A DNA stretch of 64,000 bases from Altererythrobacter sp. C41 (GTDB lineage Bacteria; Pseudomonadota; Alphaproteobacteria; Sphingomonadales; Sphingomonadaceae): assembly GCF_016803135.1 (NCBI RefSeq), contig NZ_JAEVFE010000003.1, positions 186,001 to 250,000 of the forward strand. Reading direction: 5' to 3'. Positions within the stretch are counted from its first letter, which is position 1. Every line of letters starts with the position of its first letter. A program made the position numbers and the translations under genes. Shown here piece by piece: positions 1-64,000 of this stretch. The notes beneath the pieces were generated by a model. That model searched no databases, was not told the DNA's origin, and worked only from the letters and a program-made list of their open reading frames with translations.

Positions 1-561
1 ACGCCCGCGACCCCGGCGCCTCGCGTGCCGCAAACGCGGCCTCCGGTCGCGGTAGCGCCGCCGCAGGGCCGGGTGCCGACGCCGATCCCGCAGGCGAGCG
101 TTCCGCCCTCCGTGGCCGCCGCCGAGGCGGCGATCGTCGAGGCGAGCCGCGTAACGGGCACGGCGAGTCCGGCCCAGGCAGGCGCCGACTATGCACGGCC
201 GGCGGCGGTGGCCACTGCCACCCCGCAGCCGAAGCCAATGCCGACGCCCACCCCGAAGCCTGCACCAGAACCGAAGGGCACCGCATCGCCGCCGCCGCCG
301 CCCGCTGCGGCTGCGGAGCCCTCTCCGTCGTCGGACGGGCCCTGGCGGGTTCAGCTCGGCGCCTTCTCGGTGGCGGGCAACGCGGACCGGTTGTGGCGCG
401 ACGTGGCGGGTCTGGCACCGCTCTCCGGGAAAGAGAAGCTCCTCGTGCGCTCCGGCAAGCTGACGAAGCTGCAGGCCGGCGGTTTCGCGACGCGTGGGGC
501 CGCACAGGCGGCCTGCGACAAGCTGAAGGCCGCGGGCAGAGCCTGTCTCGTCACGCGCTAG
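1..561 (+). CDS. SPOR-domain protein, C-terminal part (5' end outside window)
   Basis: The frame is open to the left edge, so the N-terminus and the main functional domain are missing; an in-frame GTG at 25 has no special claim to be the start. What is visible is about 115 residues of Pro/Ala-rich, low-complexity linker followed by a C-terminal domain of about 70 residues starting at PWRVQLGAF, which matches the SPOR fold. SPOR domains bind denuded peptidoglycan glycan strands and target proteins to the division septum. The linker suggests a periplasmic or secreted protein; candidates are RlpA, a D,D-carboxypeptidase or a TPR-SPOR protein, and the visible part cannot decide. It is followed by a gene on the same strand. 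Confidence 0.85.
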   Translation, partial: TPATPAPRVPQTRPPVAVAPPQGRVPTPIPQASVPPSVAAAEAAIVEASRVTGTASPAQAGADYARPAAVATATPQPKPMPTPTPKPAPEPKGTASPPPPPAAAAEPSPSSDGPWRVQLGAFSVAGNADRLWRDVAGLAPLSGKEKLLVRSGKLTKLQAGGFATRGAAQAACDKLKAAGRACLVTR

Positions 562-636
562 CTCCAGCGCACTGCAGGGTTTCCTGCGCGCCAACGAATG
601 CTAACACTCTCGCTGATTGAAGGCAGGGAGGGGCCG

Positions 637-1926
637 TTGGCGCGCAATCCGGACGATCCGCAGTGGCACAATACGCCCGACCAGCCGCAACCTCTGCCTG
701 CGGCCGGCACGGAGCGGATCGAAAGCCTCGATTTCATCCGCGGCATCGCCGTCATGGGTATCGTGCTCGCCAATATCGTGATCTTCGGCCAGCCGATCAC
801 CGCGGTCATGTGGCCGGGTGGATTCATCGGGCCGGACAACGATCCCGGCGGATGGCTCTGGATCGCGCAGTTCGTTCTGATCGACGGCAAGATGCGCGGC
901 CTGTTTACCCTGCTGTTCGGCGCGGGAGTCATGCTGTTCATGGAAAAGGCCTGGGCGCGGGGCGCGACCGGCTGGCTCCAGGCGCGGCGGCTCGGCTGGC
1001 TGCTCGTATTCGGCCTGCTGCACTATTTCCTGCTGTGGCAGGGGGACATACTTACGCTCTATGCGCTCTGCGGGCTGATCGTGCTCGCCTGCGTCCGATG
1101 GGACGTGCAGACCAAGGTCGTCGCCGCGCTGGTGGTCTATGTCGCCGGTGCGCTGCTGTGGACGGCGCTGTTCTATTATTTCTACCTCATCGCCGAGACT
1201 CCGCTCGGCGAAAACCCGATGCTCGCCGAGGCGCATGCCGAGATTCTGGCGGCGAAAAGCGTGCCCGTTGCGGACGCGGCTGCCGAGACCGCGCTCATGC
1301 GGGATGGAAGCTGGCTCGCCAACGTCGCACACCGGCTGGGCGAGCACCGCTTCGGCTGGCTGACGGTGCTGTGGCAGGTCGCTTGGGAGACCGTGCCGCT
1401 GATGCTGCTCGGCATGGCGCTCTATCGCGCAGGCCTGTTCGACGGTCGGATGGATCCGCGCAAGCAGCGGCGCTGGGGCTGGGGCGGCCTGCTCGGTGGG
1501 GCGATCGCCACGCTGCTGCTCGCGCTATGGGTCCAGGCGAAAGGATTCACGTACTTCACCACGCTCTACGCCTTCCTCGGCCCCTCGATGCTGACGCGCC
1601 TGCCGATGATCCTCGGACTTGCAGCGCTGCTCGCCATGTGGGCGCCCAAGGCCACGGGGTGGCTGGGGCAGCGAACGGTGGCGGCAGGGCGAATGGCGTT
1701 CTCGAACTATCTCGGCACTTCGTTCGTCATGCTGTTCGTCTTCTCCGGCTGGGGGCTCGATCTGTTCGGACGGCTTGGCCGTCCGCAGCTTTACCTGGTC
1801 GCGCTGTTGAGCTGGGTCATAATGCTCGCCTGGTCCAAGCCATGGCTTGCACGCTTCCGCTATGGACCGCTCGAATGGCTGTGGCGCTGTCTTACGTATG
1901 GACGCCTGTTTCCGCTCCGGCGCTGA
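637..1926 (+). CDS. DUF418 family inner-membrane protein (YeiB-like)
   Basis: Multi-spanning membrane protein of the DUF418/YeiB type; members are proposed transporters but the substrate is unknown. The family hallmark RIESLDFIRGIAVMGIVLAN lies near the N-terminus, followed by several hydrophobic segments and the C-terminal DUF418 region, including the SNYL stretch near AGRMAFSNYLGTS and a closing GPLEWLWR motif. Total length of about 430 residues is normal. I chose TTG at 637 because AGGGAGG lies five bases upstream; an in-frame ATG at 598 would add 13 residues but has no Shine-Dalgarno sequence. The role is unassigned; it may be cotranscribed with the upstream SPOR gene (gap 36-76 bp). Confidence 0.9.
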   Translation: MARNPDDPQWHNTPDQPQPLPAAGTERIESLDFIRGIAVMGIVLANIVIFGQPITAVMWPGGFIGPDNDPGGWLWIAQFVLIDGKMRGLFTLLFGAGVMLFMEKAWARGATGWLQARRLGWLLVFGLLHYFLLWQGDILTLYALCGLIVLACVRWDVQTKVVAALVVYVAGALLWTALFYYFYLIAETPLGENPMLAEAHAEILAAKSVPVADAAAETALMRDGSWLANVAHRLGEHRFGWLTVLWQVAWETVPLMLLGMALYRAGLFDGRMDPRKQRRWGWGGLLGGAIATLLLALWVQAKGFTYFTTLYAFLGPSMLTRLPMILGLAALLAMWAPKATGWLGQRTVAAGRMAFSNYLGTSFVMLFVFSGWGLDLFGRLGRPQLYLVALLSWVIMLAWSKPWLARFRYGPLEWLWRCLTYGRLFPLRR

Positions 1927-1939
1927 TAGGGGTTGATAT

Positions 1940-1954
1940 TGCGAACGGTTCGCA
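1940..1954. promoter_or_regulatory. Palindromic iron-box-like operator upstream of bfd
   Basis: TGCGAA-CGG-TTCGCA is a perfect 6+6 inverted repeat about 37 bp before the bfd start. A second, looser TGCGA/TCGCA pair follows around 1968-1982. The form resembles Fur/Irr-type boxes of alphaproteobacteria, and position before an iron-storage operon fits, but the regulator is inferred. Confidence 0.45.
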
Positions 1955-1990
1955 TAAATTGACGCCTGCGAATCGATCGCAGGAGCCGCA

Positions 1991-2182
1991 ATGTATATCT
2001 GTATCTGCAATGCCATCAGGGAATGCGACCTGCGCCGCGCCGCGCGTTGCTGCCCGGGCGATGCGGAGGCGGTTTACGCGGCCATGGGCAAGCGCCCCAA
2101 CTGCCGCCAGTGCCTCGAAGAAGCCGACGAGATCCTGTTCGAGGAGCGCGAGGGCGCGCTTCTGCCCGCCCGCGCAGCCTGA
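1991..2182 (+). CDS. bfd: Bacterioferritin-associated ferredoxin, BFD-like [2Fe-2S]
   Basis: A 63-residue protein of the BFD-like family. It shows the four cysteines expected for a [2Fe-2S] cluster: CxC near the N-terminus (MYICICNAIRE) and a CxxC in PNCRQCLEEA. In characterised systems Bfd binds bacterioferritin and passes electrons to the heme, reducing core iron so that it can be released to the cytoplasm. The neighbour 135 bp downstream is bfr, giving the classical bfd-bfr order. A palindromic iron-box-like site lies upstream and a strong terminator-like hairpin separates it from bfr, so the two genes may not be expressed at equal levels. A run of adjacent cysteines (RCCPGD) in the middle is additional to the ligands. 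Confidence 0.93.
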   Translation: MYICICNAIRECDLRRAARCCPGDAEAVYAAMGKRPNCRQCLEEADEILFEEREGALLPARAA

Positions 2183-2217
2183 TTTCGATCTCCTCCAGGC
2201 TAACGCAAATCGCTCGC

Positions 2218-2242
2218 AAATGGCGGAATTCCGCCATTTTTT
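2218..2242 (+). terminator. Intrinsic terminator between bfd and bfr
   Basis: AAATGGCGGAA/TTCCGCCATTT is a perfect 11+11 palindrome followed by further T residues. It has the composition of a rho-independent terminator and lies 36 bp after the bfd stop. Because bfr follows on the same strand 76 bp later, it either ends the bfd transcript or attenuates read-through. Confidence 0.75.
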
Positions 2243-2317
2243 CGCCCTCCGACCCTTGCCAGCATGGCGATCGGGGCGCATATTCGCGCGCATATTCCCG
2301 AGCCATGGAGACGCCCC

Positions 2318-2803
2318 GTGAAAGGCGACGCGACAGTCATCGAGTTCCTCAACAAGGCGCTCACCAACGAACTCACCGCCATCAACCAGTACTGGCTGCA
2401 CTACCGTGTGCTGAAGGACTGGGGCGTCGACCGGCTGGCCGAATACGAACGGCACGAATCGATCGACGAGATGAAGCATGCCGACGTTCTGGCGGAGCGG
2501 ATTCTGTTCCTCGACGGGCTTCCCAATTTCCAGGCGATCCACAAGCTCAAGGTGGGCGAAACGGTCGAGGAGATCCTCAAGGCCGACCTCGCGATGGAAC
2601 AGGAGGCGATCCCGCTCCTGCGCGATGCCATCGAGCATTGCGAAACCGTCCGCGACTACGTCAGCCGCGAAATCTTCGAGCGGATTCTGGAGAGCGAGGA
2701 GGGGCACGTCGACTTCCTCGAGACCCAGTTCGACATGATCGCGCGGATGGGCCTGCAGAACTACGTCCAGTTGCAGAGCAAGCCGGCCGAGGAAGGGGAC
2801 TAG
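2318..2803 (+). CDS. bfr: Bacterioferritin
   Basis: A 161-residue bacterioferritin, the subunit of the 24-mer heme-containing iron store. The start is GTG at 2318, preceded by GGAG seven bases upstream, and gives the conserved N-terminus (M)KGDATVIEFLN. An upstream ATG at 2264 would add 18 residues that match nothing. Counting from this start, the di-iron ferroxidase ligands E18, E51, H54 and E94 are in register, as is the heme ligand M52 in ESIDEMKHAD; the EEGHVDFLE motif supplies the remaining ligands. Length and C-terminus (GLQNYVQLQ) are standard. It is paired with bfd upstream. Expression may depend on its own promoter, because a hairpin terminator precedes it. Confidence 0.97.
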   Translation: MKGDATVIEFLNKALTNELTAINQYWLHYRVLKDWGVDRLAEYERHESIDEMKHADVLAERILFLDGLPNFQAIHKLKVGETVEEILKADLAMEQEAIPLLRDAIEHCETVRDYVSREIFERILESEEGHVDFLETQFDMIARMGLQNYVQLQSKPAEEGD

Positions 2804-2834
2804 GGGGCGGCTCCGCGCCGAGCCGGCAGCCCGC

Positions 2835-2914
2835 GTCACCCCAGCAGAGGGCGGGGTGGTGCTCCTCGTGCTTTCCTACATGCAGCCATCGGTCCCAGCT
2901 TTCGCTGGGGTGAC
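2835..2914. repeat. Family A palindromic intergenic repeat, degenerate left arm
   Basis: The right arm CCCAGCTTTCGCTGGGGTGA is the conserved arm seen again at 44.8, 46.5 and 47.4 kb. The left arm begins GTCACCCCAGC but has lost its internal symmetry. The element fills the gap between convergent bfr and the DUF2721 gene. Confidence 0.8.
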
Positions 2915-2939
2915 GGCGGAAGGAGGGGGCTGCTAGCTG

Positions 2940-3434
2940 CTAGCCTTCGTCCCGGTCCTGGTCGAACGCCCGCGCGCCGCGCACTGCGAGGCGGGTTTCG
3001 CGGAGGAAGAAGCCGAGGCCGGTCAGGAGCAGCAGCATCGTCAGGATCCAGGCGATGGCGATCAGGGTGCCGATCTGCGGGCGGATGAAGGCGCTGACGA
3101 ACAGCAGCACGATCACCACGCTGATCACTGCGGCCGAGGCGGTGCTGAACGCCATCGCCTTTTGCACGTGTCTCCGCCGCTGCTCCAGCCACGGCAGTTC
3201 GCGCACTTCGTGATCGCCCGCCTCCTCGTCCTCGACGCGGCGATGGATTCGCTCGATGCGCTGGGCGACCCAGATCATCCGGCTCATCATCACGTTCATG
3301 ATCGCGCCGATGCCGCCGAGAAGGAATGCGGGTGCGAGGGAGAGCTGCACCATCTGCTGCACCCGCGGCGTGCTCGCAGTGCGCTCCAGCATCTCGAGGG
3401 CGAGACTGGCGCTGGAAGAGAGCAGATCGAGCAT
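2940..3434 (-). CDS. DUF2721 family membrane protein
   Basis: A 164-residue predicted inner-membrane protein of the DUF2721 type. It has a hydrophobic N-terminal segment (LAPAFLLGGIGAIMNVMMS), a charged middle part rich in RIERIHRR and acidic residues, and two further transmembrane segments near the C-terminus (VISVVIVLLFVSAFI and LIAIAWILTMLLLLTGLGFF). The ATG overlaps the TGA of der by one base in a TGATG arrangement, so translation is probably coupled to der. No biochemical role is known for the family. Longer in-frame extension upstream is only der read in another frame. Confidence 0.85.
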   Translation of the reverse strand: MLDLLSSSASLALEMLERTASTPRVQQMVQLSLAPAFLLGGIGAIMNVMMSRMIWVAQRIERIHRRVEDEEAGDHEVRELPWLEQRRRHVQKAMAFSTASAAVISVVIVLLFVSAFIRPQIGTLIAIAWILTMLLLLTGLGFFLRETRLAVRGARAFDQDRDEG

Positions 3435-4819
3435 CAGTCTCTCTTGTAGGGATTCTTCGGGCTCTTGAGAACGACCCGCACGGGCACCGCTTCGAAGCCG
3501 AGTTCGCGGCGGATGCTGTTGACGAGATAGCGCTCGTAGCTCTTGGGCAGCATGTCGAGCCGCGTACCGAACACGACGAAGCGCGGCGGGCGAGTGCTCG
3601 ACTGGGTGATGTAGCGCAGCTTGATCCGCTTGCCCCCCGGTGCGGGCGGCGGATTGGCCTCCAGCGCGTCGTCGAACCAGCGGTTGAGCGCGGCCGTCGG
3701 GACGCGCTTCGACCAGCTCTCGCGGATTTCGAACGCCGCGCCGAGCATCGTGTCCAGGCCCTTGCCGGTTCGGGCGCTGACCGCGAGCAGCGGCAGCCCG
3801 CGGACCTGTGCGAGCCCTTCGTTGAGCGCCTCGCGGATGCCGTTGAAGAGGGACGAGGCGTTCTCCGCCACATCCCACTTGTTGATCGCGACGATCAGGG
3901 CGCGGCCTTCCTGCAGCACCATGTCCGCGATCTTGAGGTCCTGATGCTCTAGTCCCTTGGTCGCATCGAGCAGCAGGACCACGACTTCGGCGAAGTCGAC
4001 CGCTCGCCGCGCATCGGCCACGCTCAGCTTCTCGAGCTTCTCGGTCACGCGCGCCTTCTTGCGCATGCCGGCGGTGTCGATCAGGCGGACGTCGCGCGCC
4101 TCGCCGCTGGCGGGATCGGTCCAGTTCCAGTCGATCGCGATCGAATCACGCGTGATGCCCGCCTCCGGCCCGGTGAGCAGGCGATCTTCGCCGAGCAGGC
4201 GGTTGATCAGCGTCGACTTGCCGGCGTTGGGTCGGCCGACGATCGCGAGTTTGAGCGGACCAAGCGGTGCTTCCTCGTCGCTCTCGATCGCTTCTGCCGT
4301 CTCGCCACGCTCGGCCTTCTCGCCGATGATCGGCCAGAGCGCGCCAAACAGGTCGGCGACCCCTTCGCCATGCTCGGCCGAAAGCGCGACGGGTTCGCCG
4401 AAACCGAGCGACCATGCCTCTATCGCCCCCGCTTCGCCGGCGGCCCCTTCGGCCTTGTTGGCGACGGGCACCACGGGCACCGTTTGGCTGCGCAGCCAGC
4501 GCGCGATTTCCTCGTCGAGGGGGGTGAGCCCGGCGCGGGCGTCGATCACGAACAGCGCGGCATCGGCACCTTCGAGGCTGACCTCGGTTTGCCGGCGCAT
4601 CCGGCCGGGCAGAGTGTGGGGATCGTCGTCCTCCCACCCGGCAGTGTCGACCACCGTGAAATCGAGCCCCGCGATGGTCGCATCGCCGAAACGCCGGTCG
4701 CGCGTCACCCCCGGCTGATCGTCGACCAACGCCAGCCGCTTGCCCACCAGCCGGTTGAACAGCGTGGACTTGCCGACGTTGGGGCGGCCGATGATGATGA
4801 CTTGCGGCTTCTTGACCAT
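3434..4819 (-). CDS. der: Ribosome biogenesis GTPase Der (EngA)
   Basis: Essential double GTPase acting in maturation of the 50S subunit. Two G domains are visible, each with its P-loop: GRPNVGKST at residues 10-18 and GRPNAGKST at about 190-198. Each has a DTAG switch II motif and the second has NKWD. The first domain reads NKAE where NKxD is the textbook form, a variant common in this family. The C-terminal KH-like domain follows and ends PKNPYKRD. I chose the ATG at 4819 because it gives the usual MVKKPQVIIIGRPNVG start and 461 residues; an ATG at 4882 would add 21 atypical residues. It is the first gene of a two-gene unit with DUF2721. Confidence 0.97.
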   Translation of the reverse strand: MVKKPQVIIIGRPNVGKSTLFNRLVGKRLALVDDQPGVTRDRRFGDATIAGLDFTVVDTAGWEDDDPHTLPGRMRRQTEVSLEGADAALFVIDARAGLTPLDEEIARWLRSQTVPVVPVANKAEGAAGEAGAIEAWSLGFGEPVALSAEHGEGVADLFGALWPIIGEKAERGETAEAIESDEEAPLGPLKLAIVGRPNAGKSTLINRLLGEDRLLTGPEAGITRDSIAIDWNWTDPASGEARDVRLIDTAGMRKKARVTEKLEKLSVADARRAVDFAEVVVLLLDATKGLEHQDLKIADMVLQEGRALIVAINKWDVAENASSLFNGIREALNEGLAQVRGLPLLAVSARTGKGLDTMLGAAFEIRESWSKRVPTAALNRWFDDALEANPPPAPGGKRIKLRYITQSSTRPPRFVVFGTRLDMLPKSYERYLVNSIRRELGFEAVPVRVVLKSPKNPYKRD

Positions 4820-4883
4820 TGCGGCTGCGCAGGTGGAGCCTATTGCGGCGCTTGGCAAGCGCGCTCGGCTCACCGAGCCCAAA

Positions 4884-4901
4884 GGTTAAGATCCGTTAAC
4901 C
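4884..4901. promoter_or_regulatory. GGTTAA-N6-TTAACC palindrome (CtrA-like half sites)
   Basis: A perfect inverted repeat GGTTAA-GATCCG-TTAACC lies between divergent der and the CHAP-domain gene, and another GTTAAC follows about 20 bases downstream. The TTAA half sites recall the CtrA consensus TTAA-N7-TTAA, but the spacing is six rather than seven. Regulator assignment is a guess. Confidence 0.35.
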
Positions 4902-4948
4902 ATAACGGGCAGGCTCGCGTTAACGATGATTCGGCAGCTTCCTGCCGC

Positions 4949-5716
4949 ATGAGGGTGAGCAGCATCTGGATCCTGGCCGCAGCGGGCCTGTGCGCCTTTC
5001 ACGGCCCGGCGCTGGCGGACGCCAGTCCTGGATTCGAACGGCCGGACCGGCACGAATTGCCCGCCTATCTCCAGTGCGTACCCTATGCGCGAGAGCTCTC
5101 GGGTATTCAGATCTACGGCGATGCGCATACCTGGTGGAACCAGGCCGCGGGCCGCTATGAACGGGGCGATGAGCCGCGCGTGGGCGCGGTGATGGCGTTC
5201 GTCCCGCATGGCGGCATGCGGCTCGGCCATGTGGCCATGGTGAGCCGGGTGATCGACAGCCGCACCGTGCTGCTCGACCACGCCAACTGGTCGCCGATCA
5301 ATGGCCGCCGCGGCCAGATCGAGCGCGACGTGAAGGCGGTCGACGTCTCTCTCGCCAACGACTGGAGTCAGGTGCGCGTGTGGTACGGCCCGATCCAGGC
5401 GCTCGGCACCTCGGTCTGGCCGGTCCACGGTTTCATTTACGGCGAGCAGGCCCGTTTCCCCGAAACGCGCCTTGCCGCAGCTCCCCCGTCGCGCGCGGCG
5501 CCATCCCCCCCGGCGCCCGCGCGACTCCATTCCGCCGCGCCCTCGCGCACGTTCCTGAATGCGTTTGCGGGATTAGCGAAGCCTGCCGCGGAGGCTCGCG
5601 GAAATCTCGTTGCGCGCGCGCCCGTGCGGCCGGCCGAGAAGGTCATGCCACAGCGCAAGCCTGCGCCGGCCCCGCGTGATCCGATCGCGGCGGCCGTCGC
5701 CCGCTACGGCAACTGA
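4949..5716 (+). CDS. Secreted CHAP-domain peptidoglycan amidase/endopeptidase
   Basis: A 255-residue protein with an N-terminal signal sequence (MRVSSIWILAAAGLCAFHGPALADA). A CHAP domain of roughly 110 residues follows: the likely nucleophile is the Cys in YLQCVPYARELSG, and the likely His is in RLGHVAMVSRV, with VLLDHANW downstream. CHAP enzymes cleave peptide bonds in peptidoglycan. From about residue 165 the protein becomes Pro/Ala/Arg-rich and probably disordered. The start was chosen for the signal peptide; no strong Shine-Dalgarno sequence is seen. It lies divergent from der, with a TTAA-rich palindrome between them that could link it to cell-cycle control. Confidence 0.88.
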   Translation: MRVSSIWILAAAGLCAFHGPALADASPGFERPDRHELPAYLQCVPYARELSGIQIYGDAHTWWNQAAGRYERGDEPRVGAVMAFVPHGGMRLGHVAMVSRVIDSRTVLLDHANWSPINGRRGQIERDVKAVDVSLANDWSQVRVWYGPIQALGTSVWPVHGFIYGEQARFPETRLAAAPPSRAAPSPPAPARLHSAAPSRTFLNAFAGLAKPAAEARGNLVARAPVRPAEKVMPQRKPAPAPRDPIAAAVARYGN

Positions 5717-5722
5717 GCCGCT

Positions 5723-6004
5723 TCAGGCTTTCGCGACCGGCGCCTCGTCGCCAAGATCCTCGTACCAGGCTTCGACCGGCCCGCTGAGCTTGATCGTCAG
5801 CGGTTGGCCCTTGCGGTCCATCGCCTTGCCCGCCTGTACCCGCACCCAGCCTTCGGAGATCGAGTATTCCTCGATGTCGGTGCGCTGGCGGCCCTTGAAG
5901 CGAATGCCCACGCCGCGCCGGAGCTTCTCGGCGTCGAAGTGTTCGCTGCGCGGATTGACCGAAAGGCGGTCGGGCGGGGTGTCGTTGCTGGTCTCGTCGC
6001 TCAT
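5723..6004 (-). CDS. DUF3297 family protein
   Basis: A 93-residue cytosolic protein matching the DUF3297 family by PPDRLSVNPRSEHFD, RGVGIRFKGRQRTDIEEYSI and SEGWVRVQAGKAMDRKGQPL. The family is short, soluble and widespread in proteobacteria, and I know of no demonstrated function. Nearly the whole length is occupied by the domain, leaving only a short acidic/Ala tail. It converges on the CHAP-domain gene with a gap of six bases. Confidence 0.9.
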   Translation of the reverse strand: MSDETSNDTPPDRLSVNPRSEHFDAEKLRRGVGIRFKGRQRTDIEEYSISEGWVRVQAGKAMDRKGQPLTIKLSGPVEAWYEDLGDEAPVAKA

Positions 6005-6046
6005 GGGAGCGCCCTAGTCCGCCGCTGCGCGCCTCGCAATATTCAA

Positions 6047-6226
6047 TCAATCGGGCGGAGGCGGTGTCTCGATCGGGCTGCGGTCGGGCCTGTCGAAATC
6101 GGGATCGGGTTGTTCGATCTCGTCCGGCTCCTGCATCGGATCCTCCAGCGGGGGGCTATCGGGCGGTGTCTCGGGCGGGGAGCCGGGTTCGATTCTGTCG
6201 GGAGCGGGATCAGGCTGGGTGGCCAT
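6047..6226 (-). CDS. Small Pro/Asp/Glu-rich hypothetical protein
   Basis: A 59-residue reading frame with a good Shine-Dalgarno sequence (GAAGGAA, seven bases before the ATG). The product is almost entirely Pro, Asp, Glu and a few Arg, without hydrophobic segments, and is very acidic. Such composition predicts an unstructured peptide. It lies 42 bp upstream of the DUF3297 gene on the same strand and could be cotranscribed with it. I do not recognise a family. It could be a chance frame in GC-rich DNA, but the ribosome-binding site and spacing argue for a real small gene. Confidence 0.5.
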   Translation of the reverse strand: MATQPDPAPDRIEPGSPPETPPDSPPLEDPMQEPDEIEQPDPDFDRPDRSPIETPPPPD

Positions 6227-6391
6227 GGGGAAGTTCCTTCAAGTGGTGCGTCGTGCGAATCCAACGCCTCGCGCAGCGGCTGCGTTCCGCCGCCGCGCGC
6301 CGCCAATCGCAGCGCTTGCCCTTTTCGGCCCGCCCTTCTAAGGGCGCTCCCCTGTTCGTGTGGGTTTCCCACGCGCGGCTTCGTTCGGGTT

Positions 6392-6476
6392 GCGGGCGTG
6401 GCGGAACTGGTAGACGCGCTGGTTTTAGGTACCAGTATCGAAAGATGTGGGGGTTCGAGTCCCTTCGCCCGCACCA
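6392..6476 (+). tRNA. tRNA-Leu (UAG)
   Basis: An 85-nt gene with 7-bp acceptor stem GCGGGCG/CGCCCGC, encoded CCA end, and the long variable arm of class II tRNAs. The anticodon stem is CTGGT/ACCAG, with loop TTTAGGT, giving anticodon UAG, which reads CUN leucine codons. The T arm GGGGGTTCGAGTCCC is canonical. It lies 59 bp upstream of tig on the same strand. Confidence 0.97.
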
Positions 6477-6535
6477 GTGACCGGCCCCGATGCCCTTCGA
6501 TAAATCGTGATTTTGAAAAGGCTTAAGTTCGCACC

Positions 6536-8137
6536 ATGCAGATCAAAGAGACCACCAGCGAAGGCCTCAAGCGCGGCTTCCAGCTCACCATTCCGGCCGG
6601 TGACATCGAGGCCAAGGTCGATGCGGAGGTGAAGAAGATCGCCCCGCAGGTGCGCATGCCGGGCTTCCGTCCGGGCAAAGTGCCGGCCAACCTGATCCGC
6701 AAGATGCATGGCGAGAACGTCCATGCGCAGGTGGTCAACGACGCGATTCGCGGTTCGGTCGACGAACTGATTCGTGACAAGAAGCTCCGTCCGGCGATGC
6801 AGCCGAAGGTCGAGCTGGGCGAGGGATACGAGCAGGGCAAGGACGCGGTGCTCGACGTGGAGCTCGAGGTTCTGCCCCAGATCGAGGCGCCCGAGGTCGA
6901 AGGTCTCGCTCTCGAGCGGCTGGTCGTGCCCGTGAGCGACAAGGAAGTGGACGAGGCGCTCGAACGGATTGCCGGTCAGCAAAAGAGCTACAAGGACGCA
7001 CCGAAGACCAAGAAGGCGGCTGAGGGCGACCAGCTCATCGTCGATTTCGTCGGTTCTATCGACGGGACCGAGTTCGAAGGCGGCAAGGCGGAAGACGCGC
7101 CGCTGGTGATCGGCTCGGGCCAGTTCATCCCCGGTTTCGAGGAACAGCTCACCGGCGTGAAGACGGGCGACGAGAAGACGATCACCGTCACGTTCCCCGA
7201 AGATTACCCGGCCGAGCACCTCAAGGGCAAGGAAGCCCAGTTCGCCGTCACGGTGAAGCAGGTGAAGGTCGAAGGCGAGACGAAGATCGACGACGATTTC
7301 GCCAAGAACCTCGGCCTCGAAGGGCTGGACCAGCTCAAGGGCTTGCTGCGCGGCCAGCTCGAGCAGGAAACCGCTGGCCTCACCCGCACGCAGATGAAGC
7401 GCCAGCTTCTCGACCAACTCGCCGCGGGCCACGACTTCGCGGTGCCGCAGGGCATGGTCGATGCCGAGTTCGAGCAGATCTGGGCCCAGCTCCAGCAGGA
7501 AGCCTCGCGCGACGAGGACCCGGCCAAGGCGCTCAAGGAAATCGAGGCGGAGAAGGACGACTACCGCAAGATCGCCGAACGCCGCGTGCGCCTCGGCCTC
7601 CTGCTCAGCGAGATCGGCCAGAAGAACGGTGTCGAAGTGAGCCAGCAGGAAATGAGCATGCTCGTCCAGCAGGCCGCGCAGCAGTATCGCGCCGAGGACC
7701 GTCAGCGCTTCGTGCAGTACATCCAGTCCGAGCCGATGGCGGCCGCCCAGCTCCGCGCGCCGCTCTATGAGGACAAGGTCGTCGACTTCCTGTTCGACAA
7801 GGCCGAGATTTCCGAGCGCGAAGTGACGCGCGAGGAACTCGAAGCCGCGATCGAGGCCGAAGAGAGCGAACCCGCCGAGAAGCCGGCGGCGAAGAAGAAG
7901 GCGCCGGCGAAGAAGCCCGCCGCCAAGAAGGGCGCGGCCGAGACCGAAGGCGAGGAGAAGGCCCCGGCCAAAAAGCCCGCGGCCAAGAAGGCTCCCGCCA
8001 AGAAGGAAGCGGCGAAGGACGAGGGCAAGAAGGCCCCGGCCAAGAAAGCCGCCGCCAAGTCCGGCGACGAAGCACCGGCGGCCAAGAAGCCGGCCGCAAA
8101 GAAGGCGCCGGCCAAGAAGGCTGCTGCCAAGAAGTGA
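6536..8137 (+). CDS. tig: Trigger factor with long Lys/Ala/Pro C-terminal tail
   Basis: Ribosome-associated chaperone with prolyl isomerase activity that receives nascent chains at the tunnel exit. Residues 1-150 form the ribosome-binding domain with the signature MPGFRPGKVP at about 41-50. An FKBP-type PPIase insert follows at about 160-245 (GDQLIVDFVGSIDGTEFEGG). The chaperone arms extend to about residue 440. It is 533 residues, about 100 more than E. coli trigger factor. The excess is a tail from about residue 442 built of PAKK, AAKK and KKAP repeats interrupted by acidic patches, resembling histone H1 or AlgP-type tails. It heads the tig-clpP-clpX cluster, and a terminator follows. Confidence 0.97.
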   Translation: MQIKETTSEGLKRGFQLTIPAGDIEAKVDAEVKKIAPQVRMPGFRPGKVPANLIRKMHGENVHAQVVNDAIRGSVDELIRDKKLRPAMQPKVELGEGYEQGKDAVLDVELEVLPQIEAPEVEGLALERLVVPVSDKEVDEALERIAGQQKSYKDAPKTKKAAEGDQLIVDFVGSIDGTEFEGGKAEDAPLVIGSGQFIPGFEEQLTGVKTGDEKTITVTFPEDYPAEHLKGKEAQFAVTVKQVKVEGETKIDDDFAKNLGLEGLDQLKGLLRGQLEQETAGLTRTQMKRQLLDQLAAGHDFAVPQGMVDAEFEQIWAQLQQEASRDEDPAKALKEIEAEKDDYRKIAERRVRLGLLLSEIGQKNGVEVSQQEMSMLVQQAAQQYRAEDRQRFVQYIQSEPMAAAQLRAPLYEDKVVDFLFDKAEISEREVTREELEAAIEAEESEPAEKPAAKKKAPAKKPAAKKGAAETEGEEKAPAKKPAAKKAPAKKEAAKDEGKKAPAKKAAAKSGDEAPAAKKPAAKKAPAKKAAAKK

Positions 8138-8166
8138 TCGTCGGGCTACTGCCGGGTGACGAACAG

Positions 8167-8194
8167 GGGCGGCGAGCGTGTCTCGCCGCCCTTT
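8167..8194 (+). terminator. Intrinsic terminator after tig
   Basis: GGGCGGCGAG/CTCGCCGCCC is a perfect 10-bp stem with a 5-base loop followed by TTT. It lies 30 bp after the trigger factor stop codon and separates tig from clpP. Confidence 0.8.
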
Positions 8195-8262
8195 CTCGTC
8201 CGGGGAGCGCTCGGTGGCGCAGAGGCGAAGGTGCCGATTTCCCCGGCCGCAAGGTTAATCCC

Positions 8263-8293
8263 CTTGAACATCGCGCTCGCCATCGCGACATAG
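8263..8293 (+). promoter_or_regulatory. Possible heat-shock (RpoH) promoter of clpP
   Basis: CTTGAA at 8263-8268 matches the -35 element used by alphaproteobacterial RpoH. The -10 candidate, GACATAG near 8287-8293, is a poor match. It lies about 35 bp before the clpP start. Weak on its own; supported mainly by the known heat induction of clpP. Confidence 0.3.
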
Positions 8294-8327
8294 CCGGTCG
8301 CACTTCTGACGAGAGGGAATTTTTCGC

Positions 8328-9026
8328 ATGATCGACCTGTTCGGCACCGACGCCCACGCTTCGCAGGGCCAGTTCACCCGCGATCCGGTGACGGGTGCGC
8401 TGGTGCCGGTGGTGGTCGAGCAGACCAGCCGCGGCGAGCGCAGCTTCGACATCTTCAGCCGCCTGTTGCGCGAACGGATCGTGTTCGTGACCGGGCAGGT
8501 CGAGGACAACATGGCCTCGCTGATCGTGGCCCAGTTGTTGTTCCTCGAAAGCGAGAATCCCTCGAAGCCGATCTCCATGTACATCAACTCGCCGGGCGGC
8601 GTGGTGACGGCGGGCATGGCGATCCACGACACCATGCAATACATCAAGCCGCGCGTTTCGACCGTCTGCGTCGGTCAGGCGGCGTCGATGGGCAGCTTCC
8701 TCCTCGCCGCCGGCGAGCCGGGCATGCGCATCGCGCTGCCGAATGCGCGGATCATGGTCCACCAGCCTTCGGGCGGTGCACGCGGCATGGCGAGCGACAT
8801 CGAGATCCAGGCGCGGGAGATCCTGCGCATCCGCCAGCGGATGAACGATCTCTACGTGAAGTATACCGGCCAGAGCCTCTCGGATATCGAGAAGGCGATG
8901 GACCGCGACACCTTCCTCGAGGCCGACGAAGCGATGAAGTTCGGTATCGTCGACAAGGTGTTCGAGACCCGGCCCGAAAACGAGGAGCCGGCTGACGAAT
9001 CGGGTTCGGGCGGCGCGCCCGAGTAA
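8328..9026 (+). CDS. clpP: ATP-dependent Clp protease proteolytic subunit
   Basis: Serine peptidase that assembles as a double heptamer and degrades substrates delivered by ClpX or ClpA. The catalytic triad is visible: Ser120 in [11 protein letters not shown], His145 in IMVHQPSGG, and Asp194 in MDRDTFL. Handle helix and YVKYTGQ motifs are normal. At 232 residues it is about 25 longer than E. coli ClpP, because of an extended N-terminus and an acidic Gly/Ser-rich C-terminal tail. The preceding sequence GAGAGGGAATTTTTCGC supplies a Shine-Dalgarno sequence. It is followed by clpX on the same strand after 178 bp that contain a hairpin. Confidence 0.97.
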
Positions 9027-9164
9027 CTCGCAGCCGGGGAACTGCCCCGGCGCGGAACGGTTGCGGTAGCAATCGGGCAACCCTGCCACTTCAGCTTGTG
9101 GCAATGCCCCGAATGCTAAACCCGGTGTGTTGATTAATGACCAACCGGCTTTAGAGTCGGTCGA

Positions 9165-9189
9165 ATCCCGCCGTTGGAATCGGCGGGAT
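9165..9189 (+). other. Hairpin in the clpX leader
   Basis: ATCCCGCCG/CGGCGGGAT is a perfect 9-bp stem with a 7-base loop, ending 15 bases before the clpX ATG. There is no T tract, so it is not a standard terminator. It could affect clpX translation or transcript stability. Confidence 0.55.
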
Positions 9190-9204
9190 CGGGAAGCACG
9201 GGAT

Positions 9205-10467
9205 ATGACCAAGTTGAGCGGAACCGATAGCAAGTCCACGCTGTACTGCAGCTTCTGCGGCAAGTCGCAGCACGAGGTGAGGAAACTCATCGCGGGGCCG
9301 ACGGTGTTCATCTGCGACGAATGCGTCGAGCTGTGCAACGACATCATTCGCGAAGAGACCAAGGCCGGGCTCACGGGCCGCAAGGAAGGCGAAGTCCCGA
9401 CCCCGAACGACATCTTCGTGACCCTGAACGATTATGTGATCGGTCAGGACCGCGCCAAGCGCGTGCTCTCGGTCGCGGTGCACAACCACTACAAGCGGCT
9501 GAAGCACAGCGGCAAGGCGGGCGACGTCGAGCTGGCGAAGTCGAACATCCTGCTGGTCGGCCCGACCGGTTCGGGCAAGACGCTGCTGGCGCAGACGCTG
9601 GCGCGCACGTTCGACGTGCCGTTCACGATGGCCGACGCGACCACGCTGACCGAAGCCGGCTATGTCGGCGAGGACGTCGAGAACATCATCCTCAAGCTGC
9701 TCCAGTCGAGCGACTACAACGTCGACAAGGCGCAGCACGGCATCGTCTACATCGACGAGATCGACAAGATCACCCGCAAGGCGGAAAATCCCTCGATCAC
9801 GCGCGACGTGTCGGGCGAGGGCGTGCAGCAGGCGCTGCTCAAGCTGATGGAAGGCACGACCGCCTCCGTCCCGCCGCAGGGCGGCCGCAAGCATCCGCAG
9901 CAGGAATTCCTGCAGGTCGACACGACCAACATCCTGTTCATCTGCGGCGGCGCCTTCGCGGGGCTGGAGAAGATCATCGCCGACCGCCTGCAGAAGCGCT
10001 CGATCGGCTTCGGCGCGCACGTCGCCGATCCCGACAAGCGCCGCGTCGGCGAACTGCTCGAGAAGTGCGAGCCGGAGGATCTGCTCAAGTTCGGCCTGAT
10101 CCCCGAATTCGTCGGCCGTCTGCCGGTCATCGCCACGCTGCGCGATCTCGATGTCGCGGCGCTGGTGCAGATCCTCAGCGAACCGAAGAACGCGCTGGTC
10201 AAGCAGTACCGCAAGCTGTTCGAGCTCGAGGATGTCGAACTGACCTTCACCGACGACGCGCTGGAAACGATCGCCGAGCGGGCGATCAAGCGCAAGACCG
10301 GTGCACGCGGCCTGCGCTCGATCGTCGAAGGCATCCTGCTCGACACGATGTTCGACCTGCCCGACATGGACGGGGTGAGCGAGATCGTGATCGATAAGGA
10401 CGTGGTCGAAGGCCGCAAGGACCCGATTCGCGTGCTCGGCGGCGAGAAGAAAGAAGCGGCCGCCTGA
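9205..10467 (+). CDS. clpX: ATP-dependent Clp protease ATPase subunit
   Basis: Hexameric AAA+ unfoldase that feeds proteins to ClpP. The N-terminal zinc-binding domain has C15-x2-C18 and C37-x2-C40. Walker A GPTGSGKT is at residues 119-126, Walker [11 protein letters not shown] follows, and sensor II lies in [10 protein letters not shown]. The pore and IGF regions (RSIGFGAHV) are present; the loop that contacts ClpP is therefore intact. The start at ATG 9205 gives [21 protein letters not shown] and 420 residues, the normal length; an in-frame ATG/TTG extension to 9127 would add 26 unusual residues. It follows clpP, as in most proteobacteria. Confidence 0.98.
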
Positions 10468-10630
10468 CAGGCGCCGCTCCGCCGCGCATGGCGCTGCGGA
10501 CATAATCGGCCCCGCGCGGGCCGTTCACGCCTTACCGGGCGCAAGTGGCGCGGCACGCGGTTGCGCCCCGGACCGGGTCCTGTTTGGGCTCGGGCCGCAC
10601 TGTCACGCGAAATACGAGGAATTCCCGAAC

Positions 10631-10813
10631 ATGGCCACCAACGCACAGCTCGCGGCCAAGCTTCTGCGCGATGCGAGCGGCTTCTTCCGCAACGTCGGCG
10701 AACAGAACCCGCAGCTCCAGCAGCAGATGGACGACAACGCGCAGGTTTACGAGCAGGTCGCCGAACTGGTCGAGAACGACCCGAACGGGGAGCTTCCCGC
10801 GCAGGAGGGGTAG
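10631..10813 (+). CDS. Small conserved-looking hypothetical protein (60 aa)
   Basis: A 60-residue soluble protein rich in Gln, Asn, Asp and Glu, with a predicted amphipathic helix ([18 protein letters not shown]) followed by [20 protein letters not shown] and an acidic tail. The upstream sequence AATACGAGGAATTCCCGAAC includes GAGGAA at suitable spacing for a ribosome-binding site. Codon usage agrees with the neighbours. I do not recognise the family. It sits 163 bp after clpX on the same strand and could be an independent small gene. Function unknown. Confidence 0.7.
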
Positions 10814-10870
10814 GGCTTGCGGGCGGCGGGGCACGAGGACCGTTTCCCGCCGTCCCTCTACCTCACTTAC

Positions 10871-10899
10871 CATCATCCCAGCGAATGTTGGGATGACGG
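10871..10899. repeat. Single-arm copy of family A repeat
   Basis: TCATCCCAGCGAATGTTGGG and its continuation form one imperfect hairpin (TCATCCCA/TGGGATGA). It corresponds to one arm of the two-arm elements at 44.8, 46.5 and 47.4 kb. It lies between two convergent genes and may act as a bidirectional terminator. Confidence 0.7.
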
Positions 10900-10906
10900 C
10901 CGTCTC

Positions 10907-11857
10907 CTAACAACTCTCCGCCGAGGATAGCCCGCAATCGGCATCGCGCTCGATCTGGATCGTCGCGTGACCGATGCGGTGGTGATGGTCCAACTCGTGC
11001 GCAATCTCGCGCAGGAAGTCGTCGCCGGGATGGCCGGCCGGCATGACGAGATGCGCGGTCATAGCCGTTTCGGTCGTACTCATCGGCCAGATGTGCAGGT
11101 CGTGGATCGCGGCCACTCCGGGCAGACGTGCCAGATAGGCGCGCACCTCTTCTTCCGAGATTCCCTCCGGCACGGCGAGCAGGCCCATCTTCACGCTGTC
11201 CTTGAGCAATCCCCAGGTGCCCCAGGCGATCACCGCCACGATCACGAGGCTTGTCGCCGGATCGATCCAGGTCGCACCGGTCAGCAGGATCGCCGCGCCC
11301 GCGATCACCACACCGAGCGAGACCAGCGCGTCGGCGACCATGTGCAGGAACGCGCCGCGAATGTTCAGATCGTCGTGCCGCCCGCGCATGAACAGCAGCG
11401 CAGTCGCGGTGTTGATCACGATCCCCACGCCCGCGACAACGATCATCGTCCACCCCTCCACCTCGGCCGGATTGGTCAGGCGGTTGAGCGTCTCGAACAG
11501 GATCGCACCGATCGCGACCAGCAGCAGCCCGGCATTGGCCATGGCGGCCAGGATGGTCGAGCTCTTGTAGCCGTAGGTGAACTTGCCGGACGGCGGCTTT
11601 CGCGCCGCAGCAGCGGCGGCCCAGGCGAGCAGCAGGCTCAGCACATCCGACAGGTTGTGCCCGGCGTCGGCCACCAGGGCCATCGAGCCCGAGATGAAGC
11701 CGTAGGCGGCCTCGACCAGGACGAACGCACCGTTGAGCACGATGCCGATCGCGAAGGCGCGGCCGAAATCCGCCGGCGCATGGGCGTGGCCATGGCCATG
11801 CGAATGCCCGTGCGAATGTCCGTGATTATGCGAATGACCCGCGCCCATCGCGCTCAC
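10907..11857 (-). CDS. Cation diffusion facilitator (CDF) metal efflux protein
   Basis: Proton-coupled exporter of Zn2+ or a related divalent metal in the inner membrane. The N-terminus is a His-rich metal-binding stretch (alternating His-Gly-His-Ser to about residue 27). About six transmembrane helices follow, carrying the CDF signature DAGHNLSDVLSL and the second metal-site half HMVADALVSLGV. The cytoplasmic C-terminal domain starts around residue 215 (EVRAYLARLPGVAAIHDLHIW). It is 316 residues, typical of the CzcD/ZitB/DmeF group. GTG at 11857 overlaps the mtgA stop by four bases; ATG at 11848 is an alternative. The specific metal cannot be read from sequence. Confidence 0.93.
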   Translation of the reverse strand: MSAMGAGHSHNHGHSHGHSHGHGHAHAPADFGRAFAIGIVLNGAFVLVEAAYGFISGSMALVADAGHNLSDVLSLLLAWAAAAAARKPPSGKFTYGYKSSTILAAMANAGLLLVAIGAILFETLNRLTNPAEVEGWTMIVVAGVGIVINTATALLFMRGRHDDLNIRGAFLHMVADALVSLGVVIAGAAILLTGATWIDPATSLVIVAVIAWGTWGLLKDSVKMGLLAVPEGISEEEVRAYLARLPGVAAIHDLHIWPMSTTETAMTAHLVMPAGHPGDDFLREIAHELDHHHRIGHATIQIERDADCGLSSAESC

Positions 11858-12528
11858 TCATAGACGCAGGCGTCGAGCCCGTCACGCCCGACGACGCCCA
11901 TGCGGGCCGCGATCGTGTTGCCGTAACGGCGCGTGAAGCCGGCCGGATTCACCACCGAACGCTGCTTGGGCAGCGGCAGTGCGGCCGCCATGCGTGCGGC
12001 CTCGATGCGGCTGAGGCGGGCGGCGGAGTGATTGAAATAGCGCTGCGCTCCGGCCTCGGCGCCATAGGTCCCGATCCCCGTCTCGGCGACGTTCAGGTAG
12101 ACTTCCATGATCCGCCGCTTGCCCCAGATGTTCTCGATCAGGAAGGTGAACCAGGCCTCCAGCCCCTTGCGGAAGAACCCCCCGTCCTGCCACAGGAAGA
12201 CGTTCTTGGCGGTCTGCTGGCTGATGGTCGACGCCCCGCGGATACGCCCGCCCTGCGCATTGTGCTGGATCGCCTTCTCGATCGCTTCACGGTCGAAACC
12301 GTTGTGGCTGCAGAACTTGCCGTCCTCGGCGGCGATCACCGCGGCGACGAGATTGCGGTCGATGTTCGAAAGCGGCTCCCAATCCTTGGTGATGCCATTC
12401 TCGTCCAGCAACATCGTGACCGTCACCGGCGGCGGCACGAACCTGTAGACGACCACGAGCAGGAGGCTGAGCCCCACGAACCACAGAACCAGCTTGGCGA
12501 GCAGCATCAGGAACCAGCGCATGGGCAA
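11854..12528 (-). CDS. mtgA: Monofunctional peptidoglycan glycosyltransferase
   Basis: GT51-family enzyme that polymerises lipid II into glycan strands in the periplasm. One N-terminal transmembrane anchor (LMLLAKLVLWFVGLSLLLVVVY) precedes the catalytic domain. The first catalytic Glu is in AAVIAAEDGKFCSHNGFD. GASTISQQTAKNVFLW and the RKGLEAWFTFLIE motif with the second essential Glu are intact. KRRIMEVYLNVAETGIGTYG and AARMAAALPLPK complete the family set. There is no transpeptidase domain, so it is monofunctional; 224 residues is standard. The gene ends within the start of the CDF exporter (4-nt overlap), an operon link with no obvious functional logic. Confidence 0.96.
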   Translation of the reverse strand: MPMRWFLMLLAKLVLWFVGLSLLLVVVYRFVPPPVTVTMLLDENGITKDWEPLSNIDRNLVAAVIAAEDGKFCSHNGFDREAIEKAIQHNAQGGRIRGASTISQQTAKNVFLWQDGGFFRKGLEAWFTFLIENIWGKRRIMEVYLNVAETGIGTYGAEAGAQRYFNHSAARLSRIEAARMAAALPLPKQRSVVNPAGFTRRYGNTIAARMGVVGRDGLDACVYE

Positions 12529-12564
12529 ACCGGATAAGGGCGGCAGAAGCCGCGTGCAATCGCC

Positions 12565-12945
12565 TTACTTGCGTGCGTCGAACGCGGCGCGGGCGGCTTC
12601 GATCTTCTCGATGTTGCGCTCCGCCCAGTGCCATACTCCGCAAAATGCCTCGGCAAGATCGTGTCCGAGCTCGGTCAGCCGGTATTCGACCCGCGGCGGA
12701 ACCTCCGGGTGAACCGTGCGCGTCACCAAGCCTTCGCGCTCCATTTGCCTGAGCGTCTGGGTGAGCATCTTCTGGCTGATTCCCGGCACCGCGCGGCCGA
12801 TCGCGCTGAACCGCTGCTCGCCTGCTTCCTCGAGCGCCTCCAGCACGAGAAGAGTCCACTTGTCGGCAACGCGGCCGATCGTCTCGTCGACCAGTGCGTC
12901 CACACGCGGGTCCGAATGATAGCTCGTATGCGGCGGTTTTCCCAT
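12565..12945 (-). CDS. HxlR-family winged-helix regulator
   Basis: A 126-residue MarR-like/HxlR DNA-binding protein. The family core is clear: DKWTLLVLEALEEAGEQRFSA, then GISQKMLTQTLRQMEREGLV as the recognition region, and VEYRLTELGHDLAEAF as the wing and following helix. HxlR proteins are usually dimers that respond to electrophiles, aldehydes or quinones, sometimes via a cysteine; here one Cys lies late in the protein (AFCGVWHW). It is divergent from an SDR oxidoreductase, the typical arrangement for a repressor and its target, with an inverted repeat between them. Confidence 0.93.
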   Translation of the reverse strand: MGKPPHTSYHSDPRVDALVDETIGRVADKWTLLVLEALEEAGEQRFSAIGRAVPGISQKMLTQTLRQMEREGLVTRTVHPEVPPRVEYRLTELGHDLAEAFCGVWHWAERNIEKIEAARAAFDARK

Positions 12946-12982
12946 TTCTTTCCTTCCGGTAACTACCGCACGTTGAGGTGCC

Positions 12983-13001
12983 TACTTTCCATAAGAGAGT
13001 A
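12983..13001. promoter_or_regulatory. Candidate HxlR operator
   Basis: TACT-N11-AGTA lies in the 105-bp gap between the divergent HxlR regulator and SDR genes. The TACTTT...AGAGAGTA form resembles the TACT-type palindromes bound by other HxlR/YodB proteins. Inferred from position and shape only. Confidence 0.45.
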
Positions 13002-13050
13002 ATGGACTAGATGGAGTGCCTCTCCAACGCAAGCAAGGAAGGTTCTTCTC

Positions 13051-13791
13051 ATGAAGACCAGTGGCAATACCATTCTCGTCACCGGCGGCGGCAGCGGGAT
13101 CGGCCGCGAACTCGCGCGGCGCTGGCACGAACTTGGCAACACCGTGATCGTCGCCGGCCGTAACGAAAGCTCGCTCGCCGAAACCGCCGAGGGACATGCG
13201 AACATCCATCCGATGGTGTTCGATGTGTCCGATCCGGCCGATATCGAACGTTTCGTGCGGGACCTGATCGGGCGGTTCCCTGCGCTCAATGTGCTGGTGA
13301 ACAATGCCGGCATCATGCACTACGAGGACGTGACGACGAAACGCGACCTGGCCGATGCGGAGGCGACGGTGGTCACCAATCTGCTCGGCCCGATCCGGCT
13401 CACCGACGCGCTCGTCGATCATCTGGCGAGGCAGGACGGCGCTGCGATCGTCAACGTCAGCTCGGGCCTCGCATTCGTGCCGATGCCCAAGGCGGCCACC
13501 TATTCGGCGACGAAGGCGGCGCTCCACAGCTATTCGATCTCGCTGCGCGCGAAACTCGAAGGCGCGGTTGAGGTGATCGAGATCGTGCCGCCCGCCGTGC
13601 AGACCGAACTGACGCCGGGCCAGTCGACCCGCGAAGGCTACCTTCCGCTCGGCACCTTCGTCGATCAGGTCATGATGCAGTTCGAAAGCGGTGCGCCGCC
13701 TGAGGTTTGCGTGCCCAATGCCCTGGTGCTTCGCAACGCGGAGAAGGAGGGGCGGTTCGAGGAAGCCCTGGCGATCACCAGGAGCTTCTGA
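13051..13791 (+). CDS. Short-chain dehydrogenase/reductase (DltE-like)
   Basis: A 246-residue NAD(P)-dependent oxidoreductase of the classical SDR fold. The cofactor motif TGGGSGIGRELA is at residues 11-22, NNAGIMHYED is the structural motif, the catalytic Ser is in NVSSGLAF, and YSATKAALHSY carries the catalytic Tyr and Lys. GRNESSLA after the second strand hints at NADP preference. A Shine-Dalgarno sequence (AAGGAAGG) precedes the ATG. The overall pattern resembles DltE/YvaG-type SDRs of unknown substrate. It is divergent from an HxlR regulator and probably its target, suggesting induction by a reactive carbonyl or quinone; this is inference. Confidence 0.93.
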   Translation: MKTSGNTILVTGGGSGIGRELARRWHELGNTVIVAGRNESSLAETAEGHANIHPMVFDVSDPADIERFVRDLIGRFPALNVLVNNAGIMHYEDVTTKRDLADAEATVVTNLLGPIRLTDALVDHLARQDGAAIVNVSSGLAFVPMPKAATYSATKAALHSYSISLRAKLEGAVEVIEIVPPAVQTELTPGQSTREGYLPLGTFVDQVMMQFESGAPPEVCVPNALVLRNAEKEGRFEEALAITRSF

Positions 13792-13815
13792 TCGCCGGCG
13801 TGGGGCGCTTGCGCG

Positions 13816-14976
13816 TCAATCGGGGAAGCGCACCACGCTGTTCGCCTCGGGCATGGACGGGCCCGGCACGGGTCCGGCCGGCTGCCAGGGCCCGCTGCCG
13901 AGGTCGGTGATCGAGGCGTATCGGCCGATGATCTCCGCGCCTTCGATCAGAAAGGGCAGGCCCTCCGCTGCAAGAGGCGATGGGCGTGAAGCGACATGGA
14001 AATGAAGATGCGGGGAGGTGCCCTGACCGGTCAGCCCGAGGCGCGCGATCACCTGCCCGCGCTTCACCCTGTCACCGGGCTTCACCAGAAGGCCCGGCTG
14101 CAGATGCTCGTAGAAGGCGAAGCGCCCGTTTCCGAGGTCGAGGGCGACGAAGTTGCCCGTCGCATCGCCGATCGAGACGCGCGGCAGGTCGGCACGCAAA
14201 AGCGGTTCGGTAAATTCGTCGCGAGTCGCCGCAACGACGGCGTCGGCCACCGCCAGCACTTCCGCACCATATCCGAGCGAGTCGGCCAACGTCTTGCTGT
14301 CGGAGCGATCGAGCCGCCCCTGCGCGTCCGCCTTCATCCAGTCGATCGCAAACCTGCCGGGGATCGTCGCCTGTCCGGCCGTGGCATAGACCACGCGGCG
14401 GTGGCCGCGCTCCATCTCGGGCGCATAGACGGCGACCCACGGTCCTCCGCGCAGGGGCGGACTCAGGATCGGCAGCGGGCGTGTGTCCACCTCGATCCGG
14501 CCGGCATCTATCACTGCCGCTCCGTCCTTGCTCGTAACCGCGACCTTGTGCGCCAGGCTCGCCGGGATGCCGGACCCACTCAGCGGAACGTCGAGATAGA
14601 CGATCGTGCGTGCACCCGGCGCGATCGCGAGGCCGTCCGCCCCACTCGAAGGGACCCCGCCGAGCGCTGCGGCGAGCCGATCGCCGGAAAGGGCCAGCAG
14701 AGGCGCGCCCGTCGCACCGTCCTCGACCGTCAATTCATCCAAAGTCAGGGGCGCCGACGAAAAATTCGTCAGGTGCAGCTCATAGATGAGATGCTGGCGG
14801 CCGCCGATACGGACGGGAGCCGGGCGGTAAGGCAGTTCCGCATCGAACGCCTGGATAGTGGCAGGCGCCCGGACCGGGGGCGCCGGTTGCGCCGCCGCCG
14901 CCGGACCAATAACTGCCGGCAAGAGAAGAACGGCCGCCGCGTGACGCCCATACGAAAGGCGCCACGGGCGGACCAT
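13816..14976 (-). CDS. Secreted M23-family metallopeptidase, altered first zinc motif
   Basis: A 386-residue protein with a signal sequence ending near AAAAQ (residue 30), a beta-rich N-terminal half, and a LytM/M23 domain from about residue 195. The second half of the active site is intact: YEHLQPG at about 289 and HLHFH at 323-327. The first metal motif HxxxD appears as RFAID (R208-D212), so the usual first His ligand is replaced; a nearby GHRR at 191-194 might compensate. The enzyme would cut peptidoglycan cross-links, or act as an activator if inactive. It lies directly downstream of rpoH (5-bp gap, same strand) and converges on the SDR gene. Confidence 0.9.
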   Translation of the reverse strand: MVRPWRLSYGRHAAAVLLLPAVIGPAAAAQPAPPVRAPATIQAFDAELPYRPAPVRIGGRQHLIYELHLTNFSSAPLTLDELTVEDGATGAPLLALSGDRLAAALGGVPSSGADGLAIAPGARTIVYLDVPLSGSGIPASLAHKVAVTSKDGAAVIDAGRIEVDTRPLPILSPPLRGGPWVAVYAPEMERGHRRVVYATAGQATIPGRFAIDWMKADAQGRLDRSDSKTLADSLGYGAEVLAVADAVVAATRDEFTEPLLRADLPRVSIGDATGNFVALDLGNGRFAFYEHLQPGLLVKPGDRVKRGQVIARLGLTGQGTSPHLHFHVASRPSPLAAEGLPFLIEGAEIIGRYASITDLGSGPWQPAGPVPGPSMPEANSVVRFPD

Positions 14977-14981
14977 TTAGC

Positions 14982-15887
14982 TTACGCGATGCCCGGCAGC
15001 AGCCGCTCGCCGGCGATCCGCTGCATCGCCTTCTGCAGTTTCTCGAACGCGCGCACCTCGATCTGGCGGATGCGTTCGCGGCTGACGTCGTAGACCTGGC
15101 TCAATTCCTCCAGCGTCTGCGGATCGTCCGTCAGGCGCCGTTCGGTGAGGATGTGCTTCTCGCGCTCATTGAGGCTGTCCATCGCTTCGACCAGCATCTC
15201 GTGGCGCACCTGCGCCTCCTCGGCCTCGGCCACGGTCTCGTCCTGAAGCGGGCGATCGTCGGTCAGCCAGTCCTGCCATTCGCCAGAACCTTCCTCGCCG
15301 CCGCGCATGGGCGTGTTCAGCGATCCGTCGCCGCCCATCATCATGCGGCGATTCATGTTGATCACTTCCTGCTCGGGCACGCCGAGGTCGGTCGCGATCT
15401 TGGCGACATCGTCCGGATGAAGATCGCTGTCCTCGTAAGCCTCGAGGTTCTTCTTCATCCGCCGCAGGTTGAAGAACAGCTTCTTCTGCGCCGCGGTGGT
15501 GCCCATCTTCACGAGCGACCACGAGCGGAGAATGAATTCCTGGATCGAGGCCTTGATCCACCACATCGCATAAGTCGCCAGGCGGAAGCCGCGGTCGGCC
15601 TCGAACTTCTTGACGCCCTGCATGAGGCCGACGTTGCCTTCGGAAATGAGGTCGCTGACCGGCAGGCCGTAGCCGCGGTAACCCATGGCGATCTTGGCCA
15701 CGAGCCGCAGATGGCTGGTAACGAGCTGCGCAGCAGCTTCCGAATCCTCGTGTTCCTCGTAGCGCTTGGCGAGCATGTATTCCTGCTCTGCCGTCAGCAC
15801 CGGGAACTTCTTGATCTCGGCGAGATAGCGGTTGAGGCTCTGCTCACCGCCAAGCGCCGGAACTGTCAATGCCTTGTTGTTGCTCAC
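14982..15887 (-). CDS. rpoH: Heat-shock sigma factor sigma-32
   Basis: Alternative sigma factor that directs RNA polymerase to heat-shock promoters. Region 2 is clear (LVTSHLRLVAKIAMGYRGYG, DLISEGNVGLMQGVKKFE, RLATYAMWWIKASIQEFIL). The RpoH box (QKKLFFNLRR) identifies it as sigma-32 rather than a housekeeping sigma. Region 4 (EELSQVYDVSRERIRQIEVRA) reads the -35 element. It is 301 residues, starting at GTG 15887. Likely targets in this window are clpB and the clpP-clpX genes. It is transcribed leftward, divergent from nothing close; rluD lies 123 bp upstream on the same strand. Confidence 0.97.
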   Translation of the reverse strand: MSNNKALTVPALGGEQSLNRYLAEIKKFPVLTAEQEYMLAKRYEEHEDSEAAAQLVTSHLRLVAKIAMGYRGYGLPVSDLISEGNVGLMQGVKKFEADRGFRLATYAMWWIKASIQEFILRSWSLVKMGTTAAQKKLFFNLRRMKKNLEAYEDSDLHPDDVAKIATDLGVPEQEVINMNRRMMMGGDGSLNTPMRGGEEGSGEWQDWLTDDRPLQDETVAEAEEAQVRHEMLVEAMDSLNEREKHILTERRLTDDPQTLEELSQVYDVSRERIRQIEVRAFEKLQKAMQRIAGERLLPGIA

Positions 15888-16010
15888 GTCTACCCTGACC
15901 TTTCTCGTGTCGACCGCGCGGTGACGGACCCCTCATGGGCATCCGCGTTGCGGGCCACGCATTCACATATAGGACGCTGGTGGGGCGGATTGAACCGACT
16001 TTCATCGATT

Positions 16011-16955
16011 TCAACGAGCGGTTTCGTCGATGAGTTCCCGCATGTCCGAGGGCAGTTCGGCCCGGAAATCCACCCTCTCGCCCGTGATCGGATGATCGAA
16101 CCCGAGCGATGCGGCGTGGAGCGCCTGACGGGCAAAACCGAGCTGCTTGAGGAGCGGGCGAAGCCCTGCCGGTGTGCGTCCATAAGTTGGGTCCCCCAAT
16201 AGCGGATGGCCGATTGACGCACAGTGAACGCGGACCTGATGCGTGCGGCCGGTTTCCAGTCGGCATTCGATCAGGGCGCAATCCCGCAGCAATTTCAGGG
16301 TCTTGTAGTGCGTTACTGCGTGCTTGCCGCGGGCCGAATTGGGCGGCAGCACGGCCATCTTCTTGCGGTTCGCCTCGGACCGGCCGATTCGCCCTGCGAT
16401 CGTGCCCATCGAGGGGACCGGGTGGCCGGCGCAGACGGCCAGGTAAGCACGGGTGATCGAATGGTCGGCAAACTGCCGCGCCAGCCCCTCGTGCGCCGCA
16501 TCGCTCTTGGCGACGACAAGCAGGCCGGAGGTGTCCTTGTCGATCCGGTGGACGATGCCCGGCCGCGCCACGCCGTTGATGCCCGACAATTGCCCCCGGC
16601 AATGGTGCAGCAGGGCGTTGACCAGCGTCCCGTCAGGGTTTCCCGCCGCGGGATGCACGACCAGCCCCGCCGGCTTGTTCACCACGATCAGATGATCGTC
16701 CTCGAACACGATGTCGAGCGGGATGTCCTGCGCCTCGGCCGCCAGCGGCTGGGGCGGGGGAACGTCGATGGAAAACGTCGTGCCTTCGCCGGTCCTGGCC
16801 GAAGCGCTGCGCACCACCGCGCCGTCGACCTTGACTCGGCCTTCGCCGATGAGCCCCTTGATCCGCTCGCGCGAAAGCCCCGACGCGTCGGCGAGCGCCT
16901 TGTCGAGGCGGAGACCGGGCGCGAGAAATCCGCCGATGACTTGATCGTCCGCCAT
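16011..16955 (-). CDS. rluD: 23S rRNA pseudouridine synthase RluD-type
   Basis: Enzyme that converts uridines of helix 69 of 23S rRNA to pseudouridine. The N-terminal S4 domain (LRLDKALADASGLSRERIKGLI) is followed by the catalytic domain. The catalytic Asp lies in RPGIVHRIDKDTSGLLVVAK, with ALIECRLETGRTHQVRVH and HPLLGDPTYG as the other family motifs. The ATG at 16955 gives 314 residues with a normal N-terminus; an upstream extension runs through the opposite-strand JAMM gene and looks spurious. Its start codon overlaps ATG 16954 of the divergent strand (CATG), so its promoter must lie within or across the neighbouring gene. Confidence 0.95.
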   Translation of the reverse strand: MADDQVIGGFLAPGLRLDKALADASGLSRERIKGLIGEGRVKVDGAVVRSASARTGEGTTFSIDVPPPQPLAAEAQDIPLDIVFEDDHLIVVNKPAGLVVHPAAGNPDGTLVNALLHHCRGQLSGINGVARPGIVHRIDKDTSGLLVVAKSDAAHEGLARQFADHSITRAYLAVCAGHPVPSMGTIAGRIGRSEANRKKMAVLPPNSARGKHAVTHYKTLKLLRDCALIECRLETGRTHQVRVHCASIGHPLLGDPTYGRTPAGLRPLLKQLGFARQALHAASLGFDHPITGERVDFRAELPSDMRELIDETAR

Positions 16956-16971
16956 GCTAGGCCAATGCGCG

Positions 16972-17367
16972 ATGATTGCCCAAGTCTCAAGTGCGGTCCT
17001 GGAGCGCATTCTCGCCGAGGCGGCAGCGGCGGCCCCCCGCGAATGCTGCGGCATCCTGCTGGGCGACGGCGCGGAGGTTCGCGCCCTCGAACCCGCGGAC
17101 AACGTCCACCCCGCGCCCAAAACGCATTTCGAAATCGATCCGCGCGCGCTGATCGATGCGCACCGGGCCGCGCGCAGGGGCGGGCCCCAGGTCGTCGGCT
17201 ACTATCACTCTCACCCGCGCGGTCCGGCCGAGCCTTCGCCTACGGACCAGGCCATGGCGGCGCGCGACGGCCGCGTCTGGGCGATCGCCGGCCAAGGCGA
17301 GGTACGGTTCTGGCGCGACGACGAAGCGGGCTTCGAACCGCTTTCCCTGCGAGTCATTGATCGGTAA
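16972..17367 (+). CDS. JAMM/MPN-type metalloprotease (Mov34/M67 family)
   Basis: A 131-residue single-domain JAMM protein. The metal site is complete: Glu in APRECCGILLG, then GYYHSHPRGPAEPSPTDQAM, which carries both His ligands, the Ser and the Asp of the HxHx(7)Sx2D signature. Bacterial relatives release sulfur-carrier or ubiquitin-like proteins (for example in cysteine or molybdopterin synthesis), but no such partner is seen nearby. An in-frame ATG at 16954 would add six residues and overlap the rluD start. There is no strong Shine-Dalgarno sequence for either. It is followed by chpT 49 bp downstream. Confidence 0.9.
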   Translation: MIAQVSSAVLERILAEAAAAAPRECCGILLGDGAEVRALEPADNVHPAPKTHFEIDPRALIDAHRAARRGGPQVVGYYHSHPRGPAEPSPTDQAMAARDGRVWAIAGQGEVRFWRDDEAGFEPLSLRVIDR

Positions 17368-17416
17368 GGCAGCGGTTAACCAGACTTTCGCAGTACGGGG
17401 CCACGTTTCTCAATCC

Positions 17417-18061
17417 ATGACCGATACCGACGCCATCGACCTCGCCAGCATGCTCTGTTCGCGCCTGTGTCACGACATGCTCAGCCCGGTCGGGGCGCTT
17501 TCCAACGGGCTCGAACTCCTCGCAGGGGAGAAGGACCCGGAGATGCGCCAGCGCTGCTTCGAACTGCTCGAGCAGAGCGCGCAGATCAGCGCCGACAAAC
17601 TCAAGTTCTTCCGCCTTGCCTACGGCGCTGCCGGCGGCTTCGGCGATCAGGTGGACGTGGCCGAGGCCCGCGCGGTGATCGACGCGCTGGCGCGTGATGC
17701 GAAGCGCGTCGCGGTGAACTGGGCGCTTGCTGAAAGCCGTTTGTCCAAGCCGGCGGTGAAGGTGCTGCTCAACTTCGCCCATATGGGCATCGAAGCGCTC
17801 GTGCGCGGCGGCACGATCGACATCGGGGCGGAAGTGCGGGACGGCGCGACCGAGATCGTCGTCCGCGCGGCCGGCGCCCGGATCGCATTCGACGAGACGA
17901 TCGGCGCGGCGCTCGAAGGCAATCTGTCGAAGGACAAGCTTTCGAGCCGCACTGCGCCCGCGCACCTGCTATGCTTGCTGGCCGATCATGCCGGGGGCGG
18001 ACTGCAATATCGGCAGACCCCCGACGCCTTGGTCCTCGGAGCGGTGCTGCCGAACGGCTGA
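17417..18061 (+). CDS. chpT: Histidine phosphotransferase ChpT (CtrA phosphorelay)
   Basis: A 214-residue protein matching ChpT/DUF2328. In Caulobacter ChpT carries phosphate from the hybrid kinase CckA to CtrA and CpdR, controlling the cell cycle. The phospho-acceptor His is H19 in MLCSRLCHDMLSPVGALSNG. It resembles a histidine kinase DHp helix pair followed by a degenerate ATPase-like domain without a functional nucleotide site. The ATG at 17417 follows a TTAACC-containing stretch. Its stop overlaps the next start (TGATG), coupling it to an AmpD-like amidase. The assignment rests on the H-box and overall layout. Confidence 0.88.
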   Translation: MTDTDAIDLASMLCSRLCHDMLSPVGALSNGLELLAGEKDPEMRQRCFELLEQSAQISADKLKFFRLAYGAAGGFGDQVDVAEARAVIDALARDAKRVAVNWALAESRLSKPAVKVLLNFAHMGIEALVRGGTIDIGAEVRDGATEIVVRAAGARIAFDETIGAALEGNLSKDKLSSRTAPAHLLCLLADHAGGGLQYRQTPDALVLGAVLPNG

Positions 18062-18765
18062 TGGACGAACTCGTCCACCACGAGCGGCCGTCGCCCAACT
18101 TCAACGAGCGTACGCTGCCGATCTCGATGGTGGTGATCCACTATACCGAGATGGAGAGCGCCGACGCCGCGCTCGAGCGGCTGTGCGATCCGGATGCGGG
18201 GGTGAGCGCGCATTACCTGATCTCGGAAGCGGGCGAAGTCACGCGGCTGGTGGCGGAGGACAAGCGGGCGTGGCATGCGGGTACGTCGTACTGGCGTGGG
18301 CACAAGGACGTGAACTCGGCGAGCATCGGGATCGAGCTCGATCACCCGGGGCATGCTCTCGGTTACCGCGAGTTTTCGGATGCGCAGTTTGCCGCGCTCG
18401 TCCCGCTGGTGGCGCGGATCGTGAAGGAACACGATATTCCGCGCGCCAACGTCGTCGGCCATTCCGATGTCGCGCCCGCGCGCAAGATCGATCCCGGCGA
18501 GCTGTTTCCCTGGGACCGGCTCGCCGAATACGGCCTGTGCCTGCCGCGTCCGGAGAAGCTCGAGCTGGGCGATCCCTTCGACAACGACGGCGCCTTCTAC
18601 CTCGCGCTCGAGCGCTTCGGCTACGACGTGACCGACGGGCGCAAGGCGGTCGAAGCGTTCCAGCGCCGCTGGCGGCCCGAACGGATCGACGGGGAGATCG
18701 ACGGGCAGATCCGGGCGATCCTGTTCCAGCTCCTCTTGGATCGCGACCGCGGACACGCTAGATAA
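18061..18765 (+). CDS. N-acetylmuramoyl-L-alanine amidase, AmpD-like
   Basis: A 234-residue amidase_2 zinc enzyme that cleaves the bond between MurNAc and the stem peptide. The first metal His is in ISMVVIHYTEM; later ones are in HAGTSYWRG and the conserved VVGHSDVAPARKIDPGELFPW. Following the catalytic domain, residues 180-234 look like a peptidoglycan-binding PG_binding_1-type helix bundle (YLALERFGYDVTDGRKAVEAFQRRW). No signal peptide is evident, which favours a cytoplasmic recycling role like AmpD. The start overlaps the chpT stop by one base. The gene ends five bases before rnpB. Confidence 0.92.
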   Translation: MDELVHHERPSPNFNERTLPISMVVIHYTEMESADAALERLCDPDAGVSAHYLISEAGEVTRLVAEDKRAWHAGTSYWRGHKDVNSASIGIELDHPGHALGYREFSDAQFAALVPLVARIVKEHDIPRANVVGHSDVAPARKIDPGELFPWDRLAEYGLCLPRPEKLELGDPFDNDGAFYLALERFGYDVTDGRKAVEAFQRRWRPERIDGEIDGQIRAILFQLLLDRDRGHAR

Positions 18766-18770
18766 GGGCC

Positions 18771-19231
<461 letters not shown>

Positions 19232-19266
19232 ATTTTCGTCGTCGCGCAGCGAAAGGCCCTCATTCG

Positions 19267-19402
19267 CTCTCTCCCCTTCAGGGGAGAGATACGCAGGCTT
19301 GCGAGCTTGCTCGCTAGCCGGAGTTGAGAGGGGAGAGAGTAAGCCGAGAAAGAGTTGCGCGATTCCCCCTCTCCCAACCCTCTCCCCTGAAGGGGCGAGG
19401 GC
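19267..19402. repeat. Family C repeat (CTCTCCCCTTCAGGGGAGAG type)
   Basis: The left part is the hairpin CTCTCCCCTTCAGGGGAGAG. The right part ends CTCTCCCCTGAAGGGGCGAG, a second palindrome in inverted orientation. Together they fill the gap between rnpB and ugd and may terminate transcription from both sides. Confidence 0.75.
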
Positions 19403-19417
19403 TAAAATCGCTGCGAA

Positions 19418-20728
19418 TCAGCCCCGTCCGACGCTGACGTAGGTGAAGCCCGCGGACTGCATGTGGTCGGGCTTGTAGATATTGCGCAGGTCCACCATCA
19501 CCGGCGCGTTTGCCAGGGCCTTCACGCGCTCCAGATCGAGCGCGCGGAAGGCATCCCATTCGGTGACGATGGCGATCGCATCGGCCCCTTCGATCGCCTC
19601 GTAGGGGCTCTTGCACATCTGCACGTCGGGCATCAGCGGTGCGGCCTGCTCCATCCCCTCCGGATCGTACCCGGCGACCTTCACGCCGGCATCTCCGAGC
19701 GCCTGCGCGATCGCGATTGCCGGGCTGTCGCGCATGTCGTCGGTGTTCGGTTTGAACGTCAGGCCGAGCAGCGCGACCTTCTTGCCCCGCGCCGCTTCCA
19801 TGCCGCCGAGCGCGTCGATCACCTTGCGCCCCATCGCGCGCTTGCGGCTGTCGTTGGTCTTCACCACCGCTTCGACGATCCGCACCGGGCTGTCGTAGTC
19901 CTCCGCGGTCTTGAGCAGTGCCAGCGTGTCCTTGGGGAAGCACGAGCCGCCGTAACCGGGGCCCGCGTGGAGGAACTTGGGGCCGATGCGGTTGTCCATC
20001 CCGATCCCGCGGCTCACGTCCTGCACGTTGGCGCCGACCTTCTCGCACAGATCGGCCATCTCATTGATGAAGGTGATCTTGGTCGCCAGGAATGCGTTGG
20101 CGGCATACTTGATCAGTTCGGCGCTGCGGCGGCTGACGAACAGGATCGGCGATTCGTTGAGGAACAGCGGGCGATAGACCTCGCGCATGACCTCGCGGCC
20201 GAAGTCGTCCTCCGCGCCGATCACGATCCGGTCGGGTCGCTTGAAGTCCCCGATCGCCGCGCCTTCGCGCAGGAACTCGGGGTTGGAGACGACCGATACG
20301 CGGTGCTTGCAGCCGGTCTCGGCGATGATCCGCTCGACCTCGTCGCCGGTGCCGACGGGGACGGTCGACTTGGTCACCACGACCGCATCGTTCGCCAGGT
20401 TCTCGCCCACTTCGCGGGCGACGGCGTGGACGAAGGAGAGATCGGCGTGGCCGTCGCCCCGGCGGCTGGGCGTGCCGACGGCGATGAAGATCGCCTGCGC
20501 ACCGGCGATGCCCTCGGCAAGATCGGTGGTGAACGACAGCCGTCCGGCGGCGACATTGCTTTCGACCAGCGCGTCGAGCCCGGGTTCGTAGATCGGCATC
20601 ACGCCTTCGTGCAGGCGGTCGATCTTCGACTGGTCCTTGTCGATGCAGACTACTTCATGCCCGAAATCGGCGAAGCAGGCGCCCGACACCAGGCCGACGT
20701 AGCCCGAACCGACCATTGCGATCTTCAT
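19418..20728 (-). CDS. ugd: UDP-glucose 6-dehydrogenase
   Basis: NAD-dependent oxidation of UDP-glucose to UDP-glucuronate, a precursor of exopolysaccharides. The N-terminus MKIAMVGSGYVGLVSGACFA carries the GxGxxG cofactor motif. NPEFLREGAAIGDF and the catalytic Cys in GPGYGGSCFPKDT are intact, followed by GLTFKPNTDDMRDSPA. It is 436 residues from the ATG at 20728, the standard length; the longer in-frame extension upstream overlaps the phosphatase gene and is not real. The ATG overlaps the upstream stop by four bases (ATGA), so it is translationally coupled to the phosphatase. Confidence 0.97.
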   Translation of the reverse strand: MKIAMVGSGYVGLVSGACFADFGHEVVCIDKDQSKIDRLHEGVMPIYEPGLDALVESNVAAGRLSFTTDLAEGIAGAQAIFIAVGTPSRRGDGHADLSFVHAVAREVGENLANDAVVVTKSTVPVGTGDEVERIIAETGCKHRVSVVSNPEFLREGAAIGDFKRPDRIVIGAEDDFGREVMREVYRPLFLNESPILFVSRRSAELIKYAANAFLATKITFINEMADLCEKVGANVQDVSRGIGMDNRIGPKFLHAGPGYGGSCFPKDTLALLKTAEDYDSPVRIVEAVVKTNDSRKRAMGRKVIDALGGMEAARGKKVALLGLTFKPNTDDMRDSPAIAIAQALGDAGVKVAGYDPEGMEQAAPLMPDVQMCKSPYEAIEGADAIAIVTEWDAFRALDLERVKALANAPVMVDLRNIYKPDHMQSAGFTYVSVGRG

Positions 20729-21528
20729 TGCGCAGTCCCCATCTTGCGAATTGTAATCGTGCCCGCTTCGTCGGCGGCCTGTATGTAGCGCCGCGTATCG
20801 CCTTCCAGCACCAGCGCCGTCAGCTTGCCCGTCCGGTAGGCGCCGGTGTCGATCCCGATGCGGTTGGCGCACTCGGCCACCGGGTCGCAGATCGTGTGCC
20901 CGTGCACCACGACATGCGAATGCGGCGCGGAGTGGCGCAGGAACCGGTCGCGGATCCACAGCAGGTCGTGGCGCGACTGTTCCTCAAGCGGTACCTCGGG
21001 AAGGATACCGGCATGGACGAACAGATAGTCGCCGGCGATCACGTATTCCTCGAATCCGCGCAGGAAATCGCGGTCCGCCTGCGGCACCGCGGCGCACATC
21101 AGGTGCTGCAGCTCGTCGAGCGTGCTTTCGTTGTAGCGCTCGCGCGTGATGCCGTAGCTGAACAGCGTCTCGCGCCCGCCGTGCTTGAGGAAGTGGCGCA
21201 GTATGCTGCGTTCCTCGAACGACTGGAGGAACATTTCCTCGTGATTGCCGGCGAGGATACGCACGCGGCGGCGCGCCTGCAACTCGCGTGCCTGGGCCAC
21301 CACACCCGCACTGTCGGGTCCGCGGTCCACCAGGTCGCCGAGCAGCACGATGGTGGTTTCGGCCGGCTGGGCCTCGCGATCATCGCGCTCGACCGCATCG
21401 ATGAGCGGCTTGAACAGATCGATACGCCCGTGAACGTCACCGACGACATAGATCCGCTCTCCCTCGGGAACGGAGGGGCGCGGCGTCTCGGGGCGGGCGC
21501 GAAAGATCTTGCGGAACGGTTCGAACAT
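20725..21528 (-). CDS. Serine/threonine-type metallophosphatase
   Basis: A 267-residue calcineurin-like phosphoesterase. Metal-site motifs are complete: YVVGDVHGRID near residue 28, LLGDLVDRGPDS, ILAGNHEEMFL, FVHAGILPEV and VVVHGHTICD. The pattern is that of bacterial PrpA/ApaH-like phosphatases, acting on phosphoproteins or dinucleoside polyphosphates; which cannot be told from sequence. ATG 21528 gives MFEPFRKIFRARPETP; the frame is open further upstream but without family character. It overlaps ugd by four bases, so a role in regulating envelope sugar synthesis is possible but unproven. Confidence 0.92.
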   Translation of the reverse strand: MFEPFRKIFRARPETPRPSVPEGERIYVVGDVHGRIDLFKPLIDAVERDDREAQPAETTIVLLGDLVDRGPDSAGVVAQARELQARRRVRILAGNHEEMFLQSFEERSILRHFLKHGGRETLFSYGITRERYNESTLDELQHLMCAAVPQADRDFLRGFEEYVIAGDYLFVHAGILPEVPLEEQSRHDLLWIRDRFLRHSAPHSHVVVHGHTICDPVAECANRIGIDTGAYRTGKLTALVLEGDTRRYIQAADEAGTITIRKMGTAQ

Positions 21529-21795
21529 AGGGTGTTTTGGCGTGGAACAGGGGGCGCCGATAGGCCAGCCGCGCCTGCACGGCAACCGATGACTCGCCAC
21601 TGAACCTGCGGGGCAGCTGGTGCACGAATTCAACACGTCCGTCTCCCGTCGAACACGGTCTGAAATATTCCTTGTGCATCGCAGCATGATGCTGCACGAT
21701 CGTTTCGCGTTCGCAAGAGTGTGCTCGATAAAACGAAGCATCCGGCGAACCGGCAGGTGGGACGAAGCACAACTGCAAACGCAAGGAAGTTTGTC

Positions 21796-22557
21796 ATGCT
21801 CACGTCCATCCGCGGCCTCACCGCCGCAGCTATTCTATCATCCGCTGTCATGGCTGCTGCGCCGGTGCATGCGCAGGGCGAGACCGACCCGCCGAGCGCG
21901 GTCGAAGTGTCCGGCAACGTCGCGATCGTCAGCGACTACCGCTTCCGCGGCGTTTCGCTGTCGGGCGGCGACCCGGCGATCCAGGGCGGAATCGACATAG
22001 CCCACGAGAGCGGGTTCTACATCGGCACCTGGGGCAGTTCGATCGACGACGGCGGCACCGATCTGCTGGGCGATGTCGAGCTGGATATCTACGGCGGCTG
22101 GAGCGGCCCCGTCGCCGAGGGCCTGACGCTCGACGTCGGGCTGCTGTACTACATGTATCCGACCGAGGATCTCGGCGCCGACACCGATTATCTCGAGCCC
22201 TACGCCTCGCTCACGTTCGCGCTGGGCCCGGCAGAGGCTACCGTCGGCGCGGCCTATGCGTTCGATCAGGCCGCGTTGGGGGACAGCGACAATCTCTATG
22301 TCTACACCGATCTCGGCGTCGGCATTCCGAACACGCCGATCACCCTGAGCGGCCACCTCGGCTACACCGACGGCGTGCTCGCGCCCCCGCTACTGGCCGG
22401 AAGCACGGACGATTCGGGGCTCGACTGGTCGCTTGGGGCGAGCGCCACGGTGCTGGGCGGCCTGAACCTCGGCGTCAGCTATGTCGGCGTCGAAGGTCCG
22501 TCGATCGACGGCTATACCGATGACGCCGTGGTCGCGACGCTGGGCATGAGCTTCTGA
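21796..22557 (+). CDS. TorF-family putative outer-membrane porin
   Basis: A 253-residue outer-membrane beta-barrel of the TorF family (formerly Gcw_chp). A signal peptide (MLTSIRGLTAAAILSSAVMAAAPVHAQ) precedes the typical opening SGNVAIVSDYRFRGVSLSGGDPAIQGGIDI and GFYIGTWGSSIDD. Alternating strands follow, and the chain ends with ATLGMSF, a C-terminal aromatic as expected for barrel insertion. ATG 21796 is preceded by AAGGAAG. The 267-bp gap upstream, shared with the divergent phosphatase gene, must contain promoters for both; I see no clear consensus in it. Confidence 0.92.
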   Translation: MLTSIRGLTAAAILSSAVMAAAPVHAQGETDPPSAVEVSGNVAIVSDYRFRGVSLSGGDPAIQGGIDIAHESGFYIGTWGSSIDDGGTDLLGDVELDIYGGWSGPVAEGLTLDVGLLYYMYPTEDLGADTDYLEPYASLTFALGPAEATVGAAYAFDQAALGDSDNLYVYTDLGVGIPNTPITLSGHLGYTDGVLAPPLLAGSTDDSGLDWSLGASATVLGGLNLGVSYVGVEGPSIDGYTDDAVVATLGMSF

Positions 22558-22582
22558 GCTTCGTCCGGCCGGCCCGCAGCCG

Positions 22583-23338
22583 TCAGTCCAGCGAGAAGTC
22601 CACCGTCGTGACGACGCGCACCTTCTTGTGGGGGCTGTCGGACACGCCCCAGCCGGCTGTCTCGCCGTCGCGCGCTTCGATCGAGAAGTAGCCCTGGGTC
22701 GCCTGTCGGATGCTGCCGACGTTCGCGCCGCTGTCTTCGGCAAATTGCTCGGCAGCGGCGCGGGCGTCCTTGGTCGCTTCGGCGATCATCGCCGGCTTGA
22801 CGGCGTCCAGCTCGGTGAAGGTGTAAGCCATGCCGGAGCCGTCCTCGAGCACGACGCCGCGGCGGACGAGTTCCGCCTGCCGCTTCACTGCATTCTGCGC
22901 GCGCTCGATGTCGTTGGTCCGCAGCGACATGCGCTGGCGGACGGTGTAGCGCCCGATGCCCTGATTGTCCGTGAAGTAGCTGACGTTGACGCCCGTCGGT
23001 TCGACCGCGCCCGCAGGAAACCCGAGATCGCGAAAGAAGGCCTCGATCGACGCGGTGTCGCGGTCGACGCCCGCCTGCGCGGTCGCCAGATCGGTGGCGG
23101 TCGAGGAGTAGGAGATCGTCCAGGTCGCGAGATCGGCCATGACCTCGCGTTCGGAAAGGCCGCGGACGGTGACCGCGCGGTCCGCCTGTTTTGCCCGAAC
23201 CAGTCCGTCGCCGAGCAGGAAGCCGCCGACGATCAGCCCACCGGCGACGATCGCCGAACTGGCAAGCCATCGCCGTGCGGTGGGCTCGCGCCACATCGGG
23301 AGGGAGGCGGACGGCGCATCGGATTTGCTCTCGACCAT
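22583..23338 (-). CDS. SIMPL-domain (DUF541) periplasmic protein
   Basis: A 251-residue protein of the SIMPL/DUF541 family. A single N-terminal hydrophobic segment (LASSAIVAGGLIVGGFLLGDG) at about 26-46 anchors or exports it. The domain follows with VTVRGLSEREVMADLATWTISYS, typical of the family, and ends KVRVVTTVDFSLD. The ATG at 23338 has AAAGGG six bases upstream and is preferred over a longer frame to 23395. The family is linked to oxidative stress and signalling, but no biochemical activity is settled. It converges on the TorF porin. Confidence 0.9.
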   Translation of the reverse strand: MVESKSDAPSASLPMWREPTARRWLASSAIVAGGLIVGGFLLGDGLVRAKQADRAVTVRGLSEREVMADLATWTISYSSTATDLATAQAGVDRDTASIEAFFRDLGFPAGAVEPTGVNVSYFTDNQGIGRYTVRQRMSLRTNDIERAQNAVKRQAELVRRGVVLEDGSGMAYTFTELDAVKPAMIAEATKDARAAAEQFAEDSGANVGSIRQATQGYFSIEARDGETAGWGVSDSPHKKVRVVTTVDFSLD

Positions 23339-23433
23339 GATTGGCCCTTTCGTTTCGGGACGGGGAGACCCATGTAGGACGTCTAATATGCGCACGATGA
23401 ACCGTGCTTTAATGTAGACGAATGGAACCCCCC

Positions 23434-23871
23434 ATGACGAAGTACCTGCACACCATGATCCGCGTCACGGATATCGACGCGACCGTCGATTTCTTCCGCA
23501 TGATCGGGCTCGAGGAAGTGCGCCGGTTCGACAACGAGAAGGGGCGCTTCACGCTCGTCTTCCTTGCCCCGCCGGGTCAGGAGGGGCTCGCCGAGGTGGA
23601 GCTGACCTACAACTGGCCGCCGGAGGACGGCAGCGCGCCGGAAGAGTACACCGGCGGGCGCAACTTCGGGCACCTCGCCTACCGCGTGGAGAACATCTAC
23701 GAGACCTGTCAGCGGCTGATGGACGCGGGCGTGACCATCAACCGCCCGCCGCGCGATGGGCACATGGCCTTCGTCCGCTCGCCCGACGGCATTTCCATCG
23801 AGCTGCTGCAGGAAGGCCATCTCCCGCCGCAGGAGCCCTGGGCGAGCATGGAGAACACCGGAAGCTGGTAA
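23434..23871 (+). CDS. gloA: Lactoylglutathione lyase (glyoxalase I)
   Basis: Metal-dependent isomerase that converts the methylglyoxal-glutathione hemithioacetal to S-lactoylglutathione. The four ligands of the family are visible in order: His in YLHTMIRV near the N-terminus, Glu in VELTYNW, His in FGHLAYRV, and Glu in ISIELLQ. Both glyoxalase betaalphabetabetabeta modules are present, so it is a complete single-chain subunit of the dimeric enzyme. I start at ATG 23434 (145 residues, GGAA upstream); ATG 23422 adds four residues. The C-terminal extension [12 protein letters not shown] is typical of proteobacterial forms. Confidence 0.93.
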
Positions 23872-23880
23872 GGCTCCGGA

Positions 23881-25098
23881 TCAGTCGCTCCCGGCCCGAC
23901 CAGGTTCGTCGCCGGGATGCGCCGTGGTCATGCGCAGGATCGTGAACCCGACGACGGCCGAGCAGAGGGAGCCAAGCAGGATCCCGATCTTGGCCTCGTC
24001 GATCAGCAGGCGATAACCGGGGAACGCCAGTTCGCCGATGAACAGCGACATGGTGAAGCCGATCCCGCACAGGATCGAAACGCCCCAGATTTCGGGCCAG
24101 TTCGCCCCCTGCGGCCGGGGAGCGAAGCCGATTCGATCGGCGACGAAGATCGCTGAGACGATGCCGATCTGCTTGCCGAAGAACAGGCCCGCGGCGATCG
24201 CGAGCGGCAGCGGCGCAAACACGCCTGCCAGCCCGAGGCCGGACAGGTTCACGCCGGCATTGGCGAAGCCGAACACCGGCACGATCAGGTAGGCGCTCCA
24301 CGGCGCCAACTGGTGCTCGAGCCGTTCGAGCATCGTCTCGTCGTTCTTCCCGACCATCGGGATCAGCATCGCGGCGGCGACCCCGGCGATGGTCGCGTGC
24401 ACGCCCGAATTGAGCACGAAGTACCACAGCACGACCGCCAGCAGCAGAAAGGGCACCACGGTCTTCACGCGCATCCGGTTGAGCGCCAGCATGACGCCCA
24501 GGATCACCAGTGCGCCGACCAGCCACATGAACTTGATGCCCGCGGTATAGGCGACCGCGATGATCAGCACCGCGCCGATGTCGTCGACGATCGCGACCGT
24601 CAGCAGGAACAGCCGCAACGACGCCGGCACCCGGTTGCCGAGCAGGCCGAGCACTCCCATCGCGAAGGCGATGTCGGTCGCGGCCGGAATGGCCCACCCC
24701 TGGGCGAGCTGCGGGTCCTCTCCCTGGACGAAGAAGAAATAAACCAGCGCGGGCGCCAGCATCCCCGCCGCCGCAGCAAGGACCGGCAGCCGCCGCTGCT
24801 CCGCGGTGCTGAGCTGCCCTTCAATCCACTCGCGTTTCACCTCCAGCCCGACGACGAAGAAGAAGATCGCCATCAGCCCGTCGTTGATCCACAGATGCAG
24901 CGTGTTGAGCTTCGCAACCGGCGTGAAAGCGAACGGCGCGTGAAACAGATCATGGTAGCTGTGCGCCAGCGGCGAGTTGGCGATCAGCATCGCCGCGGCT
25001 GCCACCAGGATGAGCAGCACCCCCGCCGAAGCATCGCCGACGAACAGCGCACGGACGGGGGCGACGAGATCGAGGATCGGTTTGGGTGCTTTGGCCAT
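23881..25098 (-). CDS. nhaA: Na+/H+ antiporter NhaA
   Basis: Electrogenic inner-membrane antiporter that exports Na+ in exchange for protons. A 405-residue protein with about twelve transmembrane segments. The conserved core is present: HLWINDGLMAIFFFVVGLEVKREW, IPAATDIAFAMGVLGLLG and the paired acidic residues in TVAIVDDIGAVLIIAVAY that bind the ion. C-terminal segments (ILCGIGFTMSLFIGELAF) are also typical. The gene is divergent from the NfrB-like transferase with 80 bp between them. Salt handling fits a marine or brackish organism, though this is a weak inference. Confidence 0.97.
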   Translation of the reverse strand: MAKAPKPILDLVAPVRALFVGDASAGVLLILVAAAAMLIANSPLAHSYHDLFHAPFAFTPVAKLNTLHLWINDGLMAIFFFVVGLEVKREWIEGQLSTAEQRRLPVLAAAAGMLAPALVYFFFVQGEDPQLAQGWAIPAATDIAFAMGVLGLLGNRVPASLRLFLLTVAIVDDIGAVLIIAVAYTAGIKFMWLVGALVILGVMLALNRMRVKTVVPFLLLAVVLWYFVLNSGVHATIAGVAAAMLIPMVGKNDETMLERLEHQLAPWSAYLIVPVFGFANAGVNLSGLGLAGVFAPLPLAIAAGLFFGKQIGIVSAIFVADRIGFAPRPQGANWPEIWGVSILCGIGFTMSLFIGELAFPGYRLLIDEAKIGILLGSLCSAVVGFTILRMTTAHPGDEPGRAGSD

Positions 25099-25178
25099 GG
25101 GAACGCTCCATTTCGGATTTCCTAGTGCGTTGCAAGTCCAGCGGCCCTTGGATAGAAATCCCCGCGGGGGGATAACGG

Positions 25179-26576
25179 ATGCTGTCCGGGGGATTGCCGC
25201 TGCTCGATTGGGTGGTGCTCGTCCAACGCGAGCTGCTTCTTTTCGCAGCGGTGTTTTTTCTGATCGGTGCGCTCGACGAGTTCGCGATCGATTTCGCGTG
25301 GCTCTGGCTGCGGCTGAGCGGCCGCGCGCGGCCCGCGGTCTACGATCCCGCGCGTCCCGATCGCCCGCCGCTGCGCCAGGCGGCGGTGTTCATTCCCGCC
25401 TGGCACGAGGATCGCGTGATCGGCGCGACGGTGCGGCACATGCTGCGGGTCTGGCCCGACCGCACCTTGCGCATCTACGTCGGCTGCTACTGCAACGATC
25501 CGGCGACGATCGAGGCGGTCGCGGCGGCCGCCAGTGGCGACGACCGCGTGCGGGTGGTGATCAACGAAGCCGCAGGGCCGACGACCAAGGCGGATTGCCT
25601 CAACCGCCTCTACGCCGCGCTGGAGGCGGACGAGGCACGCGGCGGCACGCGTGCCGCCAGCGTCCTGCTGCACGATGCGGAGGACATGGTCGATCCCGCC
25701 GCGCTGGCGCTGATCGACGAGTGCCTGCGCGGCGCCGATCTCGTGCAACTGCCCGTCCTGCCGTTGCCCCAAGCGGAGTCGCGCTGGGTCGGCAGCCACT
25801 ATTGCGAGGAGTTCGCCGAGAGCCACAGCAAGGGCCTGGTGGTCCGCGACGCGCTCGGCGCGGGCATCCCGCTCGCGGGCGTGGGGTGCGGCATCGCGCG
25901 CGACGCATTGGCCCGCCTCGCGGCCAGCCGGGGCCTCCACGCACCGTTCGCCACCGACAGCCTGACCGAAGATTACGAACTCGGCCTCGGCATCGCGGAG
26001 ATGGGCGGGCGGACCCGCTTCGTGCGGCGCAGGTCCGCCGACGGGCAACTGATCGCCACGCGTGCCTTCTTCCCTTCGCGGCTTCATCAGGCCGTCCGTC
26101 AGAAGACGCGGTGGATCCTGGGGATCGCCTTCCAGGGCTGGGACCGGCTTGGCTGGCATGGGCGCCCGGTCGAAGTCTGGATGCGGCTGCGCGATCGGCG
26201 CGGGCCGTTCGCGGCGCTCCTGCTGGGCGTCGCGCTTGCCGCGCTGTTTCTCGGCGGGATCGGTTCGGCGGCGAGCCTCGCCGGCTGGACCGCCGCGCCC
26301 GAACTCTCGCCGGCGCTCGAAGCGATCCTCATCGCCAATATCGCCGCCTTGCTGTGGCGCTGCGTCTTTCGCTTCGCCTTCACCGCGCGCGAGCATGGTT
26401 TCGGCGAAGGCGTTCGCGCGGTCCTGCGCCTGCCGGTCGCCAATTTCATTGCGATGCTGGCGGGGCGGCGCGCCTTGTCCGCCTATGTCCGAAGCCTGCG
26501 CGGCGCGCGGCCGCAATGGGACAAGACCGAGCACGACGCGCATCCCGCGCTCCTGCCCCGCCGGGTGACGTCATGA
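25179..26576 (+). CDS. NfrB-like membrane glycosyltransferase (GT2)
   Basis: A 465-residue inner-membrane glycosyltransferase resembling phage N4 adsorption protein B. An N-terminal transmembrane segment (LLLFAAVFFLIGALDEFAIDF) precedes the GT-A domain. Metal and substrate motifs are HDAED at 165-169, TED at 263-265 and QKTRW at 308-312, the arrangement of processive polysaccharide synthases. Two or three C-terminal transmembrane segments follow. E. coli NfrB lacks visible relatives here of its c-di-GMP-binding MshEN-type C-terminal domain, so this is a shorter form. It overlaps the next gene by four bases and is likely to make an exported glycan. Confidence 0.88.
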   Translation: MLSGGLPLLDWVVLVQRELLLFAAVFFLIGALDEFAIDFAWLWLRLSGRARPAVYDPARPDRPPLRQAAVFIPAWHEDRVIGATVRHMLRVWPDRTLRIYVGCYCNDPATIEAVAAAASGDDRVRVVINEAAGPTTKADCLNRLYAALEADEARGGTRAASVLLHDAEDMVDPAALALIDECLRGADLVQLPVLPLPQAESRWVGSHYCEEFAESHSKGLVVRDALGAGIPLAGVGCGIARDALARLAASRGLHAPFATDSLTEDYELGLGIAEMGGRTRFVRRRSADGQLIATRAFFPSRLHQAVRQKTRWILGIAFQGWDRLGWHGRPVEVWMRLRDRRGPFAALLLGVALAALFLGGIGSAASLAGWTAAPELSPALEAILIANIAALLWRCVFRFAFTAREHGFGEGVRAVLRLPVANFIAMLAGRRALSAYVRSLRGARPQWDKTEHDAHPALLPRRVTS

Positions 26577-27712
26577 GCGGCAACGCGGGCCGGCGCCGGG
26601 GTGAGCCCCTGCTGATGCTCGCGGTTCTGCTGACCGCCTGGGTCGGAACGCGGGCGATGGTGTGGGAATCCCCATCGCGGCCGCTGGAGACGATGTTGGA
26701 GAGTGTGGCCCCGCCGATGTCGACACCCAGCGCCGCGCCCGTAGCGGCGTCCCCCGCACAGGACGCGGCGATCGTTCAGACTACAGCGGATCGGAAGTTT
26801 GGCCCGTTGGCGGCTGGTCCCGGGCCGGTGCCCGCGAGCCTGGTCGCGCTGCTCGAACCGCTCCCGGTCTGGCAGGTTCAGGCGACCTCCAGTTCGCCGC
26901 CAGCCTCCCGCAGCGAGGTCATGGCCAGCCACCAGCTCCTGTGGCTCGCCGCGACCGCGCAGCTTCCCGTTCCGCCCGATGTGGCGGCGCTCCTGCGGGC
27001 GAGGGCGGCGTCGCCCGCAATCCGCACGCGGCCGCCTCTCGCGGTACGGAAGCCCGACCGATGGTCGTTCGACGCCTGGCTGCTCCTGCGCCCGGGGGAG
27101 GGCGGCGAAGCTGCAGCGGGCGGGCGGTCGGCGAGCTACGGTGCCAGCCAGGCGGGCGCGGTGATCCGCTATCGCCTCGCATCCGGCAGCGCGCGCCGGC
27201 CAGCGGCCTACGCCCGTGCGACGCAGGCGCTCGCCGCCGGCAGGGAGTCGGAACTGGCTGCCGGATTGGCCGCGCGCCCTTTCGCGGCGGTGCCGGTGTC
27301 GCTCTATTCCGAAGTGCGGGTGACGCGGCACGGTAGCGGTAAGGTCGAACTTCGGCCGGCGGCCTTTGCCGTCACCGAGCTCCCGCCGGTGGCTCTGCCG
27401 CTGGGGCTCCGCGGCGAGGCCTATGCGCAGGCGGGCTATGTCGGCGGCAGGTTCGCCACCGCCTTCGCCGACGGGCAGGCGCGGGTCGATCGCGAGGTCG
27501 CCCGCTTCGACCTCGCCGAAGTGCGGGCCGGAGCCGGAGTCTGGGGCGGAGCACAGAAGGGTGCGGCGCGGCTCGATATTGGCCCCACGGCGTCGCTCGA
27601 CCTCGAGATCGGCGATGCGCCTGCCCGGCTGGCGCTCGACTACCGCTGGCGTATCGCAGGGGAAGCCGCGCCCGGGCGAGGCATTGCGGTCACGCTTTCG
27701 ACCGGATTTTAA
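26573..27712 (+). CDS. NfrA-C-like outer-membrane partner of the glycosyltransferase
   Basis: A 379-residue protein starting with a membrane/signal segment (LLMLAVLLTAWVGTRAMVW). A low-complexity Ala/Pro-rich stretch follows up to about residue 150. From about 165 the sequence alternates like a beta-barrel (RWSFDAWLLLRPG, GAVIRYRLA, AYAQAGYVGGRFATAFADGQ) and ends in AVTLSTGF with a terminal Phe, as expected for outer-membrane insertion. The pattern fits the C-terminal barrel of NfrA without its TPR region. It overlaps the NfrB-like gene by ATGA. The assignment depends on context; I could not verify homology. Confidence 0.7.
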   Translation: MSGNAGRRRGEPLLMLAVLLTAWVGTRAMVWESPSRPLETMLESVAPPMSTPSAAPVAASPAQDAAIVQTTADRKFGPLAAGPGPVPASLVALLEPLPVWQVQATSSSPPASRSEVMASHQLLWLAATAQLPVPPDVAALLRARAASPAIRTRPPLAVRKPDRWSFDAWLLLRPGEGGEAAAGGRSASYGASQAGAVIRYRLASGSARRPAAYARATQALAAGRESELAAGLAARPFAAVPVSLYSEVRVTRHGSGKVELRPAAFAVTELPPVALPLGLRGEAYAQAGYVGGRFATAFADGQARVDREVARFDLAEVRAGAGVWGGAQKGAARLDIGPTASLDLEIGDAPARLALDYRWRIAGEAAPGRGIAVTLSTGF

Positions 27713-27744
27713 TCCGCCCGCTTTCAACCGCCGCTGCCCTCGGT

Positions 27745-28015
27745 TAGGGTCGAAACCCGATCAGGTCGCGGTCGTGACGGAGCGGATTTTGGCACCAGGC
27801 AAGGAGCAAGTAGGGAGCGATGTTCCTGCATCGTGACCGACGCGCGACGCTGCATGGCGTCAAGATCCGCCCGCCGCGCAGCGGTTGCCCCTGGAAGCCC
27901 GCCGAGCGGCGTCGCTGGCTTGCGCGTAGCTTTGGCTACGCGACTGCGCTGCGCTCCTTGTCAGCGGGCTTCCAGGGGCAATCACGATCCTCGACCTGAT
28001 CGGGTTTTGACCCTA
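27745..28015. repeat. Nested inverted-repeat element (three-way junction fold)
   Basis: Outer arms 27745-27777 and 27982-28015 are inverted repeats about 33 bp long with about four differences (core AAACCCGATCAGGTCG). Inside, hairpin A pairs GCGGATTTTGGC (27782-27793) with GTCAAGATCCGC (27857-27868). Hairpin B pairs TTGCCCCTGGAAGCCCGC (27883-27900) perfectly with 27964-27981, capped by CGCGTAGC-TTTG-GCTACGCG (27923-27942). Hairpin B abuts the outer right arm exactly. The whole could be a folded RNA, a MITE-like insertion or a cruciform. No transposase or target duplication is visible. Confidence 0.8.
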
Positions 28016-28025
28016 GGGCTTCGTC

Positions 28026-28940
28026 ATGGACGTGTACCTCCCCATCGCGAACCTGTCGGTGAACGGGCTGGTCATCGTCGGGCTGGGGGCGCTCACCGGG
28101 GTTCTTTCCGGCCTGTTCGGCGTCGGGGGCGGGTTCCTGACGACGCCGCTGCTGATCTTCTACGGCGTTCCGCCCACGGTCGCGGCGGCCTCGGCGGCGA
28201 CCCAGATCACCGGCGCCAGCGTCTCGGGCGTGCTCGCCCACGGCCGGCGCGGCGGGGTCGACTACCGCATGGGCAGCATAATGGTCGCCGGCGGCATTCT
28301 CGGCGCCGGGATCGGCGCGCTGCTGTTCCGCTTCTTCCAGTCGATCGGCCAGATCGATACGGTCATCAACGTCCTCTACGTCTTCCTGCTCGGCTCGGTC
28401 GGATCGCTGATGGCGCGCGAGGCGTGGCAGGCTGTCCGCCCGCCGGAGGGGGGCACTGCGAAGCCTGCGATGAAGCGCCGGCACCACCGGCTGATCGCGG
28501 CCTTGCCGCTGCGCTGGCGGTTCTACGGATCGGGCCTCTACATCTCCCCCATCGCGCCGCTGCTGCTGGGCGTGGTGGTCGGCACGCTGACCATGCTGAT
28601 GGGCGTGGGCGGCGGGTTCATCCTCGTGCCCGCGATGCTCTACATCCTGGGCATGAGCGCCAACGTCGTGGTCGGCACCTCGCTCTACAACATCCTGTTC
28701 GTCACCATGGTGACGACGATGATGCACGCGCTGACGACCCATGCAGTCGACATCGTGCTCGTCGCCCTGCTGCTGTTCGGGTCGGTAACGGGGGCGCAGC
28801 TCGGCACGCAGGTGGCGCAGAAGTTCAAGCCCGAATATCTGCGCCTCGCGCTGGCGGCCATCGTCCTCCTCATCACCGCCCGAATGTTCTTCGGCCTCTT
28901 CGTCCGGCCGGAGGAGATCTTCACCGTGGTGCCGCTGTGA
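28026..28940 (+). CDS. TauE/SafE-family sulfite/organosulfonate exporter
   Basis: A 304-residue inner-membrane protein with two homologous halves, each opening with a Gly-rich motif: GLFGVGGGFLTTPLLIFYGVPP near residue 30 and TMLMGVGGGFILVPAMLYILGM near 195. These are the TauE/SafE (DUF81) signatures. About eight transmembrane segments and a charged central loop are seen. The family exports sulfite, sulfoacetate or related anions, but specificity is unknown. The stop overlaps the next start by four bases (GTGA). The recurrent pairing with a TIGR02186 protein is known from other alphaproteobacteria. Confidence 0.93.
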   Translation: MDVYLPIANLSVNGLVIVGLGALTGVLSGLFGVGGGFLTTPLLIFYGVPPTVAAASAATQITGASVSGVLAHGRRGGVDYRMGSIMVAGGILGAGIGALLFRFFQSIGQIDTVINVLYVFLLGSVGSLMAREAWQAVRPPEGGTAKPAMKRRHHRLIAALPLRWRFYGSGLYISPIAPLLLGVVVGTLTMLMGVGGGFILVPAMLYILGMSANVVVGTSLYNILFVTMVTTMMHALTTHAVDIVLVALLLFGSVTGAQLGTQVAQKFKPEYLRLALAAIVLLITARMFFGLFVRPEEIFTVVPL

Positions 28941-29689
28941 AGCGCCTGTTCCTCCTCGTGGCACTGGTGATGCTCTCGGCCCAGCGGGACCCGATCCTGG
29001 TGCCCGAAGTCTCGCAGGACGACGTGCAGGTCCAGCAGGGCTTTACCGGCACCGAGCTGCTCCTGTTCGGCGCGATCCTCGATCCCACCGGCGCGCGGGC
29101 AGGGCAGGATTACGATATCGTCGTGGTCCTCAAGGGGCCGACGGAGCCGATCGCCGTGCGCGAGAAGGCGCGCGTCGGCGGCATCTGGGTCAATGCCGAC
29201 AGCACCGCGTTCCAGTCCGCGCCGTCGTTCTTCGCGGTCGCGTCCTCGCGCCCCATCGGGGAGATCGTCGACGAGCGGACCGCTGCGATCTACGAGCTCG
29301 GGCTGGACTACCTGCAGCTCTCGCCGACCGGCGCGATCGATCCGGAAGAGCAGACGCGCTTCACCGCCGGCCTGGTCGACTTGCGCAGCCGGCAGGGGCT
29401 CTACAAGGAAGATCCCAGCGGCGTGCAGATCAGCGAACAGGTGCTGTATCAGGCGCGGATCTCGCTCCCCTCGAACGTCCAGACCGGCACTTACACCGCC
29501 GAAACCTTCGCCATCACCCGCGGCCGCGTGATCGCCTCTGCCATTGCGGAGGTCGAAGTGCGCAAGGTCGGGTTCGAACGGTTCGTGGAAGTCTTCTCGG
29601 AACGGCAATCGCTGTTCTACGGCTTCCTGGCGGTCTTCCTGTCGGTCGGGATGGGCTGGGTCGCGGGGCGCCTTTTCGCGCTGATCTAG
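28937..29689 (+). CDS. TIGR02186 family membrane-anchored protein
   Basis: A 250-residue protein with an N-terminal signal or anchor (MKRLFLLVALVMLSAQ, start GTG), a beta-rich periplasmic domain, and a C-terminal transmembrane helix (FYGFLAVFLSVGMGWVAGRLF). Diagnostic segments are QDDVQVQQGFTGTELLLFGAI, REKARVGGIWVN and ITRGRVIASAIAEVEVRKVG. This matches TIGR02186, conserved next to TauE-like exporters; I know of no assigned function. The GTG start overlaps the TauE stop, so the pair is translationally coupled and probably works together in anion export. The upstream frame is open but only reads through the TauE gene. Confidence 0.88.
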   Translation: MKRLFLLVALVMLSAQRDPILVPEVSQDDVQVQQGFTGTELLLFGAILDPTGARAGQDYDIVVVLKGPTEPIAVREKARVGGIWVNADSTAFQSAPSFFAVASSRPIGEIVDERTAAIYELGLDYLQLSPTGAIDPEEQTRFTAGLVDLRSRQGLYKEDPSGVQISEQVLYQARISLPSNVQTGTYTAETFAITRGRVIASAIAEVEVRKVGFERFVEVFSERQSLFYGFLAVFLSVGMGWVAGRLFALI

Positions 29690-29774
29690 CTGGCCTTTCG
29701 GCCCCGTGTTGACCCGATCTTAACCACCCGGCGTTACGCCCGGCGCCCGGGCAGACGCAGGGATCGACCACTTC

Positions 29775-31499
29775 ATGACCGAGATGGGCCACGGCAACCT
29801 CGAACGGCGCCAGCCGCTCGACACGGCGACGCGGGACGGGGGCAGCGCCGCCGGGCACCCGCAGCCGCAAGCCGTCGCCTCCTCCACCCGGTCCGACAAT
29901 GCCATCCAGCCGATCGGCGTGGTCGTCGAAGTCGCCGGCTCCGGTTCGCAGATCGCGCTCGACGTGCAGCGGCTGAACGAGTGCATGGCCGACGAAGACC
30001 CTTCGGTCGCCCTCGCGGGGCAGGTCGGCAGCCAGATCAAGATCCGCGCCGGCAATGCCTGGCTGCTCGCCAGCGTCCGCAACCAGCGGCAGGATCTGCG
30101 GGCAGGCGGCGGGATCATCGCCGACGTCGACTTTCTCGGCGAAGGAATGGAGGAGAACGGGACCGGCCGCATCTACGGCTTCCGCCGCGGCGTCACCCGC
30201 TACCCCGTTCCCGGGGCGAAGATCTACCCGGCGACCACCGCCGATCTCCGGCACATCTACGCCAGCGATGGGCGCGCGAGCATCCAGATCGGCACCGTCT
30301 ATCCGACCCGGGACATTCGCGCGGGCCTCTACATCGATGCCATGCTCGGCAAGCACTTCGCGCTGCTCGGCTCGACCGGCACCGGCAAGTCGACCAGCGC
30401 TGCGCTGATCCTTCACCGCATCTGCGAGGCCGCGCCCGAGGGGCATGTGGTGATGATCGACCCGCACGGCGAATATGCCGCGGCGTTCCGCGACACCGGG
30501 ATGATCCTCGACGTCTCCAATCTCCAGCTCCCCTACTGGCTGATGAACTTCGAGGAGCATTGCGAGGCGCTGCTGACGACCAGCGGCAACGAGCGGCAGA
30601 CCGACATGGACATCCTCGCCAAGTGCCTGCTGCGGGCGCGAGGCAAGAACCGCCTGGCCGAAACGATGGGCAAAATCACCGTCGATTCGCCGATCCCCTA
30701 TCTCCTCTCGGACCTCTCGAACGAGCTCCAGAACGAGATGGGCAAGCTGGACAAGGCGACCTCGTCGGCGCCCTACATGCGGATCAAGAGCAAGCTCGAC
30801 GAGCTCAAGGGCGATCCGCGCTACCAGTTCATGTTCTCCGGCATGCTGGTCGGCGACACCATGGCGGAATTCATCGCCAAGATCTTCCGCATGCCCGGCG
30901 GGGGCAAGCCGATCTCGATCATCGACGTCTCCGGCGTCCCCTCGGACATCACCTCCACCGTGGTCGCCGTGCTGAGCCGTCTGGTGTTCGACTTCGCGAT
31001 CTGGGGGCGGGAGGAGAAGACCCGGCCGATCCTGCTCGTCTGCGAGGAAGCGCACCGCTACGTGCCCAACGAGGCTAACGCGGACGGATCGTCGGTCGGC
31101 ATGATCCTCAGCCGCATCGCCAAGGAAGGCCGCAAGTACGGCATCAGCCTCGGCCTCATTACCCAGCGCCCGTCCGATCTTGCCGAGGGCGTGCTGTCGC
31201 AATGCGGCACGATCATCGCCATGCGCCTCAACAACGACCGCGACCAGGCGTTCGTGAAAGCCGCCATGCCCGAAGGCGCGCGCGGCTTCCTCGATTCGAT
31301 TCCCGCCCTCCGCAACCGCGAATGTATCATCTGCGGCGAAGGCGTCGCGATCCCGATCCGCGTCAGCTTCGACAGCCTGGAAGAAGCCAAGCGCCCGGCG
31401 TCGGAAGACCCGAGCTTCGTCGAACTATGGAATGAAAGCGGCGGGGAGGAAGAGGCTGTGCAGCGTGTGGTGCGCCGCTGGCGCTCTCAGGGCCGCTAG
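29775..31499 (+). CDS. HerA/DUF87-type ATPase (no NurA partner)
   Basis: A 574-residue HerA-like P-loop ATPase of the FtsK/VirB4 superfamily. A HAS-barrel-like N-terminal domain (residues ~40-180) precedes Walker A GSTGTGKST at 199-207; MIDPHGEYA and Walker B LLVCEEAHRYVPNEAN follow. LGLITQRPSDLAEGVLSQCGT is the typical sensor/arginine-finger region. HerA works with the nuclease NurA in archaeal end resection, but no nuclease is next to this gene, as is common for the stand-alone bacterial forms. The first 40 residues are low-complexity, so the true start may be ATG 29787 or later. Confidence 0.9.
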   Translation: MTEMGHGNLERRQPLDTATRDGGSAAGHPQPQAVASSTRSDNAIQPIGVVVEVAGSGSQIALDVQRLNECMADEDPSVALAGQVGSQIKIRAGNAWLLASVRNQRQDLRAGGGIIADVDFLGEGMEENGTGRIYGFRRGVTRYPVPGAKIYPATTADLRHIYASDGRASIQIGTVYPTRDIRAGLYIDAMLGKHFALLGSTGTGKSTSAALILHRICEAAPEGHVVMIDPHGEYAAAFRDTGMILDVSNLQLPYWLMNFEEHCEALLTTSGNERQTDMDILAKCLLRARGKNRLAETMGKITVDSPIPYLLSDLSNELQNEMGKLDKATSSAPYMRIKSKLDELKGDPRYQFMFSGMLVGDTMAEFIAKIFRMPGGGKPISIIDVSGVPSDITSTVVAVLSRLVFDFAIWGREEKTRPILLVCEEAHRYVPNEANADGSSVGMILSRIAKEGRKYGISLGLITQRPSDLAEGVLSQCGTIIAMRLNNDRDQAFVKAAMPEGARGFLDSIPALRNRECIICGEGVAIPIRVSFDSLEEAKRPASEDPSFVELWNESGGEEEAVQRVVRRWRSQGR

Positions 31500-31515
31500 G
31501 TACGTTTAGGTCCTT

Positions 31516-32250
31516 CTAGGTTCCCCGCGTATCCCCATAAAGATGGATATGCAGCCGGTCGCTCATCCGGAAACCGCGCTCCAGGCATAACGGCGCAAGC
31601 CACGCCTGCCGCGCCCGCAGCGTCGCGCTGTCGGTGCCTTCGGGCATCAGGAACACATGCCCCGGCCGAAAGCGATAGCGCGCCTGAAGCGCCAGCACCT
31701 CCGTCACATCCTCGGGCGAGGCGATCACGAACTTGAACCAGGCGCGCGGATCGGCCGCGTAGGCATCGAGCCGCTCGGGCAGCAGCGCGAGCTCGGCCGG
31801 ATTGCCGCTGTGCGCGAGCTTGGGGCTGACGTTGTACTGGTCGATGCGGATGTCGAGCCGGGGCGGGGCGGCGACGGTGCCGTTGGTCTCGATCTCGACC
31901 GTCATGTCGGGCAACAGCTCGAGCAGCTTCGCCAGCGCGCCCGCCTGAAGCAGCGGCTCGCCGCCGGTGATCACGAGGCGCTTCTGGCCCAGCGCCGCGA
32001 TCCTCTGGGCAGCCTCCTCCTCGCTAAGTGTGATCTGATTGGCCTTGCGCTCGAACGTCTCGCCGGAGCGATGCGGCCGCTCGTCGCCCTCGAAATGCCA
32101 GGTATAGGCCGTGTCGCACCACTGGCATGCGAGGTTGCAGCGCGAGAGGCGCAGGAACGCGACCGGCACGCCGGCGCTTGGCCCTTCGCCCTGCAGCGAG
32201 GCGAAAATCTCCGGCTCGCCGGGACTTTGCGTGGCTAATACGATCGACAT
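31516..32250 (-). CDS. queE: 7-carboxy-7-deazaguanine synthase
   Basis: Radical-SAM enzyme that contracts 6-carboxytetrahydropterin to the 7-deazaguanine core, an intermediate of queuosine. The cluster motif is C38-x3-C42-x2-C45 in RLSRCNLACQWCDTAYTWH. SAM-binding LVITGGEPLLQ and VEIETNGT, and VSPKLAHSGN are all present. The N-terminal IFASLQGEGPSAGVPVAFLR is diagnostic of the family. At 244 residues it is the longer form with an insert after the cluster loop (FEGDERPHRSGETFER). It lies alone, converging with the HerA-like gene, with a family B repeat behind its start. No other queuosine genes are nearby. Confidence 0.96.
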   Translation of the reverse strand: MSIVLATQSPGEPEIFASLQGEGPSAGVPVAFLRLSRCNLACQWCDTAYTWHFEGDERPHRSGETFERKANQITLSEEEAAQRIAALGQKRLVITGGEPLLQAGALAKLLELLPDMTVEIETNGTVAAPPRLDIRIDQYNVSPKLAHSGNPAELALLPERLDAYAADPRAWFKFVIASPEDVTEVLALQARYRFRPGHVFLMPEGTDSATLRARQAWLAPLCLERGFRMSDRLHIHLYGDTRGT

Positions 32251-32277
32251 ACCCGGTTCAACTCAAGCTGTTCTTAG

Positions 32278-32399
32278 CCCCCTCCTCTTCAGAGGAGGGG
32301 GTTTGGGGGTGGTGCTCGCAACGCGAGAACAGTTCGCTTCGCGAGCGATGCTGGCGCATCGCCACCACCCCTCGATCCCCTCCTCTGAAGAGGAGGGGA
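32278..32399. repeat. Family B repeat (CCCTCCTCT...AGAGGAGGG type)
   Basis: Each end is a hairpin: CCCCTCCTCTTCAGAGGAGG at the left and CCCCTCCTCTGAAGAGGAGG at the right. GGTGGTG and CACCACC next to them extend the outer symmetry, and the middle holds smaller palindromes. A second copy lies at 52984-53080. This one separates the valS end from the queE start. Confidence 0.85.
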
Positions 32400-32405
32400 G
32401 GACTG

Positions 32406-35096
32406 TCATCCCAGCCGGTCCAGCGCGGCCTTGAGGCGTTCCGCTTCGGCCGCGTGGTGCGCGTGATCGGCGCGGGCCTTCTCGACCGCTTCGGGTTTCG
32501 CGCGCTCGACGAAGTTCAGGTTGGAAAGCCGGCCTTCGAGCGATTTCGCCTCTTTCTCCGACGCCGCGAGCGCCTTGGCAAGACGAGCCTTCTCGGCCTC
32601 GACGTCGATCAGCCCTTCCAGCGGGATCACCAGGCTGTCGCCGCCGACGCCGACCTGCAGCGCGGCGCCATGCGGTGCCGTCTCGGCATGGACCGCGGAC
32701 AGGCGCGCCACGCGGTCGAGCGCTGCCGCGCTGGTCGAGAGGACCTTGCTCGCGATCGCGGACGGCTGCGCGAGCCAGGCTTCCAGCTTCGCGCCGGGCG
32801 CCAGACCGATCTCGTTCTTCGCCGCGCGCAGGTTGCGCGTCAGGTCGATCAACCACTCGATTTCGGCCTTGGCCTCGGCATCGATCGCCGCGACAGGCTC
32901 GGGCCATTTCGCAAGGATCAGCTCGTACGGCCGCTCACCCTGCGCGTGCCACAGTTCCTCGGTGATGAAGGGCATGAACGGATGCAGCATGACGAGGATC
33001 TGGTCGAGCGCCCAGCCGGCGACCGCCCGGGTCTCGTCGTCGATCTGGCCCTTGATCAGCTCGAGATACCAGTCGCAGAACGTGTCCCACACGAAATGGT
33101 AGATCGCATTCGCGGCCGCATCGAAGCGCAGGTCCGCCATGGCCTTGTCGAGTGCGGCGAGTGTTTCGACCACTTCGCCGACGATCCACTTGTTGACCGC
33201 GCTGGTCGCCTGCGGAGCGGCAATCGACTGCGAACCGCCGATGCCGTTCGCCTGGCAGAAACGCGTCGCATTCCACAGCTTGGTGGCGAAGTTGCGGTAT
33301 CCCTCGACCCGGCTCTCGTCCATTTTCACGTCGCGGCCCTGGCTCTCCATGGCCGCCATGAAGAAGCGCAGCGCGTCGGCGCCATACTTGTCGATCAGGC
33401 CGAGCGGATCGACCACGTTGCCCTTGGACTTGGACATCTTCTGCCCGTCCGCCGCGCGCACGAGCCCGTGGAGATAGAGCCGCTTCCACGGCGCCTCCCC
33501 CATCAAATGCATCCCCTGCATGGCCATCCGCGCATCCCAGAAGAACAGGATGTCGAAGCCCGAGATCAACAGGTCGTTGGGATAGTGCTTGGCGAGGAGA
33601 TCGGTCTGCTCGGGCCAGCCGAGCGTGGCGAAGGGCCAGAGGGCGGACGAGAACCAGGTGTCGAGGACGTCCTCGTCGCGGGTCAGCGCCTTGTTGCCGG
33701 CAAGGGCCTGGGCTTCTTCCTCGCTCTCGGCAACGTAGGCCTTGCCGTCCTCGTCGTACCACGCCGGAATCCGGTGCCCCCACCAGAGCTGGCGAGAGAC
33801 GCACCACGGCTGGATGTTCTCCATCCAGTTGAAGAAGGTCTTCTCCCAGCTCTTCGGCACGATCTCGATCTTGCCCGAACGCACCGCCTCGATCGGCGCC
33901 TGCGCGAGCTTTTCGGCATCGACGTACCACTGGTCGGTCAGCCAGGGTTCGATGACCACGCCGCCGCGGTCGCCGAACGGGGTGGCGATCGTGCGCGGTT
34001 CGGCGTCGTGCGCCTCGCCGTCCTTGTCGACGTGCGGGATCAGGCGGCCGAGCTCCTTCATCCGTGCGACCACGAGTTCGCGCGCGCCGTCCACCCCGTC
34101 CTTGCGGAAACGGTGAAGGCCGAGGAATTCCTCGGGCACCAGGCCGTCGGCGGTCTGGCAGACGTTGCCTTCGGCATCGAGCATGTTGAGCATCTCGGCC
34201 GCCGCGATCCCGGCGCGCTTGCCGACCTCGAAATCGTTGAAGTCGTGCCCTGGCGTGATCTTCACCGCGCCCGAGCCGAGCTCCGGATCGGCATGCTCGT
34301 CGGCGATCACCTTGAACCGGCGGCCGGTGATCGGCTGGACGATCTCCTGGCCGATCACGCTGGCGTAGCGCTCGTCCGACGGGTGAACCGCCACGGCCAT
34401 GTCGGCCAGCATGGTTTCCGGTCGGGTGGTCGCGACTTCGATGTAGTCCTGTCCGCTGTCCAGCGTCACACCGTCCGCGAGCGGATACTTGAAGTGCCAG
34501 AAATGGCCCTTCACGTCCTGCGTCTCGACCTCGAGGTCGCTGATCGCGGTCTTGAGCTTCGGGTCCCAGTTCACCAGCCGCTTGTCGCGGTAGATCAGGC
34601 CCTGGTTGTGGAGATCGACGAAGACCTTGGTCACCGCGCGGGTGAATTCGGGGCTCATCGTGAACTGCTCGCGGCTCCAGTCCATCGAGCAGCCGAGGCG
34701 GCGGAGCTGGCGGGTGATCGTGCCGCCGCTTTCCTCCTTCCACTCCCACACTTTCGCGACGAAGTCCTCGCGCGAGTAATTGGTGCGCTTGTCCTGCCGC
34801 TTCTCCAGCTCGCGTTCGACGACCATCTGCGTCGCGATGCCCGCGTGATCGGTGCCCACCACCCACAGCGCATCCTTGCCCCGCAGCCGCTCGTAGCGGA
34901 CCACGATGTCCTGCAGCGTGTTGTCGAGCGCGTGCCCGATGTGGAGGCTGCCGGTCACGTTGGGCGGCGGATTGACGATGGTGAAGGGCTCGGCGTCCGG
35001 CCGCTCGGGCCGGAACAGGCCGTGCCCTTCCCAATGCGCGTACCAGCGCGCCTCGATTTCGGTCGGGTCGAAAGTCTTGGAAAGTTCGGTGCTCAT
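32406..35096 (-). CDS. valS: Valyl-tRNA synthetase
   Basis: Class Ia synthetase that charges tRNA-Val and edits mischarged threonine. The HIGH motif is at residues 52-55 ([12 protein letters not shown]), the KMSKS loop at about 552 ([14 protein letters not shown]), and the CP1 editing domain lies between them ([22 protein letters not shown]). The anticodon-binding domain and a C-terminal coiled coil ([23 protein letters not shown]) complete the normal architecture. ATG 35096 gives [19 protein letters not shown] and 896 residues; an extension to 35165 is unlikely. It is divergent from the Mla operon (93 bp). Confidence 0.98.
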
Positions 35097-35189
35097 AGGT
35101 TCGCGGCCTTTGCCAGCGGGTGCGCTGCGGCGCAACACGGCTGATTGCGCGCTTGTAGTGCACACGGTTTGGCCGCATAGGTCGCCGAG

Positions 35190-36302
35190 ATGAAGGATGG
35201 GGCGTTCTTCGAGGTCGAGGATGGCGGCGCCGGTGGTGCGCGGCTTGTCCTTTCAGGGCCTTATCTGGTTTCCACGATCGGCGCGGTCGACAGCGACCTG
35301 CGATCGATCGAGGGCGATCTCGCCACCGTCGACCTGTCGAACGTCAGCGAAATCGACACGGTCGGGGCGTGGATCGCCAGCAGCCTCGCCAAGCGGCACA
35401 ATGCGGAGATCATCGGCGCCAGCGAACGCGCGCAGCGTTTGCTGGCGGCTGTCGAACCCGCCGGCGACGGAGCCGACATTCGCGCACCGCGCCTTCCGGT
35501 GTGGGAGCGCGTGCCCGAGCGGGTGGGGGAACTGGTCCACGAGTTCGGGCAGGGCGTCGTCGGCATGGTCGGGTTCCTCGGCCAGATCCTGCTCGCGGCG
35601 GGAAGCCTGATCCGCCACCCCTCGCGCTTTCGGGGCAAGGCGATGGTGCACCAGCTCGAGCTGGTCGGTGTCTCCTCGCTGCCGATCATCGGCCTGATGA
35701 GCTTCCTGATCGGTATCGTGATCGCGCAGCAGGGTGCGGTGCAGCTCGCGCAGTTCGGGGCGGAGACGCTCACCATCAACCTCGTCGGCCGCATCACCTT
35801 GCGCGAGCTCGGCGTGCTGATGACGGCGATCATGGTTGCCGGCCGCTCGGGCAGCGCCTTCGCCGCTCAGCTCGGGACGATGAAGCTGACCGAGGAAGTG
35901 GACGCGATGCGCACGATCGGCATCTCGCCGATCGAGGCGCTGGTGATCCCGCGTATTCTCGCCGCGGTGTTGATGATGCCGCTGCTGGGCTTCTTCGCCT
36001 CGTGTATCGCGATCATCGGCGGCGCCGTGATCGGCGACCTGATGCTGGGCATCCCGTTCCTGACCTTCCTGTCGCGCACCCAGGAAGTGGTGCCGATCTA
36101 CGACCTCTATGTCGGACTGGCCAAGGCGCCGGTCTTCGGCCTGATCGTGGCGCTGACCGGCTGTTATCAGGGCATGCAGGTCCAGGGGAATTCGGAGGAA
36201 GTGGGCCTGAAGACGACCAAGGCGGTGGTCCAGGCGATCTTCATGGTCATCGTGCTCGACGCGTTTTTCGCGGTGTTCTTCACCGAGATCGGCTGGGGCT
36301 GA
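35190..36302 (+). CDS. mlaE: MlaE-type lipid ABC permease with N-terminal STAS domain
   Basis: Inner-membrane permease of an MCE-type phospholipid transporter that maintains outer-membrane asymmetry. Residues 1-95 look like a STAS domain ([34 protein letters not shown]), equivalent to a fused MlaB. The permease region from about 135 shows [44 protein letters not shown] and [15 protein letters not shown], all MlaE signatures. The fused STAS-MlaE form is common in alphaproteobacteria. It heads a four-gene operon (permease, ATPase, MCE protein, lipoprotein) with gaps of 1-26 bp. Symbol by family equivalence. Confidence 0.95.
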
Positions 36303-36303
36303 C

Positions 36304-37173
36304 GTGGCCGAGGATCTCGATCAGGAGCTGGAGGAGCGCGGCCTGGGCCGCTACGAGCGCTTTCGCGGCGAGCATCCGATCGTCGTGAAGGGGCTCGTCA
36401 ACCGCTTCGGCGATCAGACCGTGCACGAGGATCTTTCGCTGACCGTGAACCGGGGCGAGATTCTCGGCGTCGTCGGGGGTTCGGGAACGGGCAAGTCGGT
36501 GCTGATGCGCTCGATCATCGGCCTGCAGACTCCGGACGAGGGGGAAGTCGAGGTGTTCGGCCGTTCGATGACCAACGCCGAGCCCGACGAGAACCTCGGC
36601 ATCCGCAATCGCTGGGGGGTCCTGTTCCAGGGCGGGGCGCTGTTCTCCACGCTGACGGTGGGGGAGAACGTCGAGGTTCCGCTCAAGCAGTTCTACCCCG
36701 AGATCGAACCGGACCTGATGCACGAGATCGCGCGCTACAAGGTCATGCTCTCGGGCCTTCCCGAAGACGCGGTGACCAAGTACCCGGCCGAGCTTTCGGG
36801 CGGGATGAAGAAGCGCGCAGGGCTGGCGCGGGCGCTCGCGCTCGATCCGGAGCTCCTGTTCCTCGACGAACCGACCGCGGGGCTCGATCCGATCGGCGCC
36901 GCGGCGTTCGACCACCTGACGCGCGAGCTCAAGCAGACGCTCGGCCTCACGGTCTTCCTCATCACCCACGATCTCGATACGCTCTACGAGATTTGTGACC
37001 GCGTTGCGGTGCTGGCGGACAAGAAGGTGATCGCGGTCGGGACGATCCCCGAACTGCTTGAAACCGATCATCCGTGGATCGAGGAATACTTCAATGGACC
37101 GCGCGGCCGTGCCGCCCAGGCGAGCAAGCGCCGGGCCGAGAGCATGGACAAACGCGGGCAAAGCGGGGATTAG
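36304..37173 (+). CDS. mlaF: MlaF-type lipid ABC transporter ATPase
   Basis: ATP-binding subunit that powers the MlaE permease. Walker A GGSGTGKS is near residue 60, the ABC signature is LSGGMKKRAGLARAL, and Walker B LLFLDEPTAGLD is followed by the H-loop His in LITHDLDTL. GTIPELLETDHPWIEEYFNGPRGR at the end is typical of MlaF and not of general exporters. The start is GTG at 36304, one base after the mlaE stop, so expression is tightly coupled. The C-terminal tail (RRAESMDKRGQSGD) is charged and probably disordered. Total 289 residues. Confidence 0.95.
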   Translation: MAEDLDQELEERGLGRYERFRGEHPIVVKGLVNRFGDQTVHEDLSLTVNRGEILGVVGGSGTGKSVLMRSIIGLQTPDEGEVEVFGRSMTNAEPDENLGIRNRWGVLFQGGALFSTLTVGENVEVPLKQFYPEIEPDLMHEIARYKVMLSGLPEDAVTKYPAELSGGMKKRAGLARALALDPELLFLDEPTAGLDPIGAAAFDHLTRELKQTLGLTVFLITHDLDTLYEICDRVAVLADKKVIAVGTIPELLETDHPWIEEYFNGPRGRAAQASKRRAESMDKRGQSGD

Positions 37174-37182
37174 GGCAAGCGA

Positions 37183-38142
37183 ATGGAAACGCGCGCAAAT
37201 CATGTCTGGGTCGGGGCCGTCACGCTGGTGCTGCTGGCCGGGCTTGCGCTGTTCTTCGTCTGGCTCGCCCGGCTCGGGCAGGGGGAGCAGGACGAGTACG
37301 ACATCTTCTTCAAGCAGTCGGTCGCCGGGCTTGCCAATGGATCGCAGGTCTCGTTCGCCGGCGTCCCGGTGGGGCAGGTCAGCGAGATATCGCTGTGGGA
37401 GACCGATCCCCAGTTCGTCCGCGTGCGGGTGAAGGTGAAGAGCGACGTGCCGATCCGCGTCGGCACCACGGCGACGATCCAGGGATCGTTCACCGGCGTC
37501 TCGACGATCCTGCTCGACGGCGCGCGCCGGGATGCGCCGCCGATCACTTGCGAGGAGGGGCCGGGCAACACCGCGTGCCCCGAAGACGTGCCGGTGATCC
37601 CGACCAAGCCGGGCGGCCTCGGCGAACTGCTTGCCAACGCGCCGCTGCTGCTGGAGCGGCTCGCCACGCTTACCGAGCGGCTGACGATGCTGCTGTCGGA
37701 CGAGAACCAGGGCGAGATCGCCGGCATCCTGCGCAACACCAACCAGATCACCGCCGATCTCGCGCAGACGGCGCCCGAAGTGCAGCGCACGCTGGCCGAA
37801 CTCCAAGTGACCTTGCGCGAATCGAGCGAGGCACTGGATTCGTTCGAGAAAGTGATGGGATCGGCCGATCAGTTGCTCAATCAGGAAGGGCAGGGGCTGG
37901 CGGATCAGCTGCGCAAGACGCTCCAGTCCGCCGACAGCGCCGCGCAGGCGCTCAGCACCACGTTGACCGAAGTGCAGCCGGCGGCCCGTCAGCTCAACGA
38001 GAGCACTCTGCCGGCGGCCGAGGCGGCGATGCAGGACCTGCGCGCGACCAGCAAGGCGCTGCGCAATGTGACCGAAAAGATCGAGACGCAGGGCGCCGGC
38101 TCGCTGATCGGCGGGCAGAAGCTGCCCGATTACGAGCCATGA
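37183..38142 (+). CDS. mlaD: MCE-domain lipid-binding protein (MlaD-type)
   Basis: Periplasmic MCE protein that receives or delivers lipid and forms the hexameric ring on the permease. An N-terminal transmembrane anchor (HVWVGAVTLVLLAGLALFFVW) is followed by the MCE domain at about 38-115 (YDIFFKQSVAGLANGSQVSF, GVPVGQV, IQGSFTGVSTILLDG). Residues 160-300 are helical with heptads (LLERLATLTERLTMLL and later stretches), longer than in E. coli MlaD, consistent with a helical extension. Two Cys in DAPPITCEEGPGNTACPED may form a disulfide. It is the third gene of the operon. Confidence 0.94.
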   Translation: METRANHVWVGAVTLVLLAGLALFFVWLARLGQGEQDEYDIFFKQSVAGLANGSQVSFAGVPVGQVSEISLWETDPQFVRVRVKVKSDVPIRVGTTATIQGSFTGVSTILLDGARRDAPPITCEEGPGNTACPEDVPVIPTKPGGLGELLANAPLLLERLATLTERLTMLLSDENQGEIAGILRNTNQITADLAQTAPEVQRTLAELQVTLRESSEALDSFEKVMGSADQLLNQEGQGLADQLRKTLQSADSAAQALSTTLTEVQPAARQLNESTLPAAEAAMQDLRATSKALRNVTEKIETQGAGSLIGGQKLPDYEP

Positions 38143-38168
38143 CGGCCGCGAAGAGACAGGGGAACGCG

Positions 38169-38759
38169 ATGCGCGCGACAGCCATCAGGACATTTCCGGC
38201 GCTGGCGGCGCTCGCCGTGCTCGCCGGCTGCGTGAGCTTCGGCAAGGAGCCGCCCGAAAGCCTGCTGACGTTGACTCCCACGGCGGAGGCGCCAGCCGGC
38301 TCGGGCACGACCGGTAGCCAGGCGGGAGCGCTCGCGGTCCTCGTTCCCGACGCGCCCGCACGGCTCGACGTCGTGCGCGTGCCGGTGCAGGTGGACGATG
38401 CCAACATCGCCTACCTCAAGGATGCGGTCTGGGTGGACAAGCCGGCGCGGCTGTTTCGCGGACTGCTCGCCGAAACGATCCGCACGCGCAGCAACCGGGT
38501 GGTGATCGATTCCGACGACCCGGCGCTCACGCCGAAGACACAGCTTCGCGGCGTGCTGCGCGATTTCGGCTACGACGCGCGAACGTCCTCGGTCGTCGTG
38601 CGGTTCGACGCGATCCGCGAGGCGGAAGGCGACGGGATCGAGACGCGGCGCTTCGAAAGCGTGGTTCCGGGCGTGGCGGCCGAGGCTGGACCTGTGGGCG
38701 AAGCGCTCAACAGCGCGGCGAACGACGTTGCCGGGCAGGTCGCCGAATGGATCGGCTGA
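38169..38759 (+). CDS. ABC-transport auxiliary lipoprotein of the Mla operon
   Basis: A 196-residue lipoprotein with the signal MRATAIRTFPALAALAVLAGC; LAGC is the lipobox. The mature part matches the ABC-type auxiliary/PqiC-like (DUF330-related) family with VRVPVQVDDANIAYLKDAVWVDKPARLFRGLLAE and QLRGVLRDFGYDARTSSVVVRFDA. Such proteins accompany MCE operons and are thought to connect the system to the outer membrane. I start at ATG 38169, which has AGGGGA six bases upstream and gives the lipoprotein signal directly. ATG 38139, overlapping the mlaD stop, would add ten residues. Confidence 0.88.
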   Translation: MRATAIRTFPALAALAVLAGCVSFGKEPPESLLTLTPTAEAPAGSGTTGSQAGALAVLVPDAPARLDVVRVPVQVDDANIAYLKDAVWVDKPARLFRGLLAETIRTRSNRVVIDSDDPALTPKTQLRGVLRDFGYDARTSSVVVRFDAIREAEGDGIETRRFESVVPGVAAEAGPVGEALNSAANDVAGQVAEWIG

Positions 38760-38786
38760 CCCAGCGGCAGGCCTGACCCGATCGAA

Positions 38787-39479
38787 CTAGACCAAGAGTT
38801 TCACGAAGCGGAACGCTTCCAGGAACTCCGCCTTCCGCTTGTCCAGCCGCGCCTCGGCTTCGGCATCCCGGCCCCATAGTTCCGTCTGCCATTCTTCTTC
38901 GAGGTGAGCAGCGGACCACAGCGCGTCGGCATCGGCGTTTGCTTCCAGCGCCTCGAGCGCAATGCACAGCGAGGCGCAGAGCGAGGCCATCGTCTGCAGG
39001 GCGGCGAGCGTGAAGTCGTCGAGCGTGCCGAGCCGCGTGCGCAAGGCGTCGAGGCTGGCCTGCGGCTGCGGCCGGTGGATCACTCCGCTCACGCGGTCGA
39101 GCCGGATACCCTCGCGCGCTTCCAGCGCAGTCACCAGCGGCTCCCAGATCTCGTGCTGGCGGCGATAGAGCGGCTCGTCGGGATCGGCGCGGTAGCAGAG
39201 CGTATCGGTCTCGGCGAAAGCCATCAGCTTGCCGATCGCCGCAGCACGATCCGCACGCACCACGTCGATCGCATAGTCGGCCATGTCGCGCTGCGGGAAC
39301 GTGTGCGGATCGATCTCGTCGCCCTGCTGCGACCACTCCGACGCGAGGGCTTCGGCAAGTGCGCGCGTCGGCACGATCTGCGGCGCGCCGAGTGCGGTCT
39401 TGATGGCGCGGCCGTCGAGCGCAACGCGCCATCCGCCCTCGGCTTCCACGACTGCAACCTCGCGGTAGAAGCGCTTCAT
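38787..39479 (-). CDS. ATP12-family F1-ATPase assembly chaperone
   Basis: A 230-residue protein of the ATP12 family, which in mitochondria chaperones the alpha subunit of F1-ATPase. Typical segments are MKRFYREVAVVEAEGGWRVALDGR, PHTFPQRDMADYAIDVV, CYRADPDEPLYRRQHEIWEPLV and the C-terminal EEWQTELWGRDAEAE. This family is confined to alphaproteobacteria and eukaryotes, which supports the taxonomic placement. It is the last gene of a five-gene leftward operon and overlaps the preceding stop by four bases (ATGA). No ATP synthase genes lie in the window. Confidence 0.93.
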   Translation of the reverse strand: MKRFYREVAVVEAEGGWRVALDGRAIKTALGAPQIVPTRALAEALASEWSQQGDEIDPHTFPQRDMADYAIDVVRADRAAAIGKLMAFAETDTLCYRADPDEPLYRRQHEIWEPLVTALEAREGIRLDRVSGVIHRPQPQASLDALRTRLGTLDDFTLAALQTMASLCASLCIALEALEANADADALWSAAHLEEEWQTELWGRDAEAEARLDKRKAEFLEAFRFVKLLV

Positions 39480-39682
39480 TCCTTCGGGCTCCGCCAGCGC
39501 CGCGCGAGAACGGTGGGCATGACGAAGAAGCCGGCCAGCCCGGCGACGAGGAGTACATAGCCGAGCGCGTCGGGCAGCTCGAGAACGCGCCGCACGACGA
39601 GGATGCCGAGCAGGATCAGCGCGACGCTGGCGAAACGGACCGCGACGATCGCGAAATAGCGGGACTGCGCAGGATCGTTCAC
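39476..39682 (-). CDS. Small two-helix membrane protein (68 aa)
   Basis: A 68-residue product starting at GTG 39682, with two hydrophobic segments (YFAIVAVRFASVALILLGILVV and LGYVLLVAGLAGFFVMPTVLA) joined by RRVLELPDA and ending in a basic tail. Both its start (GTGA with the HAD gene) and its end (ATGA with the ATP12 gene) overlap neighbours by four bases, which strongly supports it as real. I do not recognise a named family. It might be a small membrane component tied to ATPase assembly, but only position suggests this. Confidence 0.85.
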   Translation of the reverse strand: MNDPAQSRYFAIVAVRFASVALILLGILVVRRVLELPDALGYVLLVAGLAGFFVMPTVLARRWRSPKE

Positions 39683-40332
39683 GACAGCAGGTCTCCCAGT
39701 TCGGCCGGAGTGGCGACGACGTGCTCGGCGCCCGCTTCGCGCAGCTCGCTCTCCGTATGATAACCCCAGGCGACGCCGATCGCGCGCACGCCTGCGGCGC
39801 GGGCCATCTCCATGTCGAACGTCGTGTCGCCGATCATCACCGCGTCGGCCGGCTCCGCACCCGCGTCGACCAGCGCCGCCTCGAGCATCGCGGGATGCGG
39901 CTTCGAGGGATGGCGGTCTGCGGTCTGGAGCGTGACGAAATGGTCGGCGAGGCCGTGGGCGGCGAGGCAACTCGCGAGCCCCCGGTCGGATTTGCCGGTC
40001 GCGACGCCGAGCGTCCAGCCGGCCTCCGCAAGACGCACGAGAACCTCGGCGATGCCGGCGAACAGCGGCTCCTCCAGCGTCCCGTCGAGCCGGCAGGCAC
40101 GGAATGCCTCCTTGTAGGCGTCGACGGCGTGGCGGTGCAGCGCATCGTCGGCGTCGGGTGCGAGTAGGCGGATCGCCTGCGGCAGGCTCAGCCCAACGAT
40201 GCGGCGCACGTCGTGCCGGTCCGGGGCAGGCAGGCCCGCACTGGCGAAGGCCGTTTCCATCGAACTGCAGATCGCCGCCTGACCATCGACGAGCGTGCCG
40301 TCGCAGTCGAAGATCGCGAGCCGCACCGTCAC
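39679..40332 (-). CDS. HAD-superfamily phosphatase (Gph-like)
   Basis: A 217-residue HAD hydrolase. Motif I DCDGTLVDG at residues 9-17 carries the nucleophile Asp. Motif II is the Thr/Ser in LGVATGKSDRGL, the motif III Lys is in HPSKPHPAML, and motif IV is MIGDTTFDMEMA. The helical cap lies between residues 18 and about 85. It resembles phosphoglycolate phosphatases and generic nucleotide or sugar-phosphate phosphatases; the substrate is not readable. The start is GTG at 40332, overlapping the rluC stop by four bases. Confidence 0.93.
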   Translation of the reverse strand: MTVRLAIFDCDGTLVDGQAAICSSMETAFASAGLPAPDRHDVRRIVGLSLPQAIRLLAPDADDALHRHAVDAYKEAFRACRLDGTLEEPLFAGIAEVLVRLAEAGWTLGVATGKSDRGLASCLAAHGLADHFVTLQTADRHPSKPHPAMLEAALVDAGAEPADAVMIGDTTFDMEMARAAGVRAIGVAWGYHTESELREAGAEHVVATPAELGDLLS

Positions 40333-41444
40333 TTGCGCATGCCTCCGCCCTTGGGCTTCGGAGCCGCGCCGCGCGACCGGCGTTCGCCGCGACGCCCCCG
40401 GCGGTACTGCTTGGCGTAGGCACGGGCCGCCTGCTTCTTCTCAGCGGGCGTGCGCTCGTTCGATTCCTCTCGCAGGGGCTCGGCGTTGCTGAGCGCCGGG
40501 TCGAAGCCGAGCTGCTCCATGCTCGCCGCGAAATGCTCGGGCAGGTCGGCCGTCACGTCGAGCTTGCCGCCCTCCGGCTGCTCGATGATCAGGCGCCGCG
40601 CATGGAGATGCATCTTGCGGCTTACGCTACCGGTCAGGAAGGCGTCCTGCCCGCCGTACTTGCCGTCGCCGAGAATCGGATGCCCGATCGCGGCCATATG
40701 GACGCGGAGCTGGTGCGTGCGCCCGGTCATCGGCTCCAGTTCGACCCAGGCGGCCCTCTTCGCGGCCTTGTCGACCACGCGGTAGCGCGTGACGGCGCGC
40801 TGGCCGTTCTCCTCGTCGACATGCATCTTCTCGCCCCCGGTGCCGGGCTGCTTCGCCAGCGGCGCGTCGATCGTGCCTTCGGGAACGTCGGGAACGCCGA
40901 TGACCAGCGCCCAGTAGACCTTCTTCGCGCTGCGGCCGGAGAAGCGGCGGGAGTACGATGCCGCGCTCCCCGGAGTGCGCGCCACGAGCAGCACACCGCT
41001 AGTGTCCTTGTCGAGCCGGTGCACGAGGCGCGGGCGCGGATCGTCCTCGCCCGGCGCGAAGGCGTCGAGAAGCCCGTCGACGTGGCGGTGCGTCTTGGTG
41101 CCGCCTTGCGTCGCGAGGCCGGGCGGCTTGTTGAGCACGATCGCGGAGCGCGTCTGCGCGATGACCATGGCCTGTGCTTCGGCGATCTCTTCCGCCGTCA
41201 GTTCGCGCTTCGTCACCTGCTTGCGGTGCGGCGCCTCACCGCCCGGAGGGACCCGCACGATCTGTCCGGCGGCGAGCCGGTCCTCGGGCTTCGCGCGCCC
41301 GCCGTCCACGCGAATCTGGCCGGTGCGCGCCCACTTGGAAATCGTCGCGAAGCCGATCTGCGGCAGGTGCCGCTTGAACCAGCGGTCGAGTCGCACCCCG
41401 TCGTCGTCGGGCTGGACGGTGAACTGGCGGACCGAATCGCTCAT
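40329..41444 (-). CDS. rluC: RluC-type large-subunit pseudouridine synthase
   Basis: A 371-residue pseudouridine synthase with an N-terminal S4 domain (DDDGVRLDRWFKRHLPQIGFATI) and catalytic domain with Asp in RLVHRLDKDTSGVLLVART. VLNKPPGLATQGGT, ELEPMTGRTHQLRVHMAAIG and HPILGDGKYGG are also present. This is the RluC/YlyB pattern, modifying 23S rRNA uridines near 955, 2504 and 2580 in E. coli. A highly basic C-terminal tail (RRGRRGERRSRGAAPKPKGGG) is an addition likely to bind RNA. ATG 41444 overlaps the crcB stop by four bases. It is distinct from the RluD at 16 kb. Confidence 0.92.
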   Translation of the reverse strand: MSDSVRQFTVQPDDDGVRLDRWFKRHLPQIGFATISKWARTGQIRVDGGRAKPEDRLAAGQIVRVPPGGEAPHRKQVTKRELTAEEIAEAQAMVIAQTRSAIVLNKPPGLATQGGTKTHRHVDGLLDAFAPGEDDPRPRLVHRLDKDTSGVLLVARTPGSAASYSRRFSGRSAKKVYWALVIGVPDVPEGTIDAPLAKQPGTGGEKMHVDEENGQRAVTRYRVVDKAAKRAAWVELEPMTGRTHQLRVHMAAIGHPILGDGKYGGQDAFLTGSVSRKMHLHARRLIIEQPEGGKLDVTADLPEHFAASMEQLGFDPALSNAEPLREESNERTPAEKKQAARAYAKQYRRGRRGERRSRGAAPKPKGGGMRK

Positions 41445-41848
41445 GCTGCGATCCGCATGGCGATGAGGCCGATGTAGAGCCCGGTGAGGCCGGCGAGCAC
41501 GGAAATCAGCGCGTAGCTCACCGCCAGCCACGGCTGCCCGCGCTCGATCAGCAGCATGAGCTCGAGGCTGAAGGCGGAGAAAGTCGTGAAGCCGCCCAGC
41601 AGGCCCACGCCGATCAGCAGACGCCACTGCTCGCCCGCATCGCCGTGCCGTGCCAGCCAGCCGGCGAGCAGGCCCATGGCGCAGCTCCCGATGACATTGA
41701 CCGCCAGCGTAGCCCAGGGAAAGGCCATGACGGCTTGCGGCCCGAGCAGGTGCGTGAGAAGGCGGCCCGCCTGATAGCGCAGCAGCGCTCCCGCCCCGCC
41801 TCCGGCGAAGACGTAGAACGAAGCGGTGAGGGGGGAGACAGCGGACAT
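41441..41848 (-). CDS. crcB: Fluoride exporter CrcB/Fluc
   Basis: A 135-residue Fluc channel subunit with four transmembrane segments. Diagnostic elements are [14 protein letters not shown] in the first helix, [21 protein letters not shown] with the conserved Asn, and [18 protein letters not shown] with the Phe residues and Thr-Thr track for fluoride. It works as an antiparallel dimer. ATG 41848 is chosen; an upstream in-frame ATG at 41929 adds an unlikely 27 residues. It is the first gene of the five-gene operon. I looked for a fluoride riboswitch upstream and did not find a convincing one. Confidence 0.95.
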
Positions 41849-42005
41849 GGTTCGGCCCTTAGACTGCATTCGCGGGTTCGTCATCCCGCAGCACGTTTGC
41901 GATGCCCGGGCGGCGTCCCGGCTTGCCAATCGGTGCGAGTTCGCTTATGCGCGCCCCGGTTCGAGCCGATCCGGAACGGATTCGGCGCACTTTTCGTTGA
42001 TTTCG

Positions 42006-42042
42006 AAAGGCGCGCCCCGCGCTGTGCGGGCTTCGCGCCTTT
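42006..42042 (+). other. Leader hairpin before rpsU
   Basis: AAAGGCGCG/CGCGCCTTT pairs perfectly and encloses a second CCGC/GCGG hairpin, ending 20 bases before the rpsU ATG. The T residues after the stem are few. It could be an attenuator or translational control element for S21. A weak sigma-70-like pair, TTGCCA and TATGCG with a 17-base spacer, lies at 41923-41951 upstream. Confidence 0.55.
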
Positions 42043-42062
42043 GCTGTGAGGTATTTGAATTT

Positions 42063-42269
42063 ATGCAGATCATCGTTCGCGATAACAACGTCGACCAGGC
42101 CCTGCGCGCGCTCAAGAAGAAGCTGCAGCGCGAGGGTGTGTATCGCGAAATGAAGCTGCGTCGCCACTACGAGAAGCCGAGCGAGAAGCGCGCCCGCGAA
42201 AAGGCCGCCGCCGTCCGCCGCGCCCGCAAGCTGGAGCGCAAGCGGCTGGAACGCGACGGCGCGAAATAA
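42063..42269 (+). CDS. rpsU: 30S ribosomal protein S21
   Basis: A 68-residue basic ribosomal protein. The N-terminus [43 protein letters not shown] is standard S21, the last protein added to the 30S platform near the anti-Shine-Dalgarno sequence, where it helps select mRNAs. The rest is an Arg/Lys-rich helix ([20 protein letters not shown]). It is preceded by a strong leader hairpin and followed by an intrinsic terminator, so it is probably transcribed alone. Confidence 0.97.
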
Positions 42270-42308
42270 CGCCGGAACGCTTGAAGACGTCACAGCGATA
42301 AGCCATCA

Positions 42309-42336
42309 GGGCGCGGGCCGATCCCCGCGCCCTTTT
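42309..42336 (+). terminator. Intrinsic terminator after rpsU
   Basis: GGGCGCGGG/CCCGCGCCC is a perfect 9-bp stem with a 6-base loop followed by TTTT. It lies 40 bp after the rpsU stop and 18 bp before the FKBP gene, whose transcription therefore likely starts in or beyond it or relies on read-through. Confidence 0.85.
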
Positions 42337-42353
42337 GCATTCAGGAATCGACA

Positions 42354-42920
42354 ATGGCCGAAGTCACCCGCGTCCCCCTCCAGCCGATCGCGAAAGGTTC
42401 GCTGACCAAGCTCTGGCTCGGCGTTGCCGCTGCGGTGCTGCTTGCCGCGGGAATCGCCTGGGCGACCGTGCCGCAAGGCGTGGACGTGGAGGAAGTGCGC
42501 GCGGGCACCGGCCCGACCGCGCAAGTCGGTGACGTGGTGTTCGTGAAGTACACCGGCAAGCTCGCCGACGGCACGGTGTTCGACCAGTCGCAGTCGCTGC
42601 CGCTTCCCCCGGGGCTCCTGCCCGACGGCAATCCGTTCCCGATCGAGGAAGGCGCGACGATTCCCGGCTTCGAGCAAGGGCTGCAGCAGATGCAGAAGGG
42701 CGGCAAGTACGTGCTCGAGATCCCGGCGGATCTCGCTTACGGCGATGCGCCGCCGCCGGGTTCGGGCATTCCCGCGGGCGCCGATCTGATCTTCGACATG
42801 GAAGTGACCGAGATCATGAGCCGCGAGGACTTCCAGCGCCGCGTCGCGATGGTCCAGCAAATGATGCAGATGCAGCAGCAACAGCAGATGCCGGAAGGCG
42901 CGCCGCAACCGGGGCAATGA
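42354..42920 (+). CDS. Membrane-anchored FKBP-type peptidyl-prolyl isomerase
   Basis: A 188-residue protein with one N-terminal transmembrane segment (LWLGVAAAVLLAAGIAWATV), placing the enzyme in the periplasm. The FKBP domain from about 58 to 162 has GDVVFVKYTGKLADGTVFDQS, IPGFEQGLQQMQKGGKYVLEIPADLAYGDAPPPGSGIPAGADLIFDMEV, the complete catalytic pocket set given here in two parts, covering residues 101-150. A C-terminal tail of Met/Gln (MQMQQQQQMPE) is low-complexity. It would speed folding of exported proteins by cis-trans isomerisation of proline bonds. Confidence 0.92.
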   Translation: MAEVTRVPLQPIAKGSLTKLWLGVAAAVLLAAGIAWATVPQGVDVEEVRAGTGPTAQVGDVVFVKYTGKLADGTVFDQSQSLPLPPGLLPDGNPFPIEEGATIPGFEQGLQQMQKGGKYVLEIPADLAYGDAPPPGSGIPAGADLIFDMEVTEIMSREDFQRRVAMVQQMMQMQQQQQMPEGAPQPGQ

Positions 42921-43004
42921 GGCGCGCTGCCGCCGCTTGAACGCCCGGAGGCGCGCTGCTAGCGCCGCTCGCGACAATTCACCTCCCAACGAAGGGCAAT
43001 TCTC

Positions 43005-43307
43005 ATGTCCGTCGACCAGACCACCGTGGCGAAGATCGCCTCGCTGGCCCGCATCAAGATGAGCGAGGACGAGCTCGCGCGCATGGCGCCCGAGCTCTCG
43101 CAGATCCTCGACTGGGTCGAGCAGCTCGGCGAGGTCGATACCTCGCAGGTCGAGCCGATGACCGCCGTCATCCCCAACACCCTGCGCCTGCGCGACGACG
43201 TGATCGACGCCGACCCGCTGACCGGCGGCGACAAGCGCGATGCGGTGCTGGCCAACGCGCCCGCGGCCGAGCACGGCTTCTTCGGCGTGCCCAAGGTGAT
43301 CGAATAA
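43005..43307 (+). CDS. gatC: Asp/Glu-tRNA amidotransferase subunit C
   Basis: A 100-residue subunit of GatCAB, which converts Asp-tRNA-Asn and Glu-tRNA-Gln to the correct amides. The belt-like chain around GatA is recognisable by [40 protein letters not shown] and [10 protein letters not shown]. GatC is needed for GatA folding. The start ATG at 43005 has AAGGGCA upstream. The stop overlaps the gatA start (TAATGA, one base), so C and A are translationally coupled. Genes run C-A-B, the usual bacterial order. Confidence 0.97.
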
Positions 43308-44791
43308 TGACCGAACTGACCGAACTCGGCGTCAAGGCGATCCGCGACGGGGTCGCCGCAGGCGACTTCACCGCGCGCGAAGTCGCCGAAGCGCACAACG
43401 CCGCCGTGGCCGCCGCGGGCGAGCTCAACGCCTTCATCGTCACCACGCCCGACCACGCACTGGCCGCCGCGGAGCGGGTCGATGCCGATCGCGCGGCGGG
43501 CAAGCAGCTCGGCGCGATGGCCGGCGTGCCGATCGGGATGAAGGACCTGTTCGCCACCAAGGGCGTCCAGACCACCGCGGCGAGCCACATCCTCGAAGGC
43601 TTCACGCCCGAGTACGAGAGCACCGTTTCGCAGAACCTGTGGAACGCGGGCGCGGGCATGCTGGGCAAGCTCAACCTCGACCAGTTCGCAATGGGCTCCT
43701 CCAACGAGACCAGCTACTTCGGCAACGTGATCAGCCCGTGGCGGCACAAGGACGGCGGCAATGCCGACCTCGCGCCGGGCGGATCGTCGGGCGGCTCCTC
43801 GGCGGTAGTGGCAGCGCGGATCGCGCCGGCGGCGACGGGCACCGACACGGGCGGCTCGATCCGCCAGCCGGCCGCCTTCACGGGCATCTGCGGAATCAAG
43901 CCGACCTACGGCCGTTGCAGCCGCTGGGGCGTCGTCGCCTTCGCCTCCAGTCTCGACCAAGCCGGGCCGATGGCGCGCAGCGTCGAGGATTGCGCGGTGA
44001 TGCTCGGCGCGATGGCGGGGTTCGATCCGAAGGACTCGACTTCGCTCGACCTGCCGGTGCCCGAGTGGGAGGCGAACCTCTCGGCCGATCTGCGCGGCAA
44101 GAAAGTCGGCATCCCGAAGGAATACCGGATGGAGGGGACCGACCCCGAGATCCTGGAAAGCTGGGAGCGCGGCAAGGAATGGCTGCGCGACGCGGGCGCC
44201 GAGGTGGTCGACATCAGTCTGCCGCACACGAAATATGCGCTGCCGGCCTACTACATCATCGCGCCGGCAGAGGCCTCGAGCAATCTCGCCCGCTATGACG
44301 GGGTCCGCTACGGCCTGCGCGATCTGCCCGACGGGGCGGGGCTGCAGGACATGTACGCCGCCACCCGCGCCGAGGGCTTCGGCGACGAGGTCAAGCGCCG
44401 CATCCTGATCGGCACCTACGTGCTCTCGGCGGGTTTCTACGACGCCTACTACAACCAGGCGCAGCGGGTCCGCACGCTGATCGCGCGCGATTTCGAGAAG
44501 GCCTGGGCACAGTGCGACGTGATCCTCGCGCCGACGACGCCGACCGCGGCCTTCGCGCTGGGCGACAAGATGGACGATCCGCTGGCGATGTACCTGAACG
44601 ACGTCTTCGCCGTTCCCGCGAGCCTCGCCGGGCTGCCGGCGATGAGCGTGCCGGCCATGCTCAACGGCGACGGCCTGCCGCTCGGCCTCCAGCTCATCGG
44701 CAAGGCCTTCGACGAGCAGGGCGTACTGAACGCCGGCCTCGCGATCCAGCAGCGTGCGGGCTTCGACGCGAAGCCGGAGAAGTGGTGGTAA
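43307..44791 (+). CDS. gatA: Asp/Glu-tRNA amidotransferase subunit A
   Basis: Glutaminase subunit that releases ammonia for transfer in GatB. It is an amidase-signature enzyme of 494 residues. The catalytic triad is Lys79 in GMKDLF, cis-Ser160 in [10 protein letters not shown], and nucleophile Ser184 in [11 protein letters not shown]. The rest ([27 protein letters not shown]) is standard. Coupled to gatC upstream. A family A palindromic repeat lies directly after it and before gatB. Confidence 0.97.
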
Positions 44792-44796
44792 ACATC

Positions 44797-44877
44797 GTCA
44801 CCCCAGCGCAAGCTGGGGTCGCGGGCCGCTTGGTCCGACGGTTTGGATAGCGATCCCAGCTTTCGCTGGGATGACGG
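44797..44877. repeat. Family A repeat inside the gatCAB operon
   Basis: Full two-arm element. Arm 1 is GTCACCCCAGCGCAAGCTGG, and arm 2 is GATCCCAGCTTTCGCTGGGA, running in inverted orientation. It occupies nearly all of the gatA-gatB gap, from 6 bp after the gatA stop to 10 bp before the gatB ATG, so it will be transcribed within the operon mRNA. Confidence 0.9.
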
Positions 44878-44887
44878 GAATGAGAGA

Positions 44888-46384
<1,497 letters not shown>

Positions 46385-46419
46385 GCTGCCTCGGCCATAG
46401 CCACGTGAGAATTCGGAAC

Positions 46420-46452
46420 CGTTCGTCCTGAAGTCCTGAGCTTGTGGAAGGA
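46420..46452. repeat. Family D repeat, inverted and expanded copy
   Basis: CGTTCGTCCTGA, an 8-base insertion, then AGCTTGTGGAAGGA. This is the reverse complement of the CTTCGACAAGCTCAGGATGA motif with one internal duplication (GTCCTGA repeated). It lies 36 bp after the gatB stop. Confidence 0.6.
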
Positions 46453-46522
46453 TTGAAGGGCCGCGCCGTGGGCAGCCTGAGGCCTCCGCCTTCGCGGAGG
46501 CTCGCAACAGAACATATATCTC

Positions 46523-46600
46523 CATCCCAGCGAAAGCTGGGATCGCTCTCGGCGAGGCCGTACGGTGCTGCACGCGATCCCAGCTTTCGCTGGGATGACG
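46523..46600. repeat. Family A repeat, full two-arm copy
   Basis: Left arm CATCCCAGCGAAAGCTGGGA, then a 34-base loop, then right arm GATCCCAGCTTTCGCTGGGA. Each arm is itself a small hairpin (CCCAGC-GAAA-GCTGGG). Left border of the 1.1-kb island. Confidence 0.9.
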
Positions 46601-46713
46601 ATAAGGTGAGGGAGGAGGGTAGGGCGGCGGGCGGCTGTGGCACGCTGCATGAGGACGGTCGGCACAAGCACCCCGCTTCAGTCCCCGTCCACGCCTCCCC
46701 CACCTCCATCCTC

Positions 46714-46742
46714 TTGACAAAACGAACCATATTGGTTACATG
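46714..46742 (+). promoter_or_regulatory. Strong promoter with embedded operator, no clear target gene
   Basis: Consensus -35 TTGACA (46714-46719), then a 17-base spacer and TACATG (46737-46742). The palindrome AACCA-TAT-TGGTT (46725-46737) fills the spacer, the position used by TetR-type repressors. An ATG at 46740 follows immediately but opens a non-credible frame. It may be the relic of a regulator/efflux operon or drive an RNA. Confidence 0.55.
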
Positions 46743-47425
46743 GCCACCGCCTGGTGGACCTCAACGCCAGGCAACGAGGATCGGGGCGAGCGCCAGGTCG
46801 ACGGCGCCTTCGTCTCTCTTCCGCGACCGGGCGGCTCTCGGGCTTGGCCGGTGGCGGCGCGGCCGGTGCGGCTGGCGTGCGATGCATTGGCTTCGGGTGT
46901 TGTTTACCCCCAGAGGAGCCGGAAGCTCGCTCCCTTCCGCCGGAAGCCGGGATACGGATGTTCGTGGGTGCCATGCGCTGTCCCTTCGAGCCTCGGCATT
47001 GGCCCGAGGTCTCCCGGGCGGCCCCCGCACACCGCGCGCTGGCGTGGCGGATCAGCCACGGGGCATGGGCGGACTTCTCGCGAGTCCCGGCCGCCTGCGC
47101 CCGCCGGTCCCGGACCCACGGGATGGAACCGGGCCCGCGCGCGGCGGCGGCGGGCAAGCGGAGCGAGCGCGGCGAACCTCACGCCGGGCAAGCCTTCCGC
47201 CGGTCGTTCGCAAAGCACCCCGCCGAACCGCCCGACCCCGCGCGCACGCCTCCTGGCATGCCGCACCGGCCGCGCGATCCGAGTGCCAGGCGTTATGTGT
47301 CCGGGTTCGCCGCCGGAGGTTTTCGCACGTGCGTGTGGTCTTCTTAGGTTCACGCGGACATGCGGAGGCGTTTCCTCTCCCCCTAATCCGTCATCCAATC
47401 TATCCGTCATCCAGACACACCTGCC

Positions 47426-47507
47426 CGTCATCCCAGCGAAAGCTGGGATCGCTCACCTCACGCTCCGCTCTAGCGGCCAGCGATCCCAGCTTTCGCTGGG
47501 ATGACGG
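47426..47507. repeat. Family A repeat, full two-arm copy
   Basis: Left arm CGTCATCCCAGCGAAAGCTG and right arm GATCCCAGCTTTCGCTGGGA are near-perfect inverted copies separated by about 32 bases that contain a CCGCT/AGCGG hairpin. Right border of the 1.1-kb island. Confidence 0.92.
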
Positions 47508-47524
47508 CTAATGGACTTTGCATG

Positions 47525-47549
47525 CTTCCGACAAGCTCGGCATGAACGG
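47525..47549. repeat. Family D repeat, degenerate copy
   Basis: CTTCCGACAAGCTCGGCATG and the following AACGG match the CTTCGACAAGCTCAGGATGA motif of the rnpB P3 arm with a few changes. It is inverted relative to the copy at 46420 and lies 14 bp before the end of the DUF2200 gene. Confidence 0.6.
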
Positions 47550-47562
47550 AACGTAGGCCGCT

Positions 47563-47913
47563 CTAGGCGCGCAATATCTTCTCCATCGGGCGGCCCTTGG
47601 CCAGCTCGTCGATCAGTTTGTCGAGGTAGCGGATTTCGCGCATGAGCGGCTCCTCGACCTCTTCCACGCGCACGCCGCAGACCGTTCCGGTGATGAGCGA
47701 GCGCGCAGGGTTCATTTCGGGTGCCTGTGCGAAGAAGTCCTCGAAGCAGGTTTTCTTCGCCAGCTCGTCCTCCAGCGATGCCTGGCTGTGTCCGGTCAGC
47801 CAGCGGATGATCTCGTCGACTTCCGCTTTCGTGCGCCCCTTCTTCTCCGCCTTGGCGAGGTAGTGGGGATACACGCTCGCTACGCTCATCGAGTATATGC
47901 GGTGCCTGGTCAT
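47563..47913 (-). CDS. DUF2200 family protein
   Basis: A 116-residue soluble protein that matches DUF2200 along its whole length: [41 protein letters not shown], given here by position as residues 4-44, then [21 protein letters not shown] and [33 protein letters not shown]. The fold is related to phage-type YdhG/DUF1801 small proteins, and function is unknown. ATG 47913 has GGAGGCG immediately upstream; longer frames to 47991 lack this. It stands alone, flanked by the repeat island on one side. Confidence 0.9.
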
Positions 47914-47951
47914 GACGCCTCCGGGAATAACGAGCTTGCCGGAGCGGACGC

Positions 47952-47987
47952 GAAAAGAAAAGGGCCGCCGGATCGCTCCGGCGGCCC
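47952..47987 (-). terminator. Intrinsic terminator for the leftward gene at 48.0-48.3 kb
   Basis: On the minus strand the stem GGGCCGCCGGA/TCCGGCGGCCC (11 bp, 4-base loop) is followed by TTTTCTTTTC. It lies 24 bp after the stop of the small protein gene that ends at 48012. Confidence 0.85.
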
Positions 47988-48011
47988 TCATTCCCTTCGC
48001 GAGGGCGAGTG

Positions 48012-48317
48012 TCAGCCCTGGCGCTGGCCCGTCATCGGCATGGCGCCGAAGGCGCCGGCGTTGACCGAGCCGGTGAGCTGGTCGCCGTCGACGGTGGCCG
48101 TGCCTTCCAGCGTCATCGGCATCGGCACCGTCATGTCCATCTTCCAGGTCAGCGTGTTGCCGTCGATCTTGCCGTCCTTCACGTCCATCGACCCGAGCGT
48201 CCCGGCATTGCTGCCGGTGAAGGTCGTGCCGTCCTCGCTCGGGATCACGGTGAAGGTGCTCTTCTGCTCACCCATCGGGGTCTTGGTCACGCAATCGTAT
48301 TTGCCGCCAACAGACAT
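48012..48317 (-). CDS. Small beta-rich hypothetical protein (101 aa)
   Basis: A 101-residue soluble protein with repeating strand-turn patterns ([81 protein letters not shown]), suggesting a lipocalin-like or barrel fold. There is no signal peptide. The ATG at 48317 has GAGGA seven bases upstream; an ATG six bases earlier is too close to it. It ends at a strong terminator and starts 64 bp after the M16 peptidase stop on the same strand, so it may be cotranscribed with it. The family is not one I can name with confidence. Confidence 0.8.
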
Positions 48318-48380
48318 AGTCATCTCCTCGTTTGTAACGCGCGTCAGCAATCGCGATTGCTTACACTGATGTCAACAAGC

Positions 48381-51290
48381 TCATTCGCTCGGCGACGTCT
48401 CGGCCTCCCGCACTTCGATCGGCAGGCCGAGCGTTTCGAGCTGCGGCCGGACCACGTCGGCATCGCCGACGACCACGAAGACGAGGTCGCTGCCTTCGAG
48501 CGTTTCGACCGCCTTGGCGTCGATTTCCGCCGAGGTGAGGGCCGAATAGCGACCGCTCAGCGTCTCGTAATAGTCGTCGGGCCGGCCGTAGGTGACGATC
48601 TCGACAATCCCGCCGAGCACGTCGCCGGAAGTCTCGAACTGGCCGGGCAGCTCGCGCACATTGCCGTTGATGAGTCGGGTCAGCTCCTCTTCGGTCACGC
48701 CCTTGCCGTCATCGGTATAGGCGGCGAGTTCCTTGCGCAGTTCGACGATCGAGTCGCCGGTACGATCGGCCTGGACCGGGGCGTAGATCATGAAGCTGGA
48801 GCGATCGAGCGGCTGCTGGACCATGCTGCGCACGCCGTAGGACCAGCCCTTCGTCTCGCGCAGGTTCATGTTGATCCGGCTGAGGAAGCTGCCGCCGAAG
48901 ACCTCGTTGGCGGCATCGAGCACGAGGAGATCGTCGGTCCCCTTCTGCTCGAGCACGTGGCCCGCGAGGATCACCGACTGGGGCGAATTCGGCCGGTCGA
49001 TCAGGATGATCCGCGATTCCTGCGCGGGCACTGCGACCTCGAAGTTCTTCTCCGGCGCGGGCGTGGCGGGGGCCTGCCAGTTGCCGAACGCCGCCTCGAG
49101 CAGGCGAGTGGTCTCCGCCAGCGTCGTGTCGCCGACCACGAAGATCCGGGCCAGATCCGGGCGCAGCCAGGTGTCGTGGAAGGCGCGCAGCTCCGGCGCG
49201 GTCAGCGATGCGACGACGTCCGGGTTGCCGGTGCCCGACGGCGGGATGCCGTAGGGATGGGCGTCGCCGAACAGGACCGGGGCAAGCGCGCGCTGCGCGA
49301 TGGCGCCGGGGCTGTTGAGCTCGTTCTGGATCCGGGTGAGCTGCTGCGCGCGGACGCGCTCGAGCTCCTCCGGATCGAACGCCGGATTGCGGATGTAGTC
49401 CGCCATCAGTTCGAGCGAGGGCGCCAGGTTGGGCGCCATGGCATCGAGGCCGACCGCGGTCGTATCCATGTCGGCATAAGTGTAGAGGTTCGCGCCGAGC
49501 CGCTCCTTGGCGATGGCGAGCGCATTGGAATCGAGGCTGGTGGTGCCTTCGTCCATCATGCTCAGCATCAACGACTGGACGCCGAGCTTGTCCTTCGGAT
49601 CGGCGGCATAGCCGGCGTCGAAGTTCACCCGCACGCTGACCGTCGGCACGGCGTCGCGCTGCGCGAAGTAGACTTCCATTCCGTTGGAGAGCGTCGCGCG
49701 CTGGATGTCGGGGAAGTCGAGCGGTTTCAGCTCGCCCACTTCGGGCAGGGTCGACCGGTCGACTTCCGCCGCGGCGGCGCCGGCCTGCATCGAGAGCGGG
49801 CTGGAATAGAACGCAGGGCCGGCAAGGCCGCTGTCGCCGGCGCCGGTGAAGTATCCGCCGCGCGCCTCGCCGCCTTCCTTGCGCTCGCCCGGTTCGACCG
49901 TGAGCTTGAAGACCGGACGCGAGAGCCACTTGGCAGTGACGTCGCGGACGCGCTCGGGCGTCATCGCGGCGGCGGTTTCGAGCACTTCCTTGTACTCGGC
50001 CGGATTGCCCGAATAGAGCAGGCCCTCGGCCAGCGTCGGCGCCTTGCCCGAGAAGCCGCCGACCTGCTCCAGGCCGCGAATCTGCCCGGCGGCATATGTG
50101 GTGACGGCGCGCTGCAGCTCGTCCGCGGTCGGGCCTTCGGCGACGAACTTCGCGATCTCCGCATCGAGCGCGGCGGCGAGCTGTTCCTGGCTCACGCCCG
50201 GCTTGGCGTCGGCATAGACCACGAACTGGCCCGCCTGGGCGAAGATCTGCGCGCTGGCGACGACGCGCACCGCAAGCTGCTGCTCGCGCACGAGCGCATT
50301 GTCGAGCCGCGAGCTGGCGAGGCCGCCGAGGACGGTCGCGCCCATCGAAAGCGGCAGGTATTCGGGATTGTCGAGCCCGGGCACCGCCCACATGCGGTAG
50401 AGGCGCGGGCTGGCGATGCGGTCGTAGATCGTCTTCGACAGCGGCGCCGGCAGCGTCGGCACGGGTGCGGCGACCGCCTTGATCTCGGGCCCGGCGGGAA
50501 TCGCGCCGAACCACTTGGTCACTTTCTCGCGCGCGGTGGCGGTGTCGATGTCGCCCGCCAGGACCAGCACCGCGTTGTTGGGGCCGTAGTGGTCGCGGAA
50601 CCAGCTCTGCACGTCCGCCATCGTGGCGCCCGAGAGGTCCGCCATCGAGCCGATCGTCGAGTGGTGGTAGGGGTGGCCCGAGGGGTAGAGGTTCTCGAGC
50701 TGTTCGTATTCGACGAGGCCGTAGGGCTGGTTGTCGCCCTGGCGCTTCTCGTTCTGGACGACGCCGATCTGGTTATCGAGCTTCTCCTGCGTGACCGCGC
50801 CGAGCAGATGGCCCATGCGGTCGCTTTCGAGCATCAGCGCCAGATCGAGCGCGCCGGTCGGCACCGTCTCGAAATAGTTCGTGCGGTCGAACCAGGTCGT
50901 GCCGTTGAAGTCGGTCGCGCCGACCTGCTGGAGGGGCTCGAAGAAGTCACCCGGCGCGTTCTCGCTGCCGTTGAACATCAGGTGTTCGAACAAGTGGGCG
51001 AAACCGGTCTTGCCCTTGGGCTCGTGCTTCGAGCCGATCTCGTACCACACCGAAACGCCGACCACCGGCGCCTTGCGGTCCTCGTGCACCAGCACGGTCA
51101 GCCCGTTGTCGAGCTGGAACTGCTCGTACGGAATCGAGACGCTTTCGATCAGTTCGGAGACTGGTGCGGGCTCGCCTGTTGTCGCGGCGGCGGCCTGCGC
51201 CGCGGGATCCGCGGCATTCTGGGCCTGAGCGCCCGTCGATATGGCAAGCGAAAGCGCGGCAAGGCTCACCGCGGCAAGTTTCAAACGCAT
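48381..51290 (-). CDS. Periplasmic M16-family zinc metallopeptidase, two fused units
   Basis: A 969-residue insulinase/pitrilysin-type protein with signal peptide (MRLKLAAVSLAALSLAISTGAQAQ). The N-terminal M16 unit carries the inverted zinc motif HLFEH at residues 99-103 and the downstream Glu in VVQNEKRQGDN. The second unit (from about 520, FPDIQRATLSNGMEVYFAQRDAVPTVSVRV) lacks HxxEH and is the structural, inactive half. One gene therefore encodes both halves that many bacteria split between two genes. It would degrade short peptides in the periplasm. It may form a unit with the small gene after it. Confidence 0.95.
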   Translation of the reverse strand: MRLKLAAVSLAALSLAISTGAQAQNAADPAAQAAAATTGEPAPVSELIESVSIPYEQFQLDNGLTVLVHEDRKAPVVGVSVWYEIGSKHEPKGKTGFAHLFEHLMFNGSENAPGDFFEPLQQVGATDFNGTTWFDRTNYFETVPTGALDLALMLESDRMGHLLGAVTQEKLDNQIGVVQNEKRQGDNQPYGLVEYEQLENLYPSGHPYHHSTIGSMADLSGATMADVQSWFRDHYGPNNAVLVLAGDIDTATAREKVTKWFGAIPAGPEIKAVAAPVPTLPAPLSKTIYDRIASPRLYRMWAVPGLDNPEYLPLSMGATVLGGLASSRLDNALVREQQLAVRVVASAQIFAQAGQFVVYADAKPGVSQEQLAAALDAEIAKFVAEGPTADELQRAVTTYAAGQIRGLEQVGGFSGKAPTLAEGLLYSGNPAEYKEVLETAAAMTPERVRDVTAKWLSRPVFKLTVEPGERKEGGEARGGYFTGAGDSGLAGPAFYSSPLSMQAGAAAAEVDRSTLPEVGELKPLDFPDIQRATLSNGMEVYFAQRDAVPTVSVRVNFDAGYAADPKDKLGVQSLMLSMMDEGTTSLDSNALAIAKERLGANLYTYADMDTTAVGLDAMAPNLAPSLELMADYIRNPAFDPEELERVRAQQLTRIQNELNSPGAIAQRALAPVLFGDAHPYGIPPSGTGNPDVVASLTAPELRAFHDTWLRPDLARIFVVGDTTLAETTRLLEAAFGNWQAPATPAPEKNFEVAVPAQESRIILIDRPNSPQSVILAGHVLEQKGTDDLLVLDAANEVFGGSFLSRINMNLRETKGWSYGVRSMVQQPLDRSSFMIYAPVQADRTGDSIVELRKELAAYTDDGKGVTEEELTRLINGNVRELPGQFETSGDVLGGIVEIVTYGRPDDYYETLSGRYSALTSAEIDAKAVETLEGSDLVFVVVGDADVVRPQLETLGLPIEVREAETSPSE

Positions 51291-51474
51291 GATTTCCCCC
51301 GGAATGGATTCGTTCCTGCGGCGTACACTAGGCAGCGAAGAGCGATTCGACACGGTTTTTCGGCGAACGGCATTGTCAGACGTACCGGCGCGCCGAAGCG
51401 GCATGCGATTCGCTCGGGATAAGTAATCTTCGCCCCTTCCGGTAAGCGGGATCGGATGGCTAGGCGCATGGGTC

Positions 51475-52926
51475 GTGAAACCGCAGATCACCATCGGCCA
51501 TGACGTGGGCGGGGCGCCCGTCACTTTCGACGTCGAGGAACTTCTCGCGACCCGCCTGCTCGTCCAGGGCAACTCGGGCAGCGGCAAGTCGCATCTGCTG
51601 CGGCGCCTGCTGGAGGAAAGCGCCGGGATGGTGCAGCAGGTCGTGATCGATCCGGAGGGCGATTTCGTCACCCTTGCCGAGCCGTTCGGCCATGTGGTGA
51701 TCGACGGCGCGGCCTATTCGCCGGCGGAGATCGAGACGCTCGCCCGCCGCATCCGCGCGCATCGGGCATCGGTCGTGCTCGCGCTCGAAGGGCTGGAGGT
51801 GGAGCAGCAGATCCGCTGCGCAGCCCAGTTCATCACCGCGCTGTTCGATGCCCCGCGCGAGCACTGGTATCCGGCGCTGGTGGTGGTCGACGAGGCGCAG
51901 ATGTTCGCCCCCGCCGTCGCCGGCGAAATAGCGGAGGACACGCGGCGGATGACGCTCTCGGCCATGACCAACCTCATGTGCCGCGGGCGCAAGCGCGGGC
52001 TGGCGGGGATCGTCGCGACGCAGCGACTGGCCAAGTTGGCCAAGAACGTCGCCGCGGAAGCCTCGAACTTCCTGATGGGGCGGACTTTCCTCGACATCGA
52101 CATGGTCCGCGCCGCCGACCTGCTGGGCATGGAGCGCCGCCAGGCGGAACGTATCCGCGAGCTGGAGCGCGGCCACTTCCTCGCGCTCGGCCCGGCGATC
52201 ACGCGGCGGCCGGTGGCGGTGAAGATCGGGCCGGTGAAGTCGGGCAGCGCCGCGCGCAAGGACGGACTGATGCCGCTGCCGAACGCCGCGCCGGAGGAGA
52301 TGGAGGCGCTGTTGCTGGATGAGCTGGCGGGCGAGGCCGCGAAGGCCGCTCCGCCACCGCCGCCTCCGCCCGCACCCAAGCCGGAGCAACTGGAGGCGAG
52401 CATTGCGCGGCAGGAGGCCGAGCGCGCACCTGCGCCCGATGCGTCCGTTCCTGCGGGGAACGCGCGCGAGCAGGTGGATGCGATCATTGCGGAGATGGCG
52501 CGCGGCGAAGGCAGCACGTTCCAGTCCGCGTCGGCGCTCTATCAGGGTTTCCTCGTGCGGTGCCGTCAGCAGCGGCTGGTAGGTCCGCTTCCCGATATGA
52601 CCGCGTTCCGCCGCCTGTTCGCCATCGCGAGCGCGGGGCTGGAGCGTCTGGACGAACCGGTGCGCGCACGCATCCTGCAACTGGGCGAGGCCGTGCCGGA
52701 CGATGTGCTCGCGCCCTACCTCGCGGTTGCCGCGGCCGCGGCAGAGGGTCTGTCGGCACCCGACGACGAGGAGCTGGCGCGGGTCTACGGTTCGAGTTCG
52801 CCCGGCCGCATCCGTCGCCTGCTCGAGCATATGGAGCGGCTTGGGCTGGTCGTCGTGCGGCAGGATTTCGGTGGTGGGCGGACGCTGATCGTGCCGGGGA
52901 TCGAGGCGGTTTCGGGCGAGGGTTAG
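51475..52926 (+). CDS. Second HerA/DUF87-type ATPase with Pro-rich linker
   Basis: A 483-residue P-loop protein. Walker A is GNSGSGKSH at residues 32-40 and Walker B is ALVVVDEAQMFAP. GRKRGLAGIVATQRLAKLAKNVAAEASNFLMG corresponds to the HerA sensor and arginine-finger region, cited by position as residues 172-203. A Pro/Ala-rich stretch (AAPPPPPPPAPKPEQ) near 300 leads to a winged-helix-like C-terminus (SSSPGRIRRLLEHMERLGLVVV). It starts at GTG. It is unlike the HerA at 29.8 kb in order and length, and no nuclease is nearby; DNA processing is inferred from the family. Confidence 0.88.
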   Translation: MKPQITIGHDVGGAPVTFDVEELLATRLLVQGNSGSGKSHLLRRLLEESAGMVQQVVIDPEGDFVTLAEPFGHVVIDGAAYSPAEIETLARRIRAHRASVVLALEGLEVEQQIRCAAQFITALFDAPREHWYPALVVVDEAQMFAPAVAGEIAEDTRRMTLSAMTNLMCRGRKRGLAGIVATQRLAKLAKNVAAEASNFLMGRTFLDIDMVRAADLLGMERRQAERIRELERGHFLALGPAITRRPVAVKIGPVKSGSAARKDGLMPLPNAAPEEMEALLLDELAGEAAKAAPPPPPPPAPKPEQLEASIARQEAERAPAPDASVPAGNAREQVDAIIAEMARGEGSTFQSASALYQGFLVRCRQQRLVGPLPDMTAFRRLFAIASAGLERLDEPVRARILQLGEAVPDDVLAPYLAVAAAAAEGLSAPDDEELARVYGSSSPGRIRRLLEHMERLGLVVVRQDFGGGRTLIVPGIEAVSGEG

Positions 52927-52983
52927 GAAGGGACCGAGCTTGCCGGCTCAGCCATGCCGGGAGGCGAACTCTCGCCGAACTTC

Positions 52984-53080
52984 CACCACCCCAAACCCCC
53001 TCCTCTGAAGAGGAGGGGGCTTTCGTCGGTTCCGCATTCTTCTCCCCCTCCTCTTTAGAGGAGGGGGCCGGGGGGTGGTG
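52984..53080. repeat. Family B repeat, second copy
   Basis: CCCCTCCTCTGAAGAGGAGG, a short spacer, then CCCCTCCTCTTTAGAGGAGG, with CCACCACCCC and GGGGTGGTG at the outer ends completing the inverted symmetry. Compared with the copy at 32278 the central part is shorter and different. It lies between the ATPase stop and the clpB promoter. Confidence 0.87.
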
Positions 53081-53227
53081 CGGTTAGCCGGAACGCATAT
53101 TTCCTTTGTCCATCACACCACCTCCAAGGCCATACGAAACGCAAAAATTTCGCATTCTCCCTCCCACGAAGCGGAGAACGCCCTATTTCCAACCCACACA
53201 CCCCACCGAGTCTTGCGGGGGCGTGTT

Positions 53228-53255
53228 CTTGTGTTGCATATCAGCAACACCATAT
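53228..53255 (+). promoter_or_regulatory. RpoH (sigma-32) heat-shock promoter of clpB
   Basis: CTTG (53228-53231), an 18-base spacer, then CCATAT (53250-53255). This fits the alphaproteobacterial RpoH consensus CTTG-N17/18-CYTATNT. The clpB start is 31 bp further on with GAGGGA as ribosome-binding site. An overlapping CTTG at 53213 with TTGCATAT is an alternative. Confidence 0.7.
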
Positions 53256-53285
53256 CGAGCCGGTAACCAGCATGAGGGATCACCG

Positions 53286-55865
<2,580 letters not shown>

Positions 55866-55872
55866 GTTGCGT

Positions 55873-57024
55873 TCAGAGATCGGTCGGGGCGGAGCTCGCG
55901 GCGATGATCGCGGCGACCGCCTCGCGCTCGACCGGCGTCAGTTCGGGGCGCCAGAGATCGCCGATCAGCACCACCCGCAGCTTGTCACTATCGTTCCATG
56001 CCTCGTGCTCGATCGTGTCGTCGAACACGAAGGCCTCTCCCGGCGTCCATTCGCGGGTTTCGCCGCCGACTCGGAACCCGCAATTGGGCGGAACGATCAG
56101 TGGCAGATGGAGCACGAGGCGCGCGTTGGAGATTCCGTTGTGCGGCGGAATCCGGGTGTGCGGCGCCAGGAGCGAAAACATGAGGTTGGGCGAGCGATTG
56201 GCGATGGACGGCTGGTCCGCGCCTTCGAACGCCGCCAGCGTGCGTGGACAGTGGCGCGCGTTCGCTTCGACCCGCCGTCCTGATGCAAGGAGATGGATCG
56301 CTGTCCAGTCCGGCGAGTGGTTCAGCTCTCCCATCTGGCTCGGCACATCGTCGCTTTCCTGGACGTAAGGGACAAGCTCGCCTTTTTCGGAAGCTATGAG
56401 CGCTTCGAACTCGCTGCGGATGTCGTCGGCCCCGGCTTCCAGCTCCGGCAGGAACGGAAAGGCATCGCGCTCGAAGAACTCGTGCTCGGCGAGTCCCGGA
56501 AAATGAAAATGGGTCGGCTCCTGATGCCAAGCCCTGGTCTTGCGCAGGGCGTTGGACTGGAACCGTTCGATCCGCCTGCGTTCCGCGGGATCGGCCCGAT
56601 CGAGGGCATCGGCCGCTGCACGCTCATAAACCGCACCCCGGCGAGTTATGTAGGCCGCGTGCCGATGACGGACGTGGACGAGCTGTTCGCGTATCGCCGG
56701 TGGCAGCCGTTCCTCGGGGGGGGCGTGGAAAAGGACTGCCCCGTAGAGCTCGCCGGCCGCGTCGTTGTCGCCCACGTCCTCGAGCAAGCTGGCCTTCAGC
56801 AGCAGCGGCAGAAAGCCGAGCGGATCGCGCCGCAGCGCGCCCGATATCGCGGCGAGGGCGCCATGAGGATCGCCAAGCCCCCGCCGGATGGATGCAAGCT
56901 TGAACCACACCTCGCCGCGCTCCGGCGCATCGGCGACAACGGCCGCAAGCAGCCGCTCCGCCGCAGCCAGGTCCCGCGCAGCGGCGGCTTGGTCTGCCTC
57001 GATCTCGCGGGGATCCTGGGTCAC
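55873..57024 (-). CDS. TPR protein with Asp/Asn beta-hydroxylase-type domain
   Basis: A 383-residue protein. The N-terminal half has TPR-like helices (RDLAAAERLLAAVVADAPERGEVWFKLASIRR, cited as residues 18-49). The C-terminal domain matches the aspartyl/asparaginyl beta-hydroxylase (lipid A hydroxylase LpxO-like) fold. It has metal ligands His in RIPPHNGISNARLVLHLPLI, His in DDTIEHEAWN, and Arg partners; a 2-oxoglutarate Arg is likely nearby (REWTPGE). It would hydroxylate a protein or lipid substrate with Fe(II). The start GTG at 57024 gives a good N-terminus. It converges with clpB (8-bp gap). Confidence 0.85.
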   Translation of the reverse strand: MTQDPREIEADQAAAARDLAAAERLLAAVVADAPERGEVWFKLASIRRGLGDPHGALAAISGALRRDPLGFLPLLLKASLLEDVGDNDAAGELYGAVLFHAPPEERLPPAIREQLVHVRHRHAAYITRRGAVYERAAADALDRADPAERRRIERFQSNALRKTRAWHQEPTHFHFPGLAEHEFFERDAFPFLPELEAGADDIRSEFEALIASEKGELVPYVQESDDVPSQMGELNHSPDWTAIHLLASGRRVEANARHCPRTLAAFEGADQPSIANRSPNLMFSLLAPHTRIPPHNGISNARLVLHLPLIVPPNCGFRVGGETREWTPGEAFVFDDTIEHEAWNDSDKLRVVLIGDLWRPELTPVEREAVAAIIAASSAPTDL

Positions 57025-57075
57025 GCAGGTATTCCTATCAGTCCGGGGCGATGGGACAAGCCGTGCCGAGCATGC

Positions 57076-57106
57076 AAAAAAAAGGCCCCGGTTTCCCGGG
57101 GCCTTT
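57076..57106 (-). terminator. Intrinsic terminator of the leftward TonB receptor
   Basis: On the minus strand an 11-bp perfect stem AAAGGCCCCGG/CCGGGGCCTTT with a 4-base loop is followed by a run of eight Ts. It lies 19 bp after the receptor stop codon and separates it from the hydroxylase gene. Confidence 0.92.
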
Positions 57107-57124
57107 CGTTGACTGATTTTCGGA

Positions 57125-60100
57125 TCAGAAGTTGAAGGATGCGTTCGCGAAGAACGTGCGCCCCCGATAATCATAACCCGAATACAGCGGCGCATTGCCG
57201 ATGGTGGTGAAACCGATGGCTGTGATGCGCGGCGGTTCCGTGTTGAAAAGATTCCGCACGCCGAACGTGAACTCATAAGTATCGTTCACGTCGAACTGAA
57301 CCGACGCCGAGTGGAGGAAATAATCATCCACGTTAAACGAATAATTATCGCGATAGAACTGGAGATCATCCTGGTTGATCTCTCCAGTCAGGTTATCGAA
57401 CGCAAAATATTCGTACGTCTTATCACTATCGCCGTCGATCCAATCGACTCCGTAACGAAGAGTGACGTTATCGAACGAATACGTGGCATCAAACGCACCG
57501 ACCCAGTCAGGCGACGTCACGATGCCATTCGCATCGGTCAGATACTCTTCCGGGAACAAGCGGCTGGACTGTTCGGTATACTTGGTGACGTTCGCGTTCA
57601 GGATGAACCTGCCACCCAGGATGTCACGCGCGTAGCGGCCATTGAACTCGAAGCCCTTCACGATGTCTTCCGACAGGTTCACGTAGCTGCTTGTAACGGT
57701 GAGTTCGTTGTTCTCGTTACGCTCGACGAAGCGGCAGAAACCTGCGTTCGGATCGAAGTTCGTATCTTCGTAGCAGCGGTTGAGGATGGTGCTACCAGCC
57801 AGATCCTGGACGCCATTCTCAACCTTGATGTCGAAGTAATCGAGCGACAGCGACAGCGAGCCGACCGAGGACGGAAGGACCGGATTGAGGACTGCACCCA
57901 CCGACCAGTTCCGCGACGTCTCCGCTTCCAGACCGGCCTCCGCGCCGCCTACGCGGAACAGAGTCACGCTGCTTGTCTGCGTGAAGTCCGCGGGCAACCC
58001 GATCTGAGCGCAGTTGGCTGCGATGGTCTGTTCCCTCGGCGACTGCTCACCAGGAGCCGGCAGATCGCTGCACGGGTCGGACTCCTGGCTCAAGAAGCCG
58101 CTCGTCGCTCCGAGGAACTGCTCAGCAAGGGCTGGTGCGCGATAGGACGTGCCGTAGCTAGCGCGAACAGCGAAGCCCCGGATCGGTTCCCACTCGGCGG
58201 ATACCTTGTAAGTCGTGTCCGATCCGTAGGAGTCATAATCCGTATAACGCAGAGAGCCGTTCAGGTTGAGGCGGTAGAAGCCCGGGGTGTCGGCAAGCAA
58301 CGGAACAAAAAGTTCGCCGAACACTTCCTTCACATTGTCGGAACCGACCGTCGGCGTACCGGCGGTCAAGCCGAGCAAGTTACCGTTGATCGAATTTTCG
58401 TCCGGCTGGTCATTGATGCTCTGCTTGCGGTATTCCGCGCCGAGCGCCAGCTGAACATCGCCACCGGGCATCGCGAACAGCGGACCATCGATGTTGAACG
58501 CGAAAGTGGTCTCGCGGAATTGCGTCTTACCGATGGTGTTCGCGAGGATATAGTCGCGATAGGCCTGCGGCAGGTTGCCTCCGATCACATCGGCCGAGAG
58601 GGCCGGAGCCGCGATACAATTCGGGTTGGATGCCTGGCTGGCACAGCTAAACGTCCCGTCGCCGTTGTCTACGACATTCATGGAGTTTGCGACGCGATCG
58701 ATCAGGAACGACTCGATTTCGTACGTGCCATCGTTCCAGGATTTGCCGATGTAGGCATCATAGCGCCAGTCCGGCAGGAAGAAGTCACCACGAAGACCTG
58801 CCGATGCGCGAACGTAATCGACCTCCTGCCTCGAATCGGTGAGGCCGTAACCGATAAACGCACGAGCTGCGACGATCTGACCGCTCGACGTTTCATTCGG
58901 ATTGGAGAAGTATCCGTTGCGCAGTTCGACCGGCAGAAGAGGACTGCCCCGCAGGTAATCCAGCGAAAGCTGCCGATAGAGCGGCGAGGAAGACTTGCGG
59001 CGGGTCGCAAGAAACTCACCGTAAATCTCCGCGTCACCCAGAGCGTCAAGCTCATAAGTTGCGGAAAGGTACCCGGTGTAGATTTCGGCTTCGGTGATCA
59101 GCGGTTCTTCTTCCTGCCGCGGATCGAAGGTGTCGCGATCGTAAAAGCCGACGCCCAAGAAGCCCGGGAAGGGCCCAGTGGTAACGCCGGGGGCCGGAAC
59201 AAACCGGTTGTACGTCCCCACGGTTCCGCTTGTGCGGCCGATCGCCTCCACGCCGCCTAGGAAAAGGTTGCCATTCTCGTCCGTCTGCAGGGTGGTATAA
59301 CCAAGCGTATTGATCGTCACGCCACCATTGTCGAGCGTGAAGCAAGGCGAACCATCGAAGCCGACGCTGTCGCCCGAGCCGAACTCGGTGCCTTCACCGC
59401 TCAGAAACCCGCCGACCGGGCAGTCGAAGAAAGGCACGTCGCCGCGAGACAGCTGGTCGCGCTTGCGATACTCCAGCGAGCCGACAACGCTGAGACGGTC
59501 GGCTTCGAAGCCGAACGACGCTGCAACGCGCTTATCGACGCCGGAACCCACCTCGGGGACGTTGACCTGCATGTCGAGATTGAGACCGCGAAGCTGCTGA
59601 TCGGTGATCAGGTTCACCACGCCGGCAACGGCGTCCGAACCGTAAATTGAAGAAGCGCCAGCCTTCAGCACTTCGATTCGCTCCAGAATAGCCGTCGGCA
59701 AAACGTTCAGGTCAGCCGCAAGAACGGAACCGCGCGTACCGCCCGGTGCCAGGCGACGGCCATTCAGCAGAACCAGAGTCCGGCTGGGGCCCAAGCCGCG
59801 GAGACCCAGCGTGTTGGCGCCCGTGCCGCCATCGGTGACGAAGCCGCCATAGAAGTTGTTGATCTGGCCGGAGCCTTGCGTGACAGCGACGCTCTGCAGA
59901 GCGTCGGTCGCGCTGTTGAAGCCAGCCTGTGTAATCTCCTCAGCCGTAACCACAGTGATAGGCTCGGCGGTCGTGAACTCGTCACGACGAATGCGCGAGC
60001 CGGTCACGACGATTGCCGCAGGCTCTGCTTCCGACGCTGCCTGCGCCTCAGCCTCAGCCGGCGCGTCAACGCCTTCATCCTGGCTGTCTTGCGCATAGGC

Positions 60101-60184
60101 TGGCGATCCAGCGACAGCGAGCGCGAGTGCTGCCAGCCCAGCGCCCGCATACAGGCGCTGTCTATTGATCATTGCGAACTTCAT
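57125..60184 (-). CDS. TonB-dependent outer-membrane receptor (1)
   Basis: A 1019-residue receptor with signal peptide to about 31 (AGSPAYAQ), an Ala/Glu-rich linker, then the plug domain from PAAIVVTGSRIRRDEFTTAEP. The plug has LGLRGLGPSRTLVLLNGRR and ASSIYGSDAVAGVVNLIT. The C-terminal 22-stranded barrel ends GYDYRGRTFFANASFNF, with a terminal aromatic. No STN signalling domain precedes the plug, so no sigma/anti-sigma control is implied. Substrate is unknown. Local composition is visibly less GC-rich than the neighbours (many AAT, ATA, TTA tracts). Divergent from a second receptor; followed by a strong terminator. Confidence 0.95.
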   Translation of the reverse strand: MKFAMINRQRLYAGAGLAALALAVAGSPAYAQDSQDEGVDAPAEAEAQAASEAEPAAIVVTGSRIRRDEFTTAEPITVVTAEEITQAGFNSATDALQSVAVTQGSGQINNFYGGFVTDGGTGANTLGLRGLGPSRTLVLLNGRRLAPGGTRGSVLAADLNVLPTAILERIEVLKAGASSIYGSDAVAGVVNLITDQQLRGLNLDMQVNVPEVGSGVDKRVAASFGFEADRLSVVGSLEYRKRDQLSRGDVPFFDCPVGGFLSGEGTEFGSGDSVGFDGSPCFTLDNGGVTINTLGYTTLQTDENGNLFLGGVEAIGRTSGTVGTYNRFVPAPGVTTGPFPGFLGVGFYDRDTFDPRQEEEPLITEAEIYTGYLSATYELDALGDAEIYGEFLATRRKSSSPLYRQLSLDYLRGSPLLPVELRNGYFSNPNETSSGQIVAARAFIGYGLTDSRQEVDYVRASAGLRGDFFLPDWRYDAYIGKSWNDGTYEIESFLIDRVANSMNVVDNGDGTFSCASQASNPNCIAAPALSADVIGGNLPQAYRDYILANTIGKTQFRETTFAFNIDGPLFAMPGGDVQLALGAEYRKQSINDQPDENSINGNLLGLTAGTPTVGSDNVKEVFGELFVPLLADTPGFYRLNLNGSLRYTDYDSYGSDTTYKVSAEWEPIRGFAVRASYGTSYRAPALAEQFLGATSGFLSQESDPCSDLPAPGEQSPREQTIAANCAQIGLPADFTQTSSVTLFRVGGAEAGLEAETSRNWSVGAVLNPVLPSSVGSLSLSLDYFDIKVENGVQDLAGSTILNRCYEDTNFDPNAGFCRFVERNENNELTVTSSYVNLSEDIVKGFEFNGRYARDILGGRFILNANVTKYTEQSSRLFPEEYLTDANGIVTSPDWVGAFDATYSFDNVTLRYGVDWIDGDSDKTYEYFAFDNLTGEINQDDLQFYRDNYSFNVDDYFLHSASVQFDVNDTYEFTFGVRNLFNTEPPRITAIGFTTIGNAPLYSGYDYRGRTFFANASFNF

Positions 60185-60784
60185 GGATTTCAGTCCCCCT
60201 AAGGAATGCCGGCGCGAACCAGCGACGACTAAGATGTGACACTGAACAAACCGCGCAGCCTGACGCGCGAAGTTTGTTGCCTTGCCCGATGCGGCACGAT
60301 CGAGTTAGTCGCAAATGAAATTAACCCCGTGCGTGCCCTTCGGGATATTCTGTCGCGAAAATGCAACACATTGTGGCGGCCTTGAGGCACATCCTTCGTC
60401 GCTGCTGAAAATTGGCGTGTCTGCGATGCCGACACATCATGGGTTGGGATCTCTCGTCACCTTGTCTTTTCGGACACAGCGCTCGGTCGACCGGCAGCGG
60501 AGCATTGTCGCTCCAGTGACGGGTCTTATCATCCAGCGGGTGGGCCAGGAAATTCGACAGGTGAGAAATCAGCATCGGTGGGGTGGGGTGCGCTCTGTAG
60601 CGGCAATGTCACAGTTGTTCGAATACTGTAAATGGTTGAGTTCGGCGCATTGCGAAGAGCTTGTCACGTGACTTAGAAGTCGCCCATTCGGGATACCCCC
60701 GAACTGCCTTAAAGCACGGCGCCGGGGAGGCGCTCACCATTAACACAGAGGCCCGTGATGGGTGCTCGTAAGTGGGGGAATGGA
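60185..60784. other. 600-bp divergent control region between two TonB receptors
   Basis: No reading frame here resembles a gene. Symmetry elements include a perfect palindrome GTCACGTGAC at 60663-60672 and GTGTC-N9-GACAC at 60417-60435. The leftward receptor has GGGGGA 10 bases before its ATG and the rightward one has GGGGGAATGGA. I find no convincing -35/-10 pair by eye. The region is long for this dense genome and is likely to hold separate promoters and operators. Confidence 0.6.
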
Positions 60785-63700
60785 ATGCGTTACCGTTTCG
60801 ACAAAGCTTCGCTTTTGGCTGGAACGATCATGGCGTCGGCCCTGATCGCTTCGCCTGCATATGCGCAGCAAGATGATGAGGCCGAACCGGCCGTTACCAC
60901 GACCGCCGACGCCGAGCCCGCCGCGGAAGGCGAGACCATCGTGGTTACCGGCTCGCGAATTCAGCGGAGCGACCTGACCTCGACCAGTCCGCTGGCCGTC
61001 GTTCAGGACGAAGAGTTCAAGCTGTCGGGTGCCGTCAACGTCGAGCAGGTGATCAACACTCTGCCGCAGGTCGTGCCGGGCACTACGTCCTTCTCCAACA
61101 ACCCTGGTGGGGGCGTCGCCACGCTCAACCTGCGCGGGCTCGGCTCTGCGCGTAACCTCGTTCTTGTCAACGGGCGCCGGTACATTTTCTTCGACGCCAA
61201 TCAGGTCGTCGACCTCAACACGATCCCGCAGTTCCTGCTGGACTCCGTGGATGTCGTGACGGGTGGTGCTTCGGCGGTTTACGGTTCCGACGCACTCGCC
61301 GGCGTTATCAACTTCAAGCTTCGTGACGACCTGAACGGCCTGATCGCGGGCGGTCAATACGGCATTACCGATGAAGGTGATGGCGCGCGCTACAACGCTT
61401 ATGTTGCGATCGGAAGCGATCTCGCCGACGGCCGCGGCAACGTGACCGCTTATGCCGAATACTACAAGCGAGAGGATATCTTCGCGCGGGATCGGAGCTT
61501 CTCGCAGTTCTCCCTGGGCGACGGGGATAATGGCTTGGTGCCGCTGGGCTCGGCAGGCGTGCCGCAGGGGCGTATGGTCGCGCCGGGCACGCTGGCGATC
61601 GGTCAGGGCGCCAGTTGCGGAGGTGCAGAGCAGCCGCCACGGAACGATGGCTGCTACGCGATCGCAGAAGGCACGAACTATCCCGGCGCCGGGGCATTTT
61701 TCGGTTCCCCTGGCGCGAGCACTCCCTACAATTCCGCCACGGATAGCTATAACTACGCACCGACGAACTACCTCATGGTTCCGCAGGAGCGTTACACGAT
61801 CGGGGGCTATGGTTCGTACGAGGTCGCCGATGATATCACGGCTTACGCCGAAGTCGCGTTCATCAACAACCGCGTTGAGAACGAGCTTGCTGCGACGCCG
61901 CTGACCCAGAACGTCAACTTCGAGCTGGACGCCATTCAGGGGTTGGTCTCACCCGAAGATTTCGCGCAGTTGCAACTCATTGCCCAGCGTCAGCAGGCTG
62001 CCATCGCGGCTGCGGCTGATCCGAACTGTCAGCTCAACGACGCTAATCAGCCGGAACCTTGCGCCAATCCGTTCGGTGAACAGGTGACCGGCTCGACCAC
62101 GATCGGTGCTCTTCAGCCCGGACAGGTCCGGCTCGGGGTCAATACGCGCACGACCAGCATTGCCTCGCGGAATGTGACCGACGAGCGTAATGCGTTCCGC
62201 GTGCTTGCCGGCTTCCGCGGCAATCTGACGGACACGCTGCAGTACGATGCGTACTACTCGTACTCACGCACCCGGAATGGCTCGATCCAGGAAGGCAACG
62301 TCTCGCGCTCGGCATTTACCCGCCTCGCGGCCGACGGTACCTGTAACGTCTTCGGCGAAGCTCTGCTGAGCCCCGAATGCGTCAATGCGATCTCCATCCT
62401 CGCGCAGAACACCGAGGTGTCGACGCTCCAGGTCGCGCAAGGCAGCATTTCCGGCCCGCTGTTCACCTCGGGTTGGGCGACCGACCCCGTGGCATTCGCG
62501 GCGGGTGTTGAATATCGCAAGATGAGCGCCGAGTTCATTCCCGACACCGCCTTGGCATCTGGCGACGTGGTTGGCTTCAACGCGGGTCAACCGACTGCGG
62601 GTAGCTACAGCGCCAAGGAGGTCTTCGGCGAGCTTCGCGTGCCGATCATCCAGAACGGTTTCGTCGACCGGCTCGAGTTGAGCGGCGGTGCGCGCTATTC
62701 GGACTACTCGCTGGAAGCTGTCGGCGGTGTATGGGCATACTTCGCTGGTGCGGAGTTTGCGCCGATCCCGGACATCACGTTCCGCGGTCAGTACCAGCGT
62801 GCTGTCCGAGCGCCGAACGTGCAGGAGCTGTTCGGCGGACAGTCGGTCGGCTTCCCGGCGGCGACTGACCCTTGCGCGCTGTCGGACGCTGCTACGAATG
62901 CGACGCTGCGGGCGCTCTGTATCGCTACCGGCGTTCCGGCCAGCAACGTTGGGCAGGACTTCCTCCAGCCCAACGCTCAGATCCAGGGCGCGTTCGGCGG
63001 CAACCCGGACCTGCAGGAAGAAGTGGCCGATACCTTCACGGTGGGTGTCGTTCTTCGCCCGAGCTTTATTCCGGGCCTCAACGTCACGGTCGATTACTAC
63101 GACATTGAAATCGACAAGGCCATCGCGACCTACGGCGGCGGCGTGAACAACATCCTGAATATCTGCTATAATATCTATCAGGATGCCAACAGTGAGGCTT
63201 GCGGGCTGATCTCGCGCGACTCGCAGGGTGTCATTTCGGGTCCGCCCTTCGTGGTGACGGCTCTGAATGCGAACCTTGCTCAGTTGACCACGAGCGGCAT
63301 CGACTTCCAGGTCGACTACAGCTTGCCGCTCGGCGCAAGCTTGACCGGCAATGGCGATTCCCGCCTCGGGTTCTACTTCCTCGGAAACTACTCGGACGAG
63401 AACAACTTTACGCCGTCGGTTGACCTGCCGGACGAGGTTGTCGAATGCGCCGGCAAGTTTGGTCTTAACTGTGGCAATCCGACGCCGAAGTGGAAGTGGT
63501 CCAGCCGCCTGTCGTGGATCGACGGGCCGCTCACGACAACCGTGCGCTGGCGTCACACCGGGAAGGTCTCCGACGACGATGATACGACTGACTACATCGT
63601 CGAAGAAATCGGTGCTTACGACGTGTTCGACCTCGCCTTCGGTTTCGAAGTCAACGAGAACTTCACGCTCACCATGGGTGTGAACAATCTGTTCGACAAG

Positions 63701-63805
63701 ATGCCTCCGATCATCGGCGACAACCAGGAGCAGACCAATACCTATCCGGGTGTCTACGACGTTCTCGGACGTGACTACTTCGTTTCGGTCGGCATGACCT
63801 TCTGA
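60785..63805 (+). CDS. TonB-dependent outer-membrane receptor (2)
   Basis: A 1006-residue receptor from ATG 60785 (preceded by GGGGGAATGGA); an ATG at 60755 would add ten residues before the signal peptide. The signal ends near ASPAYAQ. The plug begins GETIVVTGSRIQRSDLTSTSPLAV and contains LNLRGLGSARNLVLVNGRRY and GGASAVYGSDALAGVINFKL. It ends LGRDYFVSVGMTF. The plug is clearly related to that of the divergent receptor but the sequences diverge (VTGGAS against LKAGAS), so these are old paralogues. No STN domain; substrate unknown. A strong terminator follows. Confidence 0.95.
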   Translation: MRYRFDKASLLAGTIMASALIASPAYAQQDDEAEPAVTTTADAEPAAEGETIVVTGSRIQRSDLTSTSPLAVVQDEEFKLSGAVNVEQVINTLPQVVPGTTSFSNNPGGGVATLNLRGLGSARNLVLVNGRRYIFFDANQVVDLNTIPQFLLDSVDVVTGGASAVYGSDALAGVINFKLRDDLNGLIAGGQYGITDEGDGARYNAYVAIGSDLADGRGNVTAYAEYYKREDIFARDRSFSQFSLGDGDNGLVPLGSAGVPQGRMVAPGTLAIGQGASCGGAEQPPRNDGCYAIAEGTNYPGAGAFFGSPGASTPYNSATDSYNYAPTNYLMVPQERYTIGGYGSYEVADDITAYAEVAFINNRVENELAATPLTQNVNFELDAIQGLVSPEDFAQLQLIAQRQQAAIAAAADPNCQLNDANQPEPCANPFGEQVTGSTTIGALQPGQVRLGVNTRTTSIASRNVTDERNAFRVLAGFRGNLTDTLQYDAYYSYSRTRNGSIQEGNVSRSAFTRLAADGTCNVFGEALLSPECVNAISILAQNTEVSTLQVAQGSISGPLFTSGWATDPVAFAAGVEYRKMSAEFIPDTALASGDVVGFNAGQPTAGSYSAKEVFGELRVPIIQNGFVDRLELSGGARYSDYSLEAVGGVWAYFAGAEFAPIPDITFRGQYQRAVRAPNVQELFGGQSVGFPAATDPCALSDAATNATLRALCIATGVPASNVGQDFLQPNAQIQGAFGGNPDLQEEVADTFTVGVVLRPSFIPGLNVTVDYYDIEIDKAIATYGGGVNNILNICYNIYQDANSEACGLISRDSQGVISGPPFVVTALNANLAQLTTSGIDFQVDYSLPLGASLTGNGDSRLGFYFLGNYSDENNFTPSVDLPDEVVECAGKFGLNCGNPTPKWKWSSRLSWIDGPLTTTVRWRHTGKVSDDDDTTDYIVEEIGAYDVFDLAFGFEVNENFTLTMGVNNLFDKMPPIIGDNQEQTNTYPGVYDVLGRDYFVSVGMTF

Positions 63806-63828
63806 TCTCTCGATCAGTGACGAAAATG

Positions 63829-63862
63829 GGGGCGGCGTTCTTGAGGACGCCGCCCCTTTTTT
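63829..63862 (+). terminator. Intrinsic terminator of receptor 2
   Basis: GGGGCGGCGT.../...ACGCCGCCCC forms a 10- to 12-bp stem with a short loop (TTGA) followed by TTTTTT, about 24 bp after the stop of the second TonB receptor. Confidence 0.93.
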
Positions 63863-64000
63863 GTTGTAACTTATACGCTTAGGTTTTCCGAAGCCCTCGG
63901 GCGCATCTCGGGACCGGAGAGCGCGAGGTCAGATCGCCCGCGAATATCACTAGTTCAAAAGATGCCGATTGCCGTCTGGCGGAGGCTCGCGCCGTCAGCG
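63863..64000. other. Right edge, no assignable gene
   Basis: 138 bp with no clear gene. On the minus strand a frame open to the window edge would end with TGA at 63955-63957 (last residues ADGASLRQTAIGIF), which could be the C-terminus of a leftward gene beginning outside the window. Too short to judge. Confidence 0.25.

Follow-up and report, generated by a model that had tools for sequence, protein, structure and literature searches.

What is the long nested inverted repeat that lies just upstream of a TauE/SafE gene in Altererythrobacter sp. C41? It occupies positions 27745-28015 of the window, by which we mean the whole 64,000 nucleotide stretch of DNA analysed (contig NZ_JAEVFE010000003.1, positions 186,001 to 250,000). 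The original prediction offered two answers, a MITE-like element with a folded core or a structured RNA between an NfrA-like gene and the TauE gene. Bacterial MITEs are usually taken as short remnants of insertion sequences (ISs) with a dispensable inside. We believe, with a probability of about 0.7, that this is a MITE-class element inserting at TA and moved in trans by an IS5/IS427-type transposase, and that the two hairpin modules it carries in inverted orientation are maintained as single-stranded folds. The structured core is conserved far more broadly than expected for elements of this class.

The fold and parts of the element

The nested inverted repeat is real and far beyond chance, as had been claimed from the exactness of its packing. 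The segment 27740-28020 has a fold energy of -189.9 kcal/mol against -122.6 (sd 5.1) in 200 dinucleotide shuffles, a z of -13.2, and none of the 200 matches it; the opposite strand gives a z of -10.9. The outer arms (27745-27771 and 27989-28015), predicted to pair, are 93% complementary across 27 nt when found independently of the fold, and the pairing extends inward. Helix A has the twelve pairs and two G-T wobbles expected of it, with 27782-27793 pairing to 27859-27870, a slip of two bases from the 27857-27868 first proposed. Helix B is also present (27885-27905 with 27961-27981, 95%), its left coordinate having been placed two bases off, and it does end exactly where the right outer arm begins. 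The proposed three-way junction has to be given up for a four-way one, since a small hairpin, P (4 bp, 27874-27884), forms an extra arm in both the fold and the alignment. In the consensus of 58 copies the arms abut with zero unpaired columns in between.

The element itself is 267 bp (27747-28013) and is flanked by a TA dinucleotide on each side. Read on the + strand, it begins after the left TA (27745-27746) with the left outer arm (27747-27777), a terminal inverted repeat whose first ~16 bases look IS5/IS427-like, followed by inner stem. In the mapping from our alignment, A2, the outer stem joins 27747-27777 to 27982-28013. Arm A (27778-27873) is a long hairpin with an internal-loop motif of the type GGCAAGGAGCAAG...CGCGCGACGC, which is conserved in the 58 copies. 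After hairpin P comes arm B (27885-27981), a long hairpin whose reverse complement is similar to arm A, and then the right outer arm (27982-28013), the other terminal inverted repeat. The right TA (28014-28015) stands 10 bp upstream of the TauE start codon (28026).

Insertion at TA

At two loci the element is an insertion at TA, which is duplicated on insertion, the kind of target-site duplication that the original prediction proposed to look for. At the window locus three sister genomes (G001, G005 and G006) have an empty site with a single TA, reading CTCGGT-TA-GGGCTT, and the filled site reads CTCGGT-TA-GGGTCG...GACCC-TA-GGGCTT, so that the flanks overlap by TAGGG. The flanks align less far in G002, G003 and G004 and give no clean junction there. 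The second copy in the window's genome (G000 C2:20127-20344, core 86% identical) reads GCGGTC-CA-[element]-TA-GAGG and the empty site in G005 reads GCGGTC-TA-GAGG. Comparison of the two fixes the duplication as TA, one copy of which has since been altered.

Boundaries and lengths were counted in 136 of 144 loci. TA is found on the left in 91 of these, on the right in 91 and on both sides in 61, mostly in the context YTAR. Lengths of 266-270 bp account for 106 copies, while nine shorter ones measure 164-188 bp and a single long one 331 bp. The short copies that were inspected are missing most of arm B. The element is too short to code for a transposase, it has both terminal inverted repeats and a target-site duplication, and it is dispersed in several copies per genome, two in the window's genome and at least seven in some others, numbers that are lower bounds (2 to 7 candidates were scored per genome in the large searches). 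Empty sites, dispersed copies and IS-like ends together support the idea of a MITE-like element whose core is folded.

The TauE label of the adjoining gene is confirmed (PF01925). For the NfrA-like label two frames were compared with Pfam and neither matched; the gene preceding that one is a family 2 glycosyltransferase. A crude gene caller places 2 of 138 copies inside a gene. The same caller finds no preference of orientation relative to neighbouring genes (35 ++, 29 --, 32 +-, 22 -+ and 18 uncalled). The boundary is TAG or TAA at 181 of 270 element ends, and 94 of those 181 are preceded by at least 100 open codons. Control TAR triplets elsewhere in the flanks have a frame open for at least 80 codons in 81 of 383 cases, so the boundary is often the stop codon of the neighbour.

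Covariation in the core

Comparison of the copies shows that the predicted four-way-junction fold of outer stem, arm A, hairpin P and arm B is conserved with covariation. Alignment A2 holds 58 of 72 core-hit loci, leaving out 12 that are truncated, broken or cut, one duplicate and one with an insertion. RNAalifold on the 58 copies gives 93 pairs, of which 82 have at least one compensated double change. In the named structure paired cells make up 95.3% of the total. The corresponding figures are 70.7% for shuffles, where relatedness persists, and 36-42% when partners are shifted by 1-3 columns, a control flattered by the derivation of the structure from the same sequences. Not one of 500 shuffles reaches any of the five pairing measures. 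The further copies and compensatory changes that the original prediction proposed to look for are thus both present.

Arm A is similar to arm B once the latter is reverse-complemented. They then have GGCAAGGAGCG and GCGACGCCG in common, and their similarity is higher than the average of shuffles in 55 of 58 copies; in 57 it is also higher than when both arms are compared on the same strand. We rejected the reverse-strand profile matches of the core as a sign of homology between the arms, because in these matches each arm is aligned with the complement of itself.

The covariation could in principle be a by-product of template switching or repair in a long palindrome, with no selection on the fold. 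Where two copies have a core identity of 80-90%, changed outer pairs are altered on both sides in 169 of 196 and 173 of 210 cases, as that explanation would have it, and the near equality of G-U and A-C in the outer stem (below) also suits it. However, in the same pairs of copies the changes in arm A are mostly one-sided, with only 44 of 175 on both sides. Length, junction and unpaired motifs are kept across families, and the motifs common to A and the reverse complement of B argue the same way. We consider a mere by-product quite unlikely.

RNA stem or double-stranded site

Selection on an RNA stem should leave G-U pairs far above A-C mismatches. Our reference is RNase P RNA (29 of 30 loci used), in which G-U:A-C is 102:11 across 29 genomes, or 216:11 without the commonest-pair filter. 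One such gene lies in the window itself (RF00010, 243.7 bits, ~18772-19234, + strand; G000 C3:204772-205234). The two parts of the element's outer stem give 31:27 and 17:15. Since G-U and A-C are about equal, the complementarity comes from identity of the terminal repeats rather than from an RNA stem, and the outer stem behaves as two copies of a double-stranded site. The ratio is 4:2 in hairpin P, 78:18 in arm A, with 24 of the 78 G-U cells in two columns (55/128 and 56/127), and 17:57 in arm B, where 26 of the 57 A-C cells fall in three columns (171/244, 173/242 and 198/216) that are perhaps not true pairs. The opposite asymmetry of the two arms is expected if each works on its motif-bearing strand. 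The arms may act as single-stranded folds, of DNA or RNA, and given its G-U excess arm A may have a role as RNA.

These ratios bear on the idea of a functional structured RNA aboard a mobile element, in which the transcript from one strand would be under selection. The strong conserved fold, its covariation and the excess in arm A all speak for it, and prokaryotic MITE transcripts are said to form stable stem-loops (PMC10969869). However, the outer stem and arm B are far from the RNase P ratio, the covariance model matches both strands in most copies, and there is the lack of a preferred gene orientation under the crude caller. The Rfam search for the window's copy (E threshold 10) returned nothing above the gathering threshold, in agreement with the claim that no known RNA is recognised, and that of 20 loci returned one tRNA and no other match. 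We think such an RNA unlikely, and the proposal of a structured RNA lying between the NfrA-like gene and TauE finds no support in the form first given.

Relatives beyond the genus

By blastn the element is present in 4 of 7 genomes of the genus; for the family, where two candidates per genome were scored, the figure is 51 of 397. The wider search used a covariance model built from the 58 copies, whose E-values are rough and whose order, class and phylum draws partly overlap. At the level of the order, 60 of 246 genomes contain relatives, and ten of the 60 belong to six families other than the window's. The class gives 39 of 337, with 37 from beyond that family, and the phylum 51 of 398, with 34 from other classes. 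The 42 loci that match best among those from other families are 269-283 bp long, have TAG at both ends in 32 cases, at one end in four and at neither in six, and have fold energies from -225.6 to -116.0 kcal/mol. Copies within one genome are often mutual closest relatives, such as L053 and L068 in G126, with a core identity of 0.99.

An exact motif scan finds, among the 80 of 120 stretches listed, Sphingomonas, Qipengyuania, Porphyrobacter, Croceibacterium, Tsuneonella, Sphingosinicella and others. Among the motif matches listed is one (L389) in a record titled Arthrobacter sp. TPD3018, which could be a mislabel or a case of the element having crossed phyla. With the window element or L039 as query the plasmid search gave zero matches; with a relative from another class it gave four records (Pseudomonas aeruginosa, Halomonas and two Azotobacter) at 74.5-79.6%, none overlapping an annotated feature. 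The P. aeruginosa relative (L484, NZ_CP017294.1 8548-8817) is unannotated, lies five bases past the end of an acyl-CoA dehydrogenase gene, and sits on a plasmid typed conjugative. We found no account of the element in the open-access PMC literature, subscription papers being outside that scope. The survey in PMC2267715 appears to take in no Alphaproteobacteria other than Brucella and Rickettsia.

Partial matches to the model were considered as candidate autonomous partners and rejected. The 17 of 20 that were inspected, with 70 bases on each side, proved instead to be lone arm-A hairpins or one-arm, short or complete elements. The lone arm-A-type hairpins, possibly a separate REP-like family, are ~90-110 bp without outer terminal repeats (L440-L446 in G662 and G760, L447 in G839); G662 has at least five. 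Three loci of ~170 bp (L449 and L450 in G1116, L451 in G1127) hold a single arm within terminal repeats. The lone hairpins and one-arm elements together suggest that the basic unit may be the hairpin of arm A.

The outer arms and IS5/IS427-type ISs

The ends can part company with the core. L044 and L064, in one genome, are 92% identical in the core and 42% and 37% in the arms; the figures are 89%, 21% and 16% for L060 and L091, and 89%, 37% and 47% for the window copy and L033. Over 28 pairs with a core identity of at least 85% the left arms range from 21 to 100%, with a mean of 65%, so other close pairs retain their arms.

Comparison of the ends shows a resemblance to putative terminal repeats of the IS5 family (IS427 group). 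PF13340 transposases are found in 8 of 17 element-bearing genomes tested and in 3 of 7 genomes of the genus. The window's own genome and G001, G002 and G005 have no match to PF13340, which weighs against our reading. The ISs with these transposases start, after TA, with GGGTCAGGACYCATTG in G247, GGGTSTGRACYCAATT in G410, GGCTGTGGTGAC in G115 and GGCCGYGTTGACAAAA in G126, where a further start reads T(N)A-GAGYCTGATYC; that in G398 starts with GGGTCAAAACCCAATC (a weaker pair). G004 has an IS beginning with TA and GGGTCCGGACYCAT, and no copy of the element was found in that genome. About ten of the 26 PF13340 loci had no clear IS ends. When compared with 272 element ends, the G410 IS (L230) equals the end of an element in the same genome (L166) at 16 of 16 bases. 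For the G398 IS (L228), from another family, the agreement is with the window's right end, at 15 of 16; the maximum in permuted controls is 12-13. Two of the six IS types compared are clearly above control, two stand at 13 against a maximum of 12 and two are within the controls. The ISs here are 837-855 bp, and the IS427-group elements in Table 2 of PMC3281130 are 832-865 bp with 2-bp duplications, one having 4 bp. None of six ISs inspected has A/B hairpin modules at its ends. The arm-only pattern of G126 gave 13 matches in 4 of 11 genomes. Those outside full elements are a 49-bp remnant (L153) or lack an inverted partner in the locus (L149, L158 and L159).

The ends also bear on whether the element is REPIN-like, with an HUH (RAYT-like) transposase moving it in the form of single-stranded DNA. 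It has two inverted hairpin modules, and the lone arm-A hairpins of G662 and G760 do without terminal repeats. However, the TA duplication at two loci and the IS5/IS427-like ends both fit a DDE enzyme; to our knowledge HUH transposons leave no target duplication. No transposase is known for the CGTC-tagged REPs found in Alphaproteobacteria (PMC3733652), which leaves some room for the idea. We hold it to be very unlikely.

A model for movement and conservation

We infer the movement, the transposase partner and the role of the core as follows. In the MITE reading that we prefer, an IS5/IS427-type DDE transposase made elsewhere would bind the outer arms in double-stranded form, as terminal repeats, and move the element in trans. 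The complementarity of the outer arms would follow from the need for both ends to suit a single enzyme, and for the same reason they would be free to differ among copies with a nearly identical core. The core would consist of two hairpin modules in inverted orientation, A on the + strand and B on the - strand, flanking the small central hairpin, and each would be kept as a single-stranded fold on its motif-bearing strand. The single-stranded form is most likely DNA during replication or transposition, and possibly RNA.

A wider reading is more tentative, and we would not yet bet on it. There may be a phylum-wide superfamily of transposable elements with a conserved DNA four-way junction, whose exchangeable terminal repeats fit any IS5-type transposase at hand and whose hairpin modules work single-stranded, as DNA or as RNA from both strands. 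With exchangeable ends around hairpin modules, the heritable core of such a superfamily would be the fold and not the ends.

From genus to phylum the core retains the same architecture and almost the same length while nearly every pair has changed on both sides, and the ends can be unrelated between copies with ~90% identical cores. Two ideas thereby become directly testable: that a non-coding transposon is under selection for its folded shape, and that its terminal repeats can be changed. The element is thus a testable case of a transposon that keeps its folded shape while its sequence changes. The covariance model would let annotators label intergenic repeats that are now unannotated, including the one on the conjugative plasmid of P. 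aeruginosa.

Comparison with known systems

ERIC elements of the Enterobacteria are ~127 bp, palindromic and have a TA target; the element here is twice as long and has a four-way junction. CGTC-tagged REPs and REPINs are inverted hairpins dispersed in Proteobacteria, as this element is. REPs are 20-40 bp (PMC3733652), whereas our element has ~96-nt arms, terminal repeats and a TA duplication, and so falls outside the REP/REPIN definition of 20-40 bp hairpin units with a GTAG or CGTC tag. The IS427 group of the IS5 family (PMC3281130) has the same 2-bp duplication and appears to have the same type of end sequence; the element differs in having no transposase gene. MITEPsy1 of Pseudomonas syringae is like it in its non-coding body, IS5-family-like terminal repeats and TA-containing target (PMC3189936). 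However, MITEPsy1 is 100 nt long with a 4-nt duplication and a narrow distribution, whereas the element described here is 267 bp, makes a 2-nt duplication, and has a four-way-junction core and relatives throughout the phylum.
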